Assembly (NCBI GenBank): GCA_022486625.1
Contig: JAKVKH010000002.1
Coordinates: 62,001 to 126,000, forward strand
Length of the DNA stretch: 64,000 bases
Source of the DNA: Butyrivibrio sp.
GTDB lineage: Bacteria; Bacillota; Clostridia; Lachnospirales; Lachnospiraceae
Direction of reading: 5' to 3'
Made by a program: the position numbers and the translations under genes. The notes under the pieces are model-generated. The model was given only the letters and a program-made list of their open reading frames with translations. It did no database searches and was not told the DNA's origin. Positions 1 to 64,000 of this stretch are shown here, in pieces (position 1 is the stretch's first letter; every line of letters starts with the position of its first letter).

Positions 1-420
1 TCAGTCTGGTCACTGATCAATATTGACAGCGGGCTTCCTTCAAGAATTTCGCAGGAACTGATAGATGCCTATCCGGTATTTGAAAAACTGCCGATGAACT
101 ATCTGCCCCGGAAGATTCCGTTTCCGGAAGAGGGAACATTTTCTGACGGGAAAAAAATCCAGGTGATTGAAGACTATCTGGATACCAATCAGCATGTGAA
201 TAATGAGCAATATATCCGGATGGCAGTAAATAACCTGCCGGATCGCAGCGCACAGATCAGACAGCTGCGGGCGGAGTATAAACAGCAGGCCAGACTTGGA
301 GACATGATCTGCCCGAAAATAAACAGTAAAATAACAGAAGATGGCAGACCTGTATACACAGTGGCACTCAATACAACTGAAGGTGCACCGTATTGTACGG
401 TAGAGCTTACGCTGGCATGA
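1..420 (+). CDS. Acyl-ACP thioesterase, C-terminal part (5' end outside window)
   Basis: The frame is open from base 1 to the stop at 418-420, so about 139 residues of a longer protein are present. The segment DTNQHVNNEQYIRMA is the hallmark of the second hot-dog domain of acyl-ACP thioesterases (PF01643 family), where the Asn-His pair helps hydrolyse the acyl thioester. The enzyme would release fatty acids from acyl carrier protein in the cytoplasm. The full family length is about 240-250 residues, so the N-terminal hot-dog domain is missing only because of the window edge. A later ATG at 94 exists but is internal to the conserved region and is not preferred. The next gene follows after 23 bases and could be co-transcribed. 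Confidence 0.85.
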   Translation, partial: SVWSLINIDSGLPSRISQELIDAYPVFEKLPMNYLPRKIPFPEEGTFSDGKKIQVIEDYLDTNQHVNNEQYIRMAVNNLPDRSAQIRQLRAEYKQQARLGDMICPKINSKITEDGRPVYTVALNTTEGAPYCTVELTLA

Positions 421-443
421 GCCGGCATGGAACGGAGGAACAG

Positions 444-1277
444 ATGTTAAGACTTGGTGAAAAACAGATACTGACAGTAATTAAAAAGGTGGAGTTTGGT
501 GTTTATCTTGCAGAAGAAATGGAGAGTGAGGATAAGGTTCTCCTGCCGAAGAAACAGGTACCGGAAGGAACCGACATAGGTTCACAGATGGAAGTGTTTC
601 TGTATAAGGATTCGGATGACCGTCTGATTGCAACTACGAATGAACCCAGACTGACGCTTGGACAGGTCGGTATGCTGCATGTAAAGGAAGCCGGCAGAAT
701 CGGAGCCTTTATGGACTGGGGACTTGAGAAGGATGTTCTTCTGCCGTTTCATGAACAGACCAGAAAAGTGAAAGGCGGAGAGGATATTCTCTGTGCATTA
801 TATATTGATAAGAGTAACAGGCTCTGTGTGACAATGAATGTATATGATGATCTGAGAACAGACAGTCCCTACCATAAAGACGATCACGTAAAGGGAACTG
901 TTTATGAAGAAAGTGATAATTTCGGCCTTTTTGTGGCTGTGGATAATATATATTCTGCACTGATTCCCTTAAAGGAAATATATGGGGATATCAGAATCGG
1001 AGATACGGTGGAAGCCAGGGTATTTGATGTGAAGCCGGACGGAAAGCTGACACTCAGTCTCAGAGAGAATGCATACGTGCAGATGGATGCGGATGTACAG
1101 AGAATTCTGGATAAAATGAGCAAAGCAGGAGGAAAGCTTCCATTTACAGATAAAGCGGATCCCGAACTGATTCGAAGTGAAATGCAGATGAGCAAAAATG
1201 AATTCAAGCGTGCGATAGGAAGACTGCTCAAAGAAGGAAAGATTACAATCGGATCAGGATCGATTGAACTTCGCTGA
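444..1277 (+). CDS. CvfB/YitL-like S1-domain RNA-binding protein
   Basis: The 277-residue product carries repeated S1-type RNA-binding segments: an N-terminal one (EFGVYL-like at residues 15-22), a second near residues 80-140 with GRIGAFMDWGLEKDVLLP, a third near 150-215 (DNFGLFVA), and a C-terminal winged-helix-like part ending KNEFKRAIGRLLKEGKI. This order matches the CvfB/YitL family, conserved in Firmicutes and linked to RNA handling and virulence regulation in Staphylococcus. The ATG at 444 was chosen over upstream starts because GGAGG at 434-438 is well spaced before it. It lies just after the thioesterase gene. A role beyond RNA binding cannot be read from the sequence. Confidence 0.85.
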   Translation: MLRLGEKQILTVIKKVEFGVYLAEEMESEDKVLLPKKQVPEGTDIGSQMEVFLYKDSDDRLIATTNEPRLTLGQVGMLHVKEAGRIGAFMDWGLEKDVLLPFHEQTRKVKGGEDILCALYIDKSNRLCVTMNVYDDLRTDSPYHKDDHVKGTVYEESDNFGLFVAVDNIYSALIPLKEIYGDIRIGDTVEARVFDVKPDGKLTLSLRENAYVQMDADVQRILDKMSKAGGKLPFTDKADPELIRSEMQMSKNEFKRAIGRLLKEGKITIGSGSIELR

Positions 1278-1314
1278 CTTGCATACTGATACAAATCAAA
1301 CTATACTGGTGGAC

Positions 1315-2250
1315 ATGAATACTAAAAAAGCAAACAGGCTGTTTTTTGTTACAATTTTATTTTCCATTTCCATTTCCATGCTGCTTTCACTGATGACACT
1401 GACGGGATTTGAACTGCCGTTTATTCCGAATATGATCAGCAGTGAACTGATTCTGATGCTTCCGGCGCTTTCTTTTGCATTGTGTTCCGGAGACCATATG
1501 AATACGCTGTTTCCTTTTCACCGGATCCGGATTTCCACGGGACTTTTGACACTTCTTTATACGATACTGGTGATTCCGATGACGGTGTTTCTGAATGCGC
1601 TGTCCATGCTTTTTGTGGATAATACCGTATTGGAAATGAGTGATGATTTCCTGAAATGGCCGATGTGGATTACCGTTCTGCTGGTCGGTGTATATGGACC
1701 TTTCTGCGAAGAATGCGTTTTCAGAGGGGTAATGCTGCAAAGCTACAGACGAAGCGGAAGAGTATTAGGTGCAATGATTCTTTCTTCAGTCCTTTTTGGA
1801 CTGATGCATTTGAATTTCAATCAGGCTTCATATGCAATCGTAATCGGATTCATGCTGGCAATGCTGGTGGAAGCAACCGGAAGCCTGTGGACATCTGTCA
1901 TCTGTCATGCACTTTTCAATACTGAGAATGTGGTAATGATGTATGTGGAACAGAAATATGCGCCGGAACTGCTTAAGCAGACGAATGATATGTCAGATCA
2001 GGCGTATCATCAGATGCTGATTCAGCAGATTGGAGTATACGGAGCAGTTGCAGCGGTATGTACATTACTTGCGGTACTGCTGGTTTTTAAAATAGCGGAA
2101 CATGAAGGACGGGGAAAGTATTTTCATTCCATCTGGAAAAAGGATAGATCGGCAGAAAAGATGGTGCTGCAGAAAAAAACGGGATTTATTACAGTACCGC
2201 TTGTGCTTGCAATACTTGTTGCAATTGGATTTATGATAATCAGTGTGTGA
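1315..2250 (+). CDS. CPBP-family intramembrane metalloprotease
   Basis: The product is a multi-pass membrane protein of about 311 residues with the CPBP (CAAX protease/bacteriocin-processing, Abi) motifs: the double glutamate with following Arg in FCEECVFRGVM, the FGLMHLNFN histidine motif, and a third motif around ICHALFNTENV. These residues form the active site of Rce1-like glutamic/metallo proteases in the membrane. The start at ATG 1315 (after GGTGGAC) is preferred. A TTG at 1264 would overlap the previous gene and add 17 residues lacking membrane character. The C-terminal 90 residues add two more hydrophobic spans. Substrate unknown. A bidirectional terminator follows. Confidence 0.85.
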   Translation: MNTKKANRLFFVTILFSISISMLLSLMTLTGFELPFIPNMISSELILMLPALSFALCSGDHMNTLFPFHRIRISTGLLTLLYTILVIPMTVFLNALSMLFVDNTVLEMSDDFLKWPMWITVLLVGVYGPFCEECVFRGVMLQSYRRSGRVLGAMILSSVLFGLMHLNFNQASYAIVIGFMLAMLVEATGSLWTSVICHALFNTENVVMMYVEQKYAPELLKQTNDMSDQAYHQMLIQQIGVYGAVAAVCTLLAVLLVFKIAEHEGRGKYFHSIWKKDRSAEKMVLQKKTGFITVPLVLAILVAIGFMIISV

Positions 2251-2272
2251 TTTTTGCGGGGATGGACATGAA

Positions 2273-2301
2273 AAAACGCCTGCCAGAGCGGCAGGCGTTT
2301 T
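2273..2301. terminator. Bidirectional Rho-independent terminator
   Basis: A perfect 12-base-pair stem (AAAACGCCTGCC / GGCAGGCGTTTT, loop AGAGC) has A-run and T-run flanks. It can stop transcription of the CPBP gene on the plus strand and of yjfB arriving on the minus strand. Confidence 0.9.
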
Positions 2302-2310
2302 CATCCGGTT

Positions 2311-2499
2311 TTATACACGCAGGTCGATGTTACTTCCAACTGAAGGGTTAACAGACTGCTCAAGAGACTGGTTCATCATACTGACCATGGATGAACCACT
2401 GCTTTTTGCATTATCAAGACTTTTGCTGAGCATCGCAACCCCAAAATTGGATTGTAAATTTGCGAGAGACATGGCGGATGATAATTGCGGTATATTCAT
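2311..2499 (-). CDS. yjfB: YjfB-family putative motility protein
   Basis: The 62-residue product starts MNIPQLSSAMSLANLQSN and continues with a helix-rich, Met/Ser/Asn-rich sequence (LSKSLDNAK, MVSMMNQSLEQSVNPSVG) characteristic of the YjfB family (PF14070), small proteins found in flagellated Firmicutes and thought to relate to motility. The reading frame ends with IDLRV. An AAAGGAGGG ribosome site sits just before the start on the minus strand, and a near-consensus promoter lies 50-80 bases upstream. The gene stands alone between converging and diverging plus-strand genes. Its presence fits the flagellar genes at 17-23 kb. Molecular function is unknown. Confidence 0.8.
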   Translation of the reverse strand: MNIPQLSSAMSLANLQSNFGVAMLSKSLDNAKSSGSSMVSMMNQSLEQSVNPSVGSNIDLRV

Positions 2500-2548
2500 G
2501 CCGTTTCCCTCCTTTCATGAAAATGAAGAGTGATTTCTTCGTACAAAT

Positions 2549-2577
2549 ATTATATATCGAAATACCGCTAAAATCAA
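2549..2577 (-). promoter_or_regulatory. SigA-type promoter of yjfB
   Basis: Read on the minus strand, TTGATT (2577-2572) and a perfect TATAAT (2554-2549) are separated by 17 bases, about 50 bases upstream of the yjfB start. This is a housekeeping-type promoter and does not look like a SigD flagellar promoter. Confidence 0.7.
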
Positions 2578-2631
2578 GCCATGACGTATTGTGGTCAGAA
2601 CAGTATGAGACAACAGAGACGAGGATCTGAA

Positions 2632-3303
2632 ATGCGAAAAATCAATGTGCTTGGAATTTCCATCACAGATTATTATCTGAAAGAGGCACTTTCCAGAATG
2701 GATATTTTTCTGAGAAACGGGGCTCTTAATACAGTATTGTATCTTAATACACGTCTTCTGGTAGCGGCTGGAAAAGACGAGAGCCTTCGTAACTGGATTG
2801 AGCAGGCAGATATGACAATCTGCGGAGATCAGGAGACACTTAAGCAGTCGGGAATTACCGCGCGAAACCGTGTACATGAGGTTCAGGAGTTTACATTTTT
2901 GAGAGAGTCACTGATTAAGGTTCGCAGGCATCGGGATTCGCTGTATCTGGTGGCGGATACGGAGGAGGAACTGCGACTTCTGGAGCACGATATTGATCTT
3001 CTGGAGCCGGGACTTCCTATTTCCGGGCAGGGACTCTTCGGTGATGACGGGGATGTGAATGCACAGACCATTAATCAGGTGAACGACATTGTACCGACGA
3101 TGATTATCATGCGTATGCCATATCCCTATGAACAGCGCCTGATGGCAGATTGTGCGCTGATTAATTCAGAAGTTGTGGTTGGACTTCCGGATGACCTCAA
3201 TTTGGGAAACAGGAAGGAATCGTTTTATGACAGGTTCATCAGAAGAACTTATCAGAAACTTCTCCGCAGACTTGTAAGTGAATATGAGAAGGATAAAAAC
3301 TGA
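2632..3303 (+). CDS. Diverged WecG/TagA/CpsF-like glycosyltransferase homolog
   Basis: The 223-residue product resembles the WecG/TagA (GT26) family in its N-terminal pattern (MRKINVLGISITDYYLKEALSRM, then ALNTVLYLNTRLLVAA) and in overall Rossmann-like layout. Family members transfer ManNAc or related sugars in teichoic acid and capsule synthesis. Key segments are changed: the usual PDG-G segment appears as CGDQETLKQSG near residue 67 and the C-terminal G-P-QE segment appears as RMPYPYEQR near 160. Activity is therefore uncertain. The ATG at 2632 is chosen because GAGACGAGG precedes it and conservation starts there. No other sugar gene is adjacent. It may be a regulatory or structural relative rather than an enzyme. 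Confidence 0.6.
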   Translation: MRKINVLGISITDYYLKEALSRMDIFLRNGALNTVLYLNTRLLVAAGKDESLRNWIEQADMTICGDQETLKQSGITARNRVHEVQEFTFLRESLIKVRRHRDSLYLVADTEEELRLLEHDIDLLEPGLPISGQGLFGDDGDVNAQTINQVNDIVPTMIIMRMPYPYEQRLMADCALINSEVVVGLPDDLNLGNRKESFYDRFIRRTYQKLLRRLVSEYEKDKN

Positions 3304-3356
3304 CAATAATATACAAAAAGAACGGCGAAAATTGTAGATTTTTTTAGTAGTGTGAA

Positions 3357-3386
3357 TTACAATGGTATGGGGCAAAACTATATAAT
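3357..3386 (+). promoter_or_regulatory. Promoter upstream of the CdaR-type regulator
   Basis: TTACAA (3357-3362) and a perfect TATAAT (3381-3386) are separated by 18 bases, about 57 bases before the ATG at 3444. Confidence 0.6.
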
Positions 3387-3443
3387 AGCGCAGAGAGGCT
3401 CATGATGTGATGAGCATATATTCTTGCGCGGAAAGAGTGACGG

Positions 3444-4532
3444 ATGATATCGAATCAGATATTACAGAACACAATTGACGGGTTAAAGGGCATAGCTCAT
3501 GTAGAACTGTGTGTGCTGGATATTGACGGAAAAGAGGTAGCGTCAACAATATCTGACATAGGGGATGTTTCAGGAGCCGCCAGAGAGTTTGTGCAATCAC
3601 CGGCAGATTCACAGGAAATTCAGGGACATCAGTATTTTAAAATATATGATGAGCAACAGCTGGAATATATATTGATTGCTACCGGAAGCGGTGAAAATAC
3701 CTACATGCTGGGCAAGATGATTGCGTTTCAGGTGCAGAGTCTGTTGATTGCATATAAAGAACGCTTTGATAAGGATAATTTCATTAAGAATCTGTTACTG
3801 GATAATCTTCTTCTGGTGGATATTTACAGCCGTGCCAAGAAACTTCATATTCAGACGGATGCAAGCCGTGTGACGATGATTCTGGAATCAGAGAATGGAC
3901 GTGATACCAATGCACTCGAAATGGTACGGGCATATGTAGGCAGTACCGGGGATGATTTTGTGACTGAAGTTGATGAAGACAATGTCATTGTGGTGCATGA
4001 TGTCAGCGAGAACAGCTCACAGGATGAGATTACCGGTTTTGCAGTCGAAATGGCAGATTATCTGGAAAAAGAAGGGCTTCGCAGTGTACGTGTGGCATTC
4101 GGTACTGTGGTAAAGGAAATCAAGGAGGTCAGCAGATCTTATAAGGAAGCCAAGATGGCACTTGATGTCGGAAAGATTTTCTTTGATGGCAGAAAGGTGA
4201 TCTGTTACAGTGAGCTTGGTATTGGAAGACTGATTTATCAGTTGCCCATCCCTCTTTGCAAGATGTTTATCAAGGAAATTTTCGGAGGGAGAAATCCGGA
4301 TGATTTTGATGAAGAAACATTGACTACGATTGATAAATTCTTTGAAAATAATCTGAATGTTTCAGAAACATCAAGGCAGCTCTTTATTCACAGAAATACG
4401 CTTGTTTACCGTCTGGATAAGCTGCAGAAGAGTACCAATCTGGATCTGAGGGTATTTGAGGACGCCATTACTTTCAAGATTGCACTGATGGTAGTCAAGT
4501 ACATGAATTATATGGAGAAGTTCGAGTATTAA
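3444..4532 (+). CDS. CdaR/PucR-family transcriptional regulator
   Basis: The 362-residue protein has an N-terminal part (residues 1-110) resembling the sugar-diacid recognition domain of CdaR-type regulators, a middle GGDEF-like/activator region (130-260), and a C-terminal PucR-type helix-turn-helix (about 290-355: NVSETSRQLFIHRNTLVYRLDKLQ). Such proteins activate metabolic genes in response to small ligands, though many Firmicutes members have unknown ligands. It has its own promoter and ends in a long hairpin. The following gene is ftsE; no catabolic target is adjacent. Start chosen at ATG 3444 with GGAAAGAG upstream. Confidence 0.75.
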   Translation: MISNQILQNTIDGLKGIAHVELCVLDIDGKEVASTISDIGDVSGAAREFVQSPADSQEIQGHQYFKIYDEQQLEYILIATGSGENTYMLGKMIAFQVQSLLIAYKERFDKDNFIKNLLLDNLLLVDIYSRAKKLHIQTDASRVTMILESENGRDTNALEMVRAYVGSTGDDFVTEVDEDNVIVVHDVSENSSQDEITGFAVEMADYLEKEGLRSVRVAFGTVVKEIKEVSRSYKEAKMALDVGKIFFDGRKVICYSELGIGRLIYQLPIPLCKMFIKEIFGGRNPDDFDEETLTTIDKFFENNLNVSETSRQLFIHRNTLVYRLDKLQKSTNLDLRVFEDAITFKIALMVVKYMNYMEKFEY

Positions 4533-4561
4533 AACTTAAGATGCAGTGGCATCTTAAGTTT
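4532..4561 (+). terminator. Long perfect hairpin after the CdaR-type gene (weak terminator)
   Basis: A 13-base-pair perfect stem (AAACTTAAGATGC / GCATCTTAAGTTT, loop AGTG) starts in the stop codon. It lacks a clear T-run, so it may act as an mRNA 3' stabiliser or attenuator. A second, imperfect hairpin lies at 4562-4582. Confidence 0.45.
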
Positions 4562-4638
4562 ACGAGATTGCAAAGCAACCTCGGTTAACGCAGAAATGGC
4601 ACGGAGTGCAAAAATTCAGTTCTGAAGGATAGGGTTTA

Positions 4639-5376
4639 ATGGAGAAACTTGGCAGGAAAAAAAAGAAAAGCAGAATTCCGGAAGATGAGATCATTACACT
4701 TGAAAATGTAACGAAATCATACACTTCCGGAGCACCGGCCTTAAACGGTGTGACACTGCATATCAAAAAAGGTGAGTTTGTATTTATTGTCGGAGACAGT
4801 GGCTCGGGGAAGTCTACATTGATTAAACTTCTGCTTCGTGAGCTTGTACCGACAGAAGGCTCAATTACCGTGATGGGATACAATCTGAATCATATCCGGC
4901 ATCGTAAGATTCCGAAGTTCCGCAGAAATCTGGGAATTGTATTTCAGGATTTCCGTCTTCTGAAGGATCGTAATGTATATGAGAATGTTGCATTTGCACA
5001 GAGAATTGTACAGACACCGAGCAGGGAGATCAAGAAAAATGTACCATCAATTCTTGCAACGGTAGGTCTTGCAGGCAAATATAAGAATAAAGTAAATCAG
5101 CTGTCCGGAGGTGAACAGCAGCGTGTTGCACTTGCGCGTGCACTGGTAAACAGACCGACGATCCTGTTAGCGGATGAGCCGACAGGTAATCTGGACCCGA
5201 ATAATTCATGGGAAATCATGAAACTGATGGAACAGATTAATGAGAACGGAACGACGGTTCTGGTGGTTACGCACAACCGGGAGATTGTAAATGCCATGCA
5301 GAAGAGAGTCATCACAATGAAGAAAGGCGTCGTTGTGGACGACGAGGAGAAGGGCGTATATAACGATGAGGATTAG
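4639..5376 (+). CDS. ftsE: Cell-division ABC ATPase FtsE
   Basis: A 245-residue ABC ATPase: Walker A GDSGSGKST at residues 52-60, signature LSGGEQQRV, Walker B ILLADEPTGNLD, and the H-loop in VVTHNRE. The DEPTGNLDP form and overlap with an FtsX gene identify FtsE. With FtsX it forms an inner-membrane complex that couples ATP hydrolysis to activation of peptidoglycan hydrolases at the septum. It has a Lys-rich N-terminal extension (MEKLGRKKKKSRIPE) and an acidic tail (VDDEEKGVYNDED), both seen in clostridial members. The ftsX start overlaps the last 11 bases, so translation is likely coupled. Confidence 0.95.
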   Translation: MEKLGRKKKKSRIPEDEIITLENVTKSYTSGAPALNGVTLHIKKGEFVFIVGDSGSGKSTLIKLLLRELVPTEGSITVMGYNLNHIRHRKIPKFRRNLGIVFQDFRLLKDRNVYENVAFAQRIVQTPSREIKKNVPSILATVGLAGKYKNKVNQLSGGEQQRVALARALVNRPTILLADEPTGNLDPNNSWEIMKLMEQINENGTTVLVVTHNREIVNAMQKRVITMKKGVVVDDEEKGVYNDED

Positions 5377-6262
5377 TACATTTTTTTATACCATCGGACA
5401 GGGATTTCGTAATCTGACCAGAAACAGATGGTATACACTGGCATCAATCGCAACTATCAGCGCCTGTCTGTTTCTCTTTGGAATGTTTTACTCGATTGTG
5501 ACCAACTTCCAGAATGTGGTAAAGACGGCAGAGGAAGGGGTTTCTGTTACCGTCTTTTTTGATCAGGGAATTACGGAAGATCAGATCCTTGCGGTAAAGA
5601 GTGATGTGGAAAAGCGTACGGAGGTGCGCAAGGTAGATTATGTTTCTGCAGACGATGCATGGAACGGTTTTAAAAAAGAGTATCTTGGAGAATATGCGGA
5701 TGGATTTACAGAGAATCCGCTGGCAGACTCTGCCAACCTTCAGATTTATCTGAAAGATGTATCCATGCAGCCGGCGCTGGTTACTTACCTGGAGTCCATT
5801 AATGGTGTCAGAGAGGTAAATCGTTCGGAGGTGACAGCAACAACTCTCAGTGGCGTGAATAAGCTGATTGCGTATATTTCGCTTGGAATCATCGTAATCC
5901 TGCTGGCAGTATCCATCTTCCTGATCAGTAATACTGTTACCATCGGTATTTCCGTACGAAAAGAGGAAATTAATATCATGAAATATATCGGCGCGACGGA
6001 CTTTTTCGTCAGGGCGCCGTTTGTCATTGAGGGAATTCTGATCGGTATTATCGGATCGCTGGTTCCGCTGGGAATTATTTATGTAATTTATAATAAGACA
6101 ATTCTTTATGTAAGCGGTAAGTTTTCTATGTTGAGTACTTTCCTCACTTTTTTGCCGGTGGACACCATATTTAATAATCTGGCGCCGATTTCTGTGGCAA
6201 TCGGTGTGGGAATCGGATTTATCGGAAGTGCAGTAACCGTACGCAGACATTTGCATGTATAA
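5366..6262 (+). CDS. ftsX: Cell-division membrane protein FtsX
   Basis: About 298 residues with the FtsX layout: a short cytosolic N-terminus (MRISTFFYTIGQGFRNLTRNRW), TM1 at about 22-45, an extracellular domain (about 50-165), then three TM segments in a C-terminal FtsX/MacB domain with the typical SVRKEEINIMKYIGATDFFVRAPF stretch. The ATG at 5366 overlaps ftsE and gives the canonical start; an upstream ATG at 5333 lies deep within ftsE and is rejected. FtsX relays FtsE action to an extracellular hydrolase, and the next gene encodes a good candidate for that partner. Confidence 0.95.
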   Translation: MRISTFFYTIGQGFRNLTRNRWYTLASIATISACLFLFGMFYSIVTNFQNVVKTAEEGVSVTVFFDQGITEDQILAVKSDVEKRTEVRKVDYVSADDAWNGFKKEYLGEYADGFTENPLADSANLQIYLKDVSMQPALVTYLESINGVREVNRSEVTATTLSGVNKLIAYISLGIIVILLAVSIFLISNTVTIGISVRKEEINIMKYIGATDFFVRAPFVIEGILIGIIGSLVPLGIIYVIYNKTILYVSGKFSMLSTFLTFLPVDTIFNNLAPISVAIGVGIGFIGSAVTVRRHLHV

Positions 6263-6274
6263 AGGCCGGGACAT

Positions 6275-7504
6275 TTGAACGATTTGAAAATTTTTTCAGT
6301 AAAAAGAATATTGATCATCTGTCTGTTGATCTGTATTTGCACAGTGAGCTTTGGAAGTATTCAGTCCAAGGCAGAAGTTACTGCGGAAGGGATCAAACAG
6401 AAAGAAGATCAGATTGAGTCTGCCAAGCAGGAACGTGAGAACATGAAAAGTAATCTTACGAACCTGCAGCAAGTGCAGCAGGAACTGCAGGCATCCAAGA
6501 ATGACCTTGATAAATATGTAAAGGAACTCGATGCGAACCTGACTGGTATTCAGCAGAAGATTGATGACCTGGAAAAAAAGATTGACGAAAAGCAACAGGA
6601 CATCAAGAAAACGACTGCGGAACTTGAAAAAGTACAGGCAGAGCAGAAGGCTCAGTATGAAGCGATGAAGGACCGGATCAAGTTCATGTATGAGAGAGGG
6701 GACTCTCTTTATCTTGAACTTCTTTTAGAATCCGGAAGTTTTGCAGAAATGCTGAATAAGGCACAATATGTTGAGATGTTGTCATCCTATGACAGAAATA
6801 AGCTGAATGAATATATCAATACAGCTAAAATGATTGAATTGACCAAGAAGGAACTTGAAGAAGAGCAGGAAACGCTGACGCAGGCGAAGGCTGATGTTGC
6901 AGCAGAAGAAGCAAACATGCAGGCGCTGATCAGTGATAAGACAGCACAGATCGGTGATATTTCTGCGAACATTACAGATAAACAGGCAGCGATTGATGAA
7001 TATGAGGCCAGCATAGCAGATCAGAATGATACAATCGCTGCATTGGAAAAAGCAGTGGCAGAAGAAAAAAAACAGCTTGAAGAGCAGAATAAGAAGGCCC
7101 AGACTTATGATGGCGGCATGTTTACATGGCCATGTCCCTCTTATACAAGAATTTCGGATGATTATGGAGAACGGATTCACCCGATTCTGGGAATCAAGCA
7201 GTTTCACAATGGAGTAGATATGGCAGCACCTGCCGGTTCACCGATTCTGGCAGCATACAATGGAACCGTTGTGGCAGCTGCTTACAGTGGAAGCATGGGC
7301 AATTATGTAATGATCGATCATGGCGATGGTCTGTATACGGTATATATGCATGCTTCAGCATTATATGTATCTACAGGACAACAGGTGTCAAAGGGAGATA
7401 AAATTGCAGCAGTTGGTTCAACAGGACGTTCAACAGGAAATCATCTGCATTTCAGCGTACGTCTGAATGGTTCCTATGTAAGCCCCTGGAATTATTTAAA
7501 ATAA
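6275..7504 (+). CDS. Coiled-coil M23 peptidoglycan hydrolase (FtsEX partner candidate)
   Basis: The roughly 409-residue protein starts with a signal peptide (hydrophobic core IICLLICICTVSFG, cleavage near SKA-E), followed by two long coiled-coil blocks (about 35-135 and 175-275) and a C-terminal M23 (LytM) endopeptidase domain. Zinc ligands are visible in HPILGIKQFHNGVDMA (H-x-x-x-D pattern) and GNHLHFSV. The layout is that of EnvC/PcsB-type FtsEX effectors, but with a catalytic M23 domain. It lies 12 bases after ftsX, and the best start is the TTG at 6275; the first ATG is too far downstream. It likely cuts peptide cross-links during septation. Confidence 0.9.
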   Translation: MNDLKIFSVKRILIICLLICICTVSFGSIQSKAEVTAEGIKQKEDQIESAKQERENMKSNLTNLQQVQQELQASKNDLDKYVKELDANLTGIQQKIDDLEKKIDEKQQDIKKTTAELEKVQAEQKAQYEAMKDRIKFMYERGDSLYLELLLESGSFAEMLNKAQYVEMLSSYDRNKLNEYINTAKMIELTKKELEEEQETLTQAKADVAAEEANMQALISDKTAQIGDISANITDKQAAIDEYEASIADQNDTIAALEKAVAEEKKQLEEQNKKAQTYDGGMFTWPCPSYTRISDDYGERIHPILGIKQFHNGVDMAAPAGSPILAAYNGTVVAAAYSGSMGNYVMIDHGDGLYTVYMHASALYVSTGQQVSKGDKIAAVGSTGRSTGNHLHFSVRLNGSYVSPWNYLK

Positions 7505-7521
7505 CCGTTAGGAGAATAAAG

Positions 7522-8943
7522 ATGAACGATCAGGAAAACAGACAGGATAATGAACCGCAGGGGGAGCAGAAACAGCAGGACCAGGCAGAACAGAGTAAGC
7601 CAAAGCAGACCGGAACTTATTACACTTTTTCCAATGGCAGCACATTTGAGGACAGCTGTAAAACAGAAAATACCTATAATGGCGTACCGCAGCCTGAGCC
7701 GGAGGATGACAAAGAAGAGAAAAGGCTTCGTCGTCACAGCTTCTGGGGAGGAGTAATTGCCGGATTCCTTGTGGCAGTTCTGGTGGTATGTGCCTGTTAT
7801 GTAGTCGTCAACAGAAACACCATTATGAAAATGGTATCAGGAAATGGCAGCAGCGTTTCCGGTGCACAGGCACTTACGGACAATACGCTGGACAAATTGC
7901 AGCTGCTGGAGGATACCATAAATCAGTATTATTATAAAAAAGACGTTGACAGCAGTGCAGAAGCGGACGGTATGTATAAGGGACTGATTGATTCTCTTGA
8001 TGATCCATATTCTACTTATTACACGAAAGATGAGCTTTCTTCCATGATGAGCCAGACAGAAGGCGTTTATTATGGCATTGGAGCCTATATCACAACAGAT
8101 CAGGAACTTAATCTTCCGGCTGTTGCAGGAGTCATCTCCGGAAGTCCGGCAGAGACTGCAGGTCTTCGTACAGGTGATGTGATTTACAAGGTGGATGATG
8201 TTTCCACAAAGGATATGACGACAGAAGAACTTGTCAGCAAGGTTAAAGGCAAGGAAGGCACAAGTGTCAAACTTACCATTTACCGCGAAGGAGAGAATGG
8301 TTATCTTGATTTCAATATTACGCGTAAGAAGGTAGAAAGTCCGACTGTAAATTATAAGATGCTGGATAATAATGTCGGTTATCTTCAGATTACGGAGTTT
8401 GATACAGTAACCTATGATCAGTTTACGGAAGGCATGGCGGTGCTCAAGGGAAAGAACATGAAAGGATTGATTCTTGACCTGAGAAGTAATCCGGGCGGAA
8501 ACCTGGATACAGTCTGCAACATTGCGAGACAGATTCTTCCGGCAGGCAATATTGTATATACAGTGGACAGAGATGGAAAACGTGAAAACTATACCTGTGA
8601 TGGCAAAAATCAGATGAAGATTCCGATTGTGGTGCTGGTAAACGGATATTCCGCAAGTGCATCGGAGATCCTTTCCGGAGCAATCAAGGATTATGGCGTC
8701 GGAACACTGGTTGGTACAAAGACTTATGGCAAAGGTGTAGTGCAGAGAATTTTACCGTTCAGCGATGGAACAGCGGTGAAACTTACGGTCAGCAATTATT
8801 TTACACCAAAGGGCAACAATATCAATAAAATCGGAATTGAGCCGGATGTTGAGGTAGATCTTGATACAGAGGCATATAAAAAGGATGGTACAGATACGCA
8901 GCTTGAAAAGGCGCAGCAGGTAATGTCACAGAAACTGAAATAA
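7522..8943 (+). CDS. S41-family carboxyl-terminal processing protease (CtpA/CtpB-like)
   Basis: A 473-residue protein: acidic, Gln-rich cytoplasmic N-terminus (1-75), one transmembrane anchor (about 77-97, VIAGFLVAVLVVCACYVVV), a PDZ domain (about 185-275, with GVISGSPAETAGLRTGDVI), and an S41 protease core with the catalytic Ser in NGYSASASEILSGA and Lys in GTKTYGKGVVQ. Members cleave extracytoplasmic substrates at C-termini. It follows the ftsEX-hydrolase genes by 17 bases with GTTAGGAG before the ATG, so it probably belongs to the same operon and could process wall hydrolases. A strong terminator follows. Confidence 0.9.
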   Translation: MNDQENRQDNEPQGEQKQQDQAEQSKPKQTGTYYTFSNGSTFEDSCKTENTYNGVPQPEPEDDKEEKRLRRHSFWGGVIAGFLVAVLVVCACYVVVNRNTIMKMVSGNGSSVSGAQALTDNTLDKLQLLEDTINQYYYKKDVDSSAEADGMYKGLIDSLDDPYSTYYTKDELSSMMSQTEGVYYGIGAYITTDQELNLPAVAGVISGSPAETAGLRTGDVIYKVDDVSTKDMTTEELVSKVKGKEGTSVKLTIYREGENGYLDFNITRKKVESPTVNYKMLDNNVGYLQITEFDTVTYDQFTEGMAVLKGKNMKGLILDLRSNPGGNLDTVCNIARQILPAGNIVYTVDRDGKRENYTCDGKNQMKIPIVVLVNGYSASASEILSGAIKDYGVGTLVGTKTYGKGVVQRILPFSDGTAVKLTVSNYFTPKGNNINKIGIEPDVEVDLDTEAYKKDGTDTQLEKAQQVMSQKLK

Positions 8944-8978
8944 ATATTGTAAAATCTGCTCAGATAAGATAAACTAGC

Positions 8979-9015
8979 GAAGTCAGTCACGTTTGTGACT
9001 GGCTTCATTTTTTTG
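8979..9015 (+). terminator. Rho-independent terminator after the ftsEX-ctp operon
   Basis: A 12-base-pair stem (GAAGTCAGTCAC / GTGACTGGCTTC, one G-T pair, loop GTTT) is followed by seven T's. Confidence 0.9.
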
Positions 9016-9110
9016 CAGAATACATTCTGTATTTTGCATTTCCCACAAAGAGAAAGTAACAGAAAATGTACCGGAAAGCATAGATAAAAAGCTACGGTAT
9101 GGAGGTAAGA

Positions 9111-9914
9111 ATGAAAATCAGAAGTTGCGTCTGTACAGATCAGGGCAGACGTAAAAAAACAAATCAGGATGCGCTGCTTCTTAAGACAGCACGCGCAGGA
9201 CGTTGCAGGATTACGCTTGCAGCAGTATGTGATGGAATGGGAGGGCTTGCATGTGGAGAAATAGCAAGTGCAGCCTGTATCAGAATGCTGGATTACTGGT
9301 TTTATGAAGAACTTCCGGTGCTGCTGAATGAAGAGGATAAGAAACCGGAGCAGATTATTGAAAAAACGAAAAAGAGATGGACACAGATGGCGGCAGAAAT
9401 GAATATCCGCCTCGGTGGTTACGGAAGACTGCATGAAGTCCGCCTTGGGACTACACTGCTGGCCATCCTTCTGATTGAACACCGGTATCTGGTAATTCAT
9501 GTCGGAGACAGCCGGATATATCTCTATCAGAATCATCAGAAAAAGTTGCTGACACAGGACCATTCCTATCTCTGCAGATGCGTGGCGGAAGGAATCATGA
9601 CCTTGCAGCAGGCACAGTCAGATATAAGAGCAAATGTACTTCTTCAGTGTATTGGCGCATCAGAAAAGGTTTCTCCGGATTTTTTTTCCGGAGTACTGGA
9701 AAAAAAGGCAGCGATTCTGCTGTGCACGGACGGTTTCTGGAGGGGGATGCAGCAGGAAGAAATTGATTCAGTGCTCAGGAAAACATTCCGCAAAACGGAA
9801 AGCGGGATGGGAAAAATGCTGGATGTATCGGTCAGAAGATGCAGGAAGAGAGGAGAGGCAGACGATATATCGGCGGTTCTTCTTCATATATCGGGGAGGA
9901 AAAAGTCATGCTGA
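9111..9914 (+). CDS. PP2C-family serine/threonine phosphatase
   Basis: A 267-residue cytosolic PP2C (PPM) phosphatase with the metal-binding motifs: DQGRRKKTNQDALL near the N-terminus, VCDGMGG, HVGDSRIYL and LLCTDGFWR toward the C-terminus. It removes phosphate from Ser/Thr residues and usually works opposite a Hanks kinase, here encoded directly downstream with a 7-base overlap. The ATG at 9111 is used because GGAGGT at 9101-9106 is its ribosome site; the ATG at 9099 lies upstream of it. In most Firmicutes this pair (prpC-prkC) sits near rpoZ-fmt-rsmB; here it sits between ctp and uvrB, so it may be a second pair. Confidence 0.9.
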   Translation: MKIRSCVCTDQGRRKKTNQDALLLKTARAGRCRITLAAVCDGMGGLACGEIASAACIRMLDYWFYEELPVLLNEEDKKPEQIIEKTKKRWTQMAAEMNIRLGGYGRLHEVRLGTTLLAILLIEHRYLVIHVGDSRIYLYQNHQKKLLTQDHSYLCRCVAEGIMTLQQAQSDIRANVLLQCIGASEKVSPDFFSGVLEKKAAILLCTDGFWRGMQQEEIDSVLRKTFRKTESGMGKMLDVSVRRCRKRGEADDISAVLLHISGRKKSC

Positions 9915-10990
9915 CGCAGGAAAGCATACTGGGAGGTAAATACCGGATTCAAAAGCAGATCGGACAGGGCGGAATGAGCAGTGTATATCTGGCGGAGAAC
10001 AGGGAATCCGGATGCAGATTTGCGTTAAAGGAAATTCGAAGGAAAGGCAGACTGCAGGAGAACTTTGTAAGAGAAAGACTGATTTCGGAAAAAGAAATAC
10101 TGAAACAGCTTTCTCATCCGGGAATTGTGAAGATCATTGATGTGATTGATTGTCAGAGCTTTTTTTATCTCATTATGAGTTATGTTGAAGGCATGACACT
10201 GGAACAGGAACTCAAAACGGAAAAACAGCGGAATACAGAGCAGATACTTGCTGATGCAATGCAGATCTGTGAAATCCTGGGATATCTGCACAGCAGAGAA
10301 AAACCGATTCTGTATCAGGACCTCAAGCCTTCCAATCTGATCCGGAAAAAAGACGGAAGACTGGTACTGATTGATTTCGGAACTGCACGCGAATATTGTG
10401 ACGGAGATGGCAAATATCTGTGTCTTGGAACGAAAGGCTATGCAGCGCCTGAGCAGTATCTGGGCAATAATGCCGGTGCGGCAACGGATATTCATGCATT
10501 TGGTAAAACGATTCTGCAGCTTCTGACTGGGAAGGTGCCATGGATGGGACATGGCACAGCAGAGCGAAATGTGACAGATTGTCGCAGACGGAGACTTTAT
10601 GAAATTGCGGAAAAGTGCAGCAGAGAGGACCCTTCTCTCAGATATGCATCCTGTGCACAACTGTATGCAGATCTGGTGATATGCAGAAGTACCGGATCAT
10701 ACAGTATTCCGGGGGCGCAGATGCTACTGCAGAAAATGCGGAGAAAGTCCGGAATCAGAAGATACGAGGCATTTATGAAAACATACGGAAGTTATGAAAA
10801 GCACAGAGGAGATATCTGTGAAAACTACCGCAGCTGGGAAGAAATACTGATTCCGATGGATGCAGAACAGTGTGATCTTTGGATCAGCTTTGAGCAGCCA
10901 CAGGTGCGACGCTTTTCCCGGAGCGGGATTCATATGGAAAAGGAAATCTGCTGCGCGGCTGATATCGAACAAATTATAAATGTTTTATAA
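9908..10990 (+). CDS. Soluble Hanks-type serine/threonine protein kinase without PASTA domains
   Basis: The 360-residue product has a kinase domain (about 10-265): glycine loop IGQGGMSSVYLAE, Lys in FALKEI, catalytic loop YQDLKPSNLI, and DFGTAREY with a following GTKGYAAPEQY activation segment. The usual HRD is changed to YQD, keeping the catalytic Asp. No transmembrane segment or PASTA repeats are visible, unlike PrkC. The C-terminal 90 residues (including an MRRKSGIRRYEAFMKTYGSYEKH stretch) match nothing I recognise. The start ATG overlaps the phosphatase stop, so the two proteins are likely made together. Substrates are unknown. Confidence 0.88.
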   Translation: MLTQESILGGKYRIQKQIGQGGMSSVYLAENRESGCRFALKEIRRKGRLQENFVRERLISEKEILKQLSHPGIVKIIDVIDCQSFFYLIMSYVEGMTLEQELKTEKQRNTEQILADAMQICEILGYLHSREKPILYQDLKPSNLIRKKDGRLVLIDFGTAREYCDGDGKYLCLGTKGYAAPEQYLGNNAGAATDIHAFGKTILQLLTGKVPWMGHGTAERNVTDCRRRRLYEIAEKCSREDPSLRYASCAQLYADLVICRSTGSYSIPGAQMLLQKMRRKSGIRRYEAFMKTYGSYEKHRGDICENYRSWEEILIPMDAEQCDLWISFEQPQVRRFSRSGIHMEKEICCAADIEQIINVL

Positions 10991-10994
10991 AAAT

Positions 10995-11008
10995 CGAACA
11001 TTCATTCG
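10995..11008. promoter_or_regulatory. LexA (DinR)-type SOS box upstream of uvrB
   Basis: CGAACATTCATTCG matches the Gram-positive LexA consensus CGAAC-N4-GTTCG at nine of the ten defined bases. It overlaps the -35 element of the uvrB promoter, where LexA would block RNA polymerase. Confidence 0.7.
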
Positions 11009-11034
11009 CTAAAAAAGATAACTCGTGATATACT
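11005..11034 (+). promoter_or_regulatory. Promoter of uvrBA
   Basis: TTCGCT (11005-11010) and TATACT (11029-11034) are 18 bases apart. The weak -35 lies within the LexA-like box. Confidence 0.55.
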
Positions 11035-11093
11035 TTCACCATAGAACTTATATACGGAAACATAACAATGGAATGGATTCATGAGGACAGCAT

Positions 11094-13088
11094 ATGGATC
11101 ATTTTAAACTGGTTGCACCCTATCAGCCGACCGGAGATCAGCCCCAGGCGATCCGGAAACTGGTAGATGGTTTTAAAGCAGGAAATCAATTTGAAACACT
11201 GCTCGGCGTAACGGGATCAGGCAAGACTTATACGATGGCGAATGTCATACAGGCGCTGAATAAGCCGACACTGATCATATCACATAATAAAACGCTTGCC
11301 GGACAGCTTTACGGAGAAATGAAAGAGTTTTTTCCGGAGAATGCAGTTGAATATTTTGTAAGTTACTATGACTATTATCAGCCGGAAGCATATGTTCCGC
11401 AGTCAGATACCTACATTGCCAAGGATTCGGCGATAAATGATGAAATTGATAAACTGAGGCTTTCCGCAACGGCGTCTCTTTCGGAACGGCGTGATGTCAT
11501 CGTTGTGGCCAGCGTTTCCTGCATCTACGGTCTGGGCAGTCCGGACGAATTCAGGGGGATGTCAATTTCTCTGCGTGAGGGAATGACAAAGGAGCGGGAT
11601 GATGTCATCAAAGATCTGATTTCCATTCAGTATCTTCGGAACGATATGGAACTGGATCGCAGTAACTTCCGGGTGCGGGGAGATGTACTGGAAATTTTTC
11701 CGGCGCAGGGAAGTGATTATCTGATCCGGATTGAATTTTTCGGAGATGAAATTGACAGGATCTGCGAAGTGGAGCCTGTGACAGAGAAAGTTCATGCAGA
11801 ACTGGAACATGTCATGATTTATCCGGCGTCTCATTATGTCGTACCGCAGGAAAAAATCAATCTTGCCTGTGACAATATTGAGAAAGAGCTGGAGGAACGG
11901 GTAAAATATTTCAAGGGTGAAGATAAGCTCGTAGAAGCGCAGCGGATTTCCGAACGGACCAATTTTGATCTGGAGATGATGCGGGAAACCGGGTTCTGCT
12001 CCGGCATTGAGAATTATTCCAGACAGTTGAACTTCATGAAGGCGGGAGAACCGCCGCTTACGCTTCTGGACTTCTTTGACCGTGATTTTCTGATCATTGT
12101 GGATGAGTCACATATGAGCATTCCGCAGATCGGTGCCATGTATCACGGGGACCAGTCCAGAAAGCGGACGCTGGTGGATTATGGCTTCCGTCTGCCGTCG
12201 GCGCTGGATAACAGACCGCTGAATTTTGAGGAATTTGAGACACATATCGATCAGATGCTGTTCTGCTCGGCAACGCCCGGAAAATATGAAGAAGAGCATG
12301 AACTGCTGCGTGCAGAGCAGGTAATCCGTCCGACAGGGCTTCTGGATCCGGAAATTTCGGTTCGTCCTGTGGAGGGGCAGATTGATGACCTGATTTCGGA
12401 AATCCGCAGGGAAACGGATCGTAAGAACAAGGTACTCGTGACAACGCTGACCAAACGCATGGCGGAAGATCTGACAGAATATCTTGCGGAGGCGGGAATC
12501 AGGGTCAAGTACCTGCATTCTGATATTGATACGCTGGAACGTTCTGAGATCATCCGGGATATGAGGCTGGATGTATTTGATGTACTGGTCGGAATCAATC
12601 TGCTGAGGGAAGGACTGGACATACCGGAAATTGCACTGGTAGCAATTCTTGATGCGGATAAGGAAGGATTTCTGAGGTCGGAGACTTCGCTGATTCAGAC
12701 CATCGGACGTGCCGCCAGAAATTCAGAGGGACATGTGATCATGTACGCAGATACAATGACAGATTCCATGAAGAAATCAATTGAGGAAACGCAGAGAAGG
12801 CGTGCGATACAGCAGAAATATAATGAAGCGCACGGAATCACACCACAGACCATTAAAAAGGCGGTACGTGATCTGATCGCCATTACAAAGGCAGTAACCA
12901 GAGAAGAAGTGGAATTTGAGAAGGATCCGGAATCCATGAGCCGTGATGAAATCGAGAAACTGATCGGTCAGATTCAGAAGAAGATGAAACGGGCAGCAGC
13001 AGAACTGGATTTCGAATCGGCGGCGCAGCTGCGTGATCAGATGGTGGATCTGAAGAAACAGCTGAACGAGATCACTTCGGGAATGTAA
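11094..13088 (+). CDS. uvrB: Excinuclease ABC subunit UvrB
   Basis: 664 residues, the normal length. Helicase motif [15 protein letters not shown], the [12 protein letters not shown] beta-hairpin used for damage clamping, the DESHMSIPQ box, [12 protein letters not shown] and [13 protein letters not shown] helicase motifs, and a C-terminal UVR domain (about 620-655) that binds UvrC are all present. UvrB verifies DNA damage after UvrA loading and recruits UvrC for incision. It has its own SOS-type promoter and is followed by uvrA after 19 bases. Confidence 0.98.
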
Positions 13089-13107
13089 TACGGGAAAGGC
13101 AGTAACC

Positions 13108-16017
13108 ATGTCAGATAACAATGAAAAAATGACAAGACAGAATACGTCCCAGAGACGTCCGCTGTCGACAGATATCCACGACTACATCAGAGTTCGCGGA
13201 GCAAATGAACATAACCTTAAGCATGTGGACGTCAATATTCCGAGAGAGTCACTGACGGTGCTGACAGGACTGTCAGGTTCCGGTAAGTCCTCACTGGCAT
13301 TTGATACCATTTTTGCTGAAGGACAAAGAAGGTACATGGAATCCCTCTCATCCTATGCCCGGATGTTCCTGGGGCAGATGGACAAGCCGGATGTGGAGAA
13401 GATCGAGGGGCTTTCTCCGACGATATCAATTGATCAGAAGTCTACAAACAGAAACCCGCGTTCCACAGTCGGAACTGTTACGGAGATCTATGATCATTTC
13501 AGACTGCTGTATGCGAGAATCGGTATTCCGCACTGCCCGAACTGCGGACGTGAGATCCGCAGGCAGAGTGTGGACGAAATGGCAGATCAGATTCTTGCAC
13601 TTCCTGTGGACAGTAAGATTCAGCTGCTGGCACCGGTTGTCCGCGGCCGTAAGGGTGAGCACAGCAAGGTGATGGAACGTGCCAAAAGGGCAGGTTATGT
13701 CAGAATCCGTATCGATGGAAGCCAGTATGATCTTTCGGAAGAAATCAGTCTGGATAAGAATATCAAGCATAATATCGAAGTGATAATTGACCGGCTGGTC
13801 ATACGGGAGGATAAGGAGAGCATTCGCGGACGTCTCACAGATTCCATAGAAAATGCGCTGGGAATGGCGGAAGGACTTCTGACGGTAGATGTCATTGGCG
13901 GCAGTGAACTGACCTTCAGCCAGAACTTTGCATGCCCGGACTGCGGAATCAGTATTCCGGAGATTGAACCCAGAAGCTTTTCCTTCAATAATCCGTATGG
14001 TGCGTGTCCGGAGTGCTTTGGTCTTGGTTATAAGATGGAATTTGACGAGGAACTGATGATTCCGAACCGAAAACTTTCCATCAGCGAAGGGGCAATACAG
14101 GTTATGGGATGGCAGTCTTCCGGTAAGGAAGGCAGCTTTACCAATGCGACGCTGCAGGCACTGGCAAAGGAATATAAGTTCAGTCTGGATACACCGTATG
14201 AAAAGCTGTCGGAAAAAGTCCGCAATATGCTGGTGCATGGCGCAGACAGGACTGTCATGGTGCATTATAAAGGGCAGCGGGGAGAGGGTACCTATCCGAT
14301 TCTTTTTGATGGTCTGATTAAGAATGTGGAGCAGAGATACCGTGAAACCGGTTCGGAAGTCATGAAGCAGGAATATGAGGAATTTATGCGTATTACGCCG
14401 TGTCAGGTCTGCCATGGACAGAGGCTCAAAAAGGAGTCGCTGGCAGTAACGGTTGCAGATAAGAATATTTTTGAGATTACTTCCATGTCAATTGATGAAC
14501 TGTACCGGTATCTGCAGGATATGAAGCTGACAGCGCAGCAGGAACTGATCGGTCAGCAGGTACTTAAGGAAATCCGTAATCGAGTGGGCTTCCTGATTGA
14601 TGTCGGGCTTGATTATCTGTCGCTTTCAAGAGCAACGGCCACACTGTCGGGCGGTGAGGCACAGAGAATCCGTCTGGCAACACAGATCGGATCAGGACTG
14701 TGCGGCGTGTGCTACATTCTGGATGAACCAAGTATCGGTCTTCATCAGAGGGATAATGACAAACTGCTGAATACACTTAAAAATCTGCGTGATCTTGGAA
14801 ATACACTGATTGTGGTTGAACATGATGAGGATACCATGCGCGCGGCTGATTATATTGTTGATATCGGTCCGGGTGCAGGATCCCATGGTGGAGAAGTAGT
14901 AGCGACAGGTACTGCAGAACAGCTCATGGAGAATCCGGATTCGATTACCGGACAGTATCTGAGTGGAAAGATGAAGATTCCGGTTCCGAAGACAAGAAGA
15001 AAACCGGCAGCATGGCTGACAGTAAAGGGTGCGGCAGAGAATAACCTGAAGGATATCGATGTAAAGGTTCCGCTGGGGGTTCTGACTGTGGTGACCGGTG
15101 TATCCGGTTCCGGCAAGAGCTCACTTGTAAATGAGATTCTCTATAAGCATCTTGCAAGAGACTTAAACCGTGCCAGATGTATTCCGGGAAAACATAAGGA
15201 TATTCTGGGAGCAGATCAGCTTGATAAGGTAATTGATATTGACCAGTCGCCGATCGGCAGAACGCCCAGATCCAACCCTGCCACATATACCGGCGTTTTC
15301 GATATGATCCGTGATCTGTTTGCGGGAACGCAGGATGCGAAAGCGAGAGGGTATTCCAAGGGCCGGTTCAGCTTTAATGTCAAGGGCGGAAGATGTGAAG
15401 CCTGCGGGGGCGATGGCATTGTCAAGATTGAAATGCATTTCCTTCCCGATGTATATGTGCCGTGTGAGGTCTGCGGGGGCAAGCGCTATAACCGTGAAAC
15501 GCTGGAAGTCAGATATAAGGGGAAGAATATTTATGATGTGCTGGATATGACGGTGGAAGAAGCACTGGATTTCTTTGAGAACGTACCCGGTATCAGAAGA
15601 AAAATTCAGACACTCTATGATGTCGGACTTGGCTATGTGAAGTTGGGACAGCCTTCCACGGAACTGTCAGGAGGAGAGGCACAGCGAATCAAACTGGCAA
15701 CGGAGCTCAGTAAGGTCAGTACCGGTAAGACCATCTATATCCTGGATGAACCGACAACGGGACTTCATTTTGCGGATGTCCAGAAACTGGTGGAAATTCT
15801 GCAGAAACTGGTGGAAGCAGGAAATTCTGTTGTTGTGATTGAACACAATCTGGATGTGATCAAGACGGCGGACTATATCATTGACATGGGGCCGGAAGGC
15901 GGTGCAAAGGGCGGCAGGGTTGTCGCACAGGGCACGCCGGAGAAAATCACGAAGTGTAAAGAATCCTATACGGGGTATTATATTCAGAAAATGCTGGAAC
16001 GTGACGGGAAAAAATAA
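13108..16017 (+). CDS. uvrA: Excinuclease ABC subunit UvrA
   Basis: 969 residues with two ABC ATPase modules: Walker [15 protein letters not shown] near residue 50 and [13 protein letters not shown] near 665, two ABC signatures ([14 protein letters not shown] and [14 protein letters not shown]), and zinc-binding CPNCGR, CPDCG/CPECFG and [16 protein letters not shown] clusters. UvrA dimers scan DNA for bulky lesions and load UvrB. A short N-terminal extension (residues 1-22) precedes the conserved [15 protein letters not shown]. The pair with uvrB is a likely SOS operon. Confidence 0.98.
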
Positions 16018-16130
16018 TTGTGGAAAAGGGTTATATTTCTGTGAAAGAATGCCGATGTAATTGATGTAGCAGTATCAGACATATTGCATTTTGGTTCCCC
16101 AACCATAATGGTAATCGAAGCACGGAAGCG

Positions 16131-16177
16131 AAAATGACGGAAGGACCCGTTTTTTGTGACGGATATTCCGTCATTTT
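16131..16177 (+). terminator. Terminator-like hairpin after uvrA
   Basis: AAAATGACGGAA (16131-16142) pairs perfectly with TTCCGTCATTTT (16166-16177) across a 23-base loop. The T-run is short and the loop long, so efficiency is uncertain. Confidence 0.55.
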
Positions 16178-16236
16178 CTGTATGCTGCTATTATGAATTT
16201 TTTCTTAATCTACTTTTAAAACTTGTTCCTATAGTT

Positions 16237-16242
16237 TATAAT
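16237..16242 (+). promoter_or_regulatory. Probable -10 element for the mbl-flagellar rod operon
   Basis: A perfect TATAAT lies 90 bases before the mbl start. No good -35 is visible 17 bases upstream (TTTTAA), so assignment is tentative. Confidence 0.35.
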
Positions 16243-16332
16243 GGCATTGAAATTGTAGCTTTGACGTTATGTCCGCATTTTTATGCAGATATCACATAAT
16301 AAATGCCATTCCGGAAAGGGGAACATTGTTTT

Positions 16333-17325
16333 ATGCAGTACACAGATATTGGAATTGATTTGGGAACCGCCAGCATTCTGGTCTATATCAGAGGCAAGGG
16401 TGTTGTCCTGAAGGAACCTTCAGTAGTCGCTTATGACAGAGATACTGAGAAGATCAAGGCAATCGGAGAAGATGCCAGACTGATGCTGGGCCGTACGCCC
16501 GGCAATATTGTTGCCGTAAGACCTCTTCGTCAGGGTGTTATTTCTGACTATAAGGTAACGGAACAGATGATGAAATACTTCATTACCAAGGCAATCGGAC
16601 GCAAGACATTCCGTAAGCCTCTGATTGCAGTATGTGTACCCAGCGGCGTTACTGAAGTGGAACGTAAGGCAGTTGAGGATGCAACGCTGATGGCAGGCGC
16701 CAGAGATGTCAAGATTATTGAAGAGCCTATCGCAGCAGCAATCGGCGCAGGAATCGATATTATCAAACCGTGCGGGAACATGATTGTAGATATTGGCGGC
16801 GGTACTTCAGATATTGCAGTAATTTCACTGGGAGGTACTGTTGTCAGCACTTCCGTTAAGATCGCAGGCGATGACTTTGATGAAGCCATTGTCCGTTATA
16901 TGAGAAAGAAACATAATCTTCTGATTGGTGAACGTACCGCAGAAGACATCAAAATCAGGATCGGGTCAGCTTATCCTCGTCCGGAAGTGGATTACATGGA
17001 TGTTCGAGGCAGAAATCTGGTAACAGGCCTGCCAAAGACAGTCAAGGTATCTTCGGAAGAAACGGAAGAAGCACTCAGGGAGACAACTTCGCAGATTGTG
17101 GAAGCAATTCACAGCGTTCTGGAGAAAACTCCGCCGGAACTGGCTGCAGATATTGCAGACAGAGGCATTGTACTTACCGGAGGCGGAAGTCTTTTAAGAG
17201 GCCTGGAGGATCTGATTGCATCAAAGACCGGTATTAATACCGTTACAGCAGAGGATCCGATGACTGCTGTTGCTATCGGTACAGGAAGGTATGTGGAGTT
17301 CCTTGCCGGGTACAGAGAGGAGTAA
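16333..17325 (+). CDS. mbl: MreB/Mbl-family actin-like rod-shape protein
   Basis: 330 residues with actin-fold nucleotide motifs: IGIDLGTASILVY (phosphate 1), VDIGGGTSDIAVIS (phosphate 2) and GIVLTGGGSLLRGLEDLI (adenosine). It polymerises beneath the membrane to guide lateral wall synthesis. The ATG at 16333 begins at the conserved QYTDIGIDLG; an upstream in-frame ATG at 16303 would add ten residues that contain the ribosome site. The order mbl followed by flhO and flhP is the same as in Bacillus subtilis, which supports the Mbl assignment over MreB, though the sequence alone cannot prove it. Confidence 0.88.
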   Translation: MQYTDIGIDLGTASILVYIRGKGVVLKEPSVVAYDRDTEKIKAIGEDARLMLGRTPGNIVAVRPLRQGVISDYKVTEQMMKYFITKAIGRKTFRKPLIAVCVPSGVTEVERKAVEDATLMAGARDVKIIEEPIAAAIGAGIDIIKPCGNMIVDIGGGTSDIAVISLGGTVVSTSVKIAGDDFDEAIVRYMRKKHNLLIGERTAEDIKIRIGSAYPRPEVDYMDVRGRNLVTGLPKTVKVSSEETEEALRETTSQIVEAIHSVLEKTPPELAADIADRGIVLTGGGSLLRGLEDLIASKTGINTVTAEDPMTAVAIGTGRYVEFLAGYREE

Positions 17326-17331
17326 TCTTAC

Positions 17332-18132
17332 ATGGTAAAAGGCCTGTATACTGCATGGACCGGAATGGTGAATGAACAGAACAGGATGGATGTCCTTACG
17401 AATAATCTGGCGAATGTCAATACAACCGGATATAAAAAAGAAGGGGCAACCAGTCAGGCGTTCAGTGATGTCCTTGGTCTTAAGATCAAGGACCTTTCAG
17501 AGGCACCGAATACAGCACGCAGACTTGGTACGATGAATATGGGAGTAAAAATCGGAGAAGGTTATACCGATTACACGGATGGCCCCATGAAAAGTACCGG
17601 AAATACCTATGACCTTGCATTGCAGGGAAAGGGATTTTTTGCCATTGATTATACGAATAAGGCCGCCAATGTCGAGCGGACAGATGCCAACCAGCAAACG
17701 ACAATGTATACCCGTGATGGTAATTTCACGCTGGATACAAATGGAAATCTGGTAACAGATGATGGCGATTTTGTTCTCGATACGGACGGTAATCATATTA
17801 AACTGAATCCGAATCTTTCTTCCCAGATCAATACCAAAGGGCAGATTATTCAGGATGGAAATGTGGTGGCAACAATTCAGGTTGCAGATTTTGCAGATTA
17901 TAACTATCTTGAGCACTATGGAGAAAACTACTTTCAGCCGGTAGACGGAGCAACAAAGACGGATGCGACGGCAACAGTCAATTCCGGATTTCTGGAACAG
18001 TCAAACGTCTCGGCAGTTGATGAAATGGTAAGTATTATTGCTGTACAGAGGAATTACGAGGCGAATCAGAAGATGATTCAGACAGAAGACACAACACTCA
18101 ATACAGCAACAACGGAGCTTGGAAGGCTTTAA
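17332..18132 (+). CDS. flhO: Flagellar rod/hook-basal body protein FlhO (FlgF/FlgG family)
   Basis: 266 residues. The N-terminal motif of axial flagellar proteins is present (MVKGLYTAWTGMVNEQNRMDVLTNNLANVNTTGYKKE), as is the C-terminal one (FLEQSNVSAVDEMVSIIAVQRNYEANQKMIQTED). These ends form the coiled core in the rod. The middle region contains the DLALQGKGFFAID and YTRDGNFTLDTNGNLVT beta segments of FlgF/FlgG proteins. It starts 6 bases after mbl, so the two are co-transcribed. The FlhO name follows the Bacillus operon order. Confidence 0.9.
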   Translation: MVKGLYTAWTGMVNEQNRMDVLTNNLANVNTTGYKKEGATSQAFSDVLGLKIKDLSEAPNTARRLGTMNMGVKIGEGYTDYTDGPMKSTGNTYDLALQGKGFFAIDYTNKAANVERTDANQQTTMYTRDGNFTLDTNGNLVTDDGDFVLDTDGNHIKLNPNLSSQINTKGQIIQDGNVVATIQVADFADYNYLEHYGENYFQPVDGATKTDATATVNSGFLEQSNVSAVDEMVSIIAVQRNYEANQKMIQTEDTTLNTATTELGRL

Positions 18133-18185
18133 ACAGTTTTAATGACAGTTCTGTTTAAGCCGGAAGACCGATGGAGGTGGATCGT

Positions 18186-19010
18186 ATGGTCAGAAGTTTA
18201 TGGTCAGCAGCAACCGGAATGAATGCGCAGCAGACAAATGTAGATACCATTGCCAACAATCTGGCAAATGTAAATACTTCGGGATTCAAGGCACAGGGGG
18301 CACAGTTCAAGTCGCTTCTTTACCAGACAATTCAGTCAAATACAACGACAGCAAACGGCGATCCGAAGCCAACAACTTCTCAGGTGGGACTTGGTGTCAG
18401 GACGGCATCAATCAATCAGTATTTTACACAGGGAAGTCTTCTTGACAATCAGAGCAGTACTGCATTTGCGGTCAGCGGTGACGGATTTTTTGCATATAAT
18501 AACGCAGATGGCAATCCGGTTTATACGAGAAACGGTGATTTTACCTGGGCACTCGGAAATACGGCAGGTTCTCAGCTCGTACTGACAACGTCTGACGGTA
18601 ATCCGGTACTGAATACATCAGGTGCGGAGATCAAACTGAGTGGCAGTTATGTTGCCAGTCGGATCACAGTGGGATCGGACGGAACCATTTATTATCCGGA
18701 TGCCAATGGTACACCGCAGGAAGTCGGACAGAAGATCGGACTCTGGCAGTTTAATAATCCGGGCGGACTTGAGAGAGTCGGCAGCACCAGCTATAACGCA
18801 ACTGCTGCGAGCGGAGCGGCGATCAATGAATCTACCAGTACAACAGTGAAAAAGAGTGAGATTCAGCAGGGATACCTTGAAGGAAGCAATGTAAATGTGG
18901 CAACGGAAATGGTAAACCTGATTGTGGCACAGCGTGCCTATGAAATGAACAGTACGGCGATTACGACAACGGATGAGATGATGCAGACGGCAAATTCTCT
19001 GAAGCGATGA
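18186..19010 (+). CDS. flhP: Flagellar rod/hook-basal body protein FlhP (FlgG family)
   Basis: 274 residues with the axial N-terminal motif (MVRSLWSAATGMNAQQTNVDTIANNLANVNTSGFKAQ) and C-terminal motif (YLEGSNVNVATEMVNLIVAQRAYEMNSTAITTTDEMMQ), and the intervening FAVSGDGFFAY and YTRNGDFTW segments. Length and ends match FlgG-type distal rod proteins. The start at 18186 is used because GGAGGTGG at 18174-18181 is its ribosome site; an ATG at 18171 precedes that site. Exported by the flagellar type III system and assembled after FlhO. Confidence 0.92.
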   Translation: MVRSLWSAATGMNAQQTNVDTIANNLANVNTSGFKAQGAQFKSLLYQTIQSNTTTANGDPKPTTSQVGLGVRTASINQYFTQGSLLDNQSSTAFAVSGDGFFAYNNADGNPVYTRNGDFTWALGNTAGSQLVLTTSDGNPVLNTSGAEIKLSGSYVASRITVGSDGTIYYPDANGTPQEVGQKIGLWQFNNPGGLERVGSTSYNATAASGAAINESTSTTVKKSEIQQGYLEGSNVNVATEMVNLIVAQRAYEMNSTAITTTDEMMQTANSLKR

Positions 19011-19036
19011 TCCTATTCTGATCGGGAGGTAATGAT

Positions 19037-19414
19037 ATGTCTCTGGATCTGTCCGGTTTATCCGGTATCAATGCAAGTGCTTACACCAATTATGCGGCAG
19101 AGGAAACACAGAATGCGTCTGCAAATCAGGTAAAAAGTACACTTCAGAAAACAGATGGCAGTTCGACAGATGAAGAGCTGATGTCTGCATGCAAACAATT
19201 TGAATCTTATTTCCTTGAACAGGTCTTCAAGGAAATGGACAAGTCTGTGGATGCACTGAAAGATCAGAGCAGCACGGATAATCCGACCAATAATCTGGTG
19301 TCCTATTATAAAGACCAGACCATTGCAGATGTGGCGTCAGAATCTACGGAAAAGCAGGGAACAGGCCTTGCACAGATGCTTTATGAAAATATGAAGCGTA
19401 ATTATAAAACCTGA
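19037..19414 (+). CDS. FlgJ-like rod-binding protein (no muramidase domain)
   Basis: 125 residues. The C-terminal two thirds carry the rod-binding motif of FlgJ N-terminal domains (ELMSACKQFESYFLEQVFKEMDKSV, then TIADVASESTEKQGTGLAQMLYENM). There is no glucosaminidase domain, as is usual in Firmicutes, so a separate hydrolase must open the wall for rod passage. GGGAGG lies just before the ATG. It is the last gene of the mbl-flhO-flhP unit and is followed by a terminator. Confidence 0.85.
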   Translation: MSLDLSGLSGINASAYTNYAAEETQNASANQVKSTLQKTDGSSTDEELMSACKQFESYFLEQVFKEMDKSVDALKDQSSTDNPTNNLVSYYKDQTIADVASESTEKQGTGLAQMLYENMKRNYKT

Positions 19415-19440
19415 ATCTGTATCATTTTGCTGAATTTTTT

Positions 19441-19472
19441 GGCCGGAGCAGTCAGTCTTCGGCCTTTCTTTT
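19441..19472 (+). terminator. Rho-independent terminator after the flagellar rod operon
   Basis: GGCCGGAG and CTTCGGCC (19441-19464) form an 8-base stem with one G-T pair, followed by TTTCTTTTTG. Confidence 0.85.
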
Positions 19473-19535
19473 TGCTTTTCTTTACGTTAATTTTCACATT
19501 GCCGGTCGGCGGATCAAGAGGAATACCCTGTAAAT

Positions 19536-21791
19536 ATGGAAAAAATCAAAGGTTATGTAGAACATTTTATCTATCGAAATAATGAAAATGGATACAGTGT
19601 AATGAACATTGTATGTGATGGGGAAGACATTACCTGCGTCGGTACATTTCAGAACATCGACGTCGGAACCACAATTGAAGTGGAAGGCGAGATGATCCAG
19701 CATGCCATGTACGGAGAGCAACTGAAAGCGCAGTCATATCGGATTACCGTGCCGGAGGATGAAACATCCATGGAACGATATCTGGGATCGGGGGCGGTAA
19801 AGGGAGTCGGAGAAGCACTTGCGGCAAGAATTGTCAGAAAATTCGGTGCAGATACATTCCGGATCATTGAGGAAGAACCGGAGAGACTTTCAGAAATTCG
19901 CGGGATCAGTGAGCATAAGGCATTGGATATTGCGCAGCAGATGAATGAAAAAAGGGAAATGCGCGATGTGATGATCTTTCTTCAGAAATACGGTATTTCC
20001 AATGCAATGTCAGTACGGATTTTTAATGAATATGGAACGGAAATCTATCGTATTCTGCAGGAAAATCCCTATCGTCTGGCAGAAGATATCGGTGGAATCG
20101 GTTTTCGCACGGCGGATGAAATTGCAGGGAAAATCGGAATCCGGGTGGATTCCGATTACCGCATCAGAAGTGGACTTCTGTATACGCTGCAACAGGCTGC
20201 CATGGAAGGAAACAGTTATCTGCCGAAAAAACTGTTGATTCAGGATACCTGTTCACTTCTGGGTGTTGAGCCGGAGATGGTGGAAAATCAGATCAGCTTT
20301 CTGGCAATGGACAGCAAACTGATCTGCAAAAACGGGACAGATGTCTATGCGGCATCTTTCTATAATGAGGAGCGTGCCTGTGCGGCAATGCTTTACGATC
20401 TGAACATCTGTGATGAAGAGACCGCTTCTGCTGGTGCCGAAGAAAATCAGAAGCAGCGGATTCTGGATATGGAACAGAAAAAGAATATGGTCCTGGATGA
20501 ACTGCAGCGCAGAGCTGTAATTGAAAGTATCCGGAACGGTGTTGTGATCATTACGGGAGGACCAGGGACAGGAAAAACCACCACGATCAATACCATTATT
20601 CAGTATTATGCAGATGAAGGACTGGATATTATGCTTGCAGCACCAACAGGAAGAGCTGCAAAGCGGATGACGGAGGCAACGGGGTATGAAGCCAGAACAA
20701 TACACCGTATGCTGGAAGTAAACGGGCAGATGGAAGATAAGGAGACAGCAGGCAGTGTCAGATTTAACCGTAACGCAGAGAACCCGCTTGCTGCAGATGC
20801 CATCATTATTGATGAGATGTCCATGGTAGACATGCATCTGTTTTATGCTCTTTTGAAGGCAGTGGTTCCGGGAATGCACCTGATCCTCGTTGGAGATGCC
20901 TCACAGCTTCCAAGTGTTGGACCGGGGCAGGTGCTTCACGATCTGATTGACAGCGGGAAATTTCCGACCATTGTGCTTCAGAAGATATTCCGTCAGGCGG
21001 AGGAAAGCGATATTGTCATGAATGCACATCGGATTCATCGGGGAGAAATGTTACCGTTGGATAACCGAAGTAAAGATTTCTTTTTCCTGGAAAGAAATGA
21101 CGTAAATGTCATATATAAGCATATGGTACAGCTGATCCGGGATAAACTGCCCCGCTATGTAGACGCACAGCCGACAGACATTCAGGTACTTACACCAATG
21201 CGTAAAGGCGCACTTGGTGCGGAAACACTTAATGACATTCTGCAGGAATATCTGAACCCGCCACAGGACGGAAAAAAGGAATATGCATATGGAGATCACA
21301 TTCTGCGTGCAGGCGATAAGGTAATGCAGATCAGAAATAATTATCAGGCAGAGTGGGAGGTTACCGGGAAATATAATATTCCGGTGGATCAGGGAACCGG
21401 AATTTTTAATGGGGACATGGGAATTATCCAGGAAATCAACACTTATTCGCAGGAACTGACAGTGGAATTTGATGAGCATCGAAAGGTCAGATATCCGTTT
21501 GCACAACTGGATGAAATTGAGCTTGCCTATGCCATCACTATTCATAAGTCTCAGGGAAGCGAATATCCGGCTGTGGTGATGCCGATTCTGGGAGGACCCA
21601 GAATGCTGCTGAACCGGAATCTGCTGTATACGGCAGTGACCAGGGCAAGGAACTGTGTTCTGATTCTGGGCAGCAGGGAAACCATTCAGACCATGATTGA
21701 CAATGAAGAACAGCTGAAGCGATATACCGGATTGAGTGAAAGGATTAAGGAAGCATTTGAAGTTATGGAACAGAAATCAGCGCATGAATAA
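19536..21791 (+). CDS. recD2: RecD2-type helicase (SF1B)
   Basis: 751 residues. An N-terminal OB-like domain (1-80) and helix-hairpin-helix segments (about 90-220, for example AVKGVGEALAARIVRKFG and GIGFRTADEIA) precede a RecD helicase core with Walker A GGPGTGKTTTINT near residue 343, DEMSMVDMHLFYALL, LVGDASQLPSVGPGQVL, and a C-terminal AITIHKSQGSEYPAVV plus YTAVTRAR. This is the stand-alone RecD2/YrrC layout, a 5'-3' DNA helicase active in repair and replication fork maintenance without RecBC. comFC overlaps its 3' end by 8 bases. Confidence 0.95.
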   Translation: MEKIKGYVEHFIYRNNENGYSVMNIVCDGEDITCVGTFQNIDVGTTIEVEGEMIQHAMYGEQLKAQSYRITVPEDETSMERYLGSGAVKGVGEALAARIVRKFGADTFRIIEEEPERLSEIRGISEHKALDIAQQMNEKREMRDVMIFLQKYGISNAMSVRIFNEYGTEIYRILQENPYRLAEDIGGIGFRTADEIAGKIGIRVDSDYRIRSGLLYTLQQAAMEGNSYLPKKLLIQDTCSLLGVEPEMVENQISFLAMDSKLICKNGTDVYAASFYNEERACAAMLYDLNICDEETASAGAEENQKQRILDMEQKKNMVLDELQRRAVIESIRNGVVIITGGPGTGKTTTINTIIQYYADEGLDIMLAAPTGRAAKRMTEATGYEARTIHRMLEVNGQMEDKETAGSVRFNRNAENPLAADAIIIDEMSMVDMHLFYALLKAVVPGMHLILVGDASQLPSVGPGQVLHDLIDSGKFPTIVLQKIFRQAEESDIVMNAHRIHRGEMLPLDNRSKDFFFLERNDVNVIYKHMVQLIRDKLPRYVDAQPTDIQVLTPMRKGALGAETLNDILQEYLNPPQDGKKEYAYGDHILRAGDKVMQIRNNYQAEWEVTGKYNIPVDQGTGIFNGDMGIIQEINTYSQELTVEFDEHRKVRYPFAQLDEIELAYAITIHKSQGSEYPAVVMPILGGPRMLLNRNLLYTAVTRARNCVLILGSRETIQTMIDNEEQLKRYTGLSERIKEAFEVMEQKSAHE

Positions 21792-22497
21792 GGCACTTGA
21801 AATTGCAGTCAGTATTGTATATCCGAGGCGGTGTGCGATCTGTGATGAAATTGTGGTACCAATGGGACATCTGATCTGTGATGAGTGCAGGAATCGGCCT
21901 GCCTTTGTCAGTGGGGCATCCTGCATGAAATGCGGGAAGCCGCTTCGCGACAGTGAGCAGGAATACTGCGCAGATTGTATGCGGACGGTACATGTGTTTG
22001 ACAGAGGCTATGCACTGTTTCAGTATCGGAGTATTTCGGGTTCGTTATATCGGTTTAAGTATATGGGCAGAAAAGAATATGCAGACTATTATGCGGATGA
22101 AATTGTCCGTAAATTCGGCAGTATGTTGCGCAGCCTGCATCCGGATGCACTCGTGCCGGTGCCGATGTATGCAGCAAAGGAAAGAAAACGCGGATACAAT
22201 CAGGCGGAAGTACTTGCACGTGCAATTGGCAGACGAATGGAAGTGCCGGTGGAGACAAAGGTAATTTCACGGATCAGAAATACGGTTCCGATGAAGCAAC
22301 TTAGTGAAACAGAGCGCCGCAATAATTTGAAAAAGGCTTTTAATATAGCCCGAAATGATGTAAAATTATTAACAATTATAGTTGTAGATGACATTTATAC
22401 AACAGGAAGTACAGCAGACGAAATATCGCGAGAATTTCGCCGTGCAGGAGTAAAGCACATTTATTTTCTGTCACTTGCAATCGGACAGACATCATAA
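21784..22497 (+). CDS. comFC: ComF-family phosphoribosyltransferase-like protein
   Basis: 237 residues. The N-terminus has paired zinc-binding cysteines (YPRRCAICDE, LICDECRNR, CMKCGKPL, YCADCMR), followed by a phosphoribosyltransferase fold with KERKRGYNQAEVLARAIG and the PRPP-binding loop VVDDIYTTGSTADEI near the C-terminus. ComF proteins help imported single-stranded DNA during transformation. The ATG at 21784 overlaps recD2 and places the Cys cluster at the expected distance. As in Bacillus, the next gene is a YvyF-type flagellar protein. Confidence 0.92.
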   Translation: MNKALEIAVSIVYPRRCAICDEIVVPMGHLICDECRNRPAFVSGASCMKCGKPLRDSEQEYCADCMRTVHVFDRGYALFQYRSISGSLYRFKYMGRKEYADYYADEIVRKFGSMLRSLHPDALVPVPMYAAKERKRGYNQAEVLARAIGRRMEVPVETKVISRIRNTVPMKQLSETERRNNLKKAFNIARNDVKLLTIIVVDDIYTTGSTADEISREFRRAGVKHIYFLSLAIGQTS

Positions 22498-22521
22498 TAA
22501 AAATAACCGGAGGTAGGTAGT

Positions 22522-22929
22522 ATGAGTTTACGTAATTGTTCAAGATGCGGCAAGATGTTTAATTATATCGCAGGGCCGATCATGTGTGAGGAATGCAAAA
22601 AAGCACTGGAAGATGATTTCCAGAAAGTGAAAAAATATATTACAGATAATCCGACAGCATCGTTAAAACAGATTACCGATGACAATAACGTAAAGACAGC
22701 ACAGATCAGAGAATGGATCCGTGAGGAGAGGCTGATGTTTTCGAAAAATTCACCGATTCAGCTGACCTGTGAGAACTGTGGGGCACCGATCCAGACCGGA
22801 AGATACTGCGTAAAGTGCAAGGGTGCGATGGCAAATGGCCTGACCAATGCATTTACAAAGGCAAAACCGGAACTGAAGAGAACACTTCCGAAGGATGAAA
22901 AAGGCGGAATGAGATTTCTGGATAAATAA
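22522..22929 (+). CDS. YvyF-type flagellar-region zinc-ribbon protein
   Basis: 135 residues with an N-terminal CSRCGKMF...CEECK zinc ribbon, a winged-helix-like middle (about 30-75, DNPTASLKQITDDNNVKTAQIREWIREERLM) and a second C-x2-C pair cluster (CENCGAP...CVKCK). This matches the flagellar-operon family typified by Bacillus YvyF, encoded between comFC and flgM. A strong GGAGGTAGG ribosome site precedes the ATG. No flgM follows here, so the local flagellar cluster has been broken up. Likely cytoplasmic; function unresolved. Confidence 0.85.
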   Translation: MSLRNCSRCGKMFNYIAGPIMCEECKKALEDDFQKVKKYITDNPTASLKQITDDNNVKTAQIREWIREERLMFSKNSPIQLTCENCGAPIQTGRYCVKCKGAMANGLTNAFTKAKPELKRTLPKDEKGGMRFLDK

Positions 22930-22965
22930 GGCGGCAGATGTGGATGAAGGAAGGAACTGGTTTCA

Positions 22966-23355
22966 ATGCTGAATGAAGAAAGAGTAATTCTGATGACAAA
23001 GATGGAATCCTTTGCTGAGCATGAGGGCAGAAAGGATACAAAAATCAATCAGTATTTCAGAAGTGATTATGTAGGATTTCAGGTGCTGAAATCGGTCATC
23101 AGTGCGACAGTTGTATATGTCATTCTCTTTGTTTCATATCTTCTGATCAGATTTGATACCGTGATGCAGAATCTGTATAATCTGGATCTGGTTCAGCAGG
23201 GAAGAAGGTTTCTGATCTTTTATATTCTGCTGGTCGGCGGGTATTCTGTTGCATCGTATATCATTTATTCCTATCGGTATGCCGGAATGCGTAAGAATAT
23301 GAAAACATACTACAGCAACCTGAAAAGACTGAATAAAATGTACGAAAAGGAATAA
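22966..23355 (+). CDS. Unknown two-helix membrane protein near cdaA
   Basis: 129 residues with a charged N-terminus (about 1-40), two transmembrane helices (about 44-63 and 82-104), and a basic C-terminal tail (SNLKRLNKMYEKE). I recognise no domain. It lies in a run of five same-strand genes with tiny gaps: this gene, a larger membrane protein (7 bases on), cdaA (3 bases on) and ybbR (overlapping). The context suggests a membrane partner of cyclic-di-AMP synthesis or wall assembly, which is inference only. The ATG at 22966 follows GGAAGGA. Confidence 0.7.
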   Translation: MLNEERVILMTKMESFAEHEGRKDTKINQYFRSDYVGFQVLKSVISATVVYVILFVSYLLIRFDTVMQNLYNLDLVQQGRRFLIFYILLVGGYSVASYIIYSYRYAGMRKNMKTYYSNLKRLNKMYEKE

Positions 23356-23362
23356 ATCTGAT

Positions 23363-24319
23363 ATGACGACATTACTGGAACTGAAACAGGCAGTAAAAGT
23401 TTTTTATATGAAATACGAAGTTTATATTACACACATATGGAAATTTCTGCTTGCGCTGATCTGCCTTTTACTGATTAATTCGCAGCTGGGGTATATGACG
23501 GCATTGAACAGCTTCCCGATCGTACTGATGGCGGCGCTTCTTTGTTCAATTCTGCCAAAGAATTTTACCGTTGTGATGTCCGCTATATTTGTACTTGGAC
23601 ATTTGTATCAGCTTTCAAGAGAGTGTATGCTGATCGGGCTGGTTCTGTTTCTGCTTATGTTTTTACTGTATTATCGCTTTTCACCAAAGGATACACTGGC
23701 AGTGATTCTAACGCCGATCTGCTTTCAGCTGCATATTCCTTATATGATGCCGCTGGCGCTTGGTCTGCTTTCCGGACCGGTATCCATTATATCCATGTGT
23801 TTTGGTATCATGACGTATTATTTTCTGCAGTATATTTCCCTGAATGCACCAACGCTTGGAAACGTGAACAACAGTGAGGAAACTGCAAACAGGCTGCAGA
23901 CGGTTCTGAGCGGAAGCCTTGGAGACAGGGGAATGATTGTGACAATGGTTGCATTTGCAATTGCATTGATTGTGGTTTATATCATTCGAAGGCTGTCTAT
24001 TGATCATGCGTGGTCGGTTGCGATTATTGCAGGAGCAATTGTTGAACTGATCAGTCTGCTGGTGGGGGATCTGCTTTATGATACACAGATTTCCATTGTG
24101 GGTGCAATTATCGGAACGCTTGTTTCTGCGCTTCTGATGAAAGTGGTTGAATTCTTTTCGTTCAATCTGGATTACAGCAGGACTGAGAAAGTTCAGTTTG
24201 AAGATGATGAATATTATTATTACGTCAAGGCGGTTCCGAAAGTTACGGTTACAACGCCTGAACGTAAGGTGAAAAAGATAAACCGTGCGCAGAATGCGCA
24301 TGGACACAGGGCGGAATAA
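23363..24319 (+). CDS. Unknown polytopic membrane protein upstream of cdaA
   Basis: 318 residues with about eight or nine transmembrane segments (first at about 24-40, last at about 243-263). A cytoplasmic C-terminal tail contains an acidic, tyrosine-rich stretch (VQFEDDEYYYYVKAVPKV) and then a basic end (ERKVKKINRAQNAHGHRAE). No family is recognised with confidence. Three bases separate its stop from cdaA, so translational coupling is likely. The tail motif looks like a docking site rather than a random end, possibly for a cytoplasmic enzyme. Transport or regulatory roles are both possible. Confidence 0.75.
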   Translation: MTTLLELKQAVKVFYMKYEVYITHIWKFLLALICLLLINSQLGYMTALNSFPIVLMAALLCSILPKNFTVVMSAIFVLGHLYQLSRECMLIGLVLFLLMFLLYYRFSPKDTLAVILTPICFQLHIPYMMPLALGLLSGPVSIISMCFGIMTYYFLQYISLNAPTLGNVNNSEETANRLQTVLSGSLGDRGMIVTMVAFAIALIVVYIIRRLSIDHAWSVAIIAGAIVELISLLVGDLLYDTQISIVGAIIGTLVSALLMKVVEFFSFNLDYSRTEKVQFEDDEYYYYVKAVPKVTVTTPERKVKKINRAQNAHGHRAE

Positions 24320-24322
24320 AGA

Positions 24323-25183
24323 ATGCAGCAGATTGAATTATTTCTGGATACAAATCTGACCAGTCTGCATATGCCAAATATCAGAACAACGGATATTGTT
24401 GAAATTCTCATCATTGCGTTTCTGGTATATCACATTTTGGTCTGGGCGAAAAACACAAGGATATGGTCGCTGATGAAGGGCGTCGTCATTATCGTTGTGT
24501 TTGTGTTAATTGCTGCCATTTTCAATATGACAACGATTCTGTGGATTGTACAGAATGTTTTCAGTATTGCAGTTATTGCAATTGTGGTTATTTTGCAGCC
24601 TGAGCTTCGAAAAGCGCTTGAACAGCTGGGGAGAAAGAATATCATTTCTTCGCTCCTGTCATTTGATAATGGTAAGAGCAGCGGACGTTTTTCTGATAAG
24701 ACGGTAAATGAGATCACTCGTGCCTGTGTGGAAATGGCAAAGGTGCGTACGGGTGCACTGATTGTAATCGAGCAGAATCATTCTCTTGCTGAGTATGAAA
24801 GAACCGGTATTGATGTTGACGGAATTGTCACCAGCCAGTTGCTGATTAATATATTTGAGCATAACACACCGCTTCATGACGGTGCTGTTATTGTGTGCGG
24901 AGACAGAATTACTTCTGCAACATGTTATCTGCCTCTTTCAGATAACATGGAACTGGGAAAGGAACTTGGTACAAGACATCGTGCAGGCGTTGGCGTTTCG
25001 GAAGTGACGGATTCACTGACCATCATTGTGTCGGAGGAAACCGGAAAGATCAGCGTTGCGTATGGCGGAGAACTGGAGCGTGGGGTTGACAGCGACAGAC
25101 TCAAGGAACGTCTGAGGCAGATTCAGAACAAGCCGACGGAAGAACACAGACATAAATCAGCCCGGAGAGGAAAGGCGAAATGA
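24323..25183 (+). CDS. cdaA: Diadenylate cyclase CdaA (c-di-AMP synthase)
   Basis: 286 residues. Three N-terminal transmembrane helices (about 20-95, including LIIAFLVYHILVW and IAVIAIVVILQPELRKALEQLG) lead into a DAC domain with the catalytic motifs LHDGAVIV near residue 186 and GTRHRAGVGVSE near 216. The enzyme makes cyclic di-AMP from two ATP molecules at the membrane, a second messenger controlling potassium uptake, osmolytes and wall homeostasis. The next gene, ybbR, overlaps its stop and encodes the standard CdaA regulator. glmM, often next, is absent from this window. Confidence 0.96.
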   Translation: MQQIELFLDTNLTSLHMPNIRTTDIVEILIIAFLVYHILVWAKNTRIWSLMKGVVIIVVFVLIAAIFNMTTILWIVQNVFSIAVIAIVVILQPELRKALEQLGRKNIISSLLSFDNGKSSGRFSDKTVNEITRACVEMAKVRTGALIVIEQNHSLAEYERTGIDVDGIVTSQLLINIFEHNTPLHDGAVIVCGDRITSATCYLPLSDNMELGKELGTRHRAGVGVSEVTDSLTIIVSEETGKISVAYGGELERGVDSDRLKERLRQIQNKPTEEHRHKSARRGKAK

Positions 25184-26514
25184 AAAAGCGCAGATTAACA
25201 GCCAACTGGGGACTTAAGCTTGCGTCGCTGATTTTCGCTGCAGTGCTCTGGTTTCTGGTAACCAATATCAATGATCCGGTGGTGACGGTGCGGTTTGGAA
25301 ATGTGCCGGTAACACTGAAAAATACGGACACCATAACGGATGCGGGAGATGTGTATCAGGTTCTGGATAATACGGATGTTATCGGTACGGTAACAATTCT
25401 CGCGCCGAGATCGATTGCGGACTCTTTTTCCAAGGATAATGTAGTTGCCGTGGCAGATCTGGACAATCTGACGACAAGGAATACAGCCAATATACAGCTT
25501 TCTGTGAACAAGTACAGTAATGAGATTGATAATATCAGTGGCAGTATCGATACAGTCAAACTCAACATTGAGAAAAAGAAGACGGCAACGCTGCCTCTTA
25601 CAGCAACAACTTCCGGAACACTTTCTGATGGTTATATTATCGGGGCTGTCAGTACAGAGCAGAATATGATCCGGATTACCGGTCCGGAATCTGTGATTGC
25701 CAGGGTTACAAAGGCTACTGTAGATGTGGATGTGACCGGATTTACTTCCAATATCGGAACGGATGCGGATATCAGACTTTATGATGCAGACGGCAGGGAA
25801 GTCAGCGATGATTCCATTCAGATGAATATCAAGTCTGTTCGGGTGAATGTAGAGATTTTGCAGGCTAAATATGTGGAACTGCACTATAACACCAAGGGAA
25901 CTCCGGCCAGCGGATATATGCTTACAGGAGTAGTTGACAGTACACCGGATAAGGTACTGATCGCAGGGAAAAGTACAGCGCTGGAAAGCATTAATACACT
26001 TGAAATCACGGATGATCAGCTGGATGTCAGTGGACGACGCGCAGATCTTGAAGCCTCAGTTGATCTCGAGAAATATCTGCCGTCAGGGATTACGTTTGGT
26101 GACAGCGATTTCAGCGGAGTGGCATCAGTGGTAGTACATATTGAACCGATTGCAACTGCCAGACTGGAGGTTCCGGTCAGTCAGATTGCAGTGGAGAACG
26201 TACCGGATGGATACAATGTATCTGTCAGAGATCTGTCAGGGGATGCCGGAGGAACTGTTTCAGTTGAAATTCAGGGACTTGCAGCGGAGTTGGCCAAGGT
26301 TACCGCGGCAGATATTACCGGCACAGTTGATATGAATGATGTCATTTCCGAAATGAATGATCAGAAAATCAAGGATGGCACCTATCAGTCAGATGCAGCA
26401 CTGGTATTGCCGGATCAGGTGAAAGCAGATCATAAAGTCAAAGTACAGCTTGAAGTCACCGGAAATGCGAATGCATCAGACACTGCTTCTGTAGAAAGCA
26501 GTGCGGGAAATTAA
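25180..26514 (+). CDS. ybbR: YbbR-domain protein, CdaA regulator (CdaR/YbbR)
   Basis: 444 residues: a short cytosolic start (MKKRRLTANWGLKLAS), one transmembrane anchor (about 14-32, SLIFAAVLWFLVTNI) and four YbbR repeats outside the membrane, recognisable by ND-VVTVRFGNVPVTLKN, LPLTATTSGTLSDGYIIG, LHYNTKGTPASGYMLTGV and LEVPVSQIAVENVPDGYNV starts. It binds CdaA and tunes c-di-AMP production. The ATGA overlap with cdaA supports translational coupling. It should not be confused with the CdaR-type transcription factor at 3444. Confidence 0.93.
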   Translation: MKKRRLTANWGLKLASLIFAAVLWFLVTNINDPVVTVRFGNVPVTLKNTDTITDAGDVYQVLDNTDVIGTVTILAPRSIADSFSKDNVVAVADLDNLTTRNTANIQLSVNKYSNEIDNISGSIDTVKLNIEKKKTATLPLTATTSGTLSDGYIIGAVSTEQNMIRITGPESVIARVTKATVDVDVTGFTSNIGTDADIRLYDADGREVSDDSIQMNIKSVRVNVEILQAKYVELHYNTKGTPASGYMLTGVVDSTPDKVLIAGKSTALESINTLEITDDQLDVSGRRADLEASVDLEKYLPSGITFGDSDFSGVASVVVHIEPIATARLEVPVSQIAVENVPDGYNVSVRDLSGDAGGTVSVEIQGLAAELAKVTAADITGTVDMNDVISEMNDQKIKDGTYQSDAALVLPDQVKADHKVKVQLEVTGNANASDTASVESSAGN

Positions 26515-26542
26515 GACAGACGAAGAGGCAGGAGGGTAAGTA

Positions 26543-26806
26543 ATGGTCAGCCAGAAGGTAGTCATAAAGAATCCGACCGGGTTACATTTAAGGCCGGCAG
26601 GAATTCTTTGCAAGGTGGCTATGCAGTATAAGTCTTTGATTACATTTCAGTATCGGGCAAGTACGGCAAATGCCAAAAGTGTTCTGAGTGTGCTCGGGGC
26701 ATGTGTCAAATGTGGGGATGAAATCGAATTTACCTGTAACGGACCGGATGAGAATGAGGCGCTGGATGCGCTTGTCACTGCAGTTGAAAATGGTCTTGGA
26801 GAATAA
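26543..26806 (+). CDS. HPr-family phosphocarrier protein
   Basis: 87 residues, full HPr length. His15 in NPTGLHLRPAG is the site phosphorylated by enzyme I, and Ser46 in NAKSVLSVLG is the HPr kinase site, so both regulatory residues of ptsH-type HPr are present, unlike Crh, which lacks His15. A strong GGAGGGT ribosome site precedes the ATG. No enzyme I or sugar-specific PTS gene is nearby, so this could be the main HPr or a regulatory copy. It follows ybbR by 28 bases and might be read from the same transcript. Confidence 0.92.
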   Translation: MVSQKVVIKNPTGLHLRPAGILCKVAMQYKSLITFQYRASTANAKSVLSVLGACVKCGDEIEFTCNGPDENEALDALVTAVENGLGE

Positions 26807-26825
26807 AGTTTTGGCGCGTAACCGG

Positions 26826-26855
26826 TTGGTAGAGCAGGACAGTATATGATATACT
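26826..26855 (+). promoter_or_regulatory. Promoter of the DUF3048 lipoprotein gene
   Basis: TTGGTA (26826-26831) and TATACT (26850-26855) are separated by 18 bases, about 41 bases before the ATG at 26897. Confidence 0.6.
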
Positions 26856-26896
26856 GATTCAGTTGTATGAAAAAAGTTGAAAGTGAGGGGTTTTTA

Positions 26897-28075
26897 ATGA
26901 AGAAACTTCAGGTGATGTTGCTGGCAGCATTGACGGCAACGATGATTTTTGGATGTGGCAAGAGCAGTAATGATGCCATTACAGGAATCAGTGCTGAAAA
27001 AATACAGAGTTCAACGCAGGCGGCAAGTGCATCAGATACAGCGGGGACAGCTTCATCGGAAGATGTTCCACCGGCCGCGGGCATGGTTCGCAGTCCATTT
27101 ACCAATGAATGGGAGGATGAAAGTGTGGCAAAAACCCGTCCTCTTGCAGTCATGTATCCGATTAACAAAGAGGCACAGCCTCAGTACGGACTCAGTAATG
27201 TAGCAGTCTTCTATGAAATCATGGAAGAGGGCAGCATGAGCAGACAGATGGGAATCCTTGAAGACTGGCAGAAGCTGGACAGGATCGGAAATATCAGAAG
27301 TATCCGTGATTACTTTGTTTATGCAGCGCTGGAGTATGATCCGATTATCATTCATTTCGGAGGTCCGGAGTTATATGTAAAGGACATTCTGACAAGAGAA
27401 GATGTACAGAATCTGAATGGCGTCGGTGGAGTTATGGGATCTGCTTATGGTGCATTTTATCGTGTCCCGGCAGGCAGTACTTCTGAGCATACGGCGTTTA
27501 CGGATGGAAAGCATGTTGTGGCAGCAGCCAAAGAGGCCGGTTTCCAGCTTGAACACAGAGATAATTATTATGGAAAGCCGCATTTCCAGTTTACAAATGA
27601 AAGCAGTCCCAATACACTTTCTGCATACAGCGATGCAGTGGATGCAACAGACATAGATATGGCAGGATGTTATCCGGTAACCAAGTCTGCGCTGAAATAT
27701 AATGCTGATGATCATCTTTATTATAAGACGCTCTATGGGCAGAAGCAGGTGGATGCAGAGACCAAGGAACAGCTCAGCTTTACCAATGTGCTGATTGAAA
27801 GAGCATATTATGAAGTGCGGGATGCTCATGGATACCTTGCATTCCAGATGCACGATACCACCCGTGACGGATACTTTATCACACAGGGCAAGATGATTCA
27901 TGTAACATGGAAAAAGGAAGCAATCGGAAACACAGAGCCGGATTATTCACCAACCCGATTCTTTGACGATAACGGTAAGGAAATTACCGTCAATACCGGA
28001 AGAACCATGGTATTTGTAATTGAAGAGGATAATACCTTCAAGGTGAATGGAGAAGTTGTCAAATACAGGAACTGA
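26897..28075 (+). CDS. DUF3048 (YerB-like) lipoprotein
   Basis: 392 residues. A lipoprotein signal peptide (MKKLQVMLLAALTATMIFGCGKS) places the lipid-modified Cys at about residue 20, then a Ser/Ala/Thr-rich linker. The body matches the DUF3048/YerB family (MVRSPFTNEWEDE, RPLAVMYPINKEAQPQYGLSNVAVFYEIMEEG, RIGNIRSIRDYFVYAA, GGPELYVKDIL). Members sit on the outer face of the membrane; function is unknown. The ATG at 26897, after GTGAGGGG, gives a proper signal peptide; an ATG at 26867 would put a ten-residue charged extension in front. A terminator follows directly. Confidence 0.9.
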   Translation: MKKLQVMLLAALTATMIFGCGKSSNDAITGISAEKIQSSTQAASASDTAGTASSEDVPPAAGMVRSPFTNEWEDESVAKTRPLAVMYPINKEAQPQYGLSNVAVFYEIMEEGSMSRQMGILEDWQKLDRIGNIRSIRDYFVYAALEYDPIIIHFGGPELYVKDILTREDVQNLNGVGGVMGSAYGAFYRVPAGSTSEHTAFTDGKHVVAAAKEAGFQLEHRDNYYGKPHFQFTNESSPNTLSAYSDAVDATDIDMAGCYPVTKSALKYNADDHLYYKTLYGQKQVDAETKEQLSFTNVLIERAYYEVRDAHGYLAFQMHDTTRDGYFITQGKMIHVTWKKEAIGNTEPDYSPTRFFDDNGKEITVNTGRTMVFVIEEDNTFKVNGEVVKYRN

Positions 28076-28081
28076 ACACAG

Positions 28082-28107
28082 ACGGACGGCTTTGAGCCGT
28101 CCGTTTT
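28082..28107 (+). terminator. Rho-independent terminator
   Basis: ACGGACGGCT / AGCCGTCCGT forms a perfect 10-base-pair stem with loop TTG, followed by TTT. It separates the core genes from the polysaccharide region. Confidence 0.85.
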
Positions 28108-28128
28108 CATAGAAAACAGGAGAACAGA

Positions 28129-29010
28129 ATGAAAAAAATCATTGTAACAGGCTGCAATGGGCAGCTTGGAAGAGCCGTAAATATTGAACTTGGAAATCAG
28201 GAAGAGTATGAACTGGTAAATACAGACGTTGCAGAGGGAGACGGAATTCATCCGCTTGATATTACAAGTGTGGATGCGGTAACTGCATTTGCGCGTGAAG
28301 TAAAACCTTACGCAATCATCAACTGTGCGGCATATACAGCAGTAGACGCACAGGAAAAGGATGTTGATCTTTCTTATAAGATCAATGCCATCGGACCCAG
28401 AAATCTTGCAATTGCCGCAACCGAGACAGGAGCAAAACTGGTGCATATTTCTACTGATTATGTATTCGACGGAAACGGAACCAGACCGTATATTGAATTT
28501 GATAAAACGGGACCGGTCAGCATGTATGGTATTTCCAAACTGGCAGGCGAGCAGTTTGTAGAACAGTTTTCCAGAAACTTTTTTACCATTCGTACCGCAT
28601 GGTTGTATGGTGATGGAAAGAATTTTGTAAAGACAATGATGAGACTGTCTGAGACGCATGATGAAATCAGTGTAGTCAATGATCAGGTTGGAACGCCGAC
28701 CAGTACGGCAGAGCTTGCCAGAGCAATTCATGGTCTTCTTTCCACGGAAAATTATGGACTGTTCCATGGAACCTGTGAAGGTTCCTGCAGCTGGGCAGAC
28801 TTTACCGAAGAAATCTTCCGTATTGCCGGTGTTTCCACACATGTAAATCATGTGACCACACAGCAGTATGCGCAGATGAATCCGACAACAGCGCCCAGAC
28901 CGAAATATTCTATTCTGGAGAATTATATGTTGAAGCTGACAGGCGGTTATACCTTTGCAGACTGGCATGATGCGATTGAACAGTATATGAAGAATTTTAT
29001 TCTGAAGTAA
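28129..29010 (+). CDS. rfbD: dTDP-4-dehydrorhamnose reductase
   Basis: 293 residues of the RmlD fold: N-terminal NADPH loop TGCNGQLGRAVN, STDYVFDGNGTRPYIEFDKTGPVSMYGISKLAGEQFV with the catalytic Tyr-x3-Lys (YGISK), RTAWLYGDGKNFVKTM, and GTCEGSCSWADFTEEIF. It reduces dTDP-4-keto-L-rhamnose to dTDP-L-rhamnose, the donor for rhamnose-containing wall polymers. rmlA, rmlB and rmlC are not in this window. It opens the surface-polysaccharide region. Confidence 0.92.
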   Translation: MKKIIVTGCNGQLGRAVNIELGNQEEYELVNTDVAEGDGIHPLDITSVDAVTAFAREVKPYAIINCAAYTAVDAQEKDVDLSYKINAIGPRNLAIAATETGAKLVHISTDYVFDGNGTRPYIEFDKTGPVSMYGISKLAGEQFVEQFSRNFFTIRTAWLYGDGKNFVKTMMRLSETHDEISVVNDQVGTPTSTAELARAIHGLLSTENYGLFHGTCEGSCSWADFTEEIFRIAGVSTHVNHVTTQQYAQMNPTTAPRPKYSILENYMLKLTGGYTFADWHDAIEQYMKNFILK

Positions 29011-29041
29011 ACGGAACGTTTTGGTGACTGGAGGCTGATCA

Positions 29042-29503
29042 ATGAATTTTTTATATGATATGGTGCACAATGAGGTGCTGATGGCGCCGTTCTGGGGATG
29101 GATCGTTGCACAGATCCTGAAAACACTGATCCATATGTGGGTAACAAAGTCCTTTGTGCCGGAGCGTATGGTGGGCGATGGCGGCATGCCGAGTTCTCAT
29201 TCTGCAACGGTGATGGCTCTGGTTACGGCAACCGGAATCAACTATGGTGGCGGAAGCTTTCAGTTCGCACTGGCAGGAATTATGGCACTGATTGTCATGC
29301 ATGATGCCATGGGAGTCAGGAGAGAGACCGGAATTCAGGCCAAGGTTCTTAACAGCATGATGGACTTTTTCACAGACATGGGCAAAGAGATGCCGGTGGA
29401 AGAGAAACTGAAGGAATTTGTCGGACATACTCCGCTTCAGGTATGCATGGGAGCAATACTTGGCGTGGTAATGGGATTTGTGGTCTGTGCAATCATGGTA
29501 TAA
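29042..29503 (+). CDS. DUF212 divergent PAP2-family membrane protein
   Basis: 153 residues with several membrane segments and the family signature GMPSSHSATVMALVTATG, plus HDAMGVRRETGIQAKVLN and the C-terminal GHTPLQVCMGAILGVVMGF. These are the conserved stretches of divergent PAP2 (acid phosphatase/vanadium haloperoxidase-related, DUF212) proteins. They may act on lipid phosphates such as undecaprenyl pyrophosphate, which would suit the polysaccharide neighbours, but no activity is established for this branch. Confidence 0.88.
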   Translation: MNFLYDMVHNEVLMAPFWGWIVAQILKTLIHMWVTKSFVPERMVGDGGMPSSHSATVMALVTATGINYGGGSFQFALAGIMALIVMHDAMGVRRETGIQAKVLNSMMDFFTDMGKEMPVEEKLKEFVGHTPLQVCMGAILGVVMGFVVCAIMV

Positions 29504-29534
29504 AAAATAAAAGCAGCGGGGAGATGGACACGCT

Positions 29535-31316
29535 ATGCTGATAGTGATTCTGATCTGGCTCTACGTGATTGCAACTACATATGTAATCGGATACGGACTT
29601 CTGAAATATATGACGTCGATGTCATGTATGAGAAGTCTTCGCGGAGAAAAAATATATCCTTATCATATCCGCTTTCGTGAAAGCTATCTTCTGACCGGTA
29701 TTATTGCGGTTACTCTGTATGCTGAACTTTTCAGCCTTTTTGGCGGTGTCGGACTCTGGGCGAATCTGCTGCTTCTGGTGATCTGCCTGTTTATTGCGGT
29801 TCCGCATATCAGACAGTACGGTGCGGAAGGCTTCCGGCACTGGATGGCAATGCTTTCCACGAAAAGCTTCTGGCTCTATCTTGGTGTTTTTCTTCTTCTG
29901 GCATTTGGTACTTCACACGGGATCATGCATTATGATACCGGTCTGTACCATGCACAGGCAATTCACTGGATTGAAACATTCGGCGCGGTAAAGGGGCTTG
30001 GAAACCTTCACCTCAGACTGGCATATAACAGTGCAGCTTTTCCGTTGTCCGCGCTTTACAGTTTTTCATTTCTGGGCGGACAGTCTTATCATGTCATGGC
30101 CGGATATTTTGCGCTTCTCCTGGCATGGCAATGTGTGGATTTAAAAAATCTGCGCAGAAGAAAGAGACCGACAGTTCCGGATGCAGCGAGACTGGTGGCT
30201 ATTTATTATCTGTTTACGATTTATGATGAAATTGTATCTCCTGCCTCGGATTACTTTGTAATTACCATGGTCTGCTACATTATCATTCAGTGGCTGGATC
30301 TTGATTATGAACATGAGAAGTCGGCAGTGCCGTATGCATTCTTAAGTATGGCGGCAGTATATGCAGTTACGCTTAAACTGTCGGCGGCACCGGTTCTGCT
30401 TCTTGCTGCAAAACCGGTTGTCATGATGCTTCAGAGTAAAAGAAAGGAATACCGGAAGACTTTTTTCTGCTGTCTGATACTGGGAATTCTGACTGCAGTG
30501 CCTTTCCTGATCCGGAATGTGATTCTTTCCGGATGGCTGATCTATCCGTTTACGGCGATTGATCTTTTTAACGTGTCGTGGAAGATCCCGAAAGGTACAG
30601 CGCAGTATGATGCCAGAGAAATTGCGGTGTATGGACGTGGCTATACGGATGTGACAAAGTATACAGAACCGTTTGCCAGATGGTTCCCGGGATGGTTTTC
30701 CGGAATCGGCCGGCTGAATCAGGTTATGCTGATTACGGATGCAGTTGTATTGTTAATAGTGGTTGCATCGTTGATTGTATATATGACAGCAATGTCACAT
30801 CATGCGGGGAAAATACAGGAAAAAAGTAAGGTAATTTTCCTTAATCATCATAGAATGGTGACCATGGGTGATTTCCTGTTTGTAGAAGTGGTACTTTATG
30901 CGCAGCTCTTTTTCTGGCTGCTCAGTTCACCACTGATCAGGTATGGAAGTATTTTTATCCTGTTTCCGGCGGTGCTGATGCTGTACAGAATCGGAACCTA
31001 CGGATATCACAGGCTGGGAGAACATGCGGCAGCAGTGGTATATGGCGCACTGGTGTGTCTGATTCTGCTTTTTCTTGCGTATAAGTCAGTGAGAGTACTG
31101 CTGCCGGAAATCAAAAGTCTGAAAGTCAGGGAACTGGCAGTTCAGCAGGATTATCCGGAGTTTGATGTGAATTCATATCAGATCGACGGGATTACATTTT
31201 ATTATCCGGTAACCGGGGATCAGACCGGCTATCAGCCATTTCCGTCATCGCCGGTAAAGGCGGGGGTCAGACTTCGGGGGCGCAGTCTTGCAGACGGATT
31301 TGATCCGGTGAGATAA
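29535..31316 (+). CDS. LIC_10190-type polytopic membrane protein
   Basis: 593 residues with roughly 12-14 transmembrane segments. The first large loop carries HYDTGLYHAQAIHWIETFGAVKGLGNLHLRLAYNSAAF, a motif I associate with the LIC_10190 membrane family and with GT-C-like transferases, where an acidic residue in the first loop binds the lipid-sugar donor. The end (about 530-593) is soluble with a PVTGDQTGYQPFPSSPVKAGVRLRG segment. It may transfer a sugar to a surface polymer. Neighbours are an RmlD-like reductase and GDP-fucose genes. The function is inferred by resemblance only. Confidence 0.7.
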   Translation: MLIVILIWLYVIATTYVIGYGLLKYMTSMSCMRSLRGEKIYPYHIRFRESYLLTGIIAVTLYAELFSLFGGVGLWANLLLLVICLFIAVPHIRQYGAEGFRHWMAMLSTKSFWLYLGVFLLLAFGTSHGIMHYDTGLYHAQAIHWIETFGAVKGLGNLHLRLAYNSAAFPLSALYSFSFLGGQSYHVMAGYFALLLAWQCVDLKNLRRRKRPTVPDAARLVAIYYLFTIYDEIVSPASDYFVITMVCYIIIQWLDLDYEHEKSAVPYAFLSMAAVYAVTLKLSAAPVLLLAAKPVVMMLQSKRKEYRKTFFCCLILGILTAVPFLIRNVILSGWLIYPFTAIDLFNVSWKIPKGTAQYDAREIAVYGRGYTDVTKYTEPFARWFPGWFSGIGRLNQVMLITDAVVLLIVVASLIVYMTAMSHHAGKIQEKSKVIFLNHHRMVTMGDFLFVEVVLYAQLFFWLLSSPLIRYGSIFILFPAVLMLYRIGTYGYHRLGEHAAAVVYGALVCLILLFLAYKSVRVLLPEIKSLKVRELAVQQDYPEFDVNSYQIDGITFYYPVTGDQTGYQPFPSSPVKAGVRLRGRSLADGFDPVR

Positions 31317-31343
31317 AACGTGATGTATGTGTAAATCTTTGCA

Positions 31344-32243
31344 TTATTCTGGAGCAGAGCCCCGATAGGCCCAGAGCTTCCGGTATTTTCCCGGAGTTAT
31401 GCCTTCTATCTTACGGAAAATTCTGGAAAAATAGTTTGGATCAGATATTCCACAGGCACGTGAAATTTCTTCAATGGTCTGATCGCTGAATCGCAGCAGT
31501 TGTTTGGCATGCGTGATTTTCAGCTGCAGAATGTAGCTGTTTACAGTAATACCAAACTGTTCACGGAAGATTCTGGTCAGATAGAATTTATTGATATAGA
31601 ATTTTTCCGCAAGATTCTCAAGATTGATTTTTTCTGTGTAATGAAGGTCAAGAAAGTCCTTGATCTCCTGAATGTTTTTCCTTTTCAGAGAAGCCTTCCT
31701 GCTGCTTTCCGGATGCCAGCTTTCTTCCATAAGCAGTGTCAGGAGTGTTGTCAGTTTTTCAAAAATGCGCATGTCGCGCAGATAATCCTCAGAAGAAGCA
31801 GTGTCGTAAAGCTGATCCAGCAGAGAAATATAGCCGGAAGGATCAGCTGGATGAAAGACCGACGTACCGCCGCGTTCTGCGTATTTATCGTAGATACTTC
31901 CCATGTTCGGGCCATAAAAATGAACCCATTTCAGTTGCCAGAGTTCGGGAGAGGTTGTATGGGAATAGGATTTGTGACAGTCCAGAAAAACGCAGTCTCC
32001 TGCATGCAGATCACAGGCAGTACCATCGTATTCCAGTGTTCCCGACCCGGACAGAATAATGAAGAAAAGGCAGGAAGAGAGATTCTCTCTTCTGCTGGTG
32101 TGCGGCTTCTGGGCTTTGAGTGTACCGATCTCCTGAAGATGCAGCAGACTGCTCTTGGCAAAGACAGAGGGGGTATATAAAATTCGGTTTGAGGAAACCA
32201 TGTTTCCATGAAAAAGGTAAGTATCCATGTTTGATGTATTCAT
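31344..32243 (-). CDS. AraC-family transcriptional regulator (cupin plus HTH)
   Basis: 299 residues. The N-terminal half resembles an AraC cupin ligand domain (LSGSGTLEYDGTACDLHAGDCVFLDCHKSYSH). The C-terminal 100 residues have two helix-turn-helix units (NLENLAEKFYINKFYLTRIFREQFG and TIEEISRACGISDPNYFSRIFRKIEGITPGKYRK). It is divergent from gmd, and a perfect 10-base inverted repeat lies between them at 32282-32312, a natural candidate operator. It probably controls gmd-fcl or a wider part of the surface locus in response to a sugar or related ligand. Confidence 0.9.
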   Translation of the reverse strand: MNTSNMDTYLFHGNMVSSNRILYTPSVFAKSSLLHLQEIGTLKAQKPHTSRRENLSSCLFFIILSGSGTLEYDGTACDLHAGDCVFLDCHKSYSHTTSPELWQLKWVHFYGPNMGSIYDKYAERGGTSVFHPADPSGYISLLDQLYDTASSEDYLRDMRIFEKLTTLLTLLMEESWHPESSRKASLKRKNIQEIKDFLDLHYTEKINLENLAEKFYINKFYLTRIFREQFGITVNSYILQLKITHAKQLLRFSDQTIEEISRACGISDPNYFSRIFRKIEGITPGKYRKLWAYRGSAPE

Positions 32244-32281
32244 ATTTACGGTATACCATAAAAGTCAAGATAATGCTATAA

Positions 32282-32312
32282 AAATTCAATTTCCTCCATT
32301 ATAATTGAATTT
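32282..32312. promoter_or_regulatory. Perfect inverted repeat in the araC-gmd intergenic region
   Basis: AAATTCAATT (32282-32291) and AATTGAATTT (32303-32312) are exact reverse complements, 11 bases apart. A TATAAT for gmd follows at 32322-32327 with a poor -35 inside the repeat, and a TATAAT on the minus strand lies in the spacer. This is a candidate site for the divergent AraC protein. Confidence 0.5.
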
Positions 32313-32387
32313 ATGCAGGAATATAATAGTGCTAAGTTAAAAAAGTAATGATGCAAAAACCGCAAACGAAAGGTATGGTTGACTGAT

Positions 32388-33437
32388 ATGGCAAAAAAAG
32401 CGCTTATTACCGGAATTACCGGACAGGATGGTTCTTATCTTGCAGAACTTTTGCTGGAAAAGGGGTATGAGGTACATGGAATCACGAGACGGGCTTCAAT
32501 TTCCAATACATCAAGGATTGATCATCTGATTGCAAAGGGTGCAGTTACACTTCATGATGGTGATCTGTCTGATTCCTGTTCACTGATCCGAATTATCGGA
32601 GAGGTTCAGCCGGATGAGATCTATAATCTGGCTGCGCAGTCTCATGTACAGGTTTCTTTTGATGTTCCGGAGTATTCCGGTGATGTGGATGCCATTGGTG
32701 TGTTGCGTATTCTGGAGGCGGTCCGTATGCTGGGGCTTACGCATAAAACCAGAATTTATCAGGCTTCTACTTCAGAACTGTATGGAAAAGTGGAGGAACT
32801 TCCGCAGAAGGAAACTACTCCGTTCCATCCTTACAGTCCGTATGCAGTTGCAAAACAGTATGGTTTCTGGATGATGAAGGAATATCGTGAGGCTTATGGC
32901 ATGTTTGCGGTAAATGGCATTCTTTTTAATCATGAATCAGAGCGCCGTGGTGAGAACTTTGTTACCAGAAAGATTACACTTGCCGCAGGGCGTATTGCGG
33001 AAGGCCTGCAGGATCACCTTGAACTTGGCAATCTGGATTCAAAACGTGACTGGGGCTATGCAAAAGACTATGTGGAATGTATGTGGCTTATCATGCAGCA
33101 GCAACAGCCAGATGATTTTGTAATTGCAACAGGGGTTCAGCATACTGTCCGTGACTTTACGGAAAAGGCATTCAAAGCTAACGGAATTGATCTTCGCTGG
33201 GAAGGAAAAGGCGCAGAAGAAAAGGGATATGACGCAGCAACAGGCAAGATGCTGATCTGTGTCAATGCAGAATGGCTTCGCCCGACTGATGTGGATAATC
33301 TCTGGGGTGATCCAACCAAGGCCAGAACCGTACTTGGATGGGATCCGCAGAAGACAACCTATGAGGAACTGGTAAATATTATGGCAACGCATGACCGTGA
33401 GCTTGCAAGAAAGGCAGCGGCAGCCAGCCGTATCTGA
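32388..33437 (+). CDS. gmd: GDP-mannose 4,6-dehydratase
   Basis: 349 residues. [28 protein letters not shown] is the classic NADP-binding start, with [38 protein letters not shown] (catalytic Thr-Glu and Tyr-x3-Lys), [12 protein letters not shown] and [17 protein letters not shown]. It converts GDP-mannose to GDP-4-keto-6-deoxymannose, the first step to GDP-L-fucose. ATG 32388 begins at the conserved [12 protein letters not shown]; a TTG at 32379 is possible and sits closer to AAAGG. The next gene completes the pathway. Confidence 0.96.
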
Positions 33438-33463
33438 TAGATACAGGAAGAAGGATAGGATTT

Positions 33464-34408
33464 ATGATGGAAAAAAATGCTAAAATCTATGTTGCGGGAC
33501 ATCGCGGAATGGTAGGCTCTGCGATTGTCAGAGAACTTCAGCGCCAGGGTTATGAGAATATCATCACCCGTACACATAAGGAACTGAATCTGTGCAGACA
33601 GGATGATGTGGAAAGGTTTTTTGCAGAAGAAAAGCCGGATTATGTATTTGTAGCAGCAGCTAAAGTCGGCGGTATTGTTGCAAATGAAGAAGCACTTGCA
33701 GACTTCATGTATGATAATATGATTCTGGAAATGAATGTCATTCATTCTGCATGGCAGAATGGATGCAAGAAGCTGGAATTTCTGGGAAGTTCCTGTATCT
33801 ATCCACGAATGGCACCGCAGCCGATGAAGGAAAGCTGCCTTCTTACTTCTGAACTGGAGAAGACGAATGAAGCTTATGCACTTGCCAAAATTTCAGGACT
33901 GAAATATTGTGAATTTCTTAATCGCCAGTATGGAACAGATTATATTTCTGTGATGCCGACCAATCTCTATGGCCCTAATGATAACTATCATCCGACGCAC
34001 AGTCATGTTCTTCCGGCACTGATCCGGAGATTCCATGAAGCGAAGGAACAGAACCTTCCGTATGTAACCTGCTGGGGGGATGGCAGTCCGCTTCGTGAAT
34101 TCCTGTATGTGGATGATCTTGCCAATCTGTGCGTATTCCTGATGAACCATTACAGCGGAAACGAAACAGTGAATGCAGGAACAGGAAAGGAACTGACCAT
34201 CAGAGAACTGACGGAAAAGGTAGCAAAGGTTGTCGGCTATCAGGGAGAAATCCGCTGGGATGCAAGTAAGCCGAACGGTACACCCAGAAAACTTCTGGAT
34301 GTGTCGAAGGCAACCGGACTTGGCTGGACCTATAAGACAGAATTGGAAGAAGGAATCCGTCTTACCTATGAGGATTTCCTGAATAATCCGATGCGTGCGG
34401 AACGATAA
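33464..34408 (+). CDS. fcl: GDP-L-fucose synthase
   Basis: 314 residues. Motifs of the bifunctional epimerase-reductase WcaG/Fcl are present: [16 protein letters not shown] (NADP loop), [34 protein letters not shown] with [20 protein letters not shown] (Tyr-x3-Lys), and [31 protein letters not shown]. It makes GDP-L-fucose from the Gmd product, so the window encodes both steps from GDP-mannose. A terminator follows at 34459-34490. Confidence 0.96.
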
Positions 34409-34458
34409 AAGAATAGAAGACAGTGACCGGACAGGGTTACCTGACGGTTAGAAAAAGA

Positions 34459-34490
34459 CCCCGGATTCGTGAAGAATTCGGGGCCTTTTC
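34459..34490 (+). terminator. Rho-independent terminator after fcl
   Basis: CCCCGGATTC / GAATTCGGGG forms a 10-base-pair stem with one G-T pair and loop GTGAA, followed by CCTTTTC. Confidence 0.8.
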
Positions 34491-34836
34491 ATTCGTTACA
34501 CCGTTTCATGTTCTGTCCAAAAGCTGTTTTCCTGTTCATTACATGCAGAAGAGGGCATGAATTCCCCTTGGAATATGGGCAATAGAAAGGATAAATCAGT
34601 AGTGAAAACAGCTCGCATCGTACCGAAGAAATTATGATGATGCGATAGAAAGTGACAGGATGTCGGGTGTGGTTTTGAAGCACTGTTGCATTATAACAGG
34701 CAAACGAATACATGTCAACCATGACATATTAAGATGCGGAGTGGAAACCAGAATAATTATCATGCTTCTTATATGAATAGAAAAGGGATATGAAGGAAAA
34801 TTATGAAGCGGGACAGTACTAAAAAGAACAATGCTA
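34491..34836. other. Gene-free stretch between fcl and the reversed acyltransferase
   Basis: About 345 bases with no convincing reading frame, RNA gene or clear terminator for the leftward acyltransferase. A small perfect palindrome (ATGTCA-ACCA-TGACAT) occurs near 34713. The sequence could be a decayed remnant, but no homology is recognised. Confidence 0.5.
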
Positions 34837-35928
34837 TTAATAATATTGTCGCTTTTGCCATATAAGAAGTTGCTGATAAAGCAGCGAACCGGTGATGGAA
34901 ATAAGAGCGACAAGGAAAACGGTAATACACAGTGCAGATGTGCGGGGCATTGCCTGGCTGACATAGTGAAAGATTTCCCGGAAAGCCACAAAATGGATCA
35001 GGTAACAATAAGGAGAAATTTCCGCAATGAACAGAAGGGGTCTGCAGGAAGAAAGCTTTTGAGAAATTCTTCCCTGGCTGCAGGCAAAAACATAGATGAG
35101 AAAGGCAGTAAAAGGAAGAAAAAGAATTCCTTCACTCCACCAGCTGGTTCCATGATGTGCGATATACAGCTTTTCAAAAAGCATGAAAGCGGGGATCTGA
35201 AAAAGGGCAAGGGCTTCAAACACAGTGTACAGTCCGGTAGCGGCCTTGCTGTTATCTCTTTGCAGAAACAGACATCCAAGGCAGCAACCGATCAGGAAAT
35301 CTCCGGCACGGAAAAGTGGGAATACGTAGGTAAACCAGTGTATAAACGGATAGGCAGAAGCAGCGAAGAAATGAGAACCGCGCATCATCCAACCAGATAA
35401 CAGCTGAAGTAAAAATGCCGACAGCAGAATCTGGATAATCTGTTTTTTATCGGTGCAGTGATGAAGCAGAGCAAGGATAAAAGGAAAAAGAAAGTAGAGA
35501 AACAGCATATCAGAGAGGTACCAGGAGAGGACATTGAAAGAATAATAATAGTCACTTAGAGGAATCCAGCTCTGCATCAGAAAAATATCGGCTGTAAGTC
35601 TTGCGATAAAGTGCGTGATTCCATGTTCAGTAAAAGTCAGCAGCCTGTCATAGTGCATGCTCAGAACCATCATGAAGAGATGAAGCGGATAAAGCCGTGC
35701 CATTTTACCTGCTGCAAAGCGAAAAGCAGAGACAGGATCGCAGGACAGCTGCAAAGAGCGATCATAGTGGCTGTAGGTAAGTACAAAGCCGGAGAGAATG
35801 AAAAAGACGGAAACACCCCACGAACCCAGAGCTGTCAGGCTGCAGTGATAGGAAAAAATAGCCATGAAAGCAAATGCACGGATGATCTGAAGAGCGTTGA
35901 TTTTTGAATTTTTATATTGTGTTGTCAT
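34837..35928 (-). CDS. Acyltransferase family 3 membrane protein
   Basis: About 363 residues with roughly ten transmembrane segments. The N-terminal NALQIIRAFAFMAIFSYHCSL and GSWGVSVFFILSGFVLTYSHYDRS contain the conserved His and the FFILSGF motif of acyltransferase-3 (OafA/OatA) proteins, which O-acetylate surface sugars from a cytoplasmic acyl donor. ATG 35928 is preferred over a GTG at 35961 because the family signature begins close behind it; no strong ribosome site is visible for either. It is the only gene on the minus strand between fcl and the glycosyltransferases, suggesting it arrived separately. Confidence 0.85.
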   Translation of the reverse strand: MTTQYKNSKINALQIIRAFAFMAIFSYHCSLTALGSWGVSVFFILSGFVLTYSHYDRSLQLSCDPVSAFRFAAGKMARLYPLHLFMMVLSMHYDRLLTFTEHGITHFIARLTADIFLMQSWIPLSDYYYSFNVLSWYLSDMLFLYFLFPFILALLHHCTDKKQIIQILLSAFLLQLLSGWMMRGSHFFAASAYPFIHWFTYVFPLFRAGDFLIGCCLGCLFLQRDNSKAATGLYTVFEALALFQIPAFMLFEKLYIAHHGTSWWSEGILFLPFTAFLIYVFACSQGRISQKLSSCRPLLFIAEISPYCYLIHFVAFREIFHYVSQAMPRTSALCITVFLVALISITGSLLYQQLLIWQKRQYY

Positions 35929-36080
35929 ATCTGCAGTATAAATGCGAAAAATTAAGATCACAGCGTCATTTATTTAAGAATTTCGGAAGATTTTAAAAAT
36001 CTGTAATGTTATGGTAGAATAGTTCTGTATATGTCATAATATGCCTTAAAAGGAAAAGTGTAAGAGTAGAAGGGACTGGT

Positions 36081-37013
36081 ATGAAAGTATTAAGCATTGT
36101 TGTTCCATGCTATAACGAGGAAGAGAATATATCAGATTTTTATGACGAGCTGATGAAGACGGAAGCTTTTTTTCATGAGCATGATGTAGAGCTTGAGGTG
36201 ATCTATGTGGATGACGGATCAAAGGATGGAACGGTAAAGAATGTCAGAGCGCTTCATGAAAAAGATGAAAGAGTACATCTGGTAAGCTTTTCCAGAAATT
36301 TTGGAAAGGAAGCCGGAATCTATGCGGGATTGCAGAAGGCAAAGGGAGATTTTGTGGCGATGCTGGACTGTGATCTTCAGGATCCGCCGGCACTGCTTCC
36401 GGAAATGTATGGATATATTATAAATGACGGTTATGATTCTATTGCGACCAGGCGTGTATCAAGAACCGGTGAGCCGCCGATCAGATCCTGGTTTGCCAGA
36501 AGATTTTACTCACTGATCAATAAGATGTCACGGACGGAAATTGTAGACGGAGCAAGGGATTACCGGCTGATGACCAGACAGTTTGCAGATGCAATTCTGT
36601 CTCTGGATGAATATAACCGTTTTTCCAAGGGAATTTTCAGCTGGGTCGGGTTTGAAACCAAATGGCTTGAGTATGAGAACATTGAACGGAAAAAAGGAGA
36701 GACAAAATGGTCTTTCTGGAAACTGTTTATTTATGCGCTTGACGGAATTATTGCTTTTTCCACAGTACCGCTGGCTCTGGCATCCATTATGGGTGTGATA
36801 TTCTGCATACTGGCATTTATTCTGATCATTGTTACGATCATCAGAAAGGCAGTATTTGGAGATCCGACTTCCGGATGGCCGTCGCTTGTCTGTATCATTT
36901 CACTGATCAGCGGGGTGCAGCTGTTCTGCATGGGCATTATCGGACAGTACCTGTCCAAAACCTATCTGGAAGTGAAAAAGAGACCGATTTACCTTGTAAA
37001 GGAAGAACTGTAA
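36081..37013 (+). CDS. GtrB/ArnC-like GT2 glycosyltransferase with two membrane helices
   Basis: 310 residues. N-terminal GT2 domain: VVPCYNEEENISDFYDELMK, VDDGSKDGT, MLDCDLQDPPALLPEMY (metal-binding Asp) and DGARDYRLMTRQFADAIL. Two C-terminal transmembrane helices (about 232-258 and 265-290) end in LSKTYLEVKKRPIYLV. This is the layout of polyprenyl-phosphate glycosyltransferases such as GtrB and ArnC that make undecaprenyl-phosphate sugars, the donors used by GT-C membrane transferases, several of which lie in this cluster. It starts the main plus-strand assembly operon. Confidence 0.9.
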   Translation: MKVLSIVVPCYNEEENISDFYDELMKTEAFFHEHDVELEVIYVDDGSKDGTVKNVRALHEKDERVHLVSFSRNFGKEAGIYAGLQKAKGDFVAMLDCDLQDPPALLPEMYGYIINDGYDSIATRRVSRTGEPPIRSWFARRFYSLINKMSRTEIVDGARDYRLMTRQFADAILSLDEYNRFSKGIFSWVGFETKWLEYENIERKKGETKWSFWKLFIYALDGIIAFSTVPLALASIMGVIFCILAFILIIVTIIRKAVFGDPTSGWPSLVCIISLISGVQLFCMGIIGQYLSKTYLEVKKRPIYLVKEEL

Positions 37014-37022
37014 GGTGATGAT

Positions 37023-37778
37023 ATGGTAAGTATTATTGTGCCGGTGTATAATGCGGGAAGCTACATTGACAAAACCATTGCCATGGTGGAAAAACAGACC
37101 TTTAAGGATTGGGAACTGATCCTTGTAGATGATGCGTCATCTGATGACAGTTGCGCCAGAATCAAGAGTACACTCAGTCAGAGCAGTATTGATCCCGCCA
37201 GAATTCATCTGGTGCGTAAAGAACGTAATGAGGGTGCGGCAAGCGCACGCAATGTCGGGATTGATGTTGCAAGAGGAAGGTATATCGCTTTTCTTGATGC
37301 AGATGATGTCTGGATGCCGGAGAAACTGGAACTGGAGCTGGCATTCATGAAGCAGAAGGGCGCTGCATTTGTTTTTACTGCCTATGAGTTTGGAAATGAG
37401 CAGGCAGAGCCTACGGGTAAAGTTGTGCATGTGCCGGCGGAGTTGGATTTTCAGCATGCGTTGTCCCGTACGGTCATATTTACCTCCACGGTGCTCTTTG
37501 ATCTGGAAAAGATCAGTAAAAAAGCAATTCATATGCCGGATGTTCCAAGTGAGGATACGGCAACATGGTGGAGTATTCTGAAATCCGGCGTGACGGCTTT
37601 TGGATATGACCGGGTGTTGACCATATACAGAAGACCGGTGAGATCGCTGTCTTCCAATAAAGCGGAAGCAGCCAGAAGAATCTGGAATCTGTACAGGCAG
37701 GTAGCCGGACTTGGCCCGTTTTCATCTGCAGTGCATTTTGCAGGTTGGGCCATCCGCGCAACGGCGCGGAGATTATAA
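37023..37778 (+). CDS. GT2 glycosyltransferase
   Basis: 251 residues with a GT-A fold: VSIIVPVYNAGSYIDKTIAMVEKQTFKDWELILVDDASSDDS, RNEGAASARNVGIDVARGRYIAFLDADDVWMPEKLE (DxD as DADD). It lies 9 bases after the GtrB-like gene. The C-terminal region is short (DTATWWSILKSGV segment then a basic end). It resembles enzymes adding a hexose or amino sugar to a growing lipid-linked repeat. The sugar cannot be deduced. Confidence 0.88.
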   Translation: MVSIIVPVYNAGSYIDKTIAMVEKQTFKDWELILVDDASSDDSCARIKSTLSQSSIDPARIHLVRKERNEGAASARNVGIDVARGRYIAFLDADDVWMPEKLELELAFMKQKGAAFVFTAYEFGNEQAEPTGKVVHVPAELDFQHALSRTVIFTSTVLFDLEKISKKAIHMPDVPSEDTATWWSILKSGVTAFGYDRVLTIYRRPVRSLSSNKAEAARRIWNLYRQVAGLGPFSSAVHFAGWAIRATARRL

Positions 37779-37837
37779 CCTGATTTCAGGCAGAGCCTGT
37801 CAGCAGGAGAATTTGAAAGAGGTAAGAATACGATCAT

Positions 37838-39262
37838 ATGAAACAGCTGGAATCTACGAAAAGAATTGTGGTACTTCTTTCAGGACTGATTGAACTGATT
37901 CTTCAGACCGGGGTATATGCATGGTTCTGGTATCATGTATTTTATCCATTATTAAGTATGCCCAGAGTCAGTACGGAAGGGTATGCACTCGGAAACGGAC
38001 TTAAGTTTTATTTCTGGGGGCATGTTCTGGTTATTGCTATTTATTTTGTCCTGATGCTGTTCTTTTCCAATACTTATGGCGGTCTGAAGATCGGATACCT
38101 GAAGCCGCTGGATGTATTTTTTTCACAGATTTTTTCGCTGATCATGGTAAATGTCATTTCCTATTTCCAGCTGTCTCTGATGAGAAACTGGCTGGTACCG
38201 GCAAAACCTTTTCTGGAGATTCTTGGACTGGAACTGGTGCTGTCATTTATCTGGACCTATATCAGCAATGCAGTGTATAAGGCAATGTTTCCGCCAAGAG
38301 AAATGCTGCTGATCAGCGGCGAGCATCCGATTGATGATATCCTGCATAAATTCAGCACACGCAGTGACAGGTATCATATCTCCAGATGTATGAACATCAC
38401 GGAAGGAATTGAAGCCATTAAAGCAGAGTGTACACAGAGATATGGCGCGGTGGTGCTGTGGGATATTCCGACACAGCAGAGAAATCAGCTGCTGAAATTC
38501 TGTTATTCCAGGTCGATCCGCGTGTATCTGATGCCGAAGATTCCGGATGTGCTTGTAAAAGGTGCAGATCAGATGCATCTGTTTGATACGCCGATTCTGC
38601 TGATCCGGGAATATTCGATTAAGATTGAGCAGCGTGCGATCAAGAGGATGATTGATATTGTCTTTTCACTTCTGATGATCATCATCACTTCACCGATTAT
38701 GCTGGTAACGGCAATTATAATCAAATGCTATGACGGCGGGCCGATTTTATATAAACAGGTACGCTGTACGATGGATCAGAAGGAATTTAAAATCATGAAA
38801 TTCCGCAGCATGAGAGTGGATGCGGAAAAAGATGGTGTGGCAAGGCTTGCGGCAAGAAATGACTCCAGAATTACACCGATCGGCAAATTTATCCGTTCCT
38901 GCAGAATTGATGAGCTTCCGCAGCTGTTTAATATTCTGAGCGGCGATATGTCATTTATCGGGCCGAGACCGGAAAGACCGGAGATTATCAGACAGTATAT
39001 GGAAGATATGCCGGAATTTGCATATCGTATGAAGGTTAAGGCAGGGCTTGCGGGGTATGCACAGGTATACGGCAAGTACAATACAACTCCCTATGATAAG
39101 CTCAAGCTTGATCTGACCTATATTCAGAATTATTCGGTATGGCTTGATATCAAGCTGATGCTTCTGACACTGAAGATCCTTTTTACGCCGGAAAGCACAG
39201 AGGGTGTGGAAGAGAACCAGATTACAGCCATGAAGGAAGAAAAGGATCAGGAAGAACGCTGA
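37838..39262 (+). CDS. Polyprenyl-phosphate sugar-1-phosphate transferase (initiating enzyme)
   Basis: 474 residues. Four or five transmembrane helices in the first 150 residues and a Rossmann-like CoA-binding-type domain in the middle precede a bacterial sugar transferase domain (about 263-455): KRMIDIVFSLLMIIITSPIML, GGPILYKQVRCTMDQKEFKIMKFRSMR, CRIDELPQLFNILSGDMSFIGPRPERPE. It moves a sugar-1-phosphate to undecaprenyl phosphate and begins each repeat unit. Nearly every conserved residue in the PHPT domain is intact. The Wzz-like gene overlaps its stop by 1 base. Confidence 0.93.
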   Translation: MKQLESTKRIVVLLSGLIELILQTGVYAWFWYHVFYPLLSMPRVSTEGYALGNGLKFYFWGHVLVIAIYFVLMLFFSNTYGGLKIGYLKPLDVFFSQIFSLIMVNVISYFQLSLMRNWLVPAKPFLEILGLELVLSFIWTYISNAVYKAMFPPREMLLISGEHPIDDILHKFSTRSDRYHISRCMNITEGIEAIKAECTQRYGAVVLWDIPTQQRNQLLKFCYSRSIRVYLMPKIPDVLVKGADQMHLFDTPILLIREYSIKIEQRAIKRMIDIVFSLLMIIITSPIMLVTAIIIKCYDGGPILYKQVRCTMDQKEFKIMKFRSMRVDAEKDGVARLAARNDSRITPIGKFIRSCRIDELPQLFNILSGDMSFIGPRPERPEIIRQYMEDMPEFAYRMKVKAGLAGYAQVYGKYNTTPYDKLKLDLTYIQNYSVWLDIKLMLLTLKILFTPESTEGVEENQITAMKEEKDQEER

Positions 39263-40392
39263 TGAACAGAGAAGAAAATGAACATCGAAGTGAAATACTG
39301 AATCTTAGAAGCTTTTACCTGCGGCTGATCCGTAGAATATGGCTGATTCCGGCAGCGCTTCTGGCAGGTGCCGTGATTGGCGGCGCGATCTATTTCCTTG
39401 CTACGGTAACTTTCGGACCGGAAAGATCTTACAGTGCGCAGTCCAAGCTGTATCTTAACTTTGCATATGATGAGTCCGGCAAGGTTTATGATTACTATAA
39501 TGGCTATACATGGAATCTGCTGATGTCAACGGATGACATTCTGAATCAGACCATGAAGAATCTTGCAGCGCAGGGAATTCCGGAACTGCAGGGAACAGAT
39601 GTCGGCAGCGGCAGCCTCAGTGGTGTGACAAGAGCTGAAGTGATTGCCAGTACGGATGCGGAGATTCCTTCCGACTCAAGGGTAATGGTATTGACAATTA
39701 CCAGCCATGATCAGAAACTGGCACAGGCGATTCTGAAGGCAACAGATGATTCACTGGTAAGCTTTGGCACTTCTCACAGTGAGTTCGAGGGAATTGATGT
39801 CAGAAGTACTTCTGATGCTGCGCTGGTAACCTATACGGACAGGACGACCGCAGCAGTGATTACAGGGGCAGTTCTTGCAGGCATCAGTATGATTATGGTA
39901 TTGCTGTTGCTGGACTGCCTGGATGATGCGGTTTATGTGCCGGAAGACTGTGAACGAAGATATCACCTTCCGGTGCTGGGAATGCTCGCGGCAGAAGGCA
40001 GGCAGCTTCCGGAGAGGTTCCGCAATGAACTGATAGCAGCCTTTGAGCATACCATCAGCGGACAGCATAAGGTAGCACTGATTTCGGTTTCCGGTGGAAA
40101 AAATGAAGGAGCTGCAGATAAAGCATGTCAGATACTGCATGAAATGATCCGGAGTGATTTTGACTTTCAGAAAACTGATGTGGAAGCATTGCAGACGCCG
40201 GGAACGAGTCTGGAGAGTTATCGCAGACTTCAGGAAACAGATGGTGTGATTCTGCTTTTGAAAGCGGGAGAGCATGCCGGTACAATGGCAGAGCATATGA
40301 TCAGTCAGCTTCATAAGCATGACTGTCCGATTCTGGGAATTATTCTGACAGAAACGGATCCGGGTTTTATGAAACGATATTACAGATGCTGA
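39262..40392 (+). CDS. Wzz/CapA-like chain-length protein with degenerate tyrosine-kinase-like tail
   Basis: 376 residues. A Wzz-type layout: transmembrane helix 1 (about 31-51), an external domain (about 55-190), transmembrane helix 2 (about 195-215, ITGAVLAGISMIMVLLLLD), then a cytoplasmic region of about 160 residues resembling a BY-kinase fold (HKVALISVSGGKNEGAADKACQILHEMIRSDF, then TDGVILLLKAGEHAGTMAEHMISQLHKHDCPILGIILTE). The Walker A loop appears as SGGKNEGAADKA, lacking the GK[ST] signature, and the tail ends KRYYRC with one Tyr pair. It likely regulates polymer length without ATP hydrolysis; this part is inference. Confidence 0.8.
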   Translation: MNREENEHRSEILNLRSFYLRLIRRIWLIPAALLAGAVIGGAIYFLATVTFGPERSYSAQSKLYLNFAYDESGKVYDYYNGYTWNLLMSTDDILNQTMKNLAAQGIPELQGTDVGSGSLSGVTRAEVIASTDAEIPSDSRVMVLTITSHDQKLAQAILKATDDSLVSFGTSHSEFEGIDVRSTSDAALVTYTDRTTAAVITGAVLAGISMIMVLLLLDCLDDAVYVPEDCERRYHLPVLGMLAAEGRQLPERFRNELIAAFEHTISGQHKVALISVSGGKNEGAADKACQILHEMIRSDFDFQKTDVEALQTPGTSLESYRRLQETDGVILLLKAGEHAGTMAEHMISQLHKHDCPILGIILTETDPGFMKRYYRC

Positions 40393-40407
40393 TGATGCGA
40401 GGCGCGA

Positions 40408-41205
40408 ATGAAAAATGAACAGCAGGAGAGCACCAGAATTCAGATTCTGGTCTCGGCAGTTGACCAGAATACGGAGACACTTGCAGCACAGATGAATCTG
40501 GAGACAGATGCGCTGATTGTAAATCAGTGTCATGAAAATGCCTATTCTGAATATGAATATAAAAATCACAGGGTCTGCTGCTATGACAGCGATGCACGGG
40601 GCGTTGGACTTTCCAGAAATACAGCGATGTTGTATGCAACTTCCGAGCTGATTCTGTTCGGGGATGAAGACATCAGATATCGTGCAGGTTACGCACAGGA
40701 TATTGCAGAAGAATTTGACCGCCATCCGGAAGCGGATATGATCCTTTTTAATATCAGACAGTCAGAAGGCCGGGAAACATATCACAATCGAGCGTTCGGG
40801 CGTATCCGATGGTATAACTACGGGAGATATCCGGCGTACAGCATCTGTGTCAGAACCAGAAAGCTGCGTGAAGCCAATGTCATGTTTTCACTTCTGTTTG
40901 GCGGCGGGGCGCAGTACAGTAACGGTGAGGACAGTCTTTTTCTGCATGAGTGTCTGGAAAAGGGAATTCATATTTATCGTTCACCGATTGAAATCGGATA
41001 TGAGATTGCGCGCAGATCCACATGGTTTGAAGGATATACAGAAAAATTTTTTATGGACAGAGGTGTTCTGTACCATTTCCTTTATGGCAGGATGGCATAT
41101 CTGTTCGGACTTCGGTTTCTGCTGAAGCATCGCAGTACCATGTGCCGTAAAATGTCCTTTGGAAAATGTTATGAACTTATGAAGAAAGGAATTCGAAGCG
41201 TCTGA
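40408..41205 (+). CDS. GT2-like glycosyltransferase (divergent N-terminus)
   Basis: 265 residues. It has IQILVSAVDQNTETLAAQMNLETDALIVNQC at the start in place of the usual PVYN motif, then GVGLSRNTAMLYATSELILFGDEDIRYRAGYAQDIAEEF, in which DED takes the place of DxD. The middle has FNIRQSEGR and a GGGAQYSNGEDSLFLHECLEKG segment typical of GT2 acceptor regions. It is a glycosyltransferase-A family member for a surface sugar. Sugar specificity is unknown. Position between the Wzz-like and EpsG-like genes suggests a central assembly role. Confidence 0.8.
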   Translation: MKNEQQESTRIQILVSAVDQNTETLAAQMNLETDALIVNQCHENAYSEYEYKNHRVCCYDSDARGVGLSRNTAMLYATSELILFGDEDIRYRAGYAQDIAEEFDRHPEADMILFNIRQSEGRETYHNRAFGRIRWYNYGRYPAYSICVRTRKLREANVMFSLLFGGGAQYSNGEDSLFLHECLEKGIHIYRSPIEIGYEIARRSTWFEGYTEKFFMDRGVLYHFLYGRMAYLFGLRFLLKHRSTMCRKMSFGKCYELMKKGIRSV

Positions 41206-41206
41206 T

Positions 41207-42328
41207 ATGTGGCTGTATACAGGAATGACTCTGCTGACTATCGGGCTCAGTGTGCTGATCAGACGTCCGCGGATGGCAGGGATAAATGAAAATGATATTG
41301 GCCTTACCAGGCAGGAGGCGCTAAATCGCATCAGCATGGCGGCAGTTTTTATACTGCTGTTTGCGGTACCTGCATGCAGGATCAATGTCGGCAATGATTA
41401 TGCCAAATATGTGGAATTTATGCATCTGGTGTATTCCAATGCCTATGTACCCACAGAAGTCGGGTTTAACGTGCTGGCATGGCTGATTTATCATCTGTGC
41501 GGTTATGAAAATTTCCTCCTGGTATTTGCAGTGTTTGCATTTGCGATTCCGGCAGTTTTTCTTGCAGCGTTCTGGCAGCAGGCGGATTCCTTTACGTGGA
41601 CATTTGCGATGTTCATGCTTCTGGGATATTATTTTCAGTCGTTCAGTACCGTTCGTTATTATCTGGCACTTGCAATAGCTGTGTATTCCATGAAATATGT
41701 GATCAGGAGAGACTGGCCGGCATTCATACTGCTTATTCTGGTCGGATCAGCCTTTCATAAATCGCTGCTGGTTGTTCTGGTTTTGTATGTGATTGCGCAG
41801 ATGAAATGGAAAAAATGGATGGTTTTTGCAGGGGGATGTCTTTGCATTACTTTTATTTTTCTGCGTGAGCAGTATCTGCAGCTGGTGGTCTGGCTGTATC
41901 CGTCCTATAAGAACACTGAGTATTTAAGCGGTGGAACCAGCTATGTGAGTATTGCAAGATGTGTCTGCGTACTGGTGCTGGCACTTCTGTATTATAGGCA
42001 GGCAGTACAGGGAAATCGCAGAAATGAATTTTATTTTCACTGTAATATACTGGCACTGGTTTTATATGTGTTCTGTTCATTTATTCCGGTGATTTCCAGA
42101 ATCGGTTATTATCTGACGATAACGCAGATTCTGTTTATTCCGTCGATTCTTCTGAAGATACCTGAGGAACGTCAGCAGAAAATATTTAAGGCACTTACCA
42201 TACTGGCCTGTGCCGCTTACTTTTGTATGTACATGCGTCATGCAGGTGACGATGGAGTCAGGATCCTGCCATATCAGACATTTATGTTTCATGATATGCC
42301 GCCGATTCTGTCCGATAAGGGATACTGA
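41207..42328 (+). CDS. EpsG-family membrane protein (putative polysaccharide polymerase)
   Basis: 373 residues, about ten transmembrane segments. The EpsG family signature is clear: RINVGNDYAKYVEFMHLVY, EVGFNVLAWLIYHLCG, YYFQSFSTVRYYLALAIAVYSMKYV and GSAFHKSLLVVLVLYVIAQMKWKK. EpsG-type proteins are thought to polymerise exopolysaccharide repeats on the outer face of the membrane (Wzy-like). It begins 1 base after the preceding gene stops. It is the only polymerase candidate in the window. Confidence 0.88.
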   Translation: MWLYTGMTLLTIGLSVLIRRPRMAGINENDIGLTRQEALNRISMAAVFILLFAVPACRINVGNDYAKYVEFMHLVYSNAYVPTEVGFNVLAWLIYHLCGYENFLLVFAVFAFAIPAVFLAAFWQQADSFTWTFAMFMLLGYYFQSFSTVRYYLALAIAVYSMKYVIRRDWPAFILLILVGSAFHKSLLVVLVLYVIAQMKWKKWMVFAGGCLCITFIFLREQYLQLVVWLYPSYKNTEYLSGGTSYVSIARCVCVLVLALLYYRQAVQGNRRNEFYFHCNILALVLYVFCSFIPVISRIGYYLTITQILFIPSILLKIPEERQQKIFKALTILACAAYFCMYMRHAGDDGVRILPYQTFMFHDMPPILSDKGY

Positions 42329-42347
42329 AACTGCCGGGAGGCAAAAT

Positions 42348-43229
42348 ATGAAAGTTTTTTTTAATATTATAGTGGTTTCATTCAACGCAGGAGATAAGCT
42401 GGAAAAGACACTGGAAAGTGTACTTGGACAGACATATCAGGAATTTCGGATTGTCATCAAGGATGGCGATTCTTCAGATGGATCTGTGGAAAAAATTATT
42501 GAGAAATATCAGATCGGTACAGACGGATATTCGCCGGACCATCGGATGATTCTGATCAGAGGCAGGGATCAGGGAATATATGATGCCATGAATATTGCAT
42601 CGGACACACTTGCCGGAATAGAAACGCAGCATATGAGTCCGGAGTACATGAGCTTTGTGTATTTTCTCAACTGCGGAGATAATCTGACTGATTCACATGT
42701 CCTTGAAAAAGTACAGAAGGGAATTCGTGAATATGCGCAGAAGGATGCCAATCCATCCCCGTTTATCTGCTATGGAGACATTTTCGAATGCAGAACCGGC
42801 CAGCGTGTCGCATCCAATCCGAATATCAATGATTTTGCCTGTTACAGAAATCTGCCCTGCCATCAGGCCTGCTTTTATGAAAGTTCACTTATCCTGAGAG
42901 AAAAGTTTGATACGCAGTGGCAGGTCAGAGCGGATTATGAGCATTTTCTGCGCTGCTTTTATAAAGATAAGGCACAGACTTTTTACATACCGATGATCAT
43001 TGCGGATTATGAAGGCGGCGGTTTTTCTGAGACTGCGCACAGCCGTGCCATGTCTGAGCGGGAACGCAGATGGATTATTGCCATGTATCAGAGCAATGCC
43101 AAAATCCTCAAATATGATCTGATCCGCATTGTCACACTGGCATCTCTTCGCACCAGAGCTGCGGAAAATCCCAGAACCGCGGGAATCTACAACTGGTTTA
43201 AAAAGATAATTTACAGGCATAGAGCCTGA
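42348..43229 (+). CDS. GT2 glycosyltransferase (WcaA/colanic type)
   Basis: 293 residues. FFNIIVVSFNAGDKLEKTLESVLGQTYQEFRIVIKDGDSSDGS and IRGRDQGIYDAMNIA resemble the WcaE/WbyL branch of GT2 enzymes, in which DQGIYDAMN is a conserved core segment. CYGDIFECRTGQRV and NLPCHQACFYESS are also typical of this branch. The ATG at 42348 follows GGGAGG; the longer frame upstream lies within epsG and is not used. The donor and acceptor are not known. Confidence 0.88.
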   Translation: MKVFFNIIVVSFNAGDKLEKTLESVLGQTYQEFRIVIKDGDSSDGSVEKIIEKYQIGTDGYSPDHRMILIRGRDQGIYDAMNIASDTLAGIETQHMSPEYMSFVYFLNCGDNLTDSHVLEKVQKGIREYAQKDANPSPFICYGDIFECRTGQRVASNPNINDFACYRNLPCHQACFYESSLILREKFDTQWQVRADYEHFLRCFYKDKAQTFYIPMIIADYEGGGFSETAHSRAMSERERRWIIAMYQSNAKILKYDLIRIVTLASLRTRAAENPRTAGIYNWFKKIIYRHRA

Positions 43230-43248
43230 TAGGAAAATTGGAGCGGAT

Positions 43249-44640
43249 ATGAAGGTTTTATGGCTTTGCAACGTCATGCTGCCGGCATTTGCCAGAACGC
43301 ATGATCTTCCATATACGAACAGAGAAGGATGGCTGTCCGGCAGCTACGAACGGATGGTCAGAGACCGTGCAGACGATTCCGGGGAAGGAAACACATCCGC
43401 AAGAGACATTGAACTTGGCGTATGCTTTCCTGCACCTTACGCACTGGGAAATTTCCGTCAGGAGCAGGACAGTGTAATCTTTTACGGCTTTCTGGAGAAT
43501 CTTGACACACCGGAAGTTTATGATCATACACTGGAAAAAAGATTTCAGGAAATTCTGAATGATTTTCAGCCGGACATTGTGCATATATTCGGGACGGAGT
43601 TTCCACATACACTTGCAATGATTCAGGCATTTCATAATCCGGACAGAATTCTGCTGGGAATTCAGGGACTGTGCAGTGTTATTGCAGAAAAATATATGGC
43701 AGATCTGCCGGTAATGGTGCAGAAGGATGCAACATTCCGGGATAAACTTAAAAAAGATTCGCTTGTGCAGCAGCAGGAAAAATACCGCAGAAGGGCGGCA
43801 ATGGAGAATGCGTCAATCAGAATGGCCGGACATATTACAGGCCGGACGGATTTCGACCGGCGTGTTACCGCATCCATTAATCCGAAAGCAGTATATCATC
43901 ATATGAATGAAACGATGCGCAGCTGCTTTTATACAACACCGGTCTGGAAGAGGGAGAACAGTGTTCCGTACAGTATTTTCCTGCCTCAGGGCGATTACCC
44001 GATCAAAGGGTTTCATTATATGCTGCAGGCGCTTCCCAAACTGATTGCGGCCCATCCACAGACACATGTGTATGTTGCGGGGAACAGCATTATCGGACGG
44101 GCGGATCGCAGCAGCGTGACTGCACCGGGAGACAGAAGCTCGGAATCCGGTGGAAGCAGATATCCGCTTTTTATCAGAATTTCTGCATATGGGCGGTATT
44201 TAAGGCTTCTGATGGTGGAAAAACATCTGAAAAAGCATGTGACCGTACTGGGAAAGCTGAGTGCGGAGCAGATGAAGGAACAGTATCTGAAATGCAGCGT
44301 ATTTGCCTGTCCGTCGGCAGTGGAAAATTCTCCGAACAGTGTTGGTGAGGCAATGCTTCTGGGCGTACCGGTTGTGGCTTCCAGAACCGGAGGAATTCCC
44401 AGCATGGTGGATGAGAATCATGATGGAATTCTGTTTGAAGCAGGAAATGCAGATGCGCTTGCAGCTGCGATCATGCAGATCTGGGATGAAGGTGTCATTG
44501 CAGATGTTTTCGGAGAAAATGCCAGAAAACATGCGCTTCGGACACACGATGCGGATCTGAATTATGCAAGGCTGCTTGAAATATACCGTGCAATCAATGC
44601 ATCGGCGGGAAAAAATGAAACCGGAGTAAAGGGCGAATGA
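43249..44640 (+). CDS. GT4 glycosyltransferase
   Basis: 463 residues with two Rossmann-like halves. The C-terminal donor half has the E-x7-E motif in ENSPNSVGEAMLLGVPVVASRTGGIPSMVDENHDGILFEAGNADALA. The N-terminal half is unusual, with an insertion around residues 30-90 rich in charged residues and DIVHIFGTEFPHTLAMI. A typical GT4 is 350-400 residues. It overlaps the next GT4 by 4 bases (ATGA), so both are likely produced together. Sugar unknown. Confidence 0.88.
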   Translation: MKVLWLCNVMLPAFARTHDLPYTNREGWLSGSYERMVRDRADDSGEGNTSARDIELGVCFPAPYALGNFRQEQDSVIFYGFLENLDTPEVYDHTLEKRFQEILNDFQPDIVHIFGTEFPHTLAMIQAFHNPDRILLGIQGLCSVIAEKYMADLPVMVQKDATFRDKLKKDSLVQQQEKYRRRAAMENASIRMAGHITGRTDFDRRVTASINPKAVYHHMNETMRSCFYTTPVWKRENSVPYSIFLPQGDYPIKGFHYMLQALPKLIAAHPQTHVYVAGNSIIGRADRSSVTAPGDRSSESGGSRYPLFIRISAYGRYLRLLMVEKHLKKHVTVLGKLSAEQMKEQYLKCSVFACPSAVENSPNSVGEAMLLGVPVVASRTGGIPSMVDENHDGILFEAGNADALAAAIMQIWDEGVIADVFGENARKHALRTHDADLNYARLLEIYRAINASAGKNETGVKGE

Positions 44641-45830
44641 CCATTACGTTTGTTTCCAATTACATCAATCATCATCAGATCCCGTTCTGCAATGCAATGT
44701 ATCATATACTGGGAGCGGATTTTCATTTTGTGCAGACGCAGCCGATGGCGCAGGAACGGATACAGATGGGATGGTCGGCGGACACCGGCAGTATACCGTA
44801 TGTAAGCCTTCTGTACGAAGATGAGGCGGGCTGCCGTGATCTGATTCAAAACAGTGACATTGTGCTGCTGGGCTGGAGCGGACATGAAGAACTGGACAGA
44901 ATGAGACTTCAAACCGGGAAGCCTACGCTGAGAATCAGTGAACGGATTTACCGTGAAGGACAGTGGAAGGCGGTTTCTCCGAAGGGACTGGTGGCAAAAT
45001 ACCGGGAACATTTCAGATATCGGAAGAAACCGGTATATCTTTTGTGTTCCGGTGCATATGTGGCATCTGATTTTCATCTGATTCACTGCTATCCGGGGAA
45101 AATGTTCCGGTGGGGATATTTTCCGGAAACAGTTCATTACCGGGAAAATGAATTTCGGGATATGAAGACACATTCCGGAACGATTGATCTGGCGTGGGCG
45201 GGCAGGATGATTACATTAAAGCATCCGGAATATGCAATCCGGCTGGCCAGAACACTTAAGGATGCGAAATTTGATTTTCGCCTTCATATGGTGGGAGATG
45301 GAGTCATGCTGAACACCCTTCAGCAGATGGCACGTGACGAAAAGGTAACTGATGTGGTACAGTTCTATGGGGCAATGGAACCGGAGAAAGTCCGCAGAGT
45401 GATGGAACAGGCACATATTTTCCTTTTTACCAGTAATTATCTGGAAGGCTGGGGAGCAGTTGTAAACGAAGCAATGAACAGCGGCTGTGCCGTGGTGGCT
45501 TCCGGTGAAGCTGGTGCGGTGCCGTTTCTGATCAGAGACGGAGAAAACGGGCTGGTCTATCATGATGGCAGTTACGGCGAGTTCGAGGCAAAGGCGGTAT
45601 ATCTTGCCGGACATCCGCTGGAGCGTGACAGAATCGGAAGGAAGGCATATGATACCATTACCATGCTCTGGAATGCAGAGCATGCTGCGGATGAACTTCT
45701 GAGATTCTGCCGGGGAATATTAGAGGACAAAGATGCAGTACCTGCAGAGGAAGGTCCGCTTTCCCGTGCAGAAGTTATTGCGCCGCCGAAGGCAGTAAGA
45801 ACCATGCAGGAAGACAATCATTTACACTGA
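44637..45830 (+). CDS. GT4 glycosyltransferase
   Basis: 397 residues with the GT-B fold: TITFVSNYINHHQIPFCNAMY at the start, WAGRMITLKHPEYAIRLARTLKDAKF as the hinge, and the donor-site E-x7-E in NYLEGWGAVVNEAMNSGCAVVASGEAGAVPFLIRDGENGLVY. It probably adds a hexose to the lipid-linked repeat. The C-terminal 30 residues (AVPAEEGPLSRAEVIAPP) are a low-complexity tail without recognised function. The start overlaps the previous stop. Confidence 0.88.
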   Translation: MTITFVSNYINHHQIPFCNAMYHILGADFHFVQTQPMAQERIQMGWSADTGSIPYVSLLYEDEAGCRDLIQNSDIVLLGWSGHEELDRMRLQTGKPTLRISERIYREGQWKAVSPKGLVAKYREHFRYRKKPVYLLCSGAYVASDFHLIHCYPGKMFRWGYFPETVHYRENEFRDMKTHSGTIDLAWAGRMITLKHPEYAIRLARTLKDAKFDFRLHMVGDGVMLNTLQQMARDEKVTDVVQFYGAMEPEKVRRVMEQAHIFLFTSNYLEGWGAVVNEAMNSGCAVVASGEAGAVPFLIRDGENGLVYHDGSYGEFEAKAVYLAGHPLERDRIGRKAYDTITMLWNAEHAADELLRFCRGILEDKDAVPAEEGPLSRAEVIAPPKAVRTMQEDNHLH

Positions 45831-45852
45831 CAGGAGAGAAGCAGGAGAAATT

Positions 45853-47082
45853 ATGGAAGACAAGGATATGAGATTAATTGACAGAATTCTGAAACTGAAG
45901 ATAAAACTGTTCGGCATCGAGATGGAATGTGTAGATCTGATGTTCGGGATGATTATTCTGACCTTCGGGCTGGTGGCAAGGCTTTATCTGTATGATGTGG
46001 TATCAGGAGATTATGCGGGAGCCTTTGCAGACTGGATGAGGGAAATCAGGCAGGCACATGCAAACGGAGTCCTGTATATCGGGTTGGTGCCCAAGGAAAC
46101 AGATGCCAGTACGTTTGACTATAACTGCCTGCCGCAGTATCTGTTCTGCTTCCTGTCACTGTTCCATGGCGTCAGCGATATGTATCTCGTTAAGACGGCA
46201 TCTGTTGTATTTGACTTTGTTTCCGCCATTACCATTTTCAGGATCGTTTATGAGATGACCGGAAATGTACGTAAATCCATGATCGGCCTTGGCGTGGCAC
46301 TTGCCATTCCGACGGTGATTCTCAACAGCGCAGCCTGGGCGCAGAATGACAGTATTTACACAGCGTTTGTTCTGCTTTCTTTCCTGTCCGTTCTGAAAAA
46401 AAGAGATATCAGGACGTTTGTCTATGTCGGTCTTGCATTCTGCTTCAAGCAGCAGACCATTTTCTTTTTCCCGTTCCTGATCATCATGTGGCTCAAAAAT
46501 AAGGTGAAAATCAGATATATTCTGCTGGTTCCGGCACTGTATCTTGCGGCAATGGTTCCTGCGGCGATTGCAGGAAGACCCTGGGGAAATCTGCTGGGAA
46601 TCTACAGCAATCAGGTTGCAATGTTCTCCAGACTGTCCATGAATTACCCGAGTATCTATACCATTGTGACTTCACAGATGACAAATGAGTATCGATCTTA
46701 TCTGACCAGCGCAGGGATGATGATTACCGTGATTCTGATGGGCCTTCTGGCATATTATACCTATCAGAAAAAGTTCAGGATTACACCGGAATATATGCTG
46801 ACGCTGGTGGTGTTTACAGGAGAGCTGATTACCTTCTGTCTGCCTTGCATGCATGAAAGATACGGATTTATTGCGGAGATATTTGCATTTGTATACGGTT
46901 TGTTCGGGTGGAAGAGAATGTGCATTGCAATCGGATTTGAGGCACTGACACTGGTGACCTATACAAGGTATCTGTTTGGTTCCACGATTGCATATCTTTA
47001 TCCGCTGACAGGCATTATGCTGGTACTGATTCTGTTTGTGGGGTATGACCTTTACCAGCAGATGCAGAAGGAGAATGCATGA
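45853..47082 (+). CDS. GT-C-type membrane glycosyltransferase
   Basis: 409 residues, about ten transmembrane segments. SGDYAGAFADWMREIRQ in the first external loop, STFDYNCLPQYLFCFL, and NSAAWAQNDSIYTAFVLLSFLSVLKKRDIRTFVYVGLAFCFKQQTIFFFPFLIIMWLK match a Firmicutes family of polyprenyl-phosphate-sugar-dependent transferases. The acidic residue in the first loop is the expected catalytic or metal-contact site. It would use the lipid-linked sugar made by a GtrB-like enzyme. It overlaps the next GT2 by 4 bases. Confidence 0.8.
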   Translation: MEDKDMRLIDRILKLKIKLFGIEMECVDLMFGMIILTFGLVARLYLYDVVSGDYAGAFADWMREIRQAHANGVLYIGLVPKETDASTFDYNCLPQYLFCFLSLFHGVSDMYLVKTASVVFDFVSAITIFRIVYEMTGNVRKSMIGLGVALAIPTVILNSAAWAQNDSIYTAFVLLSFLSVLKKRDIRTFVYVGLAFCFKQQTIFFFPFLIIMWLKNKVKIRYILLVPALYLAAMVPAAIAGRPWGNLLGIYSNQVAMFSRLSMNYPSIYTIVTSQMTNEYRSYLTSAGMMITVILMGLLAYYTYQKKFRITPEYMLTLVVFTGELITFCLPCMHERYGFIAEIFAFVYGLFGWKRMCIAIGFEALTLVTYTRYLFGSTIAYLYPLTGIMLVLILFVGYDLYQQMQKENA

Positions 47083-48089
47083 GCGATGCGCAGCCGCGGC
47101 TGAGTATAATCATTCCTGCATATAATACGGAGACACTGCTCAGAAAGTGTGTGGAATCTGTTCTGGAGCAGACCTACCCACAGGATCATATGGAAATTAT
47201 CATAGTGGATGACGGTTCTGCAGACAGTACGGGACTTGTGGCAGATGCGCTGGAGGCGGAAAATGATAATGTGATCTGTTTTCATGAGTCAAATGCCGGT
47301 TCCAGTGCGGCAAGAAATCTGGGCCTTTCGCATGCGACAGGAGATTACATTGGATTTGTGGACAGCGATGATTATATCGATCCGCACATGTATGAAGTAC
47401 TTGTGGATGCGCTGGTGAGAAATCATGCCCGGATGGCGCAGGTCTGCCGTGATGAAATCGCGGAAGACGGGAAGAAACTTCCGGATGTGGTGATACCGCC
47501 GCAGCAGGAGCAGACCGTGTCTGCGGAAGAGTTTCTGTGTTCACTGCTGATGCATACCGGAGATACTTCCTATTGCACCAAACTGACGGCAAGAGAGCTT
47601 TTTTCACAGAAGATGCAGTTTCCGACCGGCATGCTGAATGAAGATTTTTACCTGCTCTTTCATATGCTGCCGGAAGCGGGGAGTGTGGTGATCCTCCCGC
47701 AGCAGTATTATCATGTGTTTTACAGAACCGGCAGCAACTCCAGGAAAAAGCAGCAGGACAAAGACTGTTTTCCACCGGTATTTACAGATATTGTCAACAA
47801 TGCAGATGCGGTAACCGCATTTGTCTCTGCGAAGTATCCGGCACTGGTTCCGGTTGCAGTGCGCTTTGGCCTGGTGCAGCGACTGGATTATCTGCTGCAT
47901 ATTCCGATCAGCAGGATGACAGGAGATAACCGGTTCTACCGGCAGGTGGTGCATTATGTCAGAGTGCATTTCAGAGAGATTCTTGTGAATCCGTATCTTT
48001 CACGAAGAGACAGGATTTATCTGCTGCTGCTGGCACCGGCGCCGAAACTGGTACGTACACTGCATGCCCGGAAAAAGGGACTGCTGTGA
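47079..48089 (+). CDS. GT2 glycosyltransferase
   Basis: 336 residues. LSIIIPAYNTETLLRKCVESVLEQTYPQDHMEIIIVDDGSADSTG, SNAGSSAARNLGLSHATGDYIGFVDSDDYIDPHMYEVL (DSDD metal site). The C-terminal half resembles CpsJ/EpsJ-type GT2 enzymes with a C-terminal helical region (TAFVSAKYPALVPVAVRFGLVQRL). It overlaps the preceding membrane transferase by 4 bases. Confidence 0.9.
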   Translation: MSDAQPRLSIIIPAYNTETLLRKCVESVLEQTYPQDHMEIIIVDDGSADSTGLVADALEAENDNVICFHESNAGSSAARNLGLSHATGDYIGFVDSDDYIDPHMYEVLVDALVRNHARMAQVCRDEIAEDGKKLPDVVIPPQQEQTVSAEEFLCSLLMHTGDTSYCTKLTARELFSQKMQFPTGMLNEDFYLLFHMLPEAGSVVILPQQYYHVFYRTGSNSRKKQQDKDCFPPVFTDIVNNADAVTAFVSAKYPALVPVAVRFGLVQRLDYLLHIPISRMTGDNRFYRQVVHYVRVHFREILVNPYLSRRDRIYLLLLAPAPKLVRTLHARKKGLL

Positions 48090-48106
48090 TGAACGGATAA
48101 GTGTAA

Positions 48107-49732
48107 ATGGACGAAATGAAACATATTCTGGAAGATAAAAAGAAAGTAAATACGGGCAGAGGCAGAACAATTCTGATGATATTGCTTCTGTTTTTCCAGC
48201 TTGGAATCTGTATCTGGTTCGGGATGCAGAAGCAGGGATTTCATCAGGATGAATACTATTCCTTCTTTTCCAGCAACAGGACATCCGGGTTATGTGAACC
48301 TGACAGAGCATGGCAGAGCGCGCAGACCATCAGAAATGAATTTGTGGTACTCCCGGGGGAAGGATTTCGATACGGCCTGGTTGCACAGGTACAGTCCTGG
48401 GATGTACATCCGCCGCTTTTTTATGATCTTCTTCATACCATGTGTTCAGTTTTTACCGGGGTATTCAGCAAGTGGCTGGGAATCAGTGTAAATCTGATCG
48501 CCTTTACTCTTTGTTTCTGGATTTTGAATGAACTGCTGCGCCGGCTGGGTGCGGATGACAGAATGAGATTTCTGGTCTGTGGTCTTTGGGGCTGTAATCC
48601 GATGACGGTTTCCTGTGTCATGTTCATCCGGATGTATATGTGGCTGACAGTTTTCGTACTGCTGTGTGCTTATCTGCATGTAAGGCTTCTTCAGGAAACC
48701 ATGCAGATGGAAAATCCGGGAGGAAAGGTATATTATTTCAGATTTATTCTGCCAATCATGATCTGCAGCTATCTTGGATTTCTGACGCAGTATTATTACA
48801 TGATTTTCTTTTTCTTTATCGGCGTTTTTTATACCCTGTGGATTCTGGTAACAGAAGGTGCCAGAGAACATCAGCATAAAAAAGCACTGAAGGATGCGCT
48901 TGTTTATGTGGCATCCTGTGCGACGGCGCTTATGCTTGCAGTTGTATCATATCCGGCGAGTGCAGTACACATTTTCAGAGGATACCGTGGAAAAGAGGCA
49001 GCTGCGGAATTTGCTTCTGCCGGAAATTTTGGGCAGAGAGCAGAATTTTTTCTGGGACTTTTGAACCGTGACGTATTTGGCGGTTGTTTTTATATTCTGG
49101 TGGCGCTTCTGATTATCTCCATGGTCATATACCGGATCAGGATAAGGACGGAAATGAAGATGGTGCTGACGGCAGTTACCGGTTATTTTCTGGTGGTATC
49201 CAAAACGGCGCTTCTTCTGGGCAATACGTCAAACCGGTATGAAATGCCGGTGTATGGACTGATTCTTCTGGTTGTCATATTTATGGCAAGAGATGTGATT
49301 CTGCACGGCAGAAAATATCGGAAGCAGGCAACGGTGCTGCTGGTATTTTTGTCTGTGTTTCTCACCATGAAGGGACTTTTTCTGGACCGGAATGTATTGT
49401 TCCTGTATCCGGAGGATGAGAGTCGTATCGCCTATGCGAAGGAAAACAGAGATGTTCCGGTCATTATCATGTACCATGATCAGACACCGGACAACGTATG
49501 GCGCCTGACAGATGAACTGCTGGAATATCCCCGGATGTATTTCATGAGCGAGGCGAATAAGGACAGGATCACAGATCAGACGATTATGTCTGCCCGAAAG
49601 CTGCTCGTTTATGCTGCTGATTACGATACGCAGAAGGAAAGCCTGCAGGCCATACTTGAGAGTGATCAGAATCTGAAAGGGTATCGCATTGTTTCACAGA
49701 AGGATATGTGGACATTGTATGAATTTTACTGA
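48107..49732 (+). CDS. GT39-like membrane glycosyltransferase
   Basis: 541 residues with about 11-12 transmembrane segments. The first outer loop holds GFHQDEYYSFFSSN and the second has SWDVHPPLFYDLLHTMCSVF. The acidic first-loop motif and HPPLFY are hallmarks of the PMT/ArnT (GT39) superfamily, which uses polyprenyl-phosphate sugars outside the membrane. A soluble C-terminal domain (about 430-541) includes VPVIIMYHDQTPDNVWRLTDELLEYPRMYFMSEANKD. It probably decorates the surface polymer or a lipid carrier. The last gene of this run; a new promoter follows for pseB. Confidence 0.82.
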   Translation: MDEMKHILEDKKKVNTGRGRTILMILLLFFQLGICIWFGMQKQGFHQDEYYSFFSSNRTSGLCEPDRAWQSAQTIRNEFVVLPGEGFRYGLVAQVQSWDVHPPLFYDLLHTMCSVFTGVFSKWLGISVNLIAFTLCFWILNELLRRLGADDRMRFLVCGLWGCNPMTVSCVMFIRMYMWLTVFVLLCAYLHVRLLQETMQMENPGGKVYYFRFILPIMICSYLGFLTQYYYMIFFFFIGVFYTLWILVTEGAREHQHKKALKDALVYVASCATALMLAVVSYPASAVHIFRGYRGKEAAAEFASAGNFGQRAEFFLGLLNRDVFGGCFYILVALLIISMVIYRIRIRTEMKMVLTAVTGYFLVVSKTALLLGNTSNRYEMPVYGLILLVVIFMARDVILHGRKYRKQATVLLVFLSVFLTMKGLFLDRNVLFLYPEDESRIAYAKENRDVPVIIMYHDQTPDNVWRLTDELLEYPRMYFMSEANKDRITDQTIMSARKLLVYAADYDTQKESLQAILESDQNLKGYRIVSQKDMWTLYEFY

Positions 49733-49735
49733 GAT

Positions 49736-49775
49736 TGTGGATAAGTATCCGCAGGCCGTGACATTCTGTGGATAA
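49736..49775 (+). promoter_or_regulatory. Two perfect DnaA-box 9-mers
   Basis: TGTGGATAA (reverse complement of the consensus DnaA box TTATCCACA) occurs at 49736-49744 and again at 49767-49775. Both lie between the end of the GT39-like gene and pseB, the second within the spacer of the pseB promoter. Confidence 0.5.
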
Positions 49776-49786
49776 TCATATATAAT
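49758..49786 (+). promoter_or_regulatory. Promoter of the pse operon
   Basis: GTGACA (49758-49763) and a perfect TATAAT (49781-49786) are spaced by 17 bases, 73 bases before the pseB ATG. Confidence 0.7.
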
Positions 49787-49858
49787 AGAACTCGAATTTT
49801 TGAAAGTATTGAAACAGATGCGGTCAGAACAGAAACCGCTTCGGAATAAGAGGTAAAT

Positions 49859-50869
49859 ATGGAAAATCATATGCTGGACAATAAAACATTACTGGTAACA
49901 GGAGGAACAGGGTCTTTCGGACACTGCTTCACCAAATACGTACTGGAACATTACAACCCGAAGAAGATTATTATCTATTCAAGAGACGAATATAAGCAGT
50001 TTGTCATGTCCAACGAACCGGTATATAAGGAGCATGCGACGCAGATGCGTTTCTTTATCGGCGATGTACGTGACGGGGCAAGACTTGAACGTGCCATGGA
50101 AGGCGTTGACTATGTGATTCATGCAGCAGCCTTAAAACAGGTTCCGGCATGTGAATACAATCCGGTGGAAGCCATCAAGACCAATGTGACAGGTGCGGAG
50201 AATGTCATCAATGCATCACTGAACTGCGGGGTAAAGAGAGTTGTTGCGCTTTCTACAGATAAGGCAGTCAATCCGGTGAACCTGTATGGTGCGACCAAGA
50301 TGGTATCTGATAAGCTGTTTATCGCAGCCAATGCATATTCAGGCTCCAAGGACATTAACTTTTCCATTGTCCGTTATGGCAATGTGGCAGGCAGCCGCGG
50401 ATCCATTATTCCGTTCTTTAAGAAACTGATCGATCAGGGAGAAAAGGAACTTCCGGTAACCGATTACCGTATGACACGTTTCTGGATCTCTCTTCCGCAG
50501 GGGGTGGAACTGGTACTGAAAGCCCTGACAGAAGCAAAGGGCGGAGAGACCTTTATCAGCAAGATTCCGTCTTTCCATGTAAAAGATCTGGCAGAAGCGA
50601 TGTGCCCGGGTATTGCAACCCGTGAAGTCGGAATCCGTCCCGGTGAGAAACTGGATGAGATTATGGTAACGGTAGAAGATGCACCGTTTACCTATGAATA
50701 TGATAAGCATTTTATTGTTTATCCGCAGGTGGTCTACAATGACAATCAGGTTCCGGATCTGTCAGGGAAAAAAGTAGCAGAAGGATTTTCCTACAGTTCA
50801 GGTAATAATACGGAGTGGATGAGTGTGGAAGAAATCCGCCGTCGCCTTTCTGAGGCAGTCGAAGACTAA
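49859..50869 (+). CDS. pseB: UDP-N-acetylglucosamine 4,6-dehydratase (inverting), PseB
   Basis: 336 residues of the short-chain dehydrogenase type: TGGTGSFGHCFTKYVLEHY (NADP loop), FIGDVRDGARLERAMEGVDYVIHAAALKQVPACEYNPVEAIKTNVTGAENVINAS, STDKAVNPVNLYGATKMVSDKL (Tyr-x3-Lys), RYGNVAGSRGSIIPFFKKL and TDYRMTRFWISLPQGVELVL. The KQVPACEYNP signature and soluble form (no membrane domain) point to PseB, which makes UDP-2-acetamido-2,6-dideoxy-4-keto-L-idose-type sugar from UDP-GlcNAc and starts CMP-pseudaminate synthesis. Followed by pseF, pseI and pseG. Confidence 0.93.
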   Translation: MENHMLDNKTLLVTGGTGSFGHCFTKYVLEHYNPKKIIIYSRDEYKQFVMSNEPVYKEHATQMRFFIGDVRDGARLERAMEGVDYVIHAAALKQVPACEYNPVEAIKTNVTGAENVINASLNCGVKRVVALSTDKAVNPVNLYGATKMVSDKLFIAANAYSGSKDINFSIVRYGNVAGSRGSIIPFFKKLIDQGEKELPVTDYRMTRFWISLPQGVELVLKALTEAKGGETFISKIPSFHVKDLAEAMCPGIATREVGIRPGEKLDEIMVTVEDAPFTYEYDKHFIVYPQVVYNDNQVPDLSGKKVAEGFSYSSGNNTEWMSVEEIRRRLSEAVED

Positions 50870-50916
50870 GCCGGTAGCAGAAGAAAAACGCAACCGTAAA
50901 TTGAAAGGACAGCATC

Positions 50917-51618
50917 ATGAAGACAATTGCGATTATTACGGCACGTGGCGGAAGTAAACGTATTCCGCGTAAGAATATCAAGGAGTTCTGCGGTAAACCC
51001 ATTATTGATTACTCTATTGAGGCAGCGCTTGCCAGCGGGATTTTTGATGAAGTCATGGTTTCCACAGATGATGAAGAAATCGCGCAGGTCGCACGGGCAG
51101 CAGGCGCACAGGTTCCATTCATGAGATCTGAAGCGACTTCTACCGATATGGCCAATACGGCCGATGTACTGCTGGAAGTTTTTGAAGAATATGAAAAGCG
51201 TGGTCAGAAGTTCGACTACGGGTGCTGCATTTATCCGACAGCTCCTTTTGTAACACCGGATAAACTGCAGGATGCAATGCGCCTTTTGAAGGAGAGCGGA
51301 GCACAGTCCATTATTCCGATGACGGAGTTTTCCTATCCGCCGCAGAGGGGGCTGTTTATCAATGAAACCGGAGAAGTGGAAATGCTGCATCCGGAGTATG
51401 CCGAGACTCGCAGCCAGGATCTGCAGAAGCAGTATCATGAATGCGGACAGTTCTATATTTTCAGGGTAGATGAATTTAAGATACAGAAAGATACCACGAT
51501 GGAGCATTCCATTCCATATATCATCGATCCGGTGGAAGAACAGGATATCGATAATGAAAGTGACTGGATGCTGGCAGAGATGAAATTCAGATTTCTGCGG
51601 GATCAGGGGAGACTGTAA
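50917..51618 (+). CDS. pseF: Pseudaminic acid cytidylyltransferase, PseF
   Basis: 233 residues of the CMP-nonulosonate synthetase family. The CTP-binding start IAIITARGGSKRIPRKNIKEFCGKPIIDYSIEAALASGIFDEVMVSTDDEEIA is intact, with CIYPTAPFVTPDKLQDAMRLL. This last cytoplasmic step couples pseudaminic acid to CMP, giving the donor for glycosyltransfer. The gene order with PseB before and PseI after supports PseF over the sialic acid enzyme NeuA. Confidence 0.93.
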   Translation: MKTIAIITARGGSKRIPRKNIKEFCGKPIIDYSIEAALASGIFDEVMVSTDDEEIAQVARAAGAQVPFMRSEATSTDMANTADVLLEVFEEYEKRGQKFDYGCCIYPTAPFVTPDKLQDAMRLLKESGAQSIIPMTEFSYPPQRGLFINETGEVEMLHPEYAETRSQDLQKQYHECGQFYIFRVDEFKIQKDTTMEHSIPYIIDPVEEQDIDNESDWMLAEMKFRFLRDQGRL

Positions 51619-51673
51619 TGCAGCAGCTCCGGCGCGAAAACGTACAGGCTGAGAGAACAATGAGGATTGACTT

Positions 51674-52708
51674 ATGAAACTGGAAGAGTGTTTAAAGCAG
51701 CATCGTGCCTATATGATTGCGGAAATGTCAGCCAATCATGCCGGAAAGCTTGAGAACGCACTGAAAATTGTAGAAGAAGCGGCAAAAGCAGGAGCAGATT
51801 GTGTCAAAACACAGACTTATACTGCGGATACCATTACCATTGATTCAGATGCGGAAGCATTTAAGATTCATGGTGGTCTCTGGGATGGCTATATTCTTCA
51901 TGACCTTTACCGGGAAGCTTATACACCATGGGAGTGGATGACACCGATTAAGAAGAAATGTGAGGAGTGCGGAGTGGATTTTCTTTCTACCCCGTTTGAT
52001 CCGACGTCTGTGGATTATCTGGAAAATGTCGGTGTGGACTTTTATAAGATCGCGTCCATGGAGCTGGTGGATATTCCTCTGATTAAATATGTGGCAAGAA
52101 CCGGAAAACCGATCATCATGTCGGTAGGTATGGGGAGTGAAGAAGAGATTCAGGAGGCGATTGATGCAGCCAGAAGTGTCGGTAATGAAAAAATGATTCT
52201 TTTGAAGTGCTGTACCGTATACCCGTCAATTTCCAGTGATCTGAATCTGAGAACGATTACAGACATGCGGGATCGTTTTCGGCTGCCGGTCGGACTTTCA
52301 GACCATTCGCTTGGTGCTACAGCAGCAATTACCGCAGCAGCACTTGGCGCTGTTGTGATTGAGAAACATTTCTGCCTGGATCGTAAGATCAAGAATGCAG
52401 ACAGCGACTTTTCCATGGAACCTGCAGAATACAGACAGATGGTGCAGGGGGTTCATGATGCGGAACTGGCACTGGGAAAGGTATCCTACGGACCGATTCC
52501 GGATGAAGCGGAGGAGTTTAAGAACCGCAGATCGCTTTTTGTTGTAAAAGACATGAAGGCAGGAGAGAGATTTACGGCCGAAAATGTCCGCAGCATCCGC
52601 CCGTATGATGGACTGAAGCCGAAATATTACGAAGAAATCCTCGGAAAGACAGCAGCCTGTGATATTCATATGGGGACGCCGCTTGCCTGGGAACTGATCA
52701 GCAAATGA
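51674..52708 (+). CDS. pseI: Pseudaminic acid synthase, PseI
   Basis: 344 residues. A TIM-barrel NeuB-type domain (about 1-270: MIAEMSANHAGKLENALKIVEEAAKAGADCVKTQTYTADTIT, STPFDPTSVDYLENVGVDFYKIASMELVDIPLIKYVARTGKPIIMSVGM, GLSDHSLGATAAITAAALGAVVIEKHFCLDR) and a C-terminal SAF/antifreeze-like domain (about 285-340, RRSLFVVKDMKAGERFTAENVRSIRP). It condenses phosphoenolpyruvate with the 6-deoxy-AltdiNAc sugar. The GGLWDGYILHDLYREAYTPWEW segment is characteristic of PseI rather than NeuB. Confidence 0.94.
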   Translation: MKLEECLKQHRAYMIAEMSANHAGKLENALKIVEEAAKAGADCVKTQTYTADTITIDSDAEAFKIHGGLWDGYILHDLYREAYTPWEWMTPIKKKCEECGVDFLSTPFDPTSVDYLENVGVDFYKIASMELVDIPLIKYVARTGKPIIMSVGMGSEEEIQEAIDAARSVGNEKMILLKCCTVYPSISSDLNLRTITDMRDRFRLPVGLSDHSLGATAAITAAALGAVVIEKHFCLDRKIKNADSDFSMEPAEYRQMVQGVHDAELALGKVSYGPIPDEAEEFKNRRSLFVVKDMKAGERFTAENVRSIRPYDGLKPKYYEEILGKTAACDIHMGTPLAWELISK

Positions 52709-52760
52709 TTATGGCGCATATGATAAAGTAATAGTTTCATCTGCCGGGAAGGAACTGTAA

Positions 52761-53807
52761 GTGGAGACAGTCGGAATCAGAGTTGATGTGAATGAAAGAG
52801 TTGCAACAGGGCATTTTATGCGCTGTGCAACGATCAGCGAGCAGCTGCAGCGTATGGGAGCAGCTGCTGTTTTTATTTCGGCGGATACGCAGATTGTACC
52901 GTTTGCAGAGGAAAGAAATCTGGAATACCATATTCTGCATTCTGACTGGAAGCATCTGGAAGAAGAAACGGCAAAGCTGATTTCTTATCTGAAGGGCACA
53001 GAGATCCGGACACTTCTGGTGGATACTTATCTGGTAACGGAACGATATCTGAAAACGCTGCGCGATGCAGGAATCCACGTGCTGTATATGGATGATCTTG
53101 ATGCCATGAAATATCCGGTTGAAGCGCTGGTAAATTACAGTCCGGGTTATCAGGATGGGGACTATGGGAAGACATATAAGGATTCGGGTACAAAACTGTT
53201 TCTTGGAGCTGCGTATGTTCCGCTTCGGGCGCAGTTTACGCAGTATGCAGAGGAATATCTTAAAAGAAATGGATTGCACCGTATCTTTCTGACAACAGGT
53301 GGTTCTGATCCGATGGGGATTGCAGAGCAGCTGATTCGAAGAATTTTATCGGATCCGCTTTTTGCAGATGTGGAAATTCATCTTCTTGCAGGAAGATTCT
53401 ATCATGCACCGGAGAGCCTCTTCGGCGGTGATTCTCCATTTGCAGGAAGACTCATGCTGCATCAGAACATACCGAATGTGGCTGAAATCATGGCACCGTG
53501 CGATGCAGCGGTGACACCTGCAGGTACAACGTTATATGAACTGAGTGCCTGCGGTGTGCCTTCTGTCAGTTTTGTTTTTGCGGATAATCAGGAGACGGAT
53601 GCGCTCTTTTTTGACAAAGAAGGACTGATTCCGTATGCGGGAGACTTCAGGGAGAATCCGGACAGATGCAGTGAGCAGATCATACAGGAACTGTACCGGA
53701 TTGCAGCGCTTTCTACGGAAAATTACCGGAAGTTGTGCGAGAAACTGCAGAGCAGCATTGACGGAAAAGGTGCGCAGCGTATTGCGGAAGTGCTGATCCG
53801 GCTGTGA
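52761..53807 (+). CDS. pseG: UDP-2,4-diacetamido-trideoxy-altropyranose hydrolase, PseG
   Basis: 348 residues with a GT-B-like fold of the MurG superfamily: VGIRVDVNERVATGHFMRCATISEQLQRMG at the start, LGAAYVPLRAQF, TTGGSDPMGIAEQLIRRIL, and APCDAAVTPAGTTLYELSACGVPSVSFVFADNQETDA. PseG removes UDP before PseI acts. The GTG at 52761 follows GGAAGGAACTG and starts right at the conserved region, so a non-ATG start is used. The hydrolase His in GHFMRC is present. Confidence 0.92.
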   Translation: METVGIRVDVNERVATGHFMRCATISEQLQRMGAAAVFISADTQIVPFAEERNLEYHILHSDWKHLEEETAKLISYLKGTEIRTLLVDTYLVTERYLKTLRDAGIHVLYMDDLDAMKYPVEALVNYSPGYQDGDYGKTYKDSGTKLFLGAAYVPLRAQFTQYAEEYLKRNGLHRIFLTTGGSDPMGIAEQLIRRILSDPLFADVEIHLLAGRFYHAPESLFGGDSPFAGRLMLHQNIPNVAEIMAPCDAAVTPAGTTLYELSACGVPSVSFVFADNQETDALFFDKEGLIPYAGDFRENPDRCSEQIIQELYRIAALSTENYRKLCEKLQSSIDGKGAQRIAEVLIRL

Positions 53808-53822
53808 AAAATAAGGAGTATC

Positions 53823-55013
53823 ATGAAAAAAATCTTTATATTGGGTGCCAGCATGCTGCAGGTACCGGCGATTCAGAAGGCAAAGGAAAAAGGACTTTAT
53901 GTGTATGCACTGGATTATGATCCGGAGGCGGTGGGAATACCGTATGCGGATGAATTTCTGTGCATCAGCACAATTGATAAAGAGGCAGTACTGAAGGCGG
54001 CGAAGGAATATCAGCCGGATTATATTATCACATCCACAAGTGATATGCCGGTGCGGACGGTTGCCTGGGTGAATGAGCAGCTGGGCAGACCGAATGATAT
54101 TGCCTTTGAGGATGCCATCTGCGCAACTGATAAGGCAGCCATGCGCCGCAGAATGAAGGAATGCGGGGTACCGGTTCCGGAATTTCATGTGATTCATTCC
54201 GCACAGGAACTGAAGAACGTGGCGGAGCACATGGCGGACCGTTTTATCATCAAGCCGGCCGATAATGCAGCCAGCCGCGGGGTATATCTGATTGAGAAAA
54301 AGGATCACCCGGATTATGATGAAATTTACCGCTTTACGCATCGGTATTCCAGGAGCGGAGAGGTTCTGGTGGAAGAGTTCATGACCGGACCGGAAGTCAG
54401 TGTGGAATCCTTCACTGTAAATGATGAGACACATATCATTACAATTACTGATAAAAAAGTTACCGAAATACCGTTCTTCGTGGAAACGGGGCATACAGAA
54501 CCGAGCAGACTTCCGGCAGAGGTGCAGGCAGATATCCGCAGCGTTGCGGAAGGCGCGATCAGAGCGCTTCATCTTCATAACGGGCCGACCCATACAGAGA
54601 TCAAGGTGACGCCGGCAGGTGCAAAGCTTGTGGAAATCGCAGCAAGACTTGGTGGAGATTTCATCACATCAAGGCTGGTACCGCTTTCAAGCGGGGTTGA
54701 CCTGATTGACTGCTGTATCAGCGCTACACTTGGACAAAAGGTGTACTGGGAGAGAACAAAGACTGTCGGATCTGCGATTCGCTTTATTCAGGCCCGTGAG
54801 GGAACAATTGCGGAGATCAGAGGTGTGCAGGAAGCCATGCAGATGTCCGGAGTGACAGAAGTCAGTCTTTATAAAAAGGTCGGTGATATTGTTGCCCCGC
54901 TGGAATCAAGCGGAGACAGACTGGGGCATGTGATTGCGACCGGAGCGGATGCAGATGAGGCGGAACGGAACTGTGAAGCGGCGCTTGCAAAGATCATGAT
55001 CCGGACGATCTGA
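53823..55013 (+). CDS. ATP-grasp domain ligase in the pse operon
   Basis: 396 residues. An N-terminal nucleotide-binding-like domain (KKIFILGASMLQVPAIQKAKEKGLYVYALDYDPEAVG) precedes the ATP-grasp fold (about 100-300): ATDKAAMRRRMKECGVPVPEFHVI, RFIIKPADNAASRGVYLI, EVLVEEFMTGPEVSVESFT, and HTEIKVTPAGAKLVEIAARLGGDFI. Such enzymes join carboxylates to amino groups through an acyl phosphate. It lies 15 bases after pseG, so it likely modifies the pseudaminate precursor, for example by attaching an amino acid at an amino group. The substrate is inference. Its end overlaps the convergent AraC gene by 20 bases. Confidence 0.87.
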   Translation: MKKIFILGASMLQVPAIQKAKEKGLYVYALDYDPEAVGIPYADEFLCISTIDKEAVLKAAKEYQPDYIITSTSDMPVRTVAWVNEQLGRPNDIAFEDAICATDKAAMRRRMKECGVPVPEFHVIHSAQELKNVAEHMADRFIIKPADNAASRGVYLIEKKDHPDYDEIYRFTHRYSRSGEVLVEEFMTGPEVSVESFTVNDETHIITITDKKVTEIPFFVETGHTEPSRLPAEVQADIRSVAEGAIRALHLHNGPTHTEIKVTPAGAKLVEIAARLGGDFITSRLVPLSSGVDLIDCCISATLGQKVYWERTKTVGSAIRFIQAREGTIAEIRGVQEAMQMSGVTEVSLYKKVGDIVAPLESSGDRLGHVIATGADADEAERNCEAALAKIMIRTI

Positions 55014-55794
55014 GACTTCGGAAGTCTCTCGGCGTCATGCGGAAACGTTCGTGAAAGGCACGGTTGAAGGTACGCTGACTTTCAAATCCGGATTTCCAGC
55101 AGATGTCCGTGATGGATTCCTGCGTATACTCCAGCAGGTTGACGGCATAGTCCAGTCTGGTATCGTTCAGATAGCGGTTGAAATTGGTATGGAAGGTCCC
55201 GGAAAAAACGCGGGATAAGGCAAAGGGGCTGTAACCCATGTCTTTTGCCATGGAGGTCAGACTGACCTCTTCTGTAAAATGTGCTGCAATGTAAGTGACT
55301 GTCTGATAGATGATGTCGCCGTCATCTGCAGCATTTTTTGATATCAGAGTAAGCATTGGAAGCGCTCTTGAGAGAATGATCTGGACAAAGGCCTGATGCA
55401 GGATCTGCACATGCTCTTTTGCCGGATGATGCAGTAGACTGTTTATGGCATACAGAATGTCCGGATGCAGGTCGGCAGCCCGGATGACCGGATTCTCGGC
55501 GCAGAACTGATGAAGCGTCTGCACATAGGAACCGGATAAAGAAGGGGCAAAGAGCAGATAGACTGCTGCACATTTTCCAGAGTCAAATACCTGGTAATGA
55601 TGGATCATGTCAGGAAAAATCAGTGCGAAGTCACCTTTTTGCATATGATAGAAGTTCTGGCCGATGCCGAGCTCCAGTGTTCCCTCGGAAACATAAACAC
55701 ATTCCATGGACTTATGTACATGCGGAGAAATATGACCAGTGGATCGCAGATATATTTCCAGATCATCCTGTACGTTTTCATATAAAGGCCTCAT
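54994..55794 (-). CDS. AraC-family transcriptional regulator
   Basis: 266 residues. Cupin-like N-terminus (HVHKSMECVYVSEGTLELGIGQNFYHMQKGDFALIFPDMIHHYQVF) and a C-terminal two-unit AraC DNA-binding domain (VSLTSMAKDMGYSPFALSRVFSGTFHTNFNRYLNDTRL and SITDICWKSGFESQRTFNRAFHERFRMTPRDFRSL). Its own promoter reads leftward at 55830-55858. Divergent from it is the 40-residue peptide gene. It is the natural regulator of that gene and of itself. A strong AAGGAGTG ribosome site precedes the start. Confidence 0.9.
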   Translation of the reverse strand: MRPLYENVQDDLEIYLRSTGHISPHVHKSMECVYVSEGTLELGIGQNFYHMQKGDFALIFPDMIHHYQVFDSGKCAAVYLLFAPSLSGSYVQTLHQFCAENPVIRAADLHPDILYAINSLLHHPAKEHVQILHQAFVQIILSRALPMLTLISKNAADDGDIIYQTVTYIAAHFTEEVSLTSMAKDMGYSPFALSRVFSGTFHTNFNRYLNDTRLDYAVNLLEYTQESITDICWKSGFESQRTFNRAFHERFRMTPRDFRSLRSSGS

Positions 55795-55829
55795 TCTGAT
55801 GCACTCCTTTCATAGATCTCATCAGAAGA

Positions 55830-55858
55830 AGTGTATCGCAACCGGATACGATTTGCAA
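55830..55858 (-). promoter_or_regulatory. Promoter of the second AraC gene, with inverted repeat in spacer
   Basis: On the minus strand, TTGCAA (55858-55853) and TACACT (55835-55830) are spaced by 17 bases. An inverted repeat GTATC-N7-GATAC (55833-55849) sits in the spacer, a possible autoregulatory site. Confidence 0.6.
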
Positions 55859-55875
55859 GATCTGGCTACTTTTTG

Positions 55876-55898
55876 CATGAATATGACACGTATTCATG
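55876..55898. promoter_or_regulatory. Perfect inverted repeat at the -35 region of the peptide gene
   Basis: CATGAATA (55876-55883) and TATTCATG (55891-55898) are exact reverse complements spaced by 7 bases. They cover the -35 position of the peptide gene promoter, where no -35 consensus exists. This fits a regulator-dependent promoter, most simply under the divergent AraC protein. Confidence 0.6.
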
Positions 55899-55910
55899 AG
55901 TAAACGGAAC

Positions 55911-55916
55911 TATAAT
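55911..55916 (+). promoter_or_regulatory. -10 element of the peptide gene promoter
   Basis: A perfect TATAAT lies 48 bases before the ATG of the small gene. The base at -35 (ACGTAT region) is unlike TTGACA. Confidence 0.65.
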
Positions 55917-55963
55917 GCACTTGTAAGATCAATCAAGGCAGATAAGAAAAGGAGGATATCACA

Positions 55964-56086
55964 ATGGAAAAGACAAAGAGTGCATCAAAGAATTCCGTAA
56001 AGGGAACAGTAAAGAACACACTGGTACAGCTGATGGAAGATTACATCGCATATTGCGAAAAGTACCATATTTACAAGATTTACTGA
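55964..56086 (+). CDS. 40-residue Lys/Tyr-rich peptide gene, function unknown
   Basis: The open frame starts at ATG 55964 after a strong AGGAGG (55939-55954 region, AAAAGGAGGATATCACA) and codes for 40 residues, beginning MEKTKSASKNSVKG and ending AYCEKYHIYKIY. It has lysines at 5, 9, 13 and 17, each four apart, and a tyrosine-rich C-terminal end (Tyr at 27, 30, 34, 37, 40) with a single Cys at 31. There is no signal peptide. Promoter, ribosome site and terminator bracket this one small gene. I recognise no family. Candidate roles are a signalling or regulatory peptide, or a peptide modified by a neighbouring enzyme. Confidence 0.7.
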   Translation: MEKTKSASKNSVKGTVKNTLVQLMEDYIAYCEKYHIYKIY

Positions 56087-56107
56087 TCGCACCGGAACAA
56101 AGAAGCG

Positions 56108-56135
56108 GAGCTGCAAGGGCAGCTCTATTTTTTTT
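56108..56135 (+). terminator. Strong terminator of the peptide gene
   Basis: GAGCTGC / GCAGCTC (56108-56125) forms a perfect 7-base stem with loop AAGG, followed by TA and eight T's. Confidence 0.9.
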
Positions 56136-56162
56136 GCCTGTTTTACAGAAAATGACAGAAGA

Positions 56163-56190
56163 TTGCGATTATGGCACTTTGTGGTATATT
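56163..56190 (+). promoter_or_regulatory. Promoter upstream of the PLP-fold enzyme gene
   Basis: TTGCGA (56163-56168) and TATATT (56185-56190) are spaced by 16 bases, 45 bases before the ATG at 56236. Confidence 0.5.
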
Positions 56191-56235
56191 TAAGGGAGTG
56201 TAATTCTGAAAGAATATTATCGGGGGTTATTTTTT

Positions 56236-57411
56236 ATGTACGAAATAGGAAGTGAATTTCATTATGAGGAGCCGGCAAAGGAGGAAGATCTGCTGCAGCT
56301 GTTTAAAAGGTTTCATGGAGTAAAGATGCTGCGCTGCGGAAGAGATGCCATCGGTCTGATTGCAGATGATATTATCTGTCATCAGGCGGGAATGGAAGGA
56401 AAGAACTTTACCGCTTTTCTGCCGGCACTTTCCTGTGATTCCATGTACCTGCCGTTTGAGGTAAGGGGCTTTGACGTGAAATTCTATGCGCTTCACGAGG
56501 ATCTGACGGTCTGCATGGAGGATCTGGAGAAAAAACTGTATGGCGTAAAGTACCCGGTCGTACTGACCATGAATCTGTACGGCTGCGCAGACCAGAGAAA
56601 ATATAATGAAATGCTTCGAAGGAAGTATCCGCAGCTGGTACTGGTAGAAGATGTCACGCATCTGCTCCTTAATCCTGAACTGTATGATACAGAGGCTGCG
56701 GATTACTGTATTGGTAGCATCAGAAAGTGGATGGGAGTGCCTGACGGTGCAGTGGTGATCAGCAGCAGTGGAATGATCAGGGCAGCCATGGAAACAGAGG
56801 AAACGAAGTTCACCGGACTCAGGGCGCAGGCGCAGCGCCTGAAAGCAGATTATCTTGATCTTGGAGATCCGGGGCTGAAGACCAGATTCAGGGGAATGCT
56901 TTCCGAAGCGGAGAATTCGCTGGAAGATGGACGTCATCCGCATGAAATGACAGCGCTGAGTCGTGAAGTCCTTTCTCATGTGGACATTACCAGAATGCGT
57001 TATCGCAGATCCGTGAATTACCATTGTCTGTATACTCTTCTTGAAGGGATGGCAGAGTGCGGACAGTATTTCAGACTTCTTCCGGAGGTTCCGGAGGAGA
57101 TTACTCCATTTACACTGCCGGTGATCCTGAATCCGGACAGGTTGCCGGAGAAAGAGAGTATGAGAGTGCAGCAGGCAGGACAGATCCGGGATGCATTTGA
57201 ACGCCGCCTTGCGGCAAGAGGTGTATATGCACCGGTACTCTGGCCAATTGATGACAGAGCCCGCAGCGCGTGCGCGGTTTCTGCAGAGGTATCGGATCAG
57301 ATGCTGGCGTTCTGGATTGATCAGAGGTATGACCGTTTTGATATGGAACATGTGGCGGAGGTGTTCCGTGAGGAACTGCTGAGAACAGGAGGCGCAGAAT
57401 CATGCGATTGA
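56236..57411 (+). CDS. Diverged PLP-dependent aminotransferase-like protein (DegT-like)
   Basis: 391 residues. The fold-type-I layout is suggested by LRCGRDAIGLIADDI near residue 34, LTMNLYGCADQRKYNEMLRRKYPQLVLVEDVTHLLL (a conserved Asp in VEDVTH, normally contacting the pyridine ring), and IGSIRKWMGVPDGAVVISSSG, in which Lys at about 165 fits the PLP Schiff-base position. Similar SIRK-PDGA proteins occur in Lachnospiraceae polysaccharide loci. It could aminate a keto-sugar or be a non-catalytic relative. The GT2 downstream overlaps its stop by 10 bases. It is not a standard PseC. Confidence 0.65.
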   Translation: MYEIGSEFHYEEPAKEEDLLQLFKRFHGVKMLRCGRDAIGLIADDIICHQAGMEGKNFTAFLPALSCDSMYLPFEVRGFDVKFYALHEDLTVCMEDLEKKLYGVKYPVVLTMNLYGCADQRKYNEMLRRKYPQLVLVEDVTHLLLNPELYDTEAADYCIGSIRKWMGVPDGAVVISSSGMIRAAMETEETKFTGLRAQAQRLKADYLDLGDPGLKTRFRGMLSEAENSLEDGRHPHEMTALSREVLSHVDITRMRYRRSVNYHCLYTLLEGMAECGQYFRLLPEVPEEITPFTLPVILNPDRLPEKESMRVQQAGQIRDAFERRLAARGVYAPVLWPIDDRARSACAVSAEVSDQMLAFWIDQRYDRFDMEHVAEVFREELLRTGGAESCD

Positions 57412-58451
57412 GCGTGATCGTACCCGTTTACAATATGGCATCCGGGGATAAACTGACCTGGTGTCTGGATTCACTGGTTCATCAGACGCTTCCGGACGGG
57501 AGTTATGAGATTATCGCAGTAGATGACTGCTCTGCGGATCAGTCATTCCAGATTCTGCAGCAGTATGAAAAGGAATTTCCGGGCCGCTTTCGTGCGGTTC
57601 ATTCTCCGGAAAATCATCATCAGGGGGGTGCCAAGAACATTGGCCTGGCAATGGCACAGGGCGAATGGATCGGCTTTATTGATGCGGATGACTGGGTAAC
57701 ACCGGATTACTACGAACGACTCCTTAACAGAGCGATGCAGACCGGTGCGGATATGGTGGGCTGTGATTACAGCCTGACCGGGGAACACAGCATGAAGGTT
57801 GGGCAGATCGTTCATAACAATACATCGGAGCAGACCGGTGTCATGAATACGGAGAAGTACAGAAAACTCCTGCTGGATACCGGAAGTCTTGTCGTGAAGA
57901 TCTACAAGCGGTATATTATTTTCGGAGCGCAGGACGATGGCACGCTGCAGAAGATTTTTCCTGAAGACATTTTCTATGAGGACAATGCCATCAGCAACAC
58001 CTGGATGCTTCGTGTAAAACATTTTGAATATATTGCAGAACCGTTGTACTATTATTATCAGCATGATGCTTCCACCGTGCATACGATTTCAAGGAAAAAT
58101 CTGGAGGATCGCATGACAGCGGGGCGCATGATCATTGCAGAGGCGAAAGACCATCAGTATCTGGATATGTATCGCCCTGAAATTGAATTTATGTATACGG
58201 TACTGTTCTATGTCAATACACTTTTTTCTGCAATGCCGAAGGCATCACATATCCGCGGCTGTTACGGCTTCTGCCGGACGCTTGGGGAAGAAATGAAGAG
58301 GCAGTTCCCGGAGTTTCAGCAGAATCCCTATTATCAGGAGCGGATTCATCCGGAGGAAAAAAAGCTGATTGCCATGCAGATGAAATCACATCTGTTATTC
58401 TATTGCTATTACAGACTATTGTGGTTCTACCGCGGTCTGAGAAAGAAATAA
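57402..58451 (+). CDS. GT2 glycosyltransferase
   Basis: 349 residues. LSVIVPVYNMASGDKLTWCLDSLVHQTLPDGSYEIIAVDDCSADQS, HHQGGAKNIGLAMAQGEWIGFIDADDWVTPDYYERL (metal-binding DADD) and a C-terminal helical region (LLFYCYYRLLWFYRGLRKK). It resembles capsule GT2 enzymes. It begins inside the end of the PLP-fold gene and lies 9 bases before a GT52-like gene, suggesting a shared pathway. Confidence 0.9.
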   Translation: MRLSVIVPVYNMASGDKLTWCLDSLVHQTLPDGSYEIIAVDDCSADQSFQILQQYEKEFPGRFRAVHSPENHHQGGAKNIGLAMAQGEWIGFIDADDWVTPDYYERLLNRAMQTGADMVGCDYSLTGEHSMKVGQIVHNNTSEQTGVMNTEKYRKLLLDTGSLVVKIYKRYIIFGAQDDGTLQKIFPEDIFYEDNAISNTWMLRVKHFEYIAEPLYYYYQHDASTVHTISRKNLEDRMTAGRMIIAEAKDHQYLDMYRPEIEFMYTVLFYVNTLFSAMPKASHIRGCYGFCRTLGEEMKRQFPEFQQNPYYQERIHPEEKKLIAMQMKSHLLFYCYYRLLWFYRGLRKK

Positions 58452-58460
58452 TTCAATTAT

Positions 58461-59582
58461 ATGCATGAGAGAATCTATGTATGCCACACCTTTTACCATG
58501 TATATGTGGCATGCCTCAAGGAATTTCATATTTTACATCAGACGGGGAGTGAGACAGACCGTGTGGCAGAGGGAAGCAGTGCTGCCGGGCGGGCAACACT
58601 TGTTCTTTCGAAGATGTCCAATCATTTTGACGGCATGATTGACCGGGCAAGAGAATGCGGATTGTTCGAGGAAGTGATCGAGTTTGATGAAAAGGAAGAT
58701 ACCTTTTTTCCTGAACTGAAGCCGCTTCGCACGGATACCGGAAATCTTGTCCGCAATATGATCAACCGGATCCGTTTCTGCAGGCGTTTTGCCCAGCTGC
58801 AGGAACGCTATATTCCGGTAAACTTCCGTTTGTATCGGGATATTTATGTTTTCTGCGATTCTGATCCGATCGGCTATTATCTTAATGCACAGAAAATCCG
58901 CTACCATGCACTGGAGGATGGACTTAACTGCATTAAATACGGCGATACTGCGCGTTTTGACAATAACGGACACTTCGCATTCAAGGCGTGGATGGCTTCC
59001 ACCGGGCTGATCTTCATACAGAACGGTTACGGCCGTTACTGCATTGACATGGAAGTGAATGACATCGGTCTTCTTGATTACCCGTGCAAAAAATATATTG
59101 AACAGCCAAGGGAAGCGCTGGTGCAGGAGCTGACGCAGACGGATAAGAATCTGATGCTCAGGCTCTTTATCTCCAATATGGATGCACTGCAGAGAAAGCT
59201 GGAAGAAGGTAAAAACAGACCGCGGGTGCTCATTCTGTCAGAGCCGCTCTGCGATCTTGAAACCAGACAGCAGATCTTCCGCGATCTGGTGGAATTATAC
59301 GGAACGGTAGACGGGCAGCAGGCGGTGGTCATGATCAAGCAGCACCCGAGGGATTATCTGGATTATAAAACACTTTTCCCGGATGTGATTCTGCTGGACG
59401 GAACATTCCCGATGGAAATGCTGAACTTTATACCGGATCTTCGTTTTTCAAGACTTGTATCCGTATATACGGTAGTGGATTCCATTCATTTTGTAGATGA
59501 AAAGATATTCCTGGGTGATGATTTCATGGACCGTTATGAGGCACCGGAGATCCACAGGATCAACGAACAGATCAGGGAGTAA
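58461..59582 (+). CDS. GT52-like (sialyl/nonulosonyl-type) glycosyltransferase
   Basis: 373 residues. Early IYVCHTFYHVYVACLKEFHIL, YHALEDGLNCIKYGD near residue 150, RVLILSEPLCDLETRQQIFRDLV, VVMIKQHPRDYLDYKTLFPDVILLDGTFPMEMLNF and VVDSIHFVDEKIFLGDD match the GT52/LOS sialyltransferase group, which uses CMP-sugar donors; the Glu-Asp and His-Pro motifs are the catalytic and CMP-binding ones there. With CMP-pseudaminate made upstream, a pseudaminyltransferase role is plausible. The acceptor is unknown. Confidence 0.8.
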   Translation: MHERIYVCHTFYHVYVACLKEFHILHQTGSETDRVAEGSSAAGRATLVLSKMSNHFDGMIDRARECGLFEEVIEFDEKEDTFFPELKPLRTDTGNLVRNMINRIRFCRRFAQLQERYIPVNFRLYRDIYVFCDSDPIGYYLNAQKIRYHALEDGLNCIKYGDTARFDNNGHFAFKAWMASTGLIFIQNGYGRYCIDMEVNDIGLLDYPCKKYIEQPREALVQELTQTDKNLMLRLFISNMDALQRKLEEGKNRPRVLILSEPLCDLETRQQIFRDLVELYGTVDGQQAVVMIKQHPRDYLDYKTLFPDVILLDGTFPMEMLNFIPDLRFSRLVSVYTVVDSIHFVDEKIFLGDDFMDRYEAPEIHRINEQIRE

Positions 59583-59646
59583 GCAGAGCTTCAGATCAAA
59601 ATTATCGGATCTGACCCTTCAGATTCAGACAGGAACAGGAAAAGAC

Positions 59647-61410
59647 ATGCGTAAGATTTATAAGAAGATGATGGTACTGCTGGATAAAAAACAGAAGTGC
59701 CAGATGATAGGAATTGTATTCATGATGCTGATCGGAGGTATTCTGGAATCCCTTGGAATCTCCCTGATCGTCCCGGTTATGACGATTGTCATTGATCCGG
59801 CGGCAGTGCAGACCAGTAAATACATGAGCGTGATCTATAACGGACTTCACATGACGGATACCACGCAGTTTGCGGCGGTGATCATGGTGGCGCTGATTCT
59901 GGTTTTTGTCATCAAGAATATTTTCCTTTATTTCATGAATGTACTGCAGCTGAGATTTGTCTATACCAATCAGTTCGCAACATCTCAGCGTATGATGATC
60001 AATTTCATGAAAAGGCCTTATGAATATTATCTGAATGCAGATACTTCTGTTATTCAGCGTAATATTACTTCTGATGTCAATAATATGTATGGTCTGATTT
60101 TAAGCTGCCTGCAGCTGATCAGTGAGATCATTGTATTTGTATGTCTGGTTGCAATCCTGCTGATTCAGGATGTGAAGATGACCACGTTTATTGCGGTGCT
60201 TCTGATCTCGGTTCTTCTGATTATCAAATATATCATCAAACCCGTGATGATCAGAGCAGGACAGGATAACCAGGAATATTACAGCGGCCTGTACAAATGG
60301 ATTGATGAGTCAGTGACCGGAATCAAGGAGATCAAAATCTCTGCAAAGGAAAACTATTTTATCAACGGATACGGACAGTGCGGTGCCGGTTATGTGAATG
60401 CGGTACAGAAGTATAACCTGTATAATTCCACACCGCGTCTTCTGATTGAAACTGTCAGCATTGCCGGCATGGTCGGCTATATGCTCTTTGTCATGATGCA
60501 GGGAACCGATATGGCGCATATGCTTCCGCAGATCACAGTTCTGGCTGCAGCGGCTGCAAGGCTTCTGCCGAGTGCAAACCGTATTAATAATTACCTGACT
60601 TCCATTGCCTATTTTGAACCGTTTTTCATGAATGTCAGTGATAATCTGCAGGCAGAAATTCATGACAATCAGGTTACCTATGATCCGACAGCCTATCAGG
60701 TCAGCCCTGAAGTGGAAAAACTTCCGGTGACGCAGAAGATTGAACTGAAGAACATTACCTATAAATATCCGAATTCAGAAGCATACGTACTGGATCACGC
60801 CAACATGACAATCCCGGTTGGTAAATCCGTTGGTATTGTAGGCACTTCCGGCGCCGGAAAAACGACCATTGTGGATGTTATGCTGGGACTGTTAAAGGCG
60901 GAAAAGGGAGAAATTCTGGCAGATGGTGTGGAAGTCCGAGACCACTACCAGTCATGGCTGAAGAATATCGGGTATATTCCGCAGACTATTTTCATGATTG
61001 ATTCCACGATCCGTAAGAATGTGGCATTTGGTTACCCGGATGCGGATATTGATGAGAATAAGGTGTGGCAGGCTTTGAAAGAGGCACAGCTGGATGAATA
61101 TGTAAGGAGTCTTCCGGAAGGGCTGGATACGAAGATCGGAGAACGCGGCATTCGCCTGTCCGGTGGTCAGCGGCAGCGTATCGGTATTGCACGTGCGCTG
61201 TTCGAAGATCCGGAAGTACTGGTACTGGATGAGGCAACCTCTGCGCTTGATAACGAGACGGAAGCGGCAATCATGGATTCCATTAATCGTCTTCATGGCC
61301 GCAAGACGCTCATCATCATTGCACATCGTCTGCAGACCATCGAGAAGTGTGACATTGTCTATCGCGTTCGCGGCGGCCAGGTAGTGACGGACCGCATCGG
61401 CGCACGTTGA
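59647..61410 (+). CDS. MsbA/PglK-like ABC half-transporter (putative glycolipid flippase)
   Basis: 587 residues: six transmembrane helices (about 20-300) fused to an ABC domain (about 365-587) with Walker A VGTSGAGKTTIVD near residue 400, QTIFMIDSTIRKNVAFG, signature LSGGQRQRIGIARAL and Walker B VLVLDEATSALDNE. It would act as a homodimer and resembles exporters flipping lipid-linked oligosaccharides. ATG 59647 (after AGGAAAAG) is preferred; an in-frame ATG at 59497 lies inside the previous gene and would add 50 residues. It may export the completed repeats made by this cluster. A GC-rich repeat block starts right after the stop. Confidence 0.9.
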   Translation: MRKIYKKMMVLLDKKQKCQMIGIVFMMLIGGILESLGISLIVPVMTIVIDPAAVQTSKYMSVIYNGLHMTDTTQFAAVIMVALILVFVIKNIFLYFMNVLQLRFVYTNQFATSQRMMINFMKRPYEYYLNADTSVIQRNITSDVNNMYGLILSCLQLISEIIVFVCLVAILLIQDVKMTTFIAVLLISVLLIIKYIIKPVMIRAGQDNQEYYSGLYKWIDESVTGIKEIKISAKENYFINGYGQCGAGYVNAVQKYNLYNSTPRLLIETVSIAGMVGYMLFVMMQGTDMAHMLPQITVLAAAAARLLPSANRINNYLTSIAYFEPFFMNVSDNLQAEIHDNQVTYDPTAYQVSPEVEKLPVTQKIELKNITYKYPNSEAYVLDHANMTIPVGKSVGIVGTSGAGKTTIVDVMLGLLKAEKGEILADGVEVRDHYQSWLKNIGYIPQTIFMIDSTIRKNVAFGYPDADIDENKVWQALKEAQLDEYVRSLPEGLDTKIGERGIRLSGGQRQRIGIARALFEDPEVLVLDEATSALDNETEAAIMDSINRLHGRKTLIIIAHRLQTIEKCDIVYRVRGGQVVTDRIGAR

Positions 61411-61420
61411 TGGGAGGGAC

Positions 61421-61563
61421 GGCTGCCGGCGGGTGGAATCCGCACCGTCGGCTCGCTCCCGCTCTGTCGTACGTCGCAGCGGTACATAACGCTGCATAGG
61501 ACGCAGCGTAAGTACCGGCACGTACGAAAGGCCTCCTTGTGCGGATTGCACCCGCTGGCAGCC
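61421..61563 (-). repeat. Structured repeat element, copy 1 (minus orientation)
   Basis: Outer arms 61421-61445 and 61539-61563 pair at 23 of 25 positions. The core, read leftward from 61538 to 61443 (96 bases), begins AAGGAGGCCT and ends CCGACGGTG. Internal stems include CGGTAC/GTACCG, ACGCTGC/GCAGCGT and an 8-base TCGTACGT/ACGTACGA. Compared with copy 2, the core aligns without gaps at 75 of 96 positions by hand count. Confidence 0.75.
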
Positions 61564-61818
61564 TGACATTTCCATGAATGTGTGCCGGTGCGGCGGGACG
61601 CTTCGCCGCTGTCTTGAAATGTGTCGCATATACGCACACCCAGCTGCGAACCGCGAAGCGGAGCAGCGTCCGCAAAAGCAGCCTTACGGAGTATACGAAA
61701 CACGTTGCATCACACGCGACCAGCTGCCGCAGGCAGCGCTGTCGCCCGGAAGTCTTTACCTGTTTTTAATACACAATACAAAACCGAATCACAAAATGAA
61801 ACAATAACGTCATACGAA

Positions 61819-61989
61819 CCGCGGGGAAAGAGCGGAAGGCCGGCGCGTGAATTTACACAAGGAGGCCTTCTGAGCGCGTCAGTACTTGCGCTGCGTACTT
61901 TGCAGCGCTATGTACTGCTACGCAGCGAAGCAGAGCGGGAGCGTGCCGACGGTGTAAATCACGCGCCGGCCGGTCCCCCTTCCCCGCGG
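61819..61989 (+). repeat. Structured repeat element, copy 2 (plus orientation)
   Basis: Outer arms 61819-61858 and 61952-61989 pair almost fully but differ in sequence from the arms of copy 1. The 96-base core (61859-61954) again begins AAGGAGGCCT and ends CCGACGGTG. Stem partners changed together relative to copy 1: CAGTAC/GTACTG and GCGCTGC/GCAGCGC. This is the mark of a conserved fold rather than of sequence. Confidence 0.75.
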
Positions 61990-62011
61990 CCGGAAGACAA
62001 CAGGAGGAGAA

Positions 62012-63151
62012 ATGCAGAAGAAGAGAGAGGCTAATTTTGAAATGCTGAGAGTGATTGCCATGATTATGGTCGTGGTGCTCCATTACCTTTCACACTCAGA
62101 TTCGCTGATAGAACTCGGCGTTCCATTGAGCGCCGTAAAAATTACGGGATCGCTGATTGAATCTTTCTGCATTGTCGCGGTTAATGTCTGGGTTCTGATC
62201 AGTGGGTATTTCCTGTCACAGTCCGGATTTAAACTGAAACGTATTCTGCAGATCATCTGCGAAATCTACTTTTATACAGTGGCGATATCACTGGTCATGC
62301 AGGGGGTAAATGTCTACCATGTAAAATCAGGAGATACGATATTCAAGACTGTACAGTATTTTTTCCCGATTGAGTCAGAACATTACTGGTTTGCAACTTC
62401 CTATGTCATGATGTATGTGCTGTCTCCGGTTCTGAACAAGGGAGTGCAGTATCTGAGCCGAAAACAGCTGAAGACAACAATTATCGGGCTGCTTCTGTGG
62501 TTTTGCCTGATCAAGAGTTTTGTTCCGGTAAATTTTCCGACAGATGACTTCGGATATGGACTGAAATGGTTTCTGTGTCTGTATCTGATTGCCGCCTATA
62601 TCCGTAAATATGATGTGAAGATTGTAACAGGTGCCGGCAGAAGTGCACTTTTATATGTGTTTTCCTGCGGGCTGATCTTTGTCATGACGCTGGTGTTGCA
62701 GATGATCAATACCCGTTATGGCAGATTTGAATATTATTTTACTGTAACATCGCATTATAATTTTATTCTGTGTCTGACCGGTGCGCTGGGGATCTTTTCG
62801 CTGTTCCGGTATCTGAAGATCAGAGAGGGCATAGCGGCAAACATAGCCAGAACGGTAGCACCGCTGACTTTTGGTGTTTATCTTTTTCATGAACATCTGG
62901 AAATCAGGATCAGATGGCTGTTCTGGATGGAAAGTCTTTTCGGGAAGGTACCGACTGTTAATGTGGCAGCATTTCTGCTGCATCTGATTCTGAGTGTTGC
63001 AGTCATTTTCCTGGCTGGAATTATGATCGACTGGATCCGTACCATGTTCTTTGAATTTGTTGCCAGAAAACTGCAGGGAAGCAGGCTGTTCCGTTCTCTG
63101 AACCGCCTTGACAGAGAACTCCGGTTTCAGGAGGACAGACCGTCGGTGTGA
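62012..63151 (+). CDS. Acyltransferase-3-type membrane protein
   Basis: 379 residues with about ten transmembrane segments. NFEMLRVIAMIMVVVLHYLSHSD provides the conserved Arg and His, with VNVWVLISGYFLSQSGFKLKRIL as the second family motif, and FGVYLFHEHLEIR near residue 285. This branch (WcaK/Wzx-neighbour O-acyltransferases of Gram-positive capsule loci) O-acetylates polysaccharide. The start follows AGGAGGAG. It comes just after the repeat block and is a second acyltransferase in the region besides the one at 34.8 kb. Confidence 0.85.
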   Translation: MQKKREANFEMLRVIAMIMVVVLHYLSHSDSLIELGVPLSAVKITGSLIESFCIVAVNVWVLISGYFLSQSGFKLKRILQIICEIYFYTVAISLVMQGVNVYHVKSGDTIFKTVQYFFPIESEHYWFATSYVMMYVLSPVLNKGVQYLSRKQLKTTIIGLLLWFCLIKSFVPVNFPTDDFGYGLKWFLCLYLIAAYIRKYDVKIVTGAGRSALLYVFSCGLIFVMTLVLQMINTRYGRFEYYFTVTSHYNFILCLTGALGIFSLFRYLKIREGIAANIARTVAPLTFGVYLFHEHLEIRIRWLFWMESLFGKVPTVNVAAFLLHLILSVAVIFLAGIMIDWIRTMFFEFVARKLQGSRLFRSLNRLDRELRFQEDRPSV

Positions 63152-63211
63152 CCGGAGCAGATATCTGATGCAAAGGTCCGGTGCGGACAGTGACAGGGGT
63201 GAGGAACGGGA

Positions 63212-64000
63212 ATGACGATCAATATGGAAAGCAGAACTTTTTTATCAGAACTGAAAAAATATCAGAAAACGCTGGAAAAATATGTTTTTCCACTGATCCT
63301 TTTTCTGTATCCGTTTATTGGTGTACGACAGGGCGTAGACATTACAGATACGACCTACAGCCTTGGTAATTTCCAGTATCAGGATAAGCTGGATCGTATG
63401 TGGATGCTGGCAACTTATCTGCCAAATGTTCTGGGGCATGCGCTGACGTTTCTGCCGGGTGGTAACACCATGCTGGGCATGAACATGTATACGACGTTTC
63501 TGATCTGCATGATTGCACTGCCGGTTTATTTTCTGCTGCAGAAATGGATGCCGGGCTGGATGATTTTTATCGGAGAATTTATTTCCATCAGTCTGTGCTG
63601 GTGTCCGCGTGTGATTCTGTATAACTACATGACATATCTGTTCCTGACGCTTGGAGTACTGTGTCTTCTGTATGCGCTGACGATCTGGAAAGGGAACGCT
63701 CTTCATTTCATACTGGCAGGTTTTTTCCTCGGACTCAATGTCATGGTCCGGTTTCCGAATGTGGTGGAGGCGGCGCTGATTCTTGCAGTGTGGTATTACG
63801 GTGCGCTGGAGGGCAAGAAGCTTTTACAGGTTGTAAGGGAAACACTGCAGTGTATGCTGGGGTATGCGATCGGAATCGGGATTCCCATGCTGCTGATTAT
63901 TGTAAGCTATGGCGCTTCGGCGTATGGAAATATGATTGCGGCTCTGTTTGGTATGACAGGCGGAGCATCTGATTATTCCATGGGTGGCATGCTGAGCTCG
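63212..64000 (+). CDS. Polytopic membrane protein, probable GT-C transferase (3' end outside window)
   Basis: An open frame of 263 codons runs from ATG 63212 (after GAGGAACGGG) to the window end without a stop. It has a short cytosolic start (MTINMESRTFLSELKKYQKTLEKYV), a first membrane span, a short outer loop with TDTTYSLGNFQYQD, and five or more further spans including YLFLTLGVLCLLYAL and GIGIPMLLIIVSYG. FFLGLNVMVRFPNVVEAALILAVWYYG resembles conserved segments of capsule-locus GT-C membrane proteins. Function is inferred from layout and context only. Confidence 0.65.
   Translation, partial: MTINMESRTFLSELKKYQKTLEKYVFPLILFLYPFIGVRQGVDITDTTYSLGNFQYQDKLDRMWMLATYLPNVLGHALTFLPGGNTMLGMNMYTTFLICMIALPVYFLLQKWMPGWMIFIGEFISISLCWCPRVILYNYMTYLFLTLGVLCLLYALTIWKGNALHFILAGFFLGLNVMVRFPNVVEAALILAVWYYGALEGKKLLQVVRETLQCMLGYAIGIGIPMLLIIVSYGASAYGNMIAALFGMTGGASDYSMGGMLSS

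Follow-up and report, generated by a model that had tools for sequence, protein, structure and literature searches.

REPs and REPINs are dispersed intergenic palindromes, often arranged as inverted pairs and thought to be non-autonomous, and one group of REPs forms hairpins with irregular stems, as outlined in the parts of the literature drawn on here (PMC8266576, PMC3733652). The CGTC-tagged REPs (Di Nocera et al. 2013, PMC3733652) are described there as carrying CGTC beside the palindrome, as forming head-to-head pairs and as having no dedicated transposase known; their stems are 8-9 bp with loops of 4-5 nt, and the CGTC-1 dimers of H. neapolitanus lie within longer palindromes. CGTC REPs were reported from Proteobacteria, Chlorobi, Bacteroidetes, Spirochaetes and Thermotogae, and the main text of that paper makes no mention of Clostridi-, Lachnospir-, Butyrivibrio, Roseburia or Eubacterium. 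In the Bacillus cereus group, bcr1 is characterised, in the part of PMC2267715 used here, as a dispersed repeat of ~150-170 bp with a conserved structure, and a title cited by that paper calls it mobile-element-like.

The window analysed here, the whole stretch of 64,000 nucleotides, contains two hairpins, each probably a copy of a non-autonomous palindromic repeat that is mobile, behaves like REPs and REPINs, is much larger and belongs to a sequence family of its own. The hairpin core of the first copy lies on the minus strand at 61439..61544 (94.9 bits with covariance model R1). Its outer stem P1 is formed by a 5' arm at 61539..61563 and, in element orientation, a 3' arm at 61421..61445, an inverted-repeat pair of 25 nt with 92% complementarity. 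CGTCCC can be read on the minus strand outward of this 3' arm. The second copy lies on the plus strand with its core at 61853..61958 (103.8 bits), and its P1 arms at 61824..61853 (5') and 61956..61985 (3') form an inverted-repeat pair of 30 nt that is 77% complementary. A spacer (61564..61823) separates the two inverted copies, which are divergent with the 5' ends of the elements facing each other. The genes on either side are outside the element and both on the plus strand: an ABC transporter gene upstream (ABC_membrane, ABC_tran; 59497..61410) and an acyltransferase gene downstream (Acyl_transf_3; 62012..63151). The ABC transporter gene follows two genes for glycosyltransferases (Glycos_transf_2, Glyco_transf_52), which suggests a surface-polysaccharide cluster at 57402-61410. 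The ORFs at 58461-59582 and 59497-61410 overlap and therefore the second one probably starts later.

The first-pass annotation of this stretch had aligned the two cores without gaps at 75 of 96 positions, had listed the core pairs 23/58, 30/50 and 21/62 as changed on both sides, and had given each copy its own paired arms; the sequences bear out all of this. It had also pointed to an AAGGAGG in both copies, which is indeed present in the window and is not conserved in an alignment of 10 copies. Its impression that similar peptide-like translations recur in other genomes did not hold up: the 137-aa frame over the plus copy, the one frame tried, gave two proteins at E<=1e-3 that were 100 and 96% identical, in a search that is insensitive for so short a piece. 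A coding gene was rejected because the ORF spanning the plus copy matches just these two near-identical proteins.

From the outside to the inside, the element consists of clade-specific ends, the outer stem P1, a conserved head and a mini-hairpin. The conserved head measures 105-106 nt, and the palindrome including the arms is longer. P1 varies among copies in both sequence and length, with pairing kept. In the core of the plus copy, the head is composed of a long bulged stem P2 and the mini-hairpin P3, GC[GNRA]GC. P2 has the form CGTC-RGTACTTA ... TTAGTACY-GCTACG, and apically it has either a variable stem of 8 bp and a GTNTTTT-type loop or a shorter variant. No gene lies within the repeat unit.

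Both window copies fold well. With RNA parameters their z-scores were -7.33 (plus copy) and -7.36 (minus copy), and none of 200 shuffles equalled either. With DNA parameters and the core alone folding was weaker: the core strand gave -1.87 for the plus copy, which 11 of 200 shuffles reached, and -4.11 for the minus copy (0 of 200), and the opposite strand gave -2.00 and -4.90, respectively. The two folds have 26 pairs in common, of which six changed two-sidedly and none one-sidedly. Covariation among further copies was judged against shuffle controls. In the 10-copy alignment 89.3% of cells are paired and two-sided changes affect 19 of 29 pairs; none of 500 shuffles reached the observed value on any of the five measures, and sliding the pairing partners reduced every covariation measure. 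An alignment of 87 distinct copies from named genomes, which was fitted to the structure and hence is biased toward it, has 90.0% of cells paired and 467 cells with a two-sided change against a shuffle mean of 153, with four of the five measures at 0/500 shuffles and the fifth at 2/500. Covariation is strong in both alignments.

The family is widespread. A DNA search found three copies in the window's own genome and copies in 7 of 79 genomes of the genus, own genome counted. In that genome R1, which was built from 10 aligned copies, gave four strong matches and, in addition, two with E values of 0.23 and 0.37. At E<=1e-3 it matched 157 of 397 genomes of the window's family (139/334 genera), with about nine candidates scored per genome in this survey. 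For 20 genomes from the top of the R1 list, 150 candidates were scored, which gave 7 to 144 matches each, some of them the weaker antisense hit of the same copy; overall, match counts range from 1 to 144 per genome. In a class-wide sample R1 matched 12 of 391 genomes, 11 of them in the window's family. The twelfth (G853) has one match, at E 3.1e-9, and 6% contamination, and this match may be contamination. The exact core pattern occurred in at least 120 stretches of named genomes, and among the 80 matches listed the titles were Lachnospiraceae, Butyrivibrio, Agathobacter, Lachnoclostridium, [Clostridium] symbiosum, Eubacterium, Eubacteriales and uncultured bacterium. The host family is taken as Lachnospiraceae from these titles. 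As far as sampled, the repeat is apparently confined to this one bacterial family. The exact core pattern had no matches in viral contigs, and blastn found none for the plus copy of the window in plasmids and phages and none for a stretch of G188 (genomes and loci are cited by our own G and L numbers) in plasmids. Carriage by phage or plasmid was rejected on these grounds. Paper searches in the open-licence PMC literature gave no earlier description, and within these searches the repeat family is apparently undescribed.

The element is mobile. In G188, the 105-nt core is identical in 13 of 18 checked copies, which lie at different loci. Between murB and rapZ, G003 carries an insert of ~183 bp that includes both arms, and the corresponding site in G065 is exactly empty, with flanks that are 94-95% identical to those of G003. 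Any target duplication is at most 2 bp (CC) at this one site. The gene is present in 77 of 79 genomes of the genus, and among 30 loci compared R1 matches G003 alone. Of the G003 loci compared with G065, 10 of 13 have a copy at the same place, and therefore much of the family is old there. Four G003 copies without an intact counterpart in G065 were examined, and the insertion is clean only at murB-rapZ. Between ilvN and ilvC, the gap holds a copy solely in G003 (30 loci from 75 genomes; the match of L277 lies elsewhere). A small GGGCG...CGCCC hairpin remains there in G065, which could be a remnant of the element or a pre-existing hairpin. At the third G003-specific site G065 has a deletion remnant of the element, and the fourth (L331) is empty in G065 without an obvious remnant. 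The ilvN-ilvC site had suggested that copies land in the loops of host hairpins; this did not hold at the clean murB-rapZ site, where the arms arrived with the insert. L195 and L140 have an insertion common to two MAGs at the orthologous place, with near-identical arms. The first-pass suggestions of a dispersed repeat in Lachnospiraceae and of a hairpin-based mobile unit are supported by the number of copies and genomes matched, by the identical cores at different loci and by the clean empty site.

Placement was examined in 183 de-duplicated elements, 138 of them with enough flank, with genes taken as simple longest ORFs. It is mostly intergenic: 132 of the 138 cores are not overlapped over more than 60 nt by an ORF longer than 150 aa, and six are. 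Neighbouring elements within 700 bp, after de-duplication, formed 13 divergent, 9 tandem and no convergent pairs. No bias for either replication strand was seen (35 vs 40). Tandem arrays with copy spacings of ~137 to 187 bp occur in G188 (L058, L059, L060, L061). On one contig (L063, G447:C21) matches at 613-717, 3309-3424 and 5999-6103 each occupy their own gap in a run of large genes, and two of these genes resemble paralogues. In two different genomes (L189 and L332) a copy lies directly upstream of a rapZ-like gene, for L189 by reading of the gene start; this could be chance or a preferred site.

The arms change in pairs. In 10 orthologous copy pairs from G003 and G065, paired positions comprised 29 double changes with pairing kept, 7 with pairing lost, 78 one-sided changes and 566 unchanged. 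Four of these copy pairs (L309/L310, L313/L316, L320/L307 and L327/L311) account for 28 of the 29 pairing-kept doubles; the main BLAST pieces of their flanks show 86-96% identity. In the first three, both outer arms are rewritten, with 0, 3 and 7 differing columns in the inner ~84 nt, and in L327/L311 the head itself has 20 differing columns. The 77 full-length copies of G188 show 10 distinct double states (nine of them paired) against 37 distinct one-sided states, and single-change intermediates, one or more each, were also observed for 5 of these double states. Counted by cells, the 63 distinct G188 copies contain 38 paired doubles, 11 unpaired doubles, 41 G.T, 43 A.C, 38 other, 3 one-sided still pairing and 3029 unchanged. 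Related copies are not independent and these arm-change counts are hence descriptive; they fit templated correction inside the palindrome and equally selection for pairing.

The palindromic repeat would move as follows. The unit would fold into a hairpin when single-stranded, most likely at replication. An enzyme encoded at another place would bind and cut the strand-specific head, with its bulged P2, GTNTTTT-type loop and GC[GNRA]GC mini-hairpin, and would paste the unit into another intergenic site. No transposase was found, which counts against this reading, and the moving step is therefore inferred. Less certainly, the arms may stay complementary by selection plus templated repair in the palindrome, by which a change in one arm is copied to the other. 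Single-strand transposition might predict a strand bias, so the even distribution over the replication strands counts against this explanation. We tentatively go one step further and suggest that the element could be a self-templating mobile hairpin: a conserved head recognised by a putative single-strand-DNA enzyme, and arms rewritten pairwise by arm-to-arm copying, giving fast turnover of arm sequence and length while pairing persists.

It is somewhat unlikely that the element is instead an undescribed structured RNA, either a dispersed small RNA or a cis-regulatory leader, with genes spread by another mobile element and covariation driven by selection on the RNA fold. The strong covariation in both alignments would agree with this, and so would the strand-specific bulge and loop. 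The loop of the mini-hairpin looks RNA-like (GNRA-type): its third position is a purine in all 146 located copies, under a search pattern that fixed the first G and last A and left 34 of 180 copies not located. A gene starts shortly downstream of the plus copy, and the same holds for some G003 copies, which would suit a leader. Mismatch types point in both directions. As a control, 20 loci of relatives (genus and order) that match Rfam RF00011 below the gathering score, and which we take to be RNase P from their conserved sequence, gave 96 G.T against 15 A.C, and 39 against 14 once pairs with more than 20% G.T were dropped. With the predicted consensus structure, alignment A3 of the element gave 37 against 39, whereas A4 gave 67 against 20, or 40 against 20 without its one G.T-rich pair. 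With the model structure, leaving out one loop-closing pair with G.T in the majority of rows, the counts were 45 against 47 (A3) and 39 against 44 (A4). G.T is thus about as frequent as A.C in A3 with either structure and in A4 with the model structure, which speaks against an RNA. The 40 against 20 in A4 stands beside 39 against 14 in the control, and the argument for DNA and not RNA is therefore weak for A4. Moreover, template-switch correction of the arms, if real, would lead one to expect equal G.T and A.C even with a head that acts as RNA. Among young G188 copies, the one-sided distinct states are 12 G.T and 6 A.C (cells even, 41 vs 43). An earlier version of this test by union of folds failed its control and was discarded.

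Other observations also argue against a structured RNA. There is no clear orientation preference relative to neighbouring genes among the 138 elements (++ 42, -- 52, -+ 18, +- 17, with 9 at edges), and a genome can hold up to 144 matches. No Rfam model matched the window at gathering score, and at E<=10 three microRNA models and one snoRNA model appeared far below their thresholds, at chance level. A known RNA family was rejected on this basis. On balance we lean towards an element that acts as a DNA hairpin. The first-pass annotation had left the choice between a structured RNA and a mobile unit; the latter half is supported, and for the former the mismatch counts are mixed and the loop is GNRA-like.

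A classical MITE, with terminal inverted repeats recognised by a DDE transposase and the hairpin head as cargo, is unlikely. Outer inverted repeats that are specific to clades can be read by eye (GAGTGTCAAAAGCCC in G188, plus several others). A ~480-bp unit of G115 (loci L045-L050) contains two hairpins in inverted orientation and has CTGYAG-type terminal inverted repeats; both ends are present in 5 of the 6 units printed, and TA stands at both outer ends in 4 of 6. These ends would suit a MITE, yet it is the head that is conserved between clades and not the ends, and no target duplication longer than 2 bp is seen at the one clean insertion.

It is very unlikely that the element is a true GTAG-type REP/REPIN mobilised by a RAYT (Y1 tyrosine transposase). 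Dispersed intergenic palindromes, divergent pairs and the lack of a long target duplication would be expected of it. The core also has CGTC before the upper P2 stem and CTACG (GTAG on the other strand) after it. However, the unit is several-fold larger than 20-40 bp and does not follow the enzyme. Y1_Tnp is present in 81 of 157 element-bearing against 138 of 240 element-free genomes (Fisher p 0.26), it is found in 8 of 20 copy-rich genomes with no match in the other 12, and none of 18 Y1 loci carries a copy within up to ~1.5 kb on each side. Y1/RAYT was therefore rejected as the general enzyme. No transposase-like neighbour recurs either: when ORFs of at least 110 aa were clustered across 80 loci (up to 8 kb each), the most widely shared groups came from 6, 5, 4, 4 and 4 loci, and their sequences read as signalling and ABC-transporter proteins. 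At L061, the 2.2 kb between the inverted copies contain two ORFs that reach 80 aa (105 and 203 aa); neither was recognised as a transposase by eye, and an autonomous version at this place was rejected on that reading. Least probable of all are static, vertically inherited sites such as chromosome-organising or termination palindromes, which would explain the G003 loci kept in G065 and the site common to L195 and L140 but are contradicted by the lineage-specific murB-rapZ insertion, by identical cores at different loci and by match counts that range so widely between genomes.

The repeat is carried by about two fifths (157/397) of the genomes sampled from the Lachnospiraceae, a family of common gut bacteria, and some of these genomes have more than 100 matches. 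Repeat copies are a hazard for annotation and assembly; in G184, for example, two copies begin 12 bases from a contig start. The repeat family is also a natural model for the movement of large palindromes and the maintenance of their pairing, and it points to a putative hairpin-acting enzyme.

Compared with known systems, the element resembles MITEs in being short and non-autonomous, and its ends in several clades read by eye as inverted repeats, but these ends differ by clade around a conserved inner head, and any target duplication at the one clean insertion is at most 2 bp. Integron attC sites are single-strand hairpins in which structure is conserved more than the arms; the present element differs from them in having a conserved 105-nt head. 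With bcr1, which belongs to another bacterial group and is likened here by its description only, it has the dispersed distribution and conserved structure in common. The CGTC REPs are similar in having CGTC beside the palindrome and head-to-head pairs, and they form a parallel because they too are described as lacking a known transposase (PMC3733652). Near the outer 3' end of the palindrome, CGTC occurs in 23 of 165 copies, compared with 304 of 10398 background 12-mers, related copies being counted singly. In contrast to them, as they are characterised there, our element does not combine a terminal unpaired CGTC with an 8-9 bp stem and a 4-5 nt loop. By analogy, the closest model for its movement would be a REP/REPIN mobilised by a RAYT, as far as these are described in the parts of PMC8266576 and PMC3733652 used here. 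The two are alike as dispersed, intergenic, non-autonomous palindromes that occur in inverted pairs. They differ in size, 20-40 bp against a 105-nt head with long variable arms, and in the association with a Y1 transposase, which is lacking here; in addition, the tag of GTAG REPs is described as terminal and unpaired, whereas the tag-like tetranucleotides of the element lie within a helix, CTACG in P2. Although it fails their defining features, the repeat family works like REPs and REPINs.
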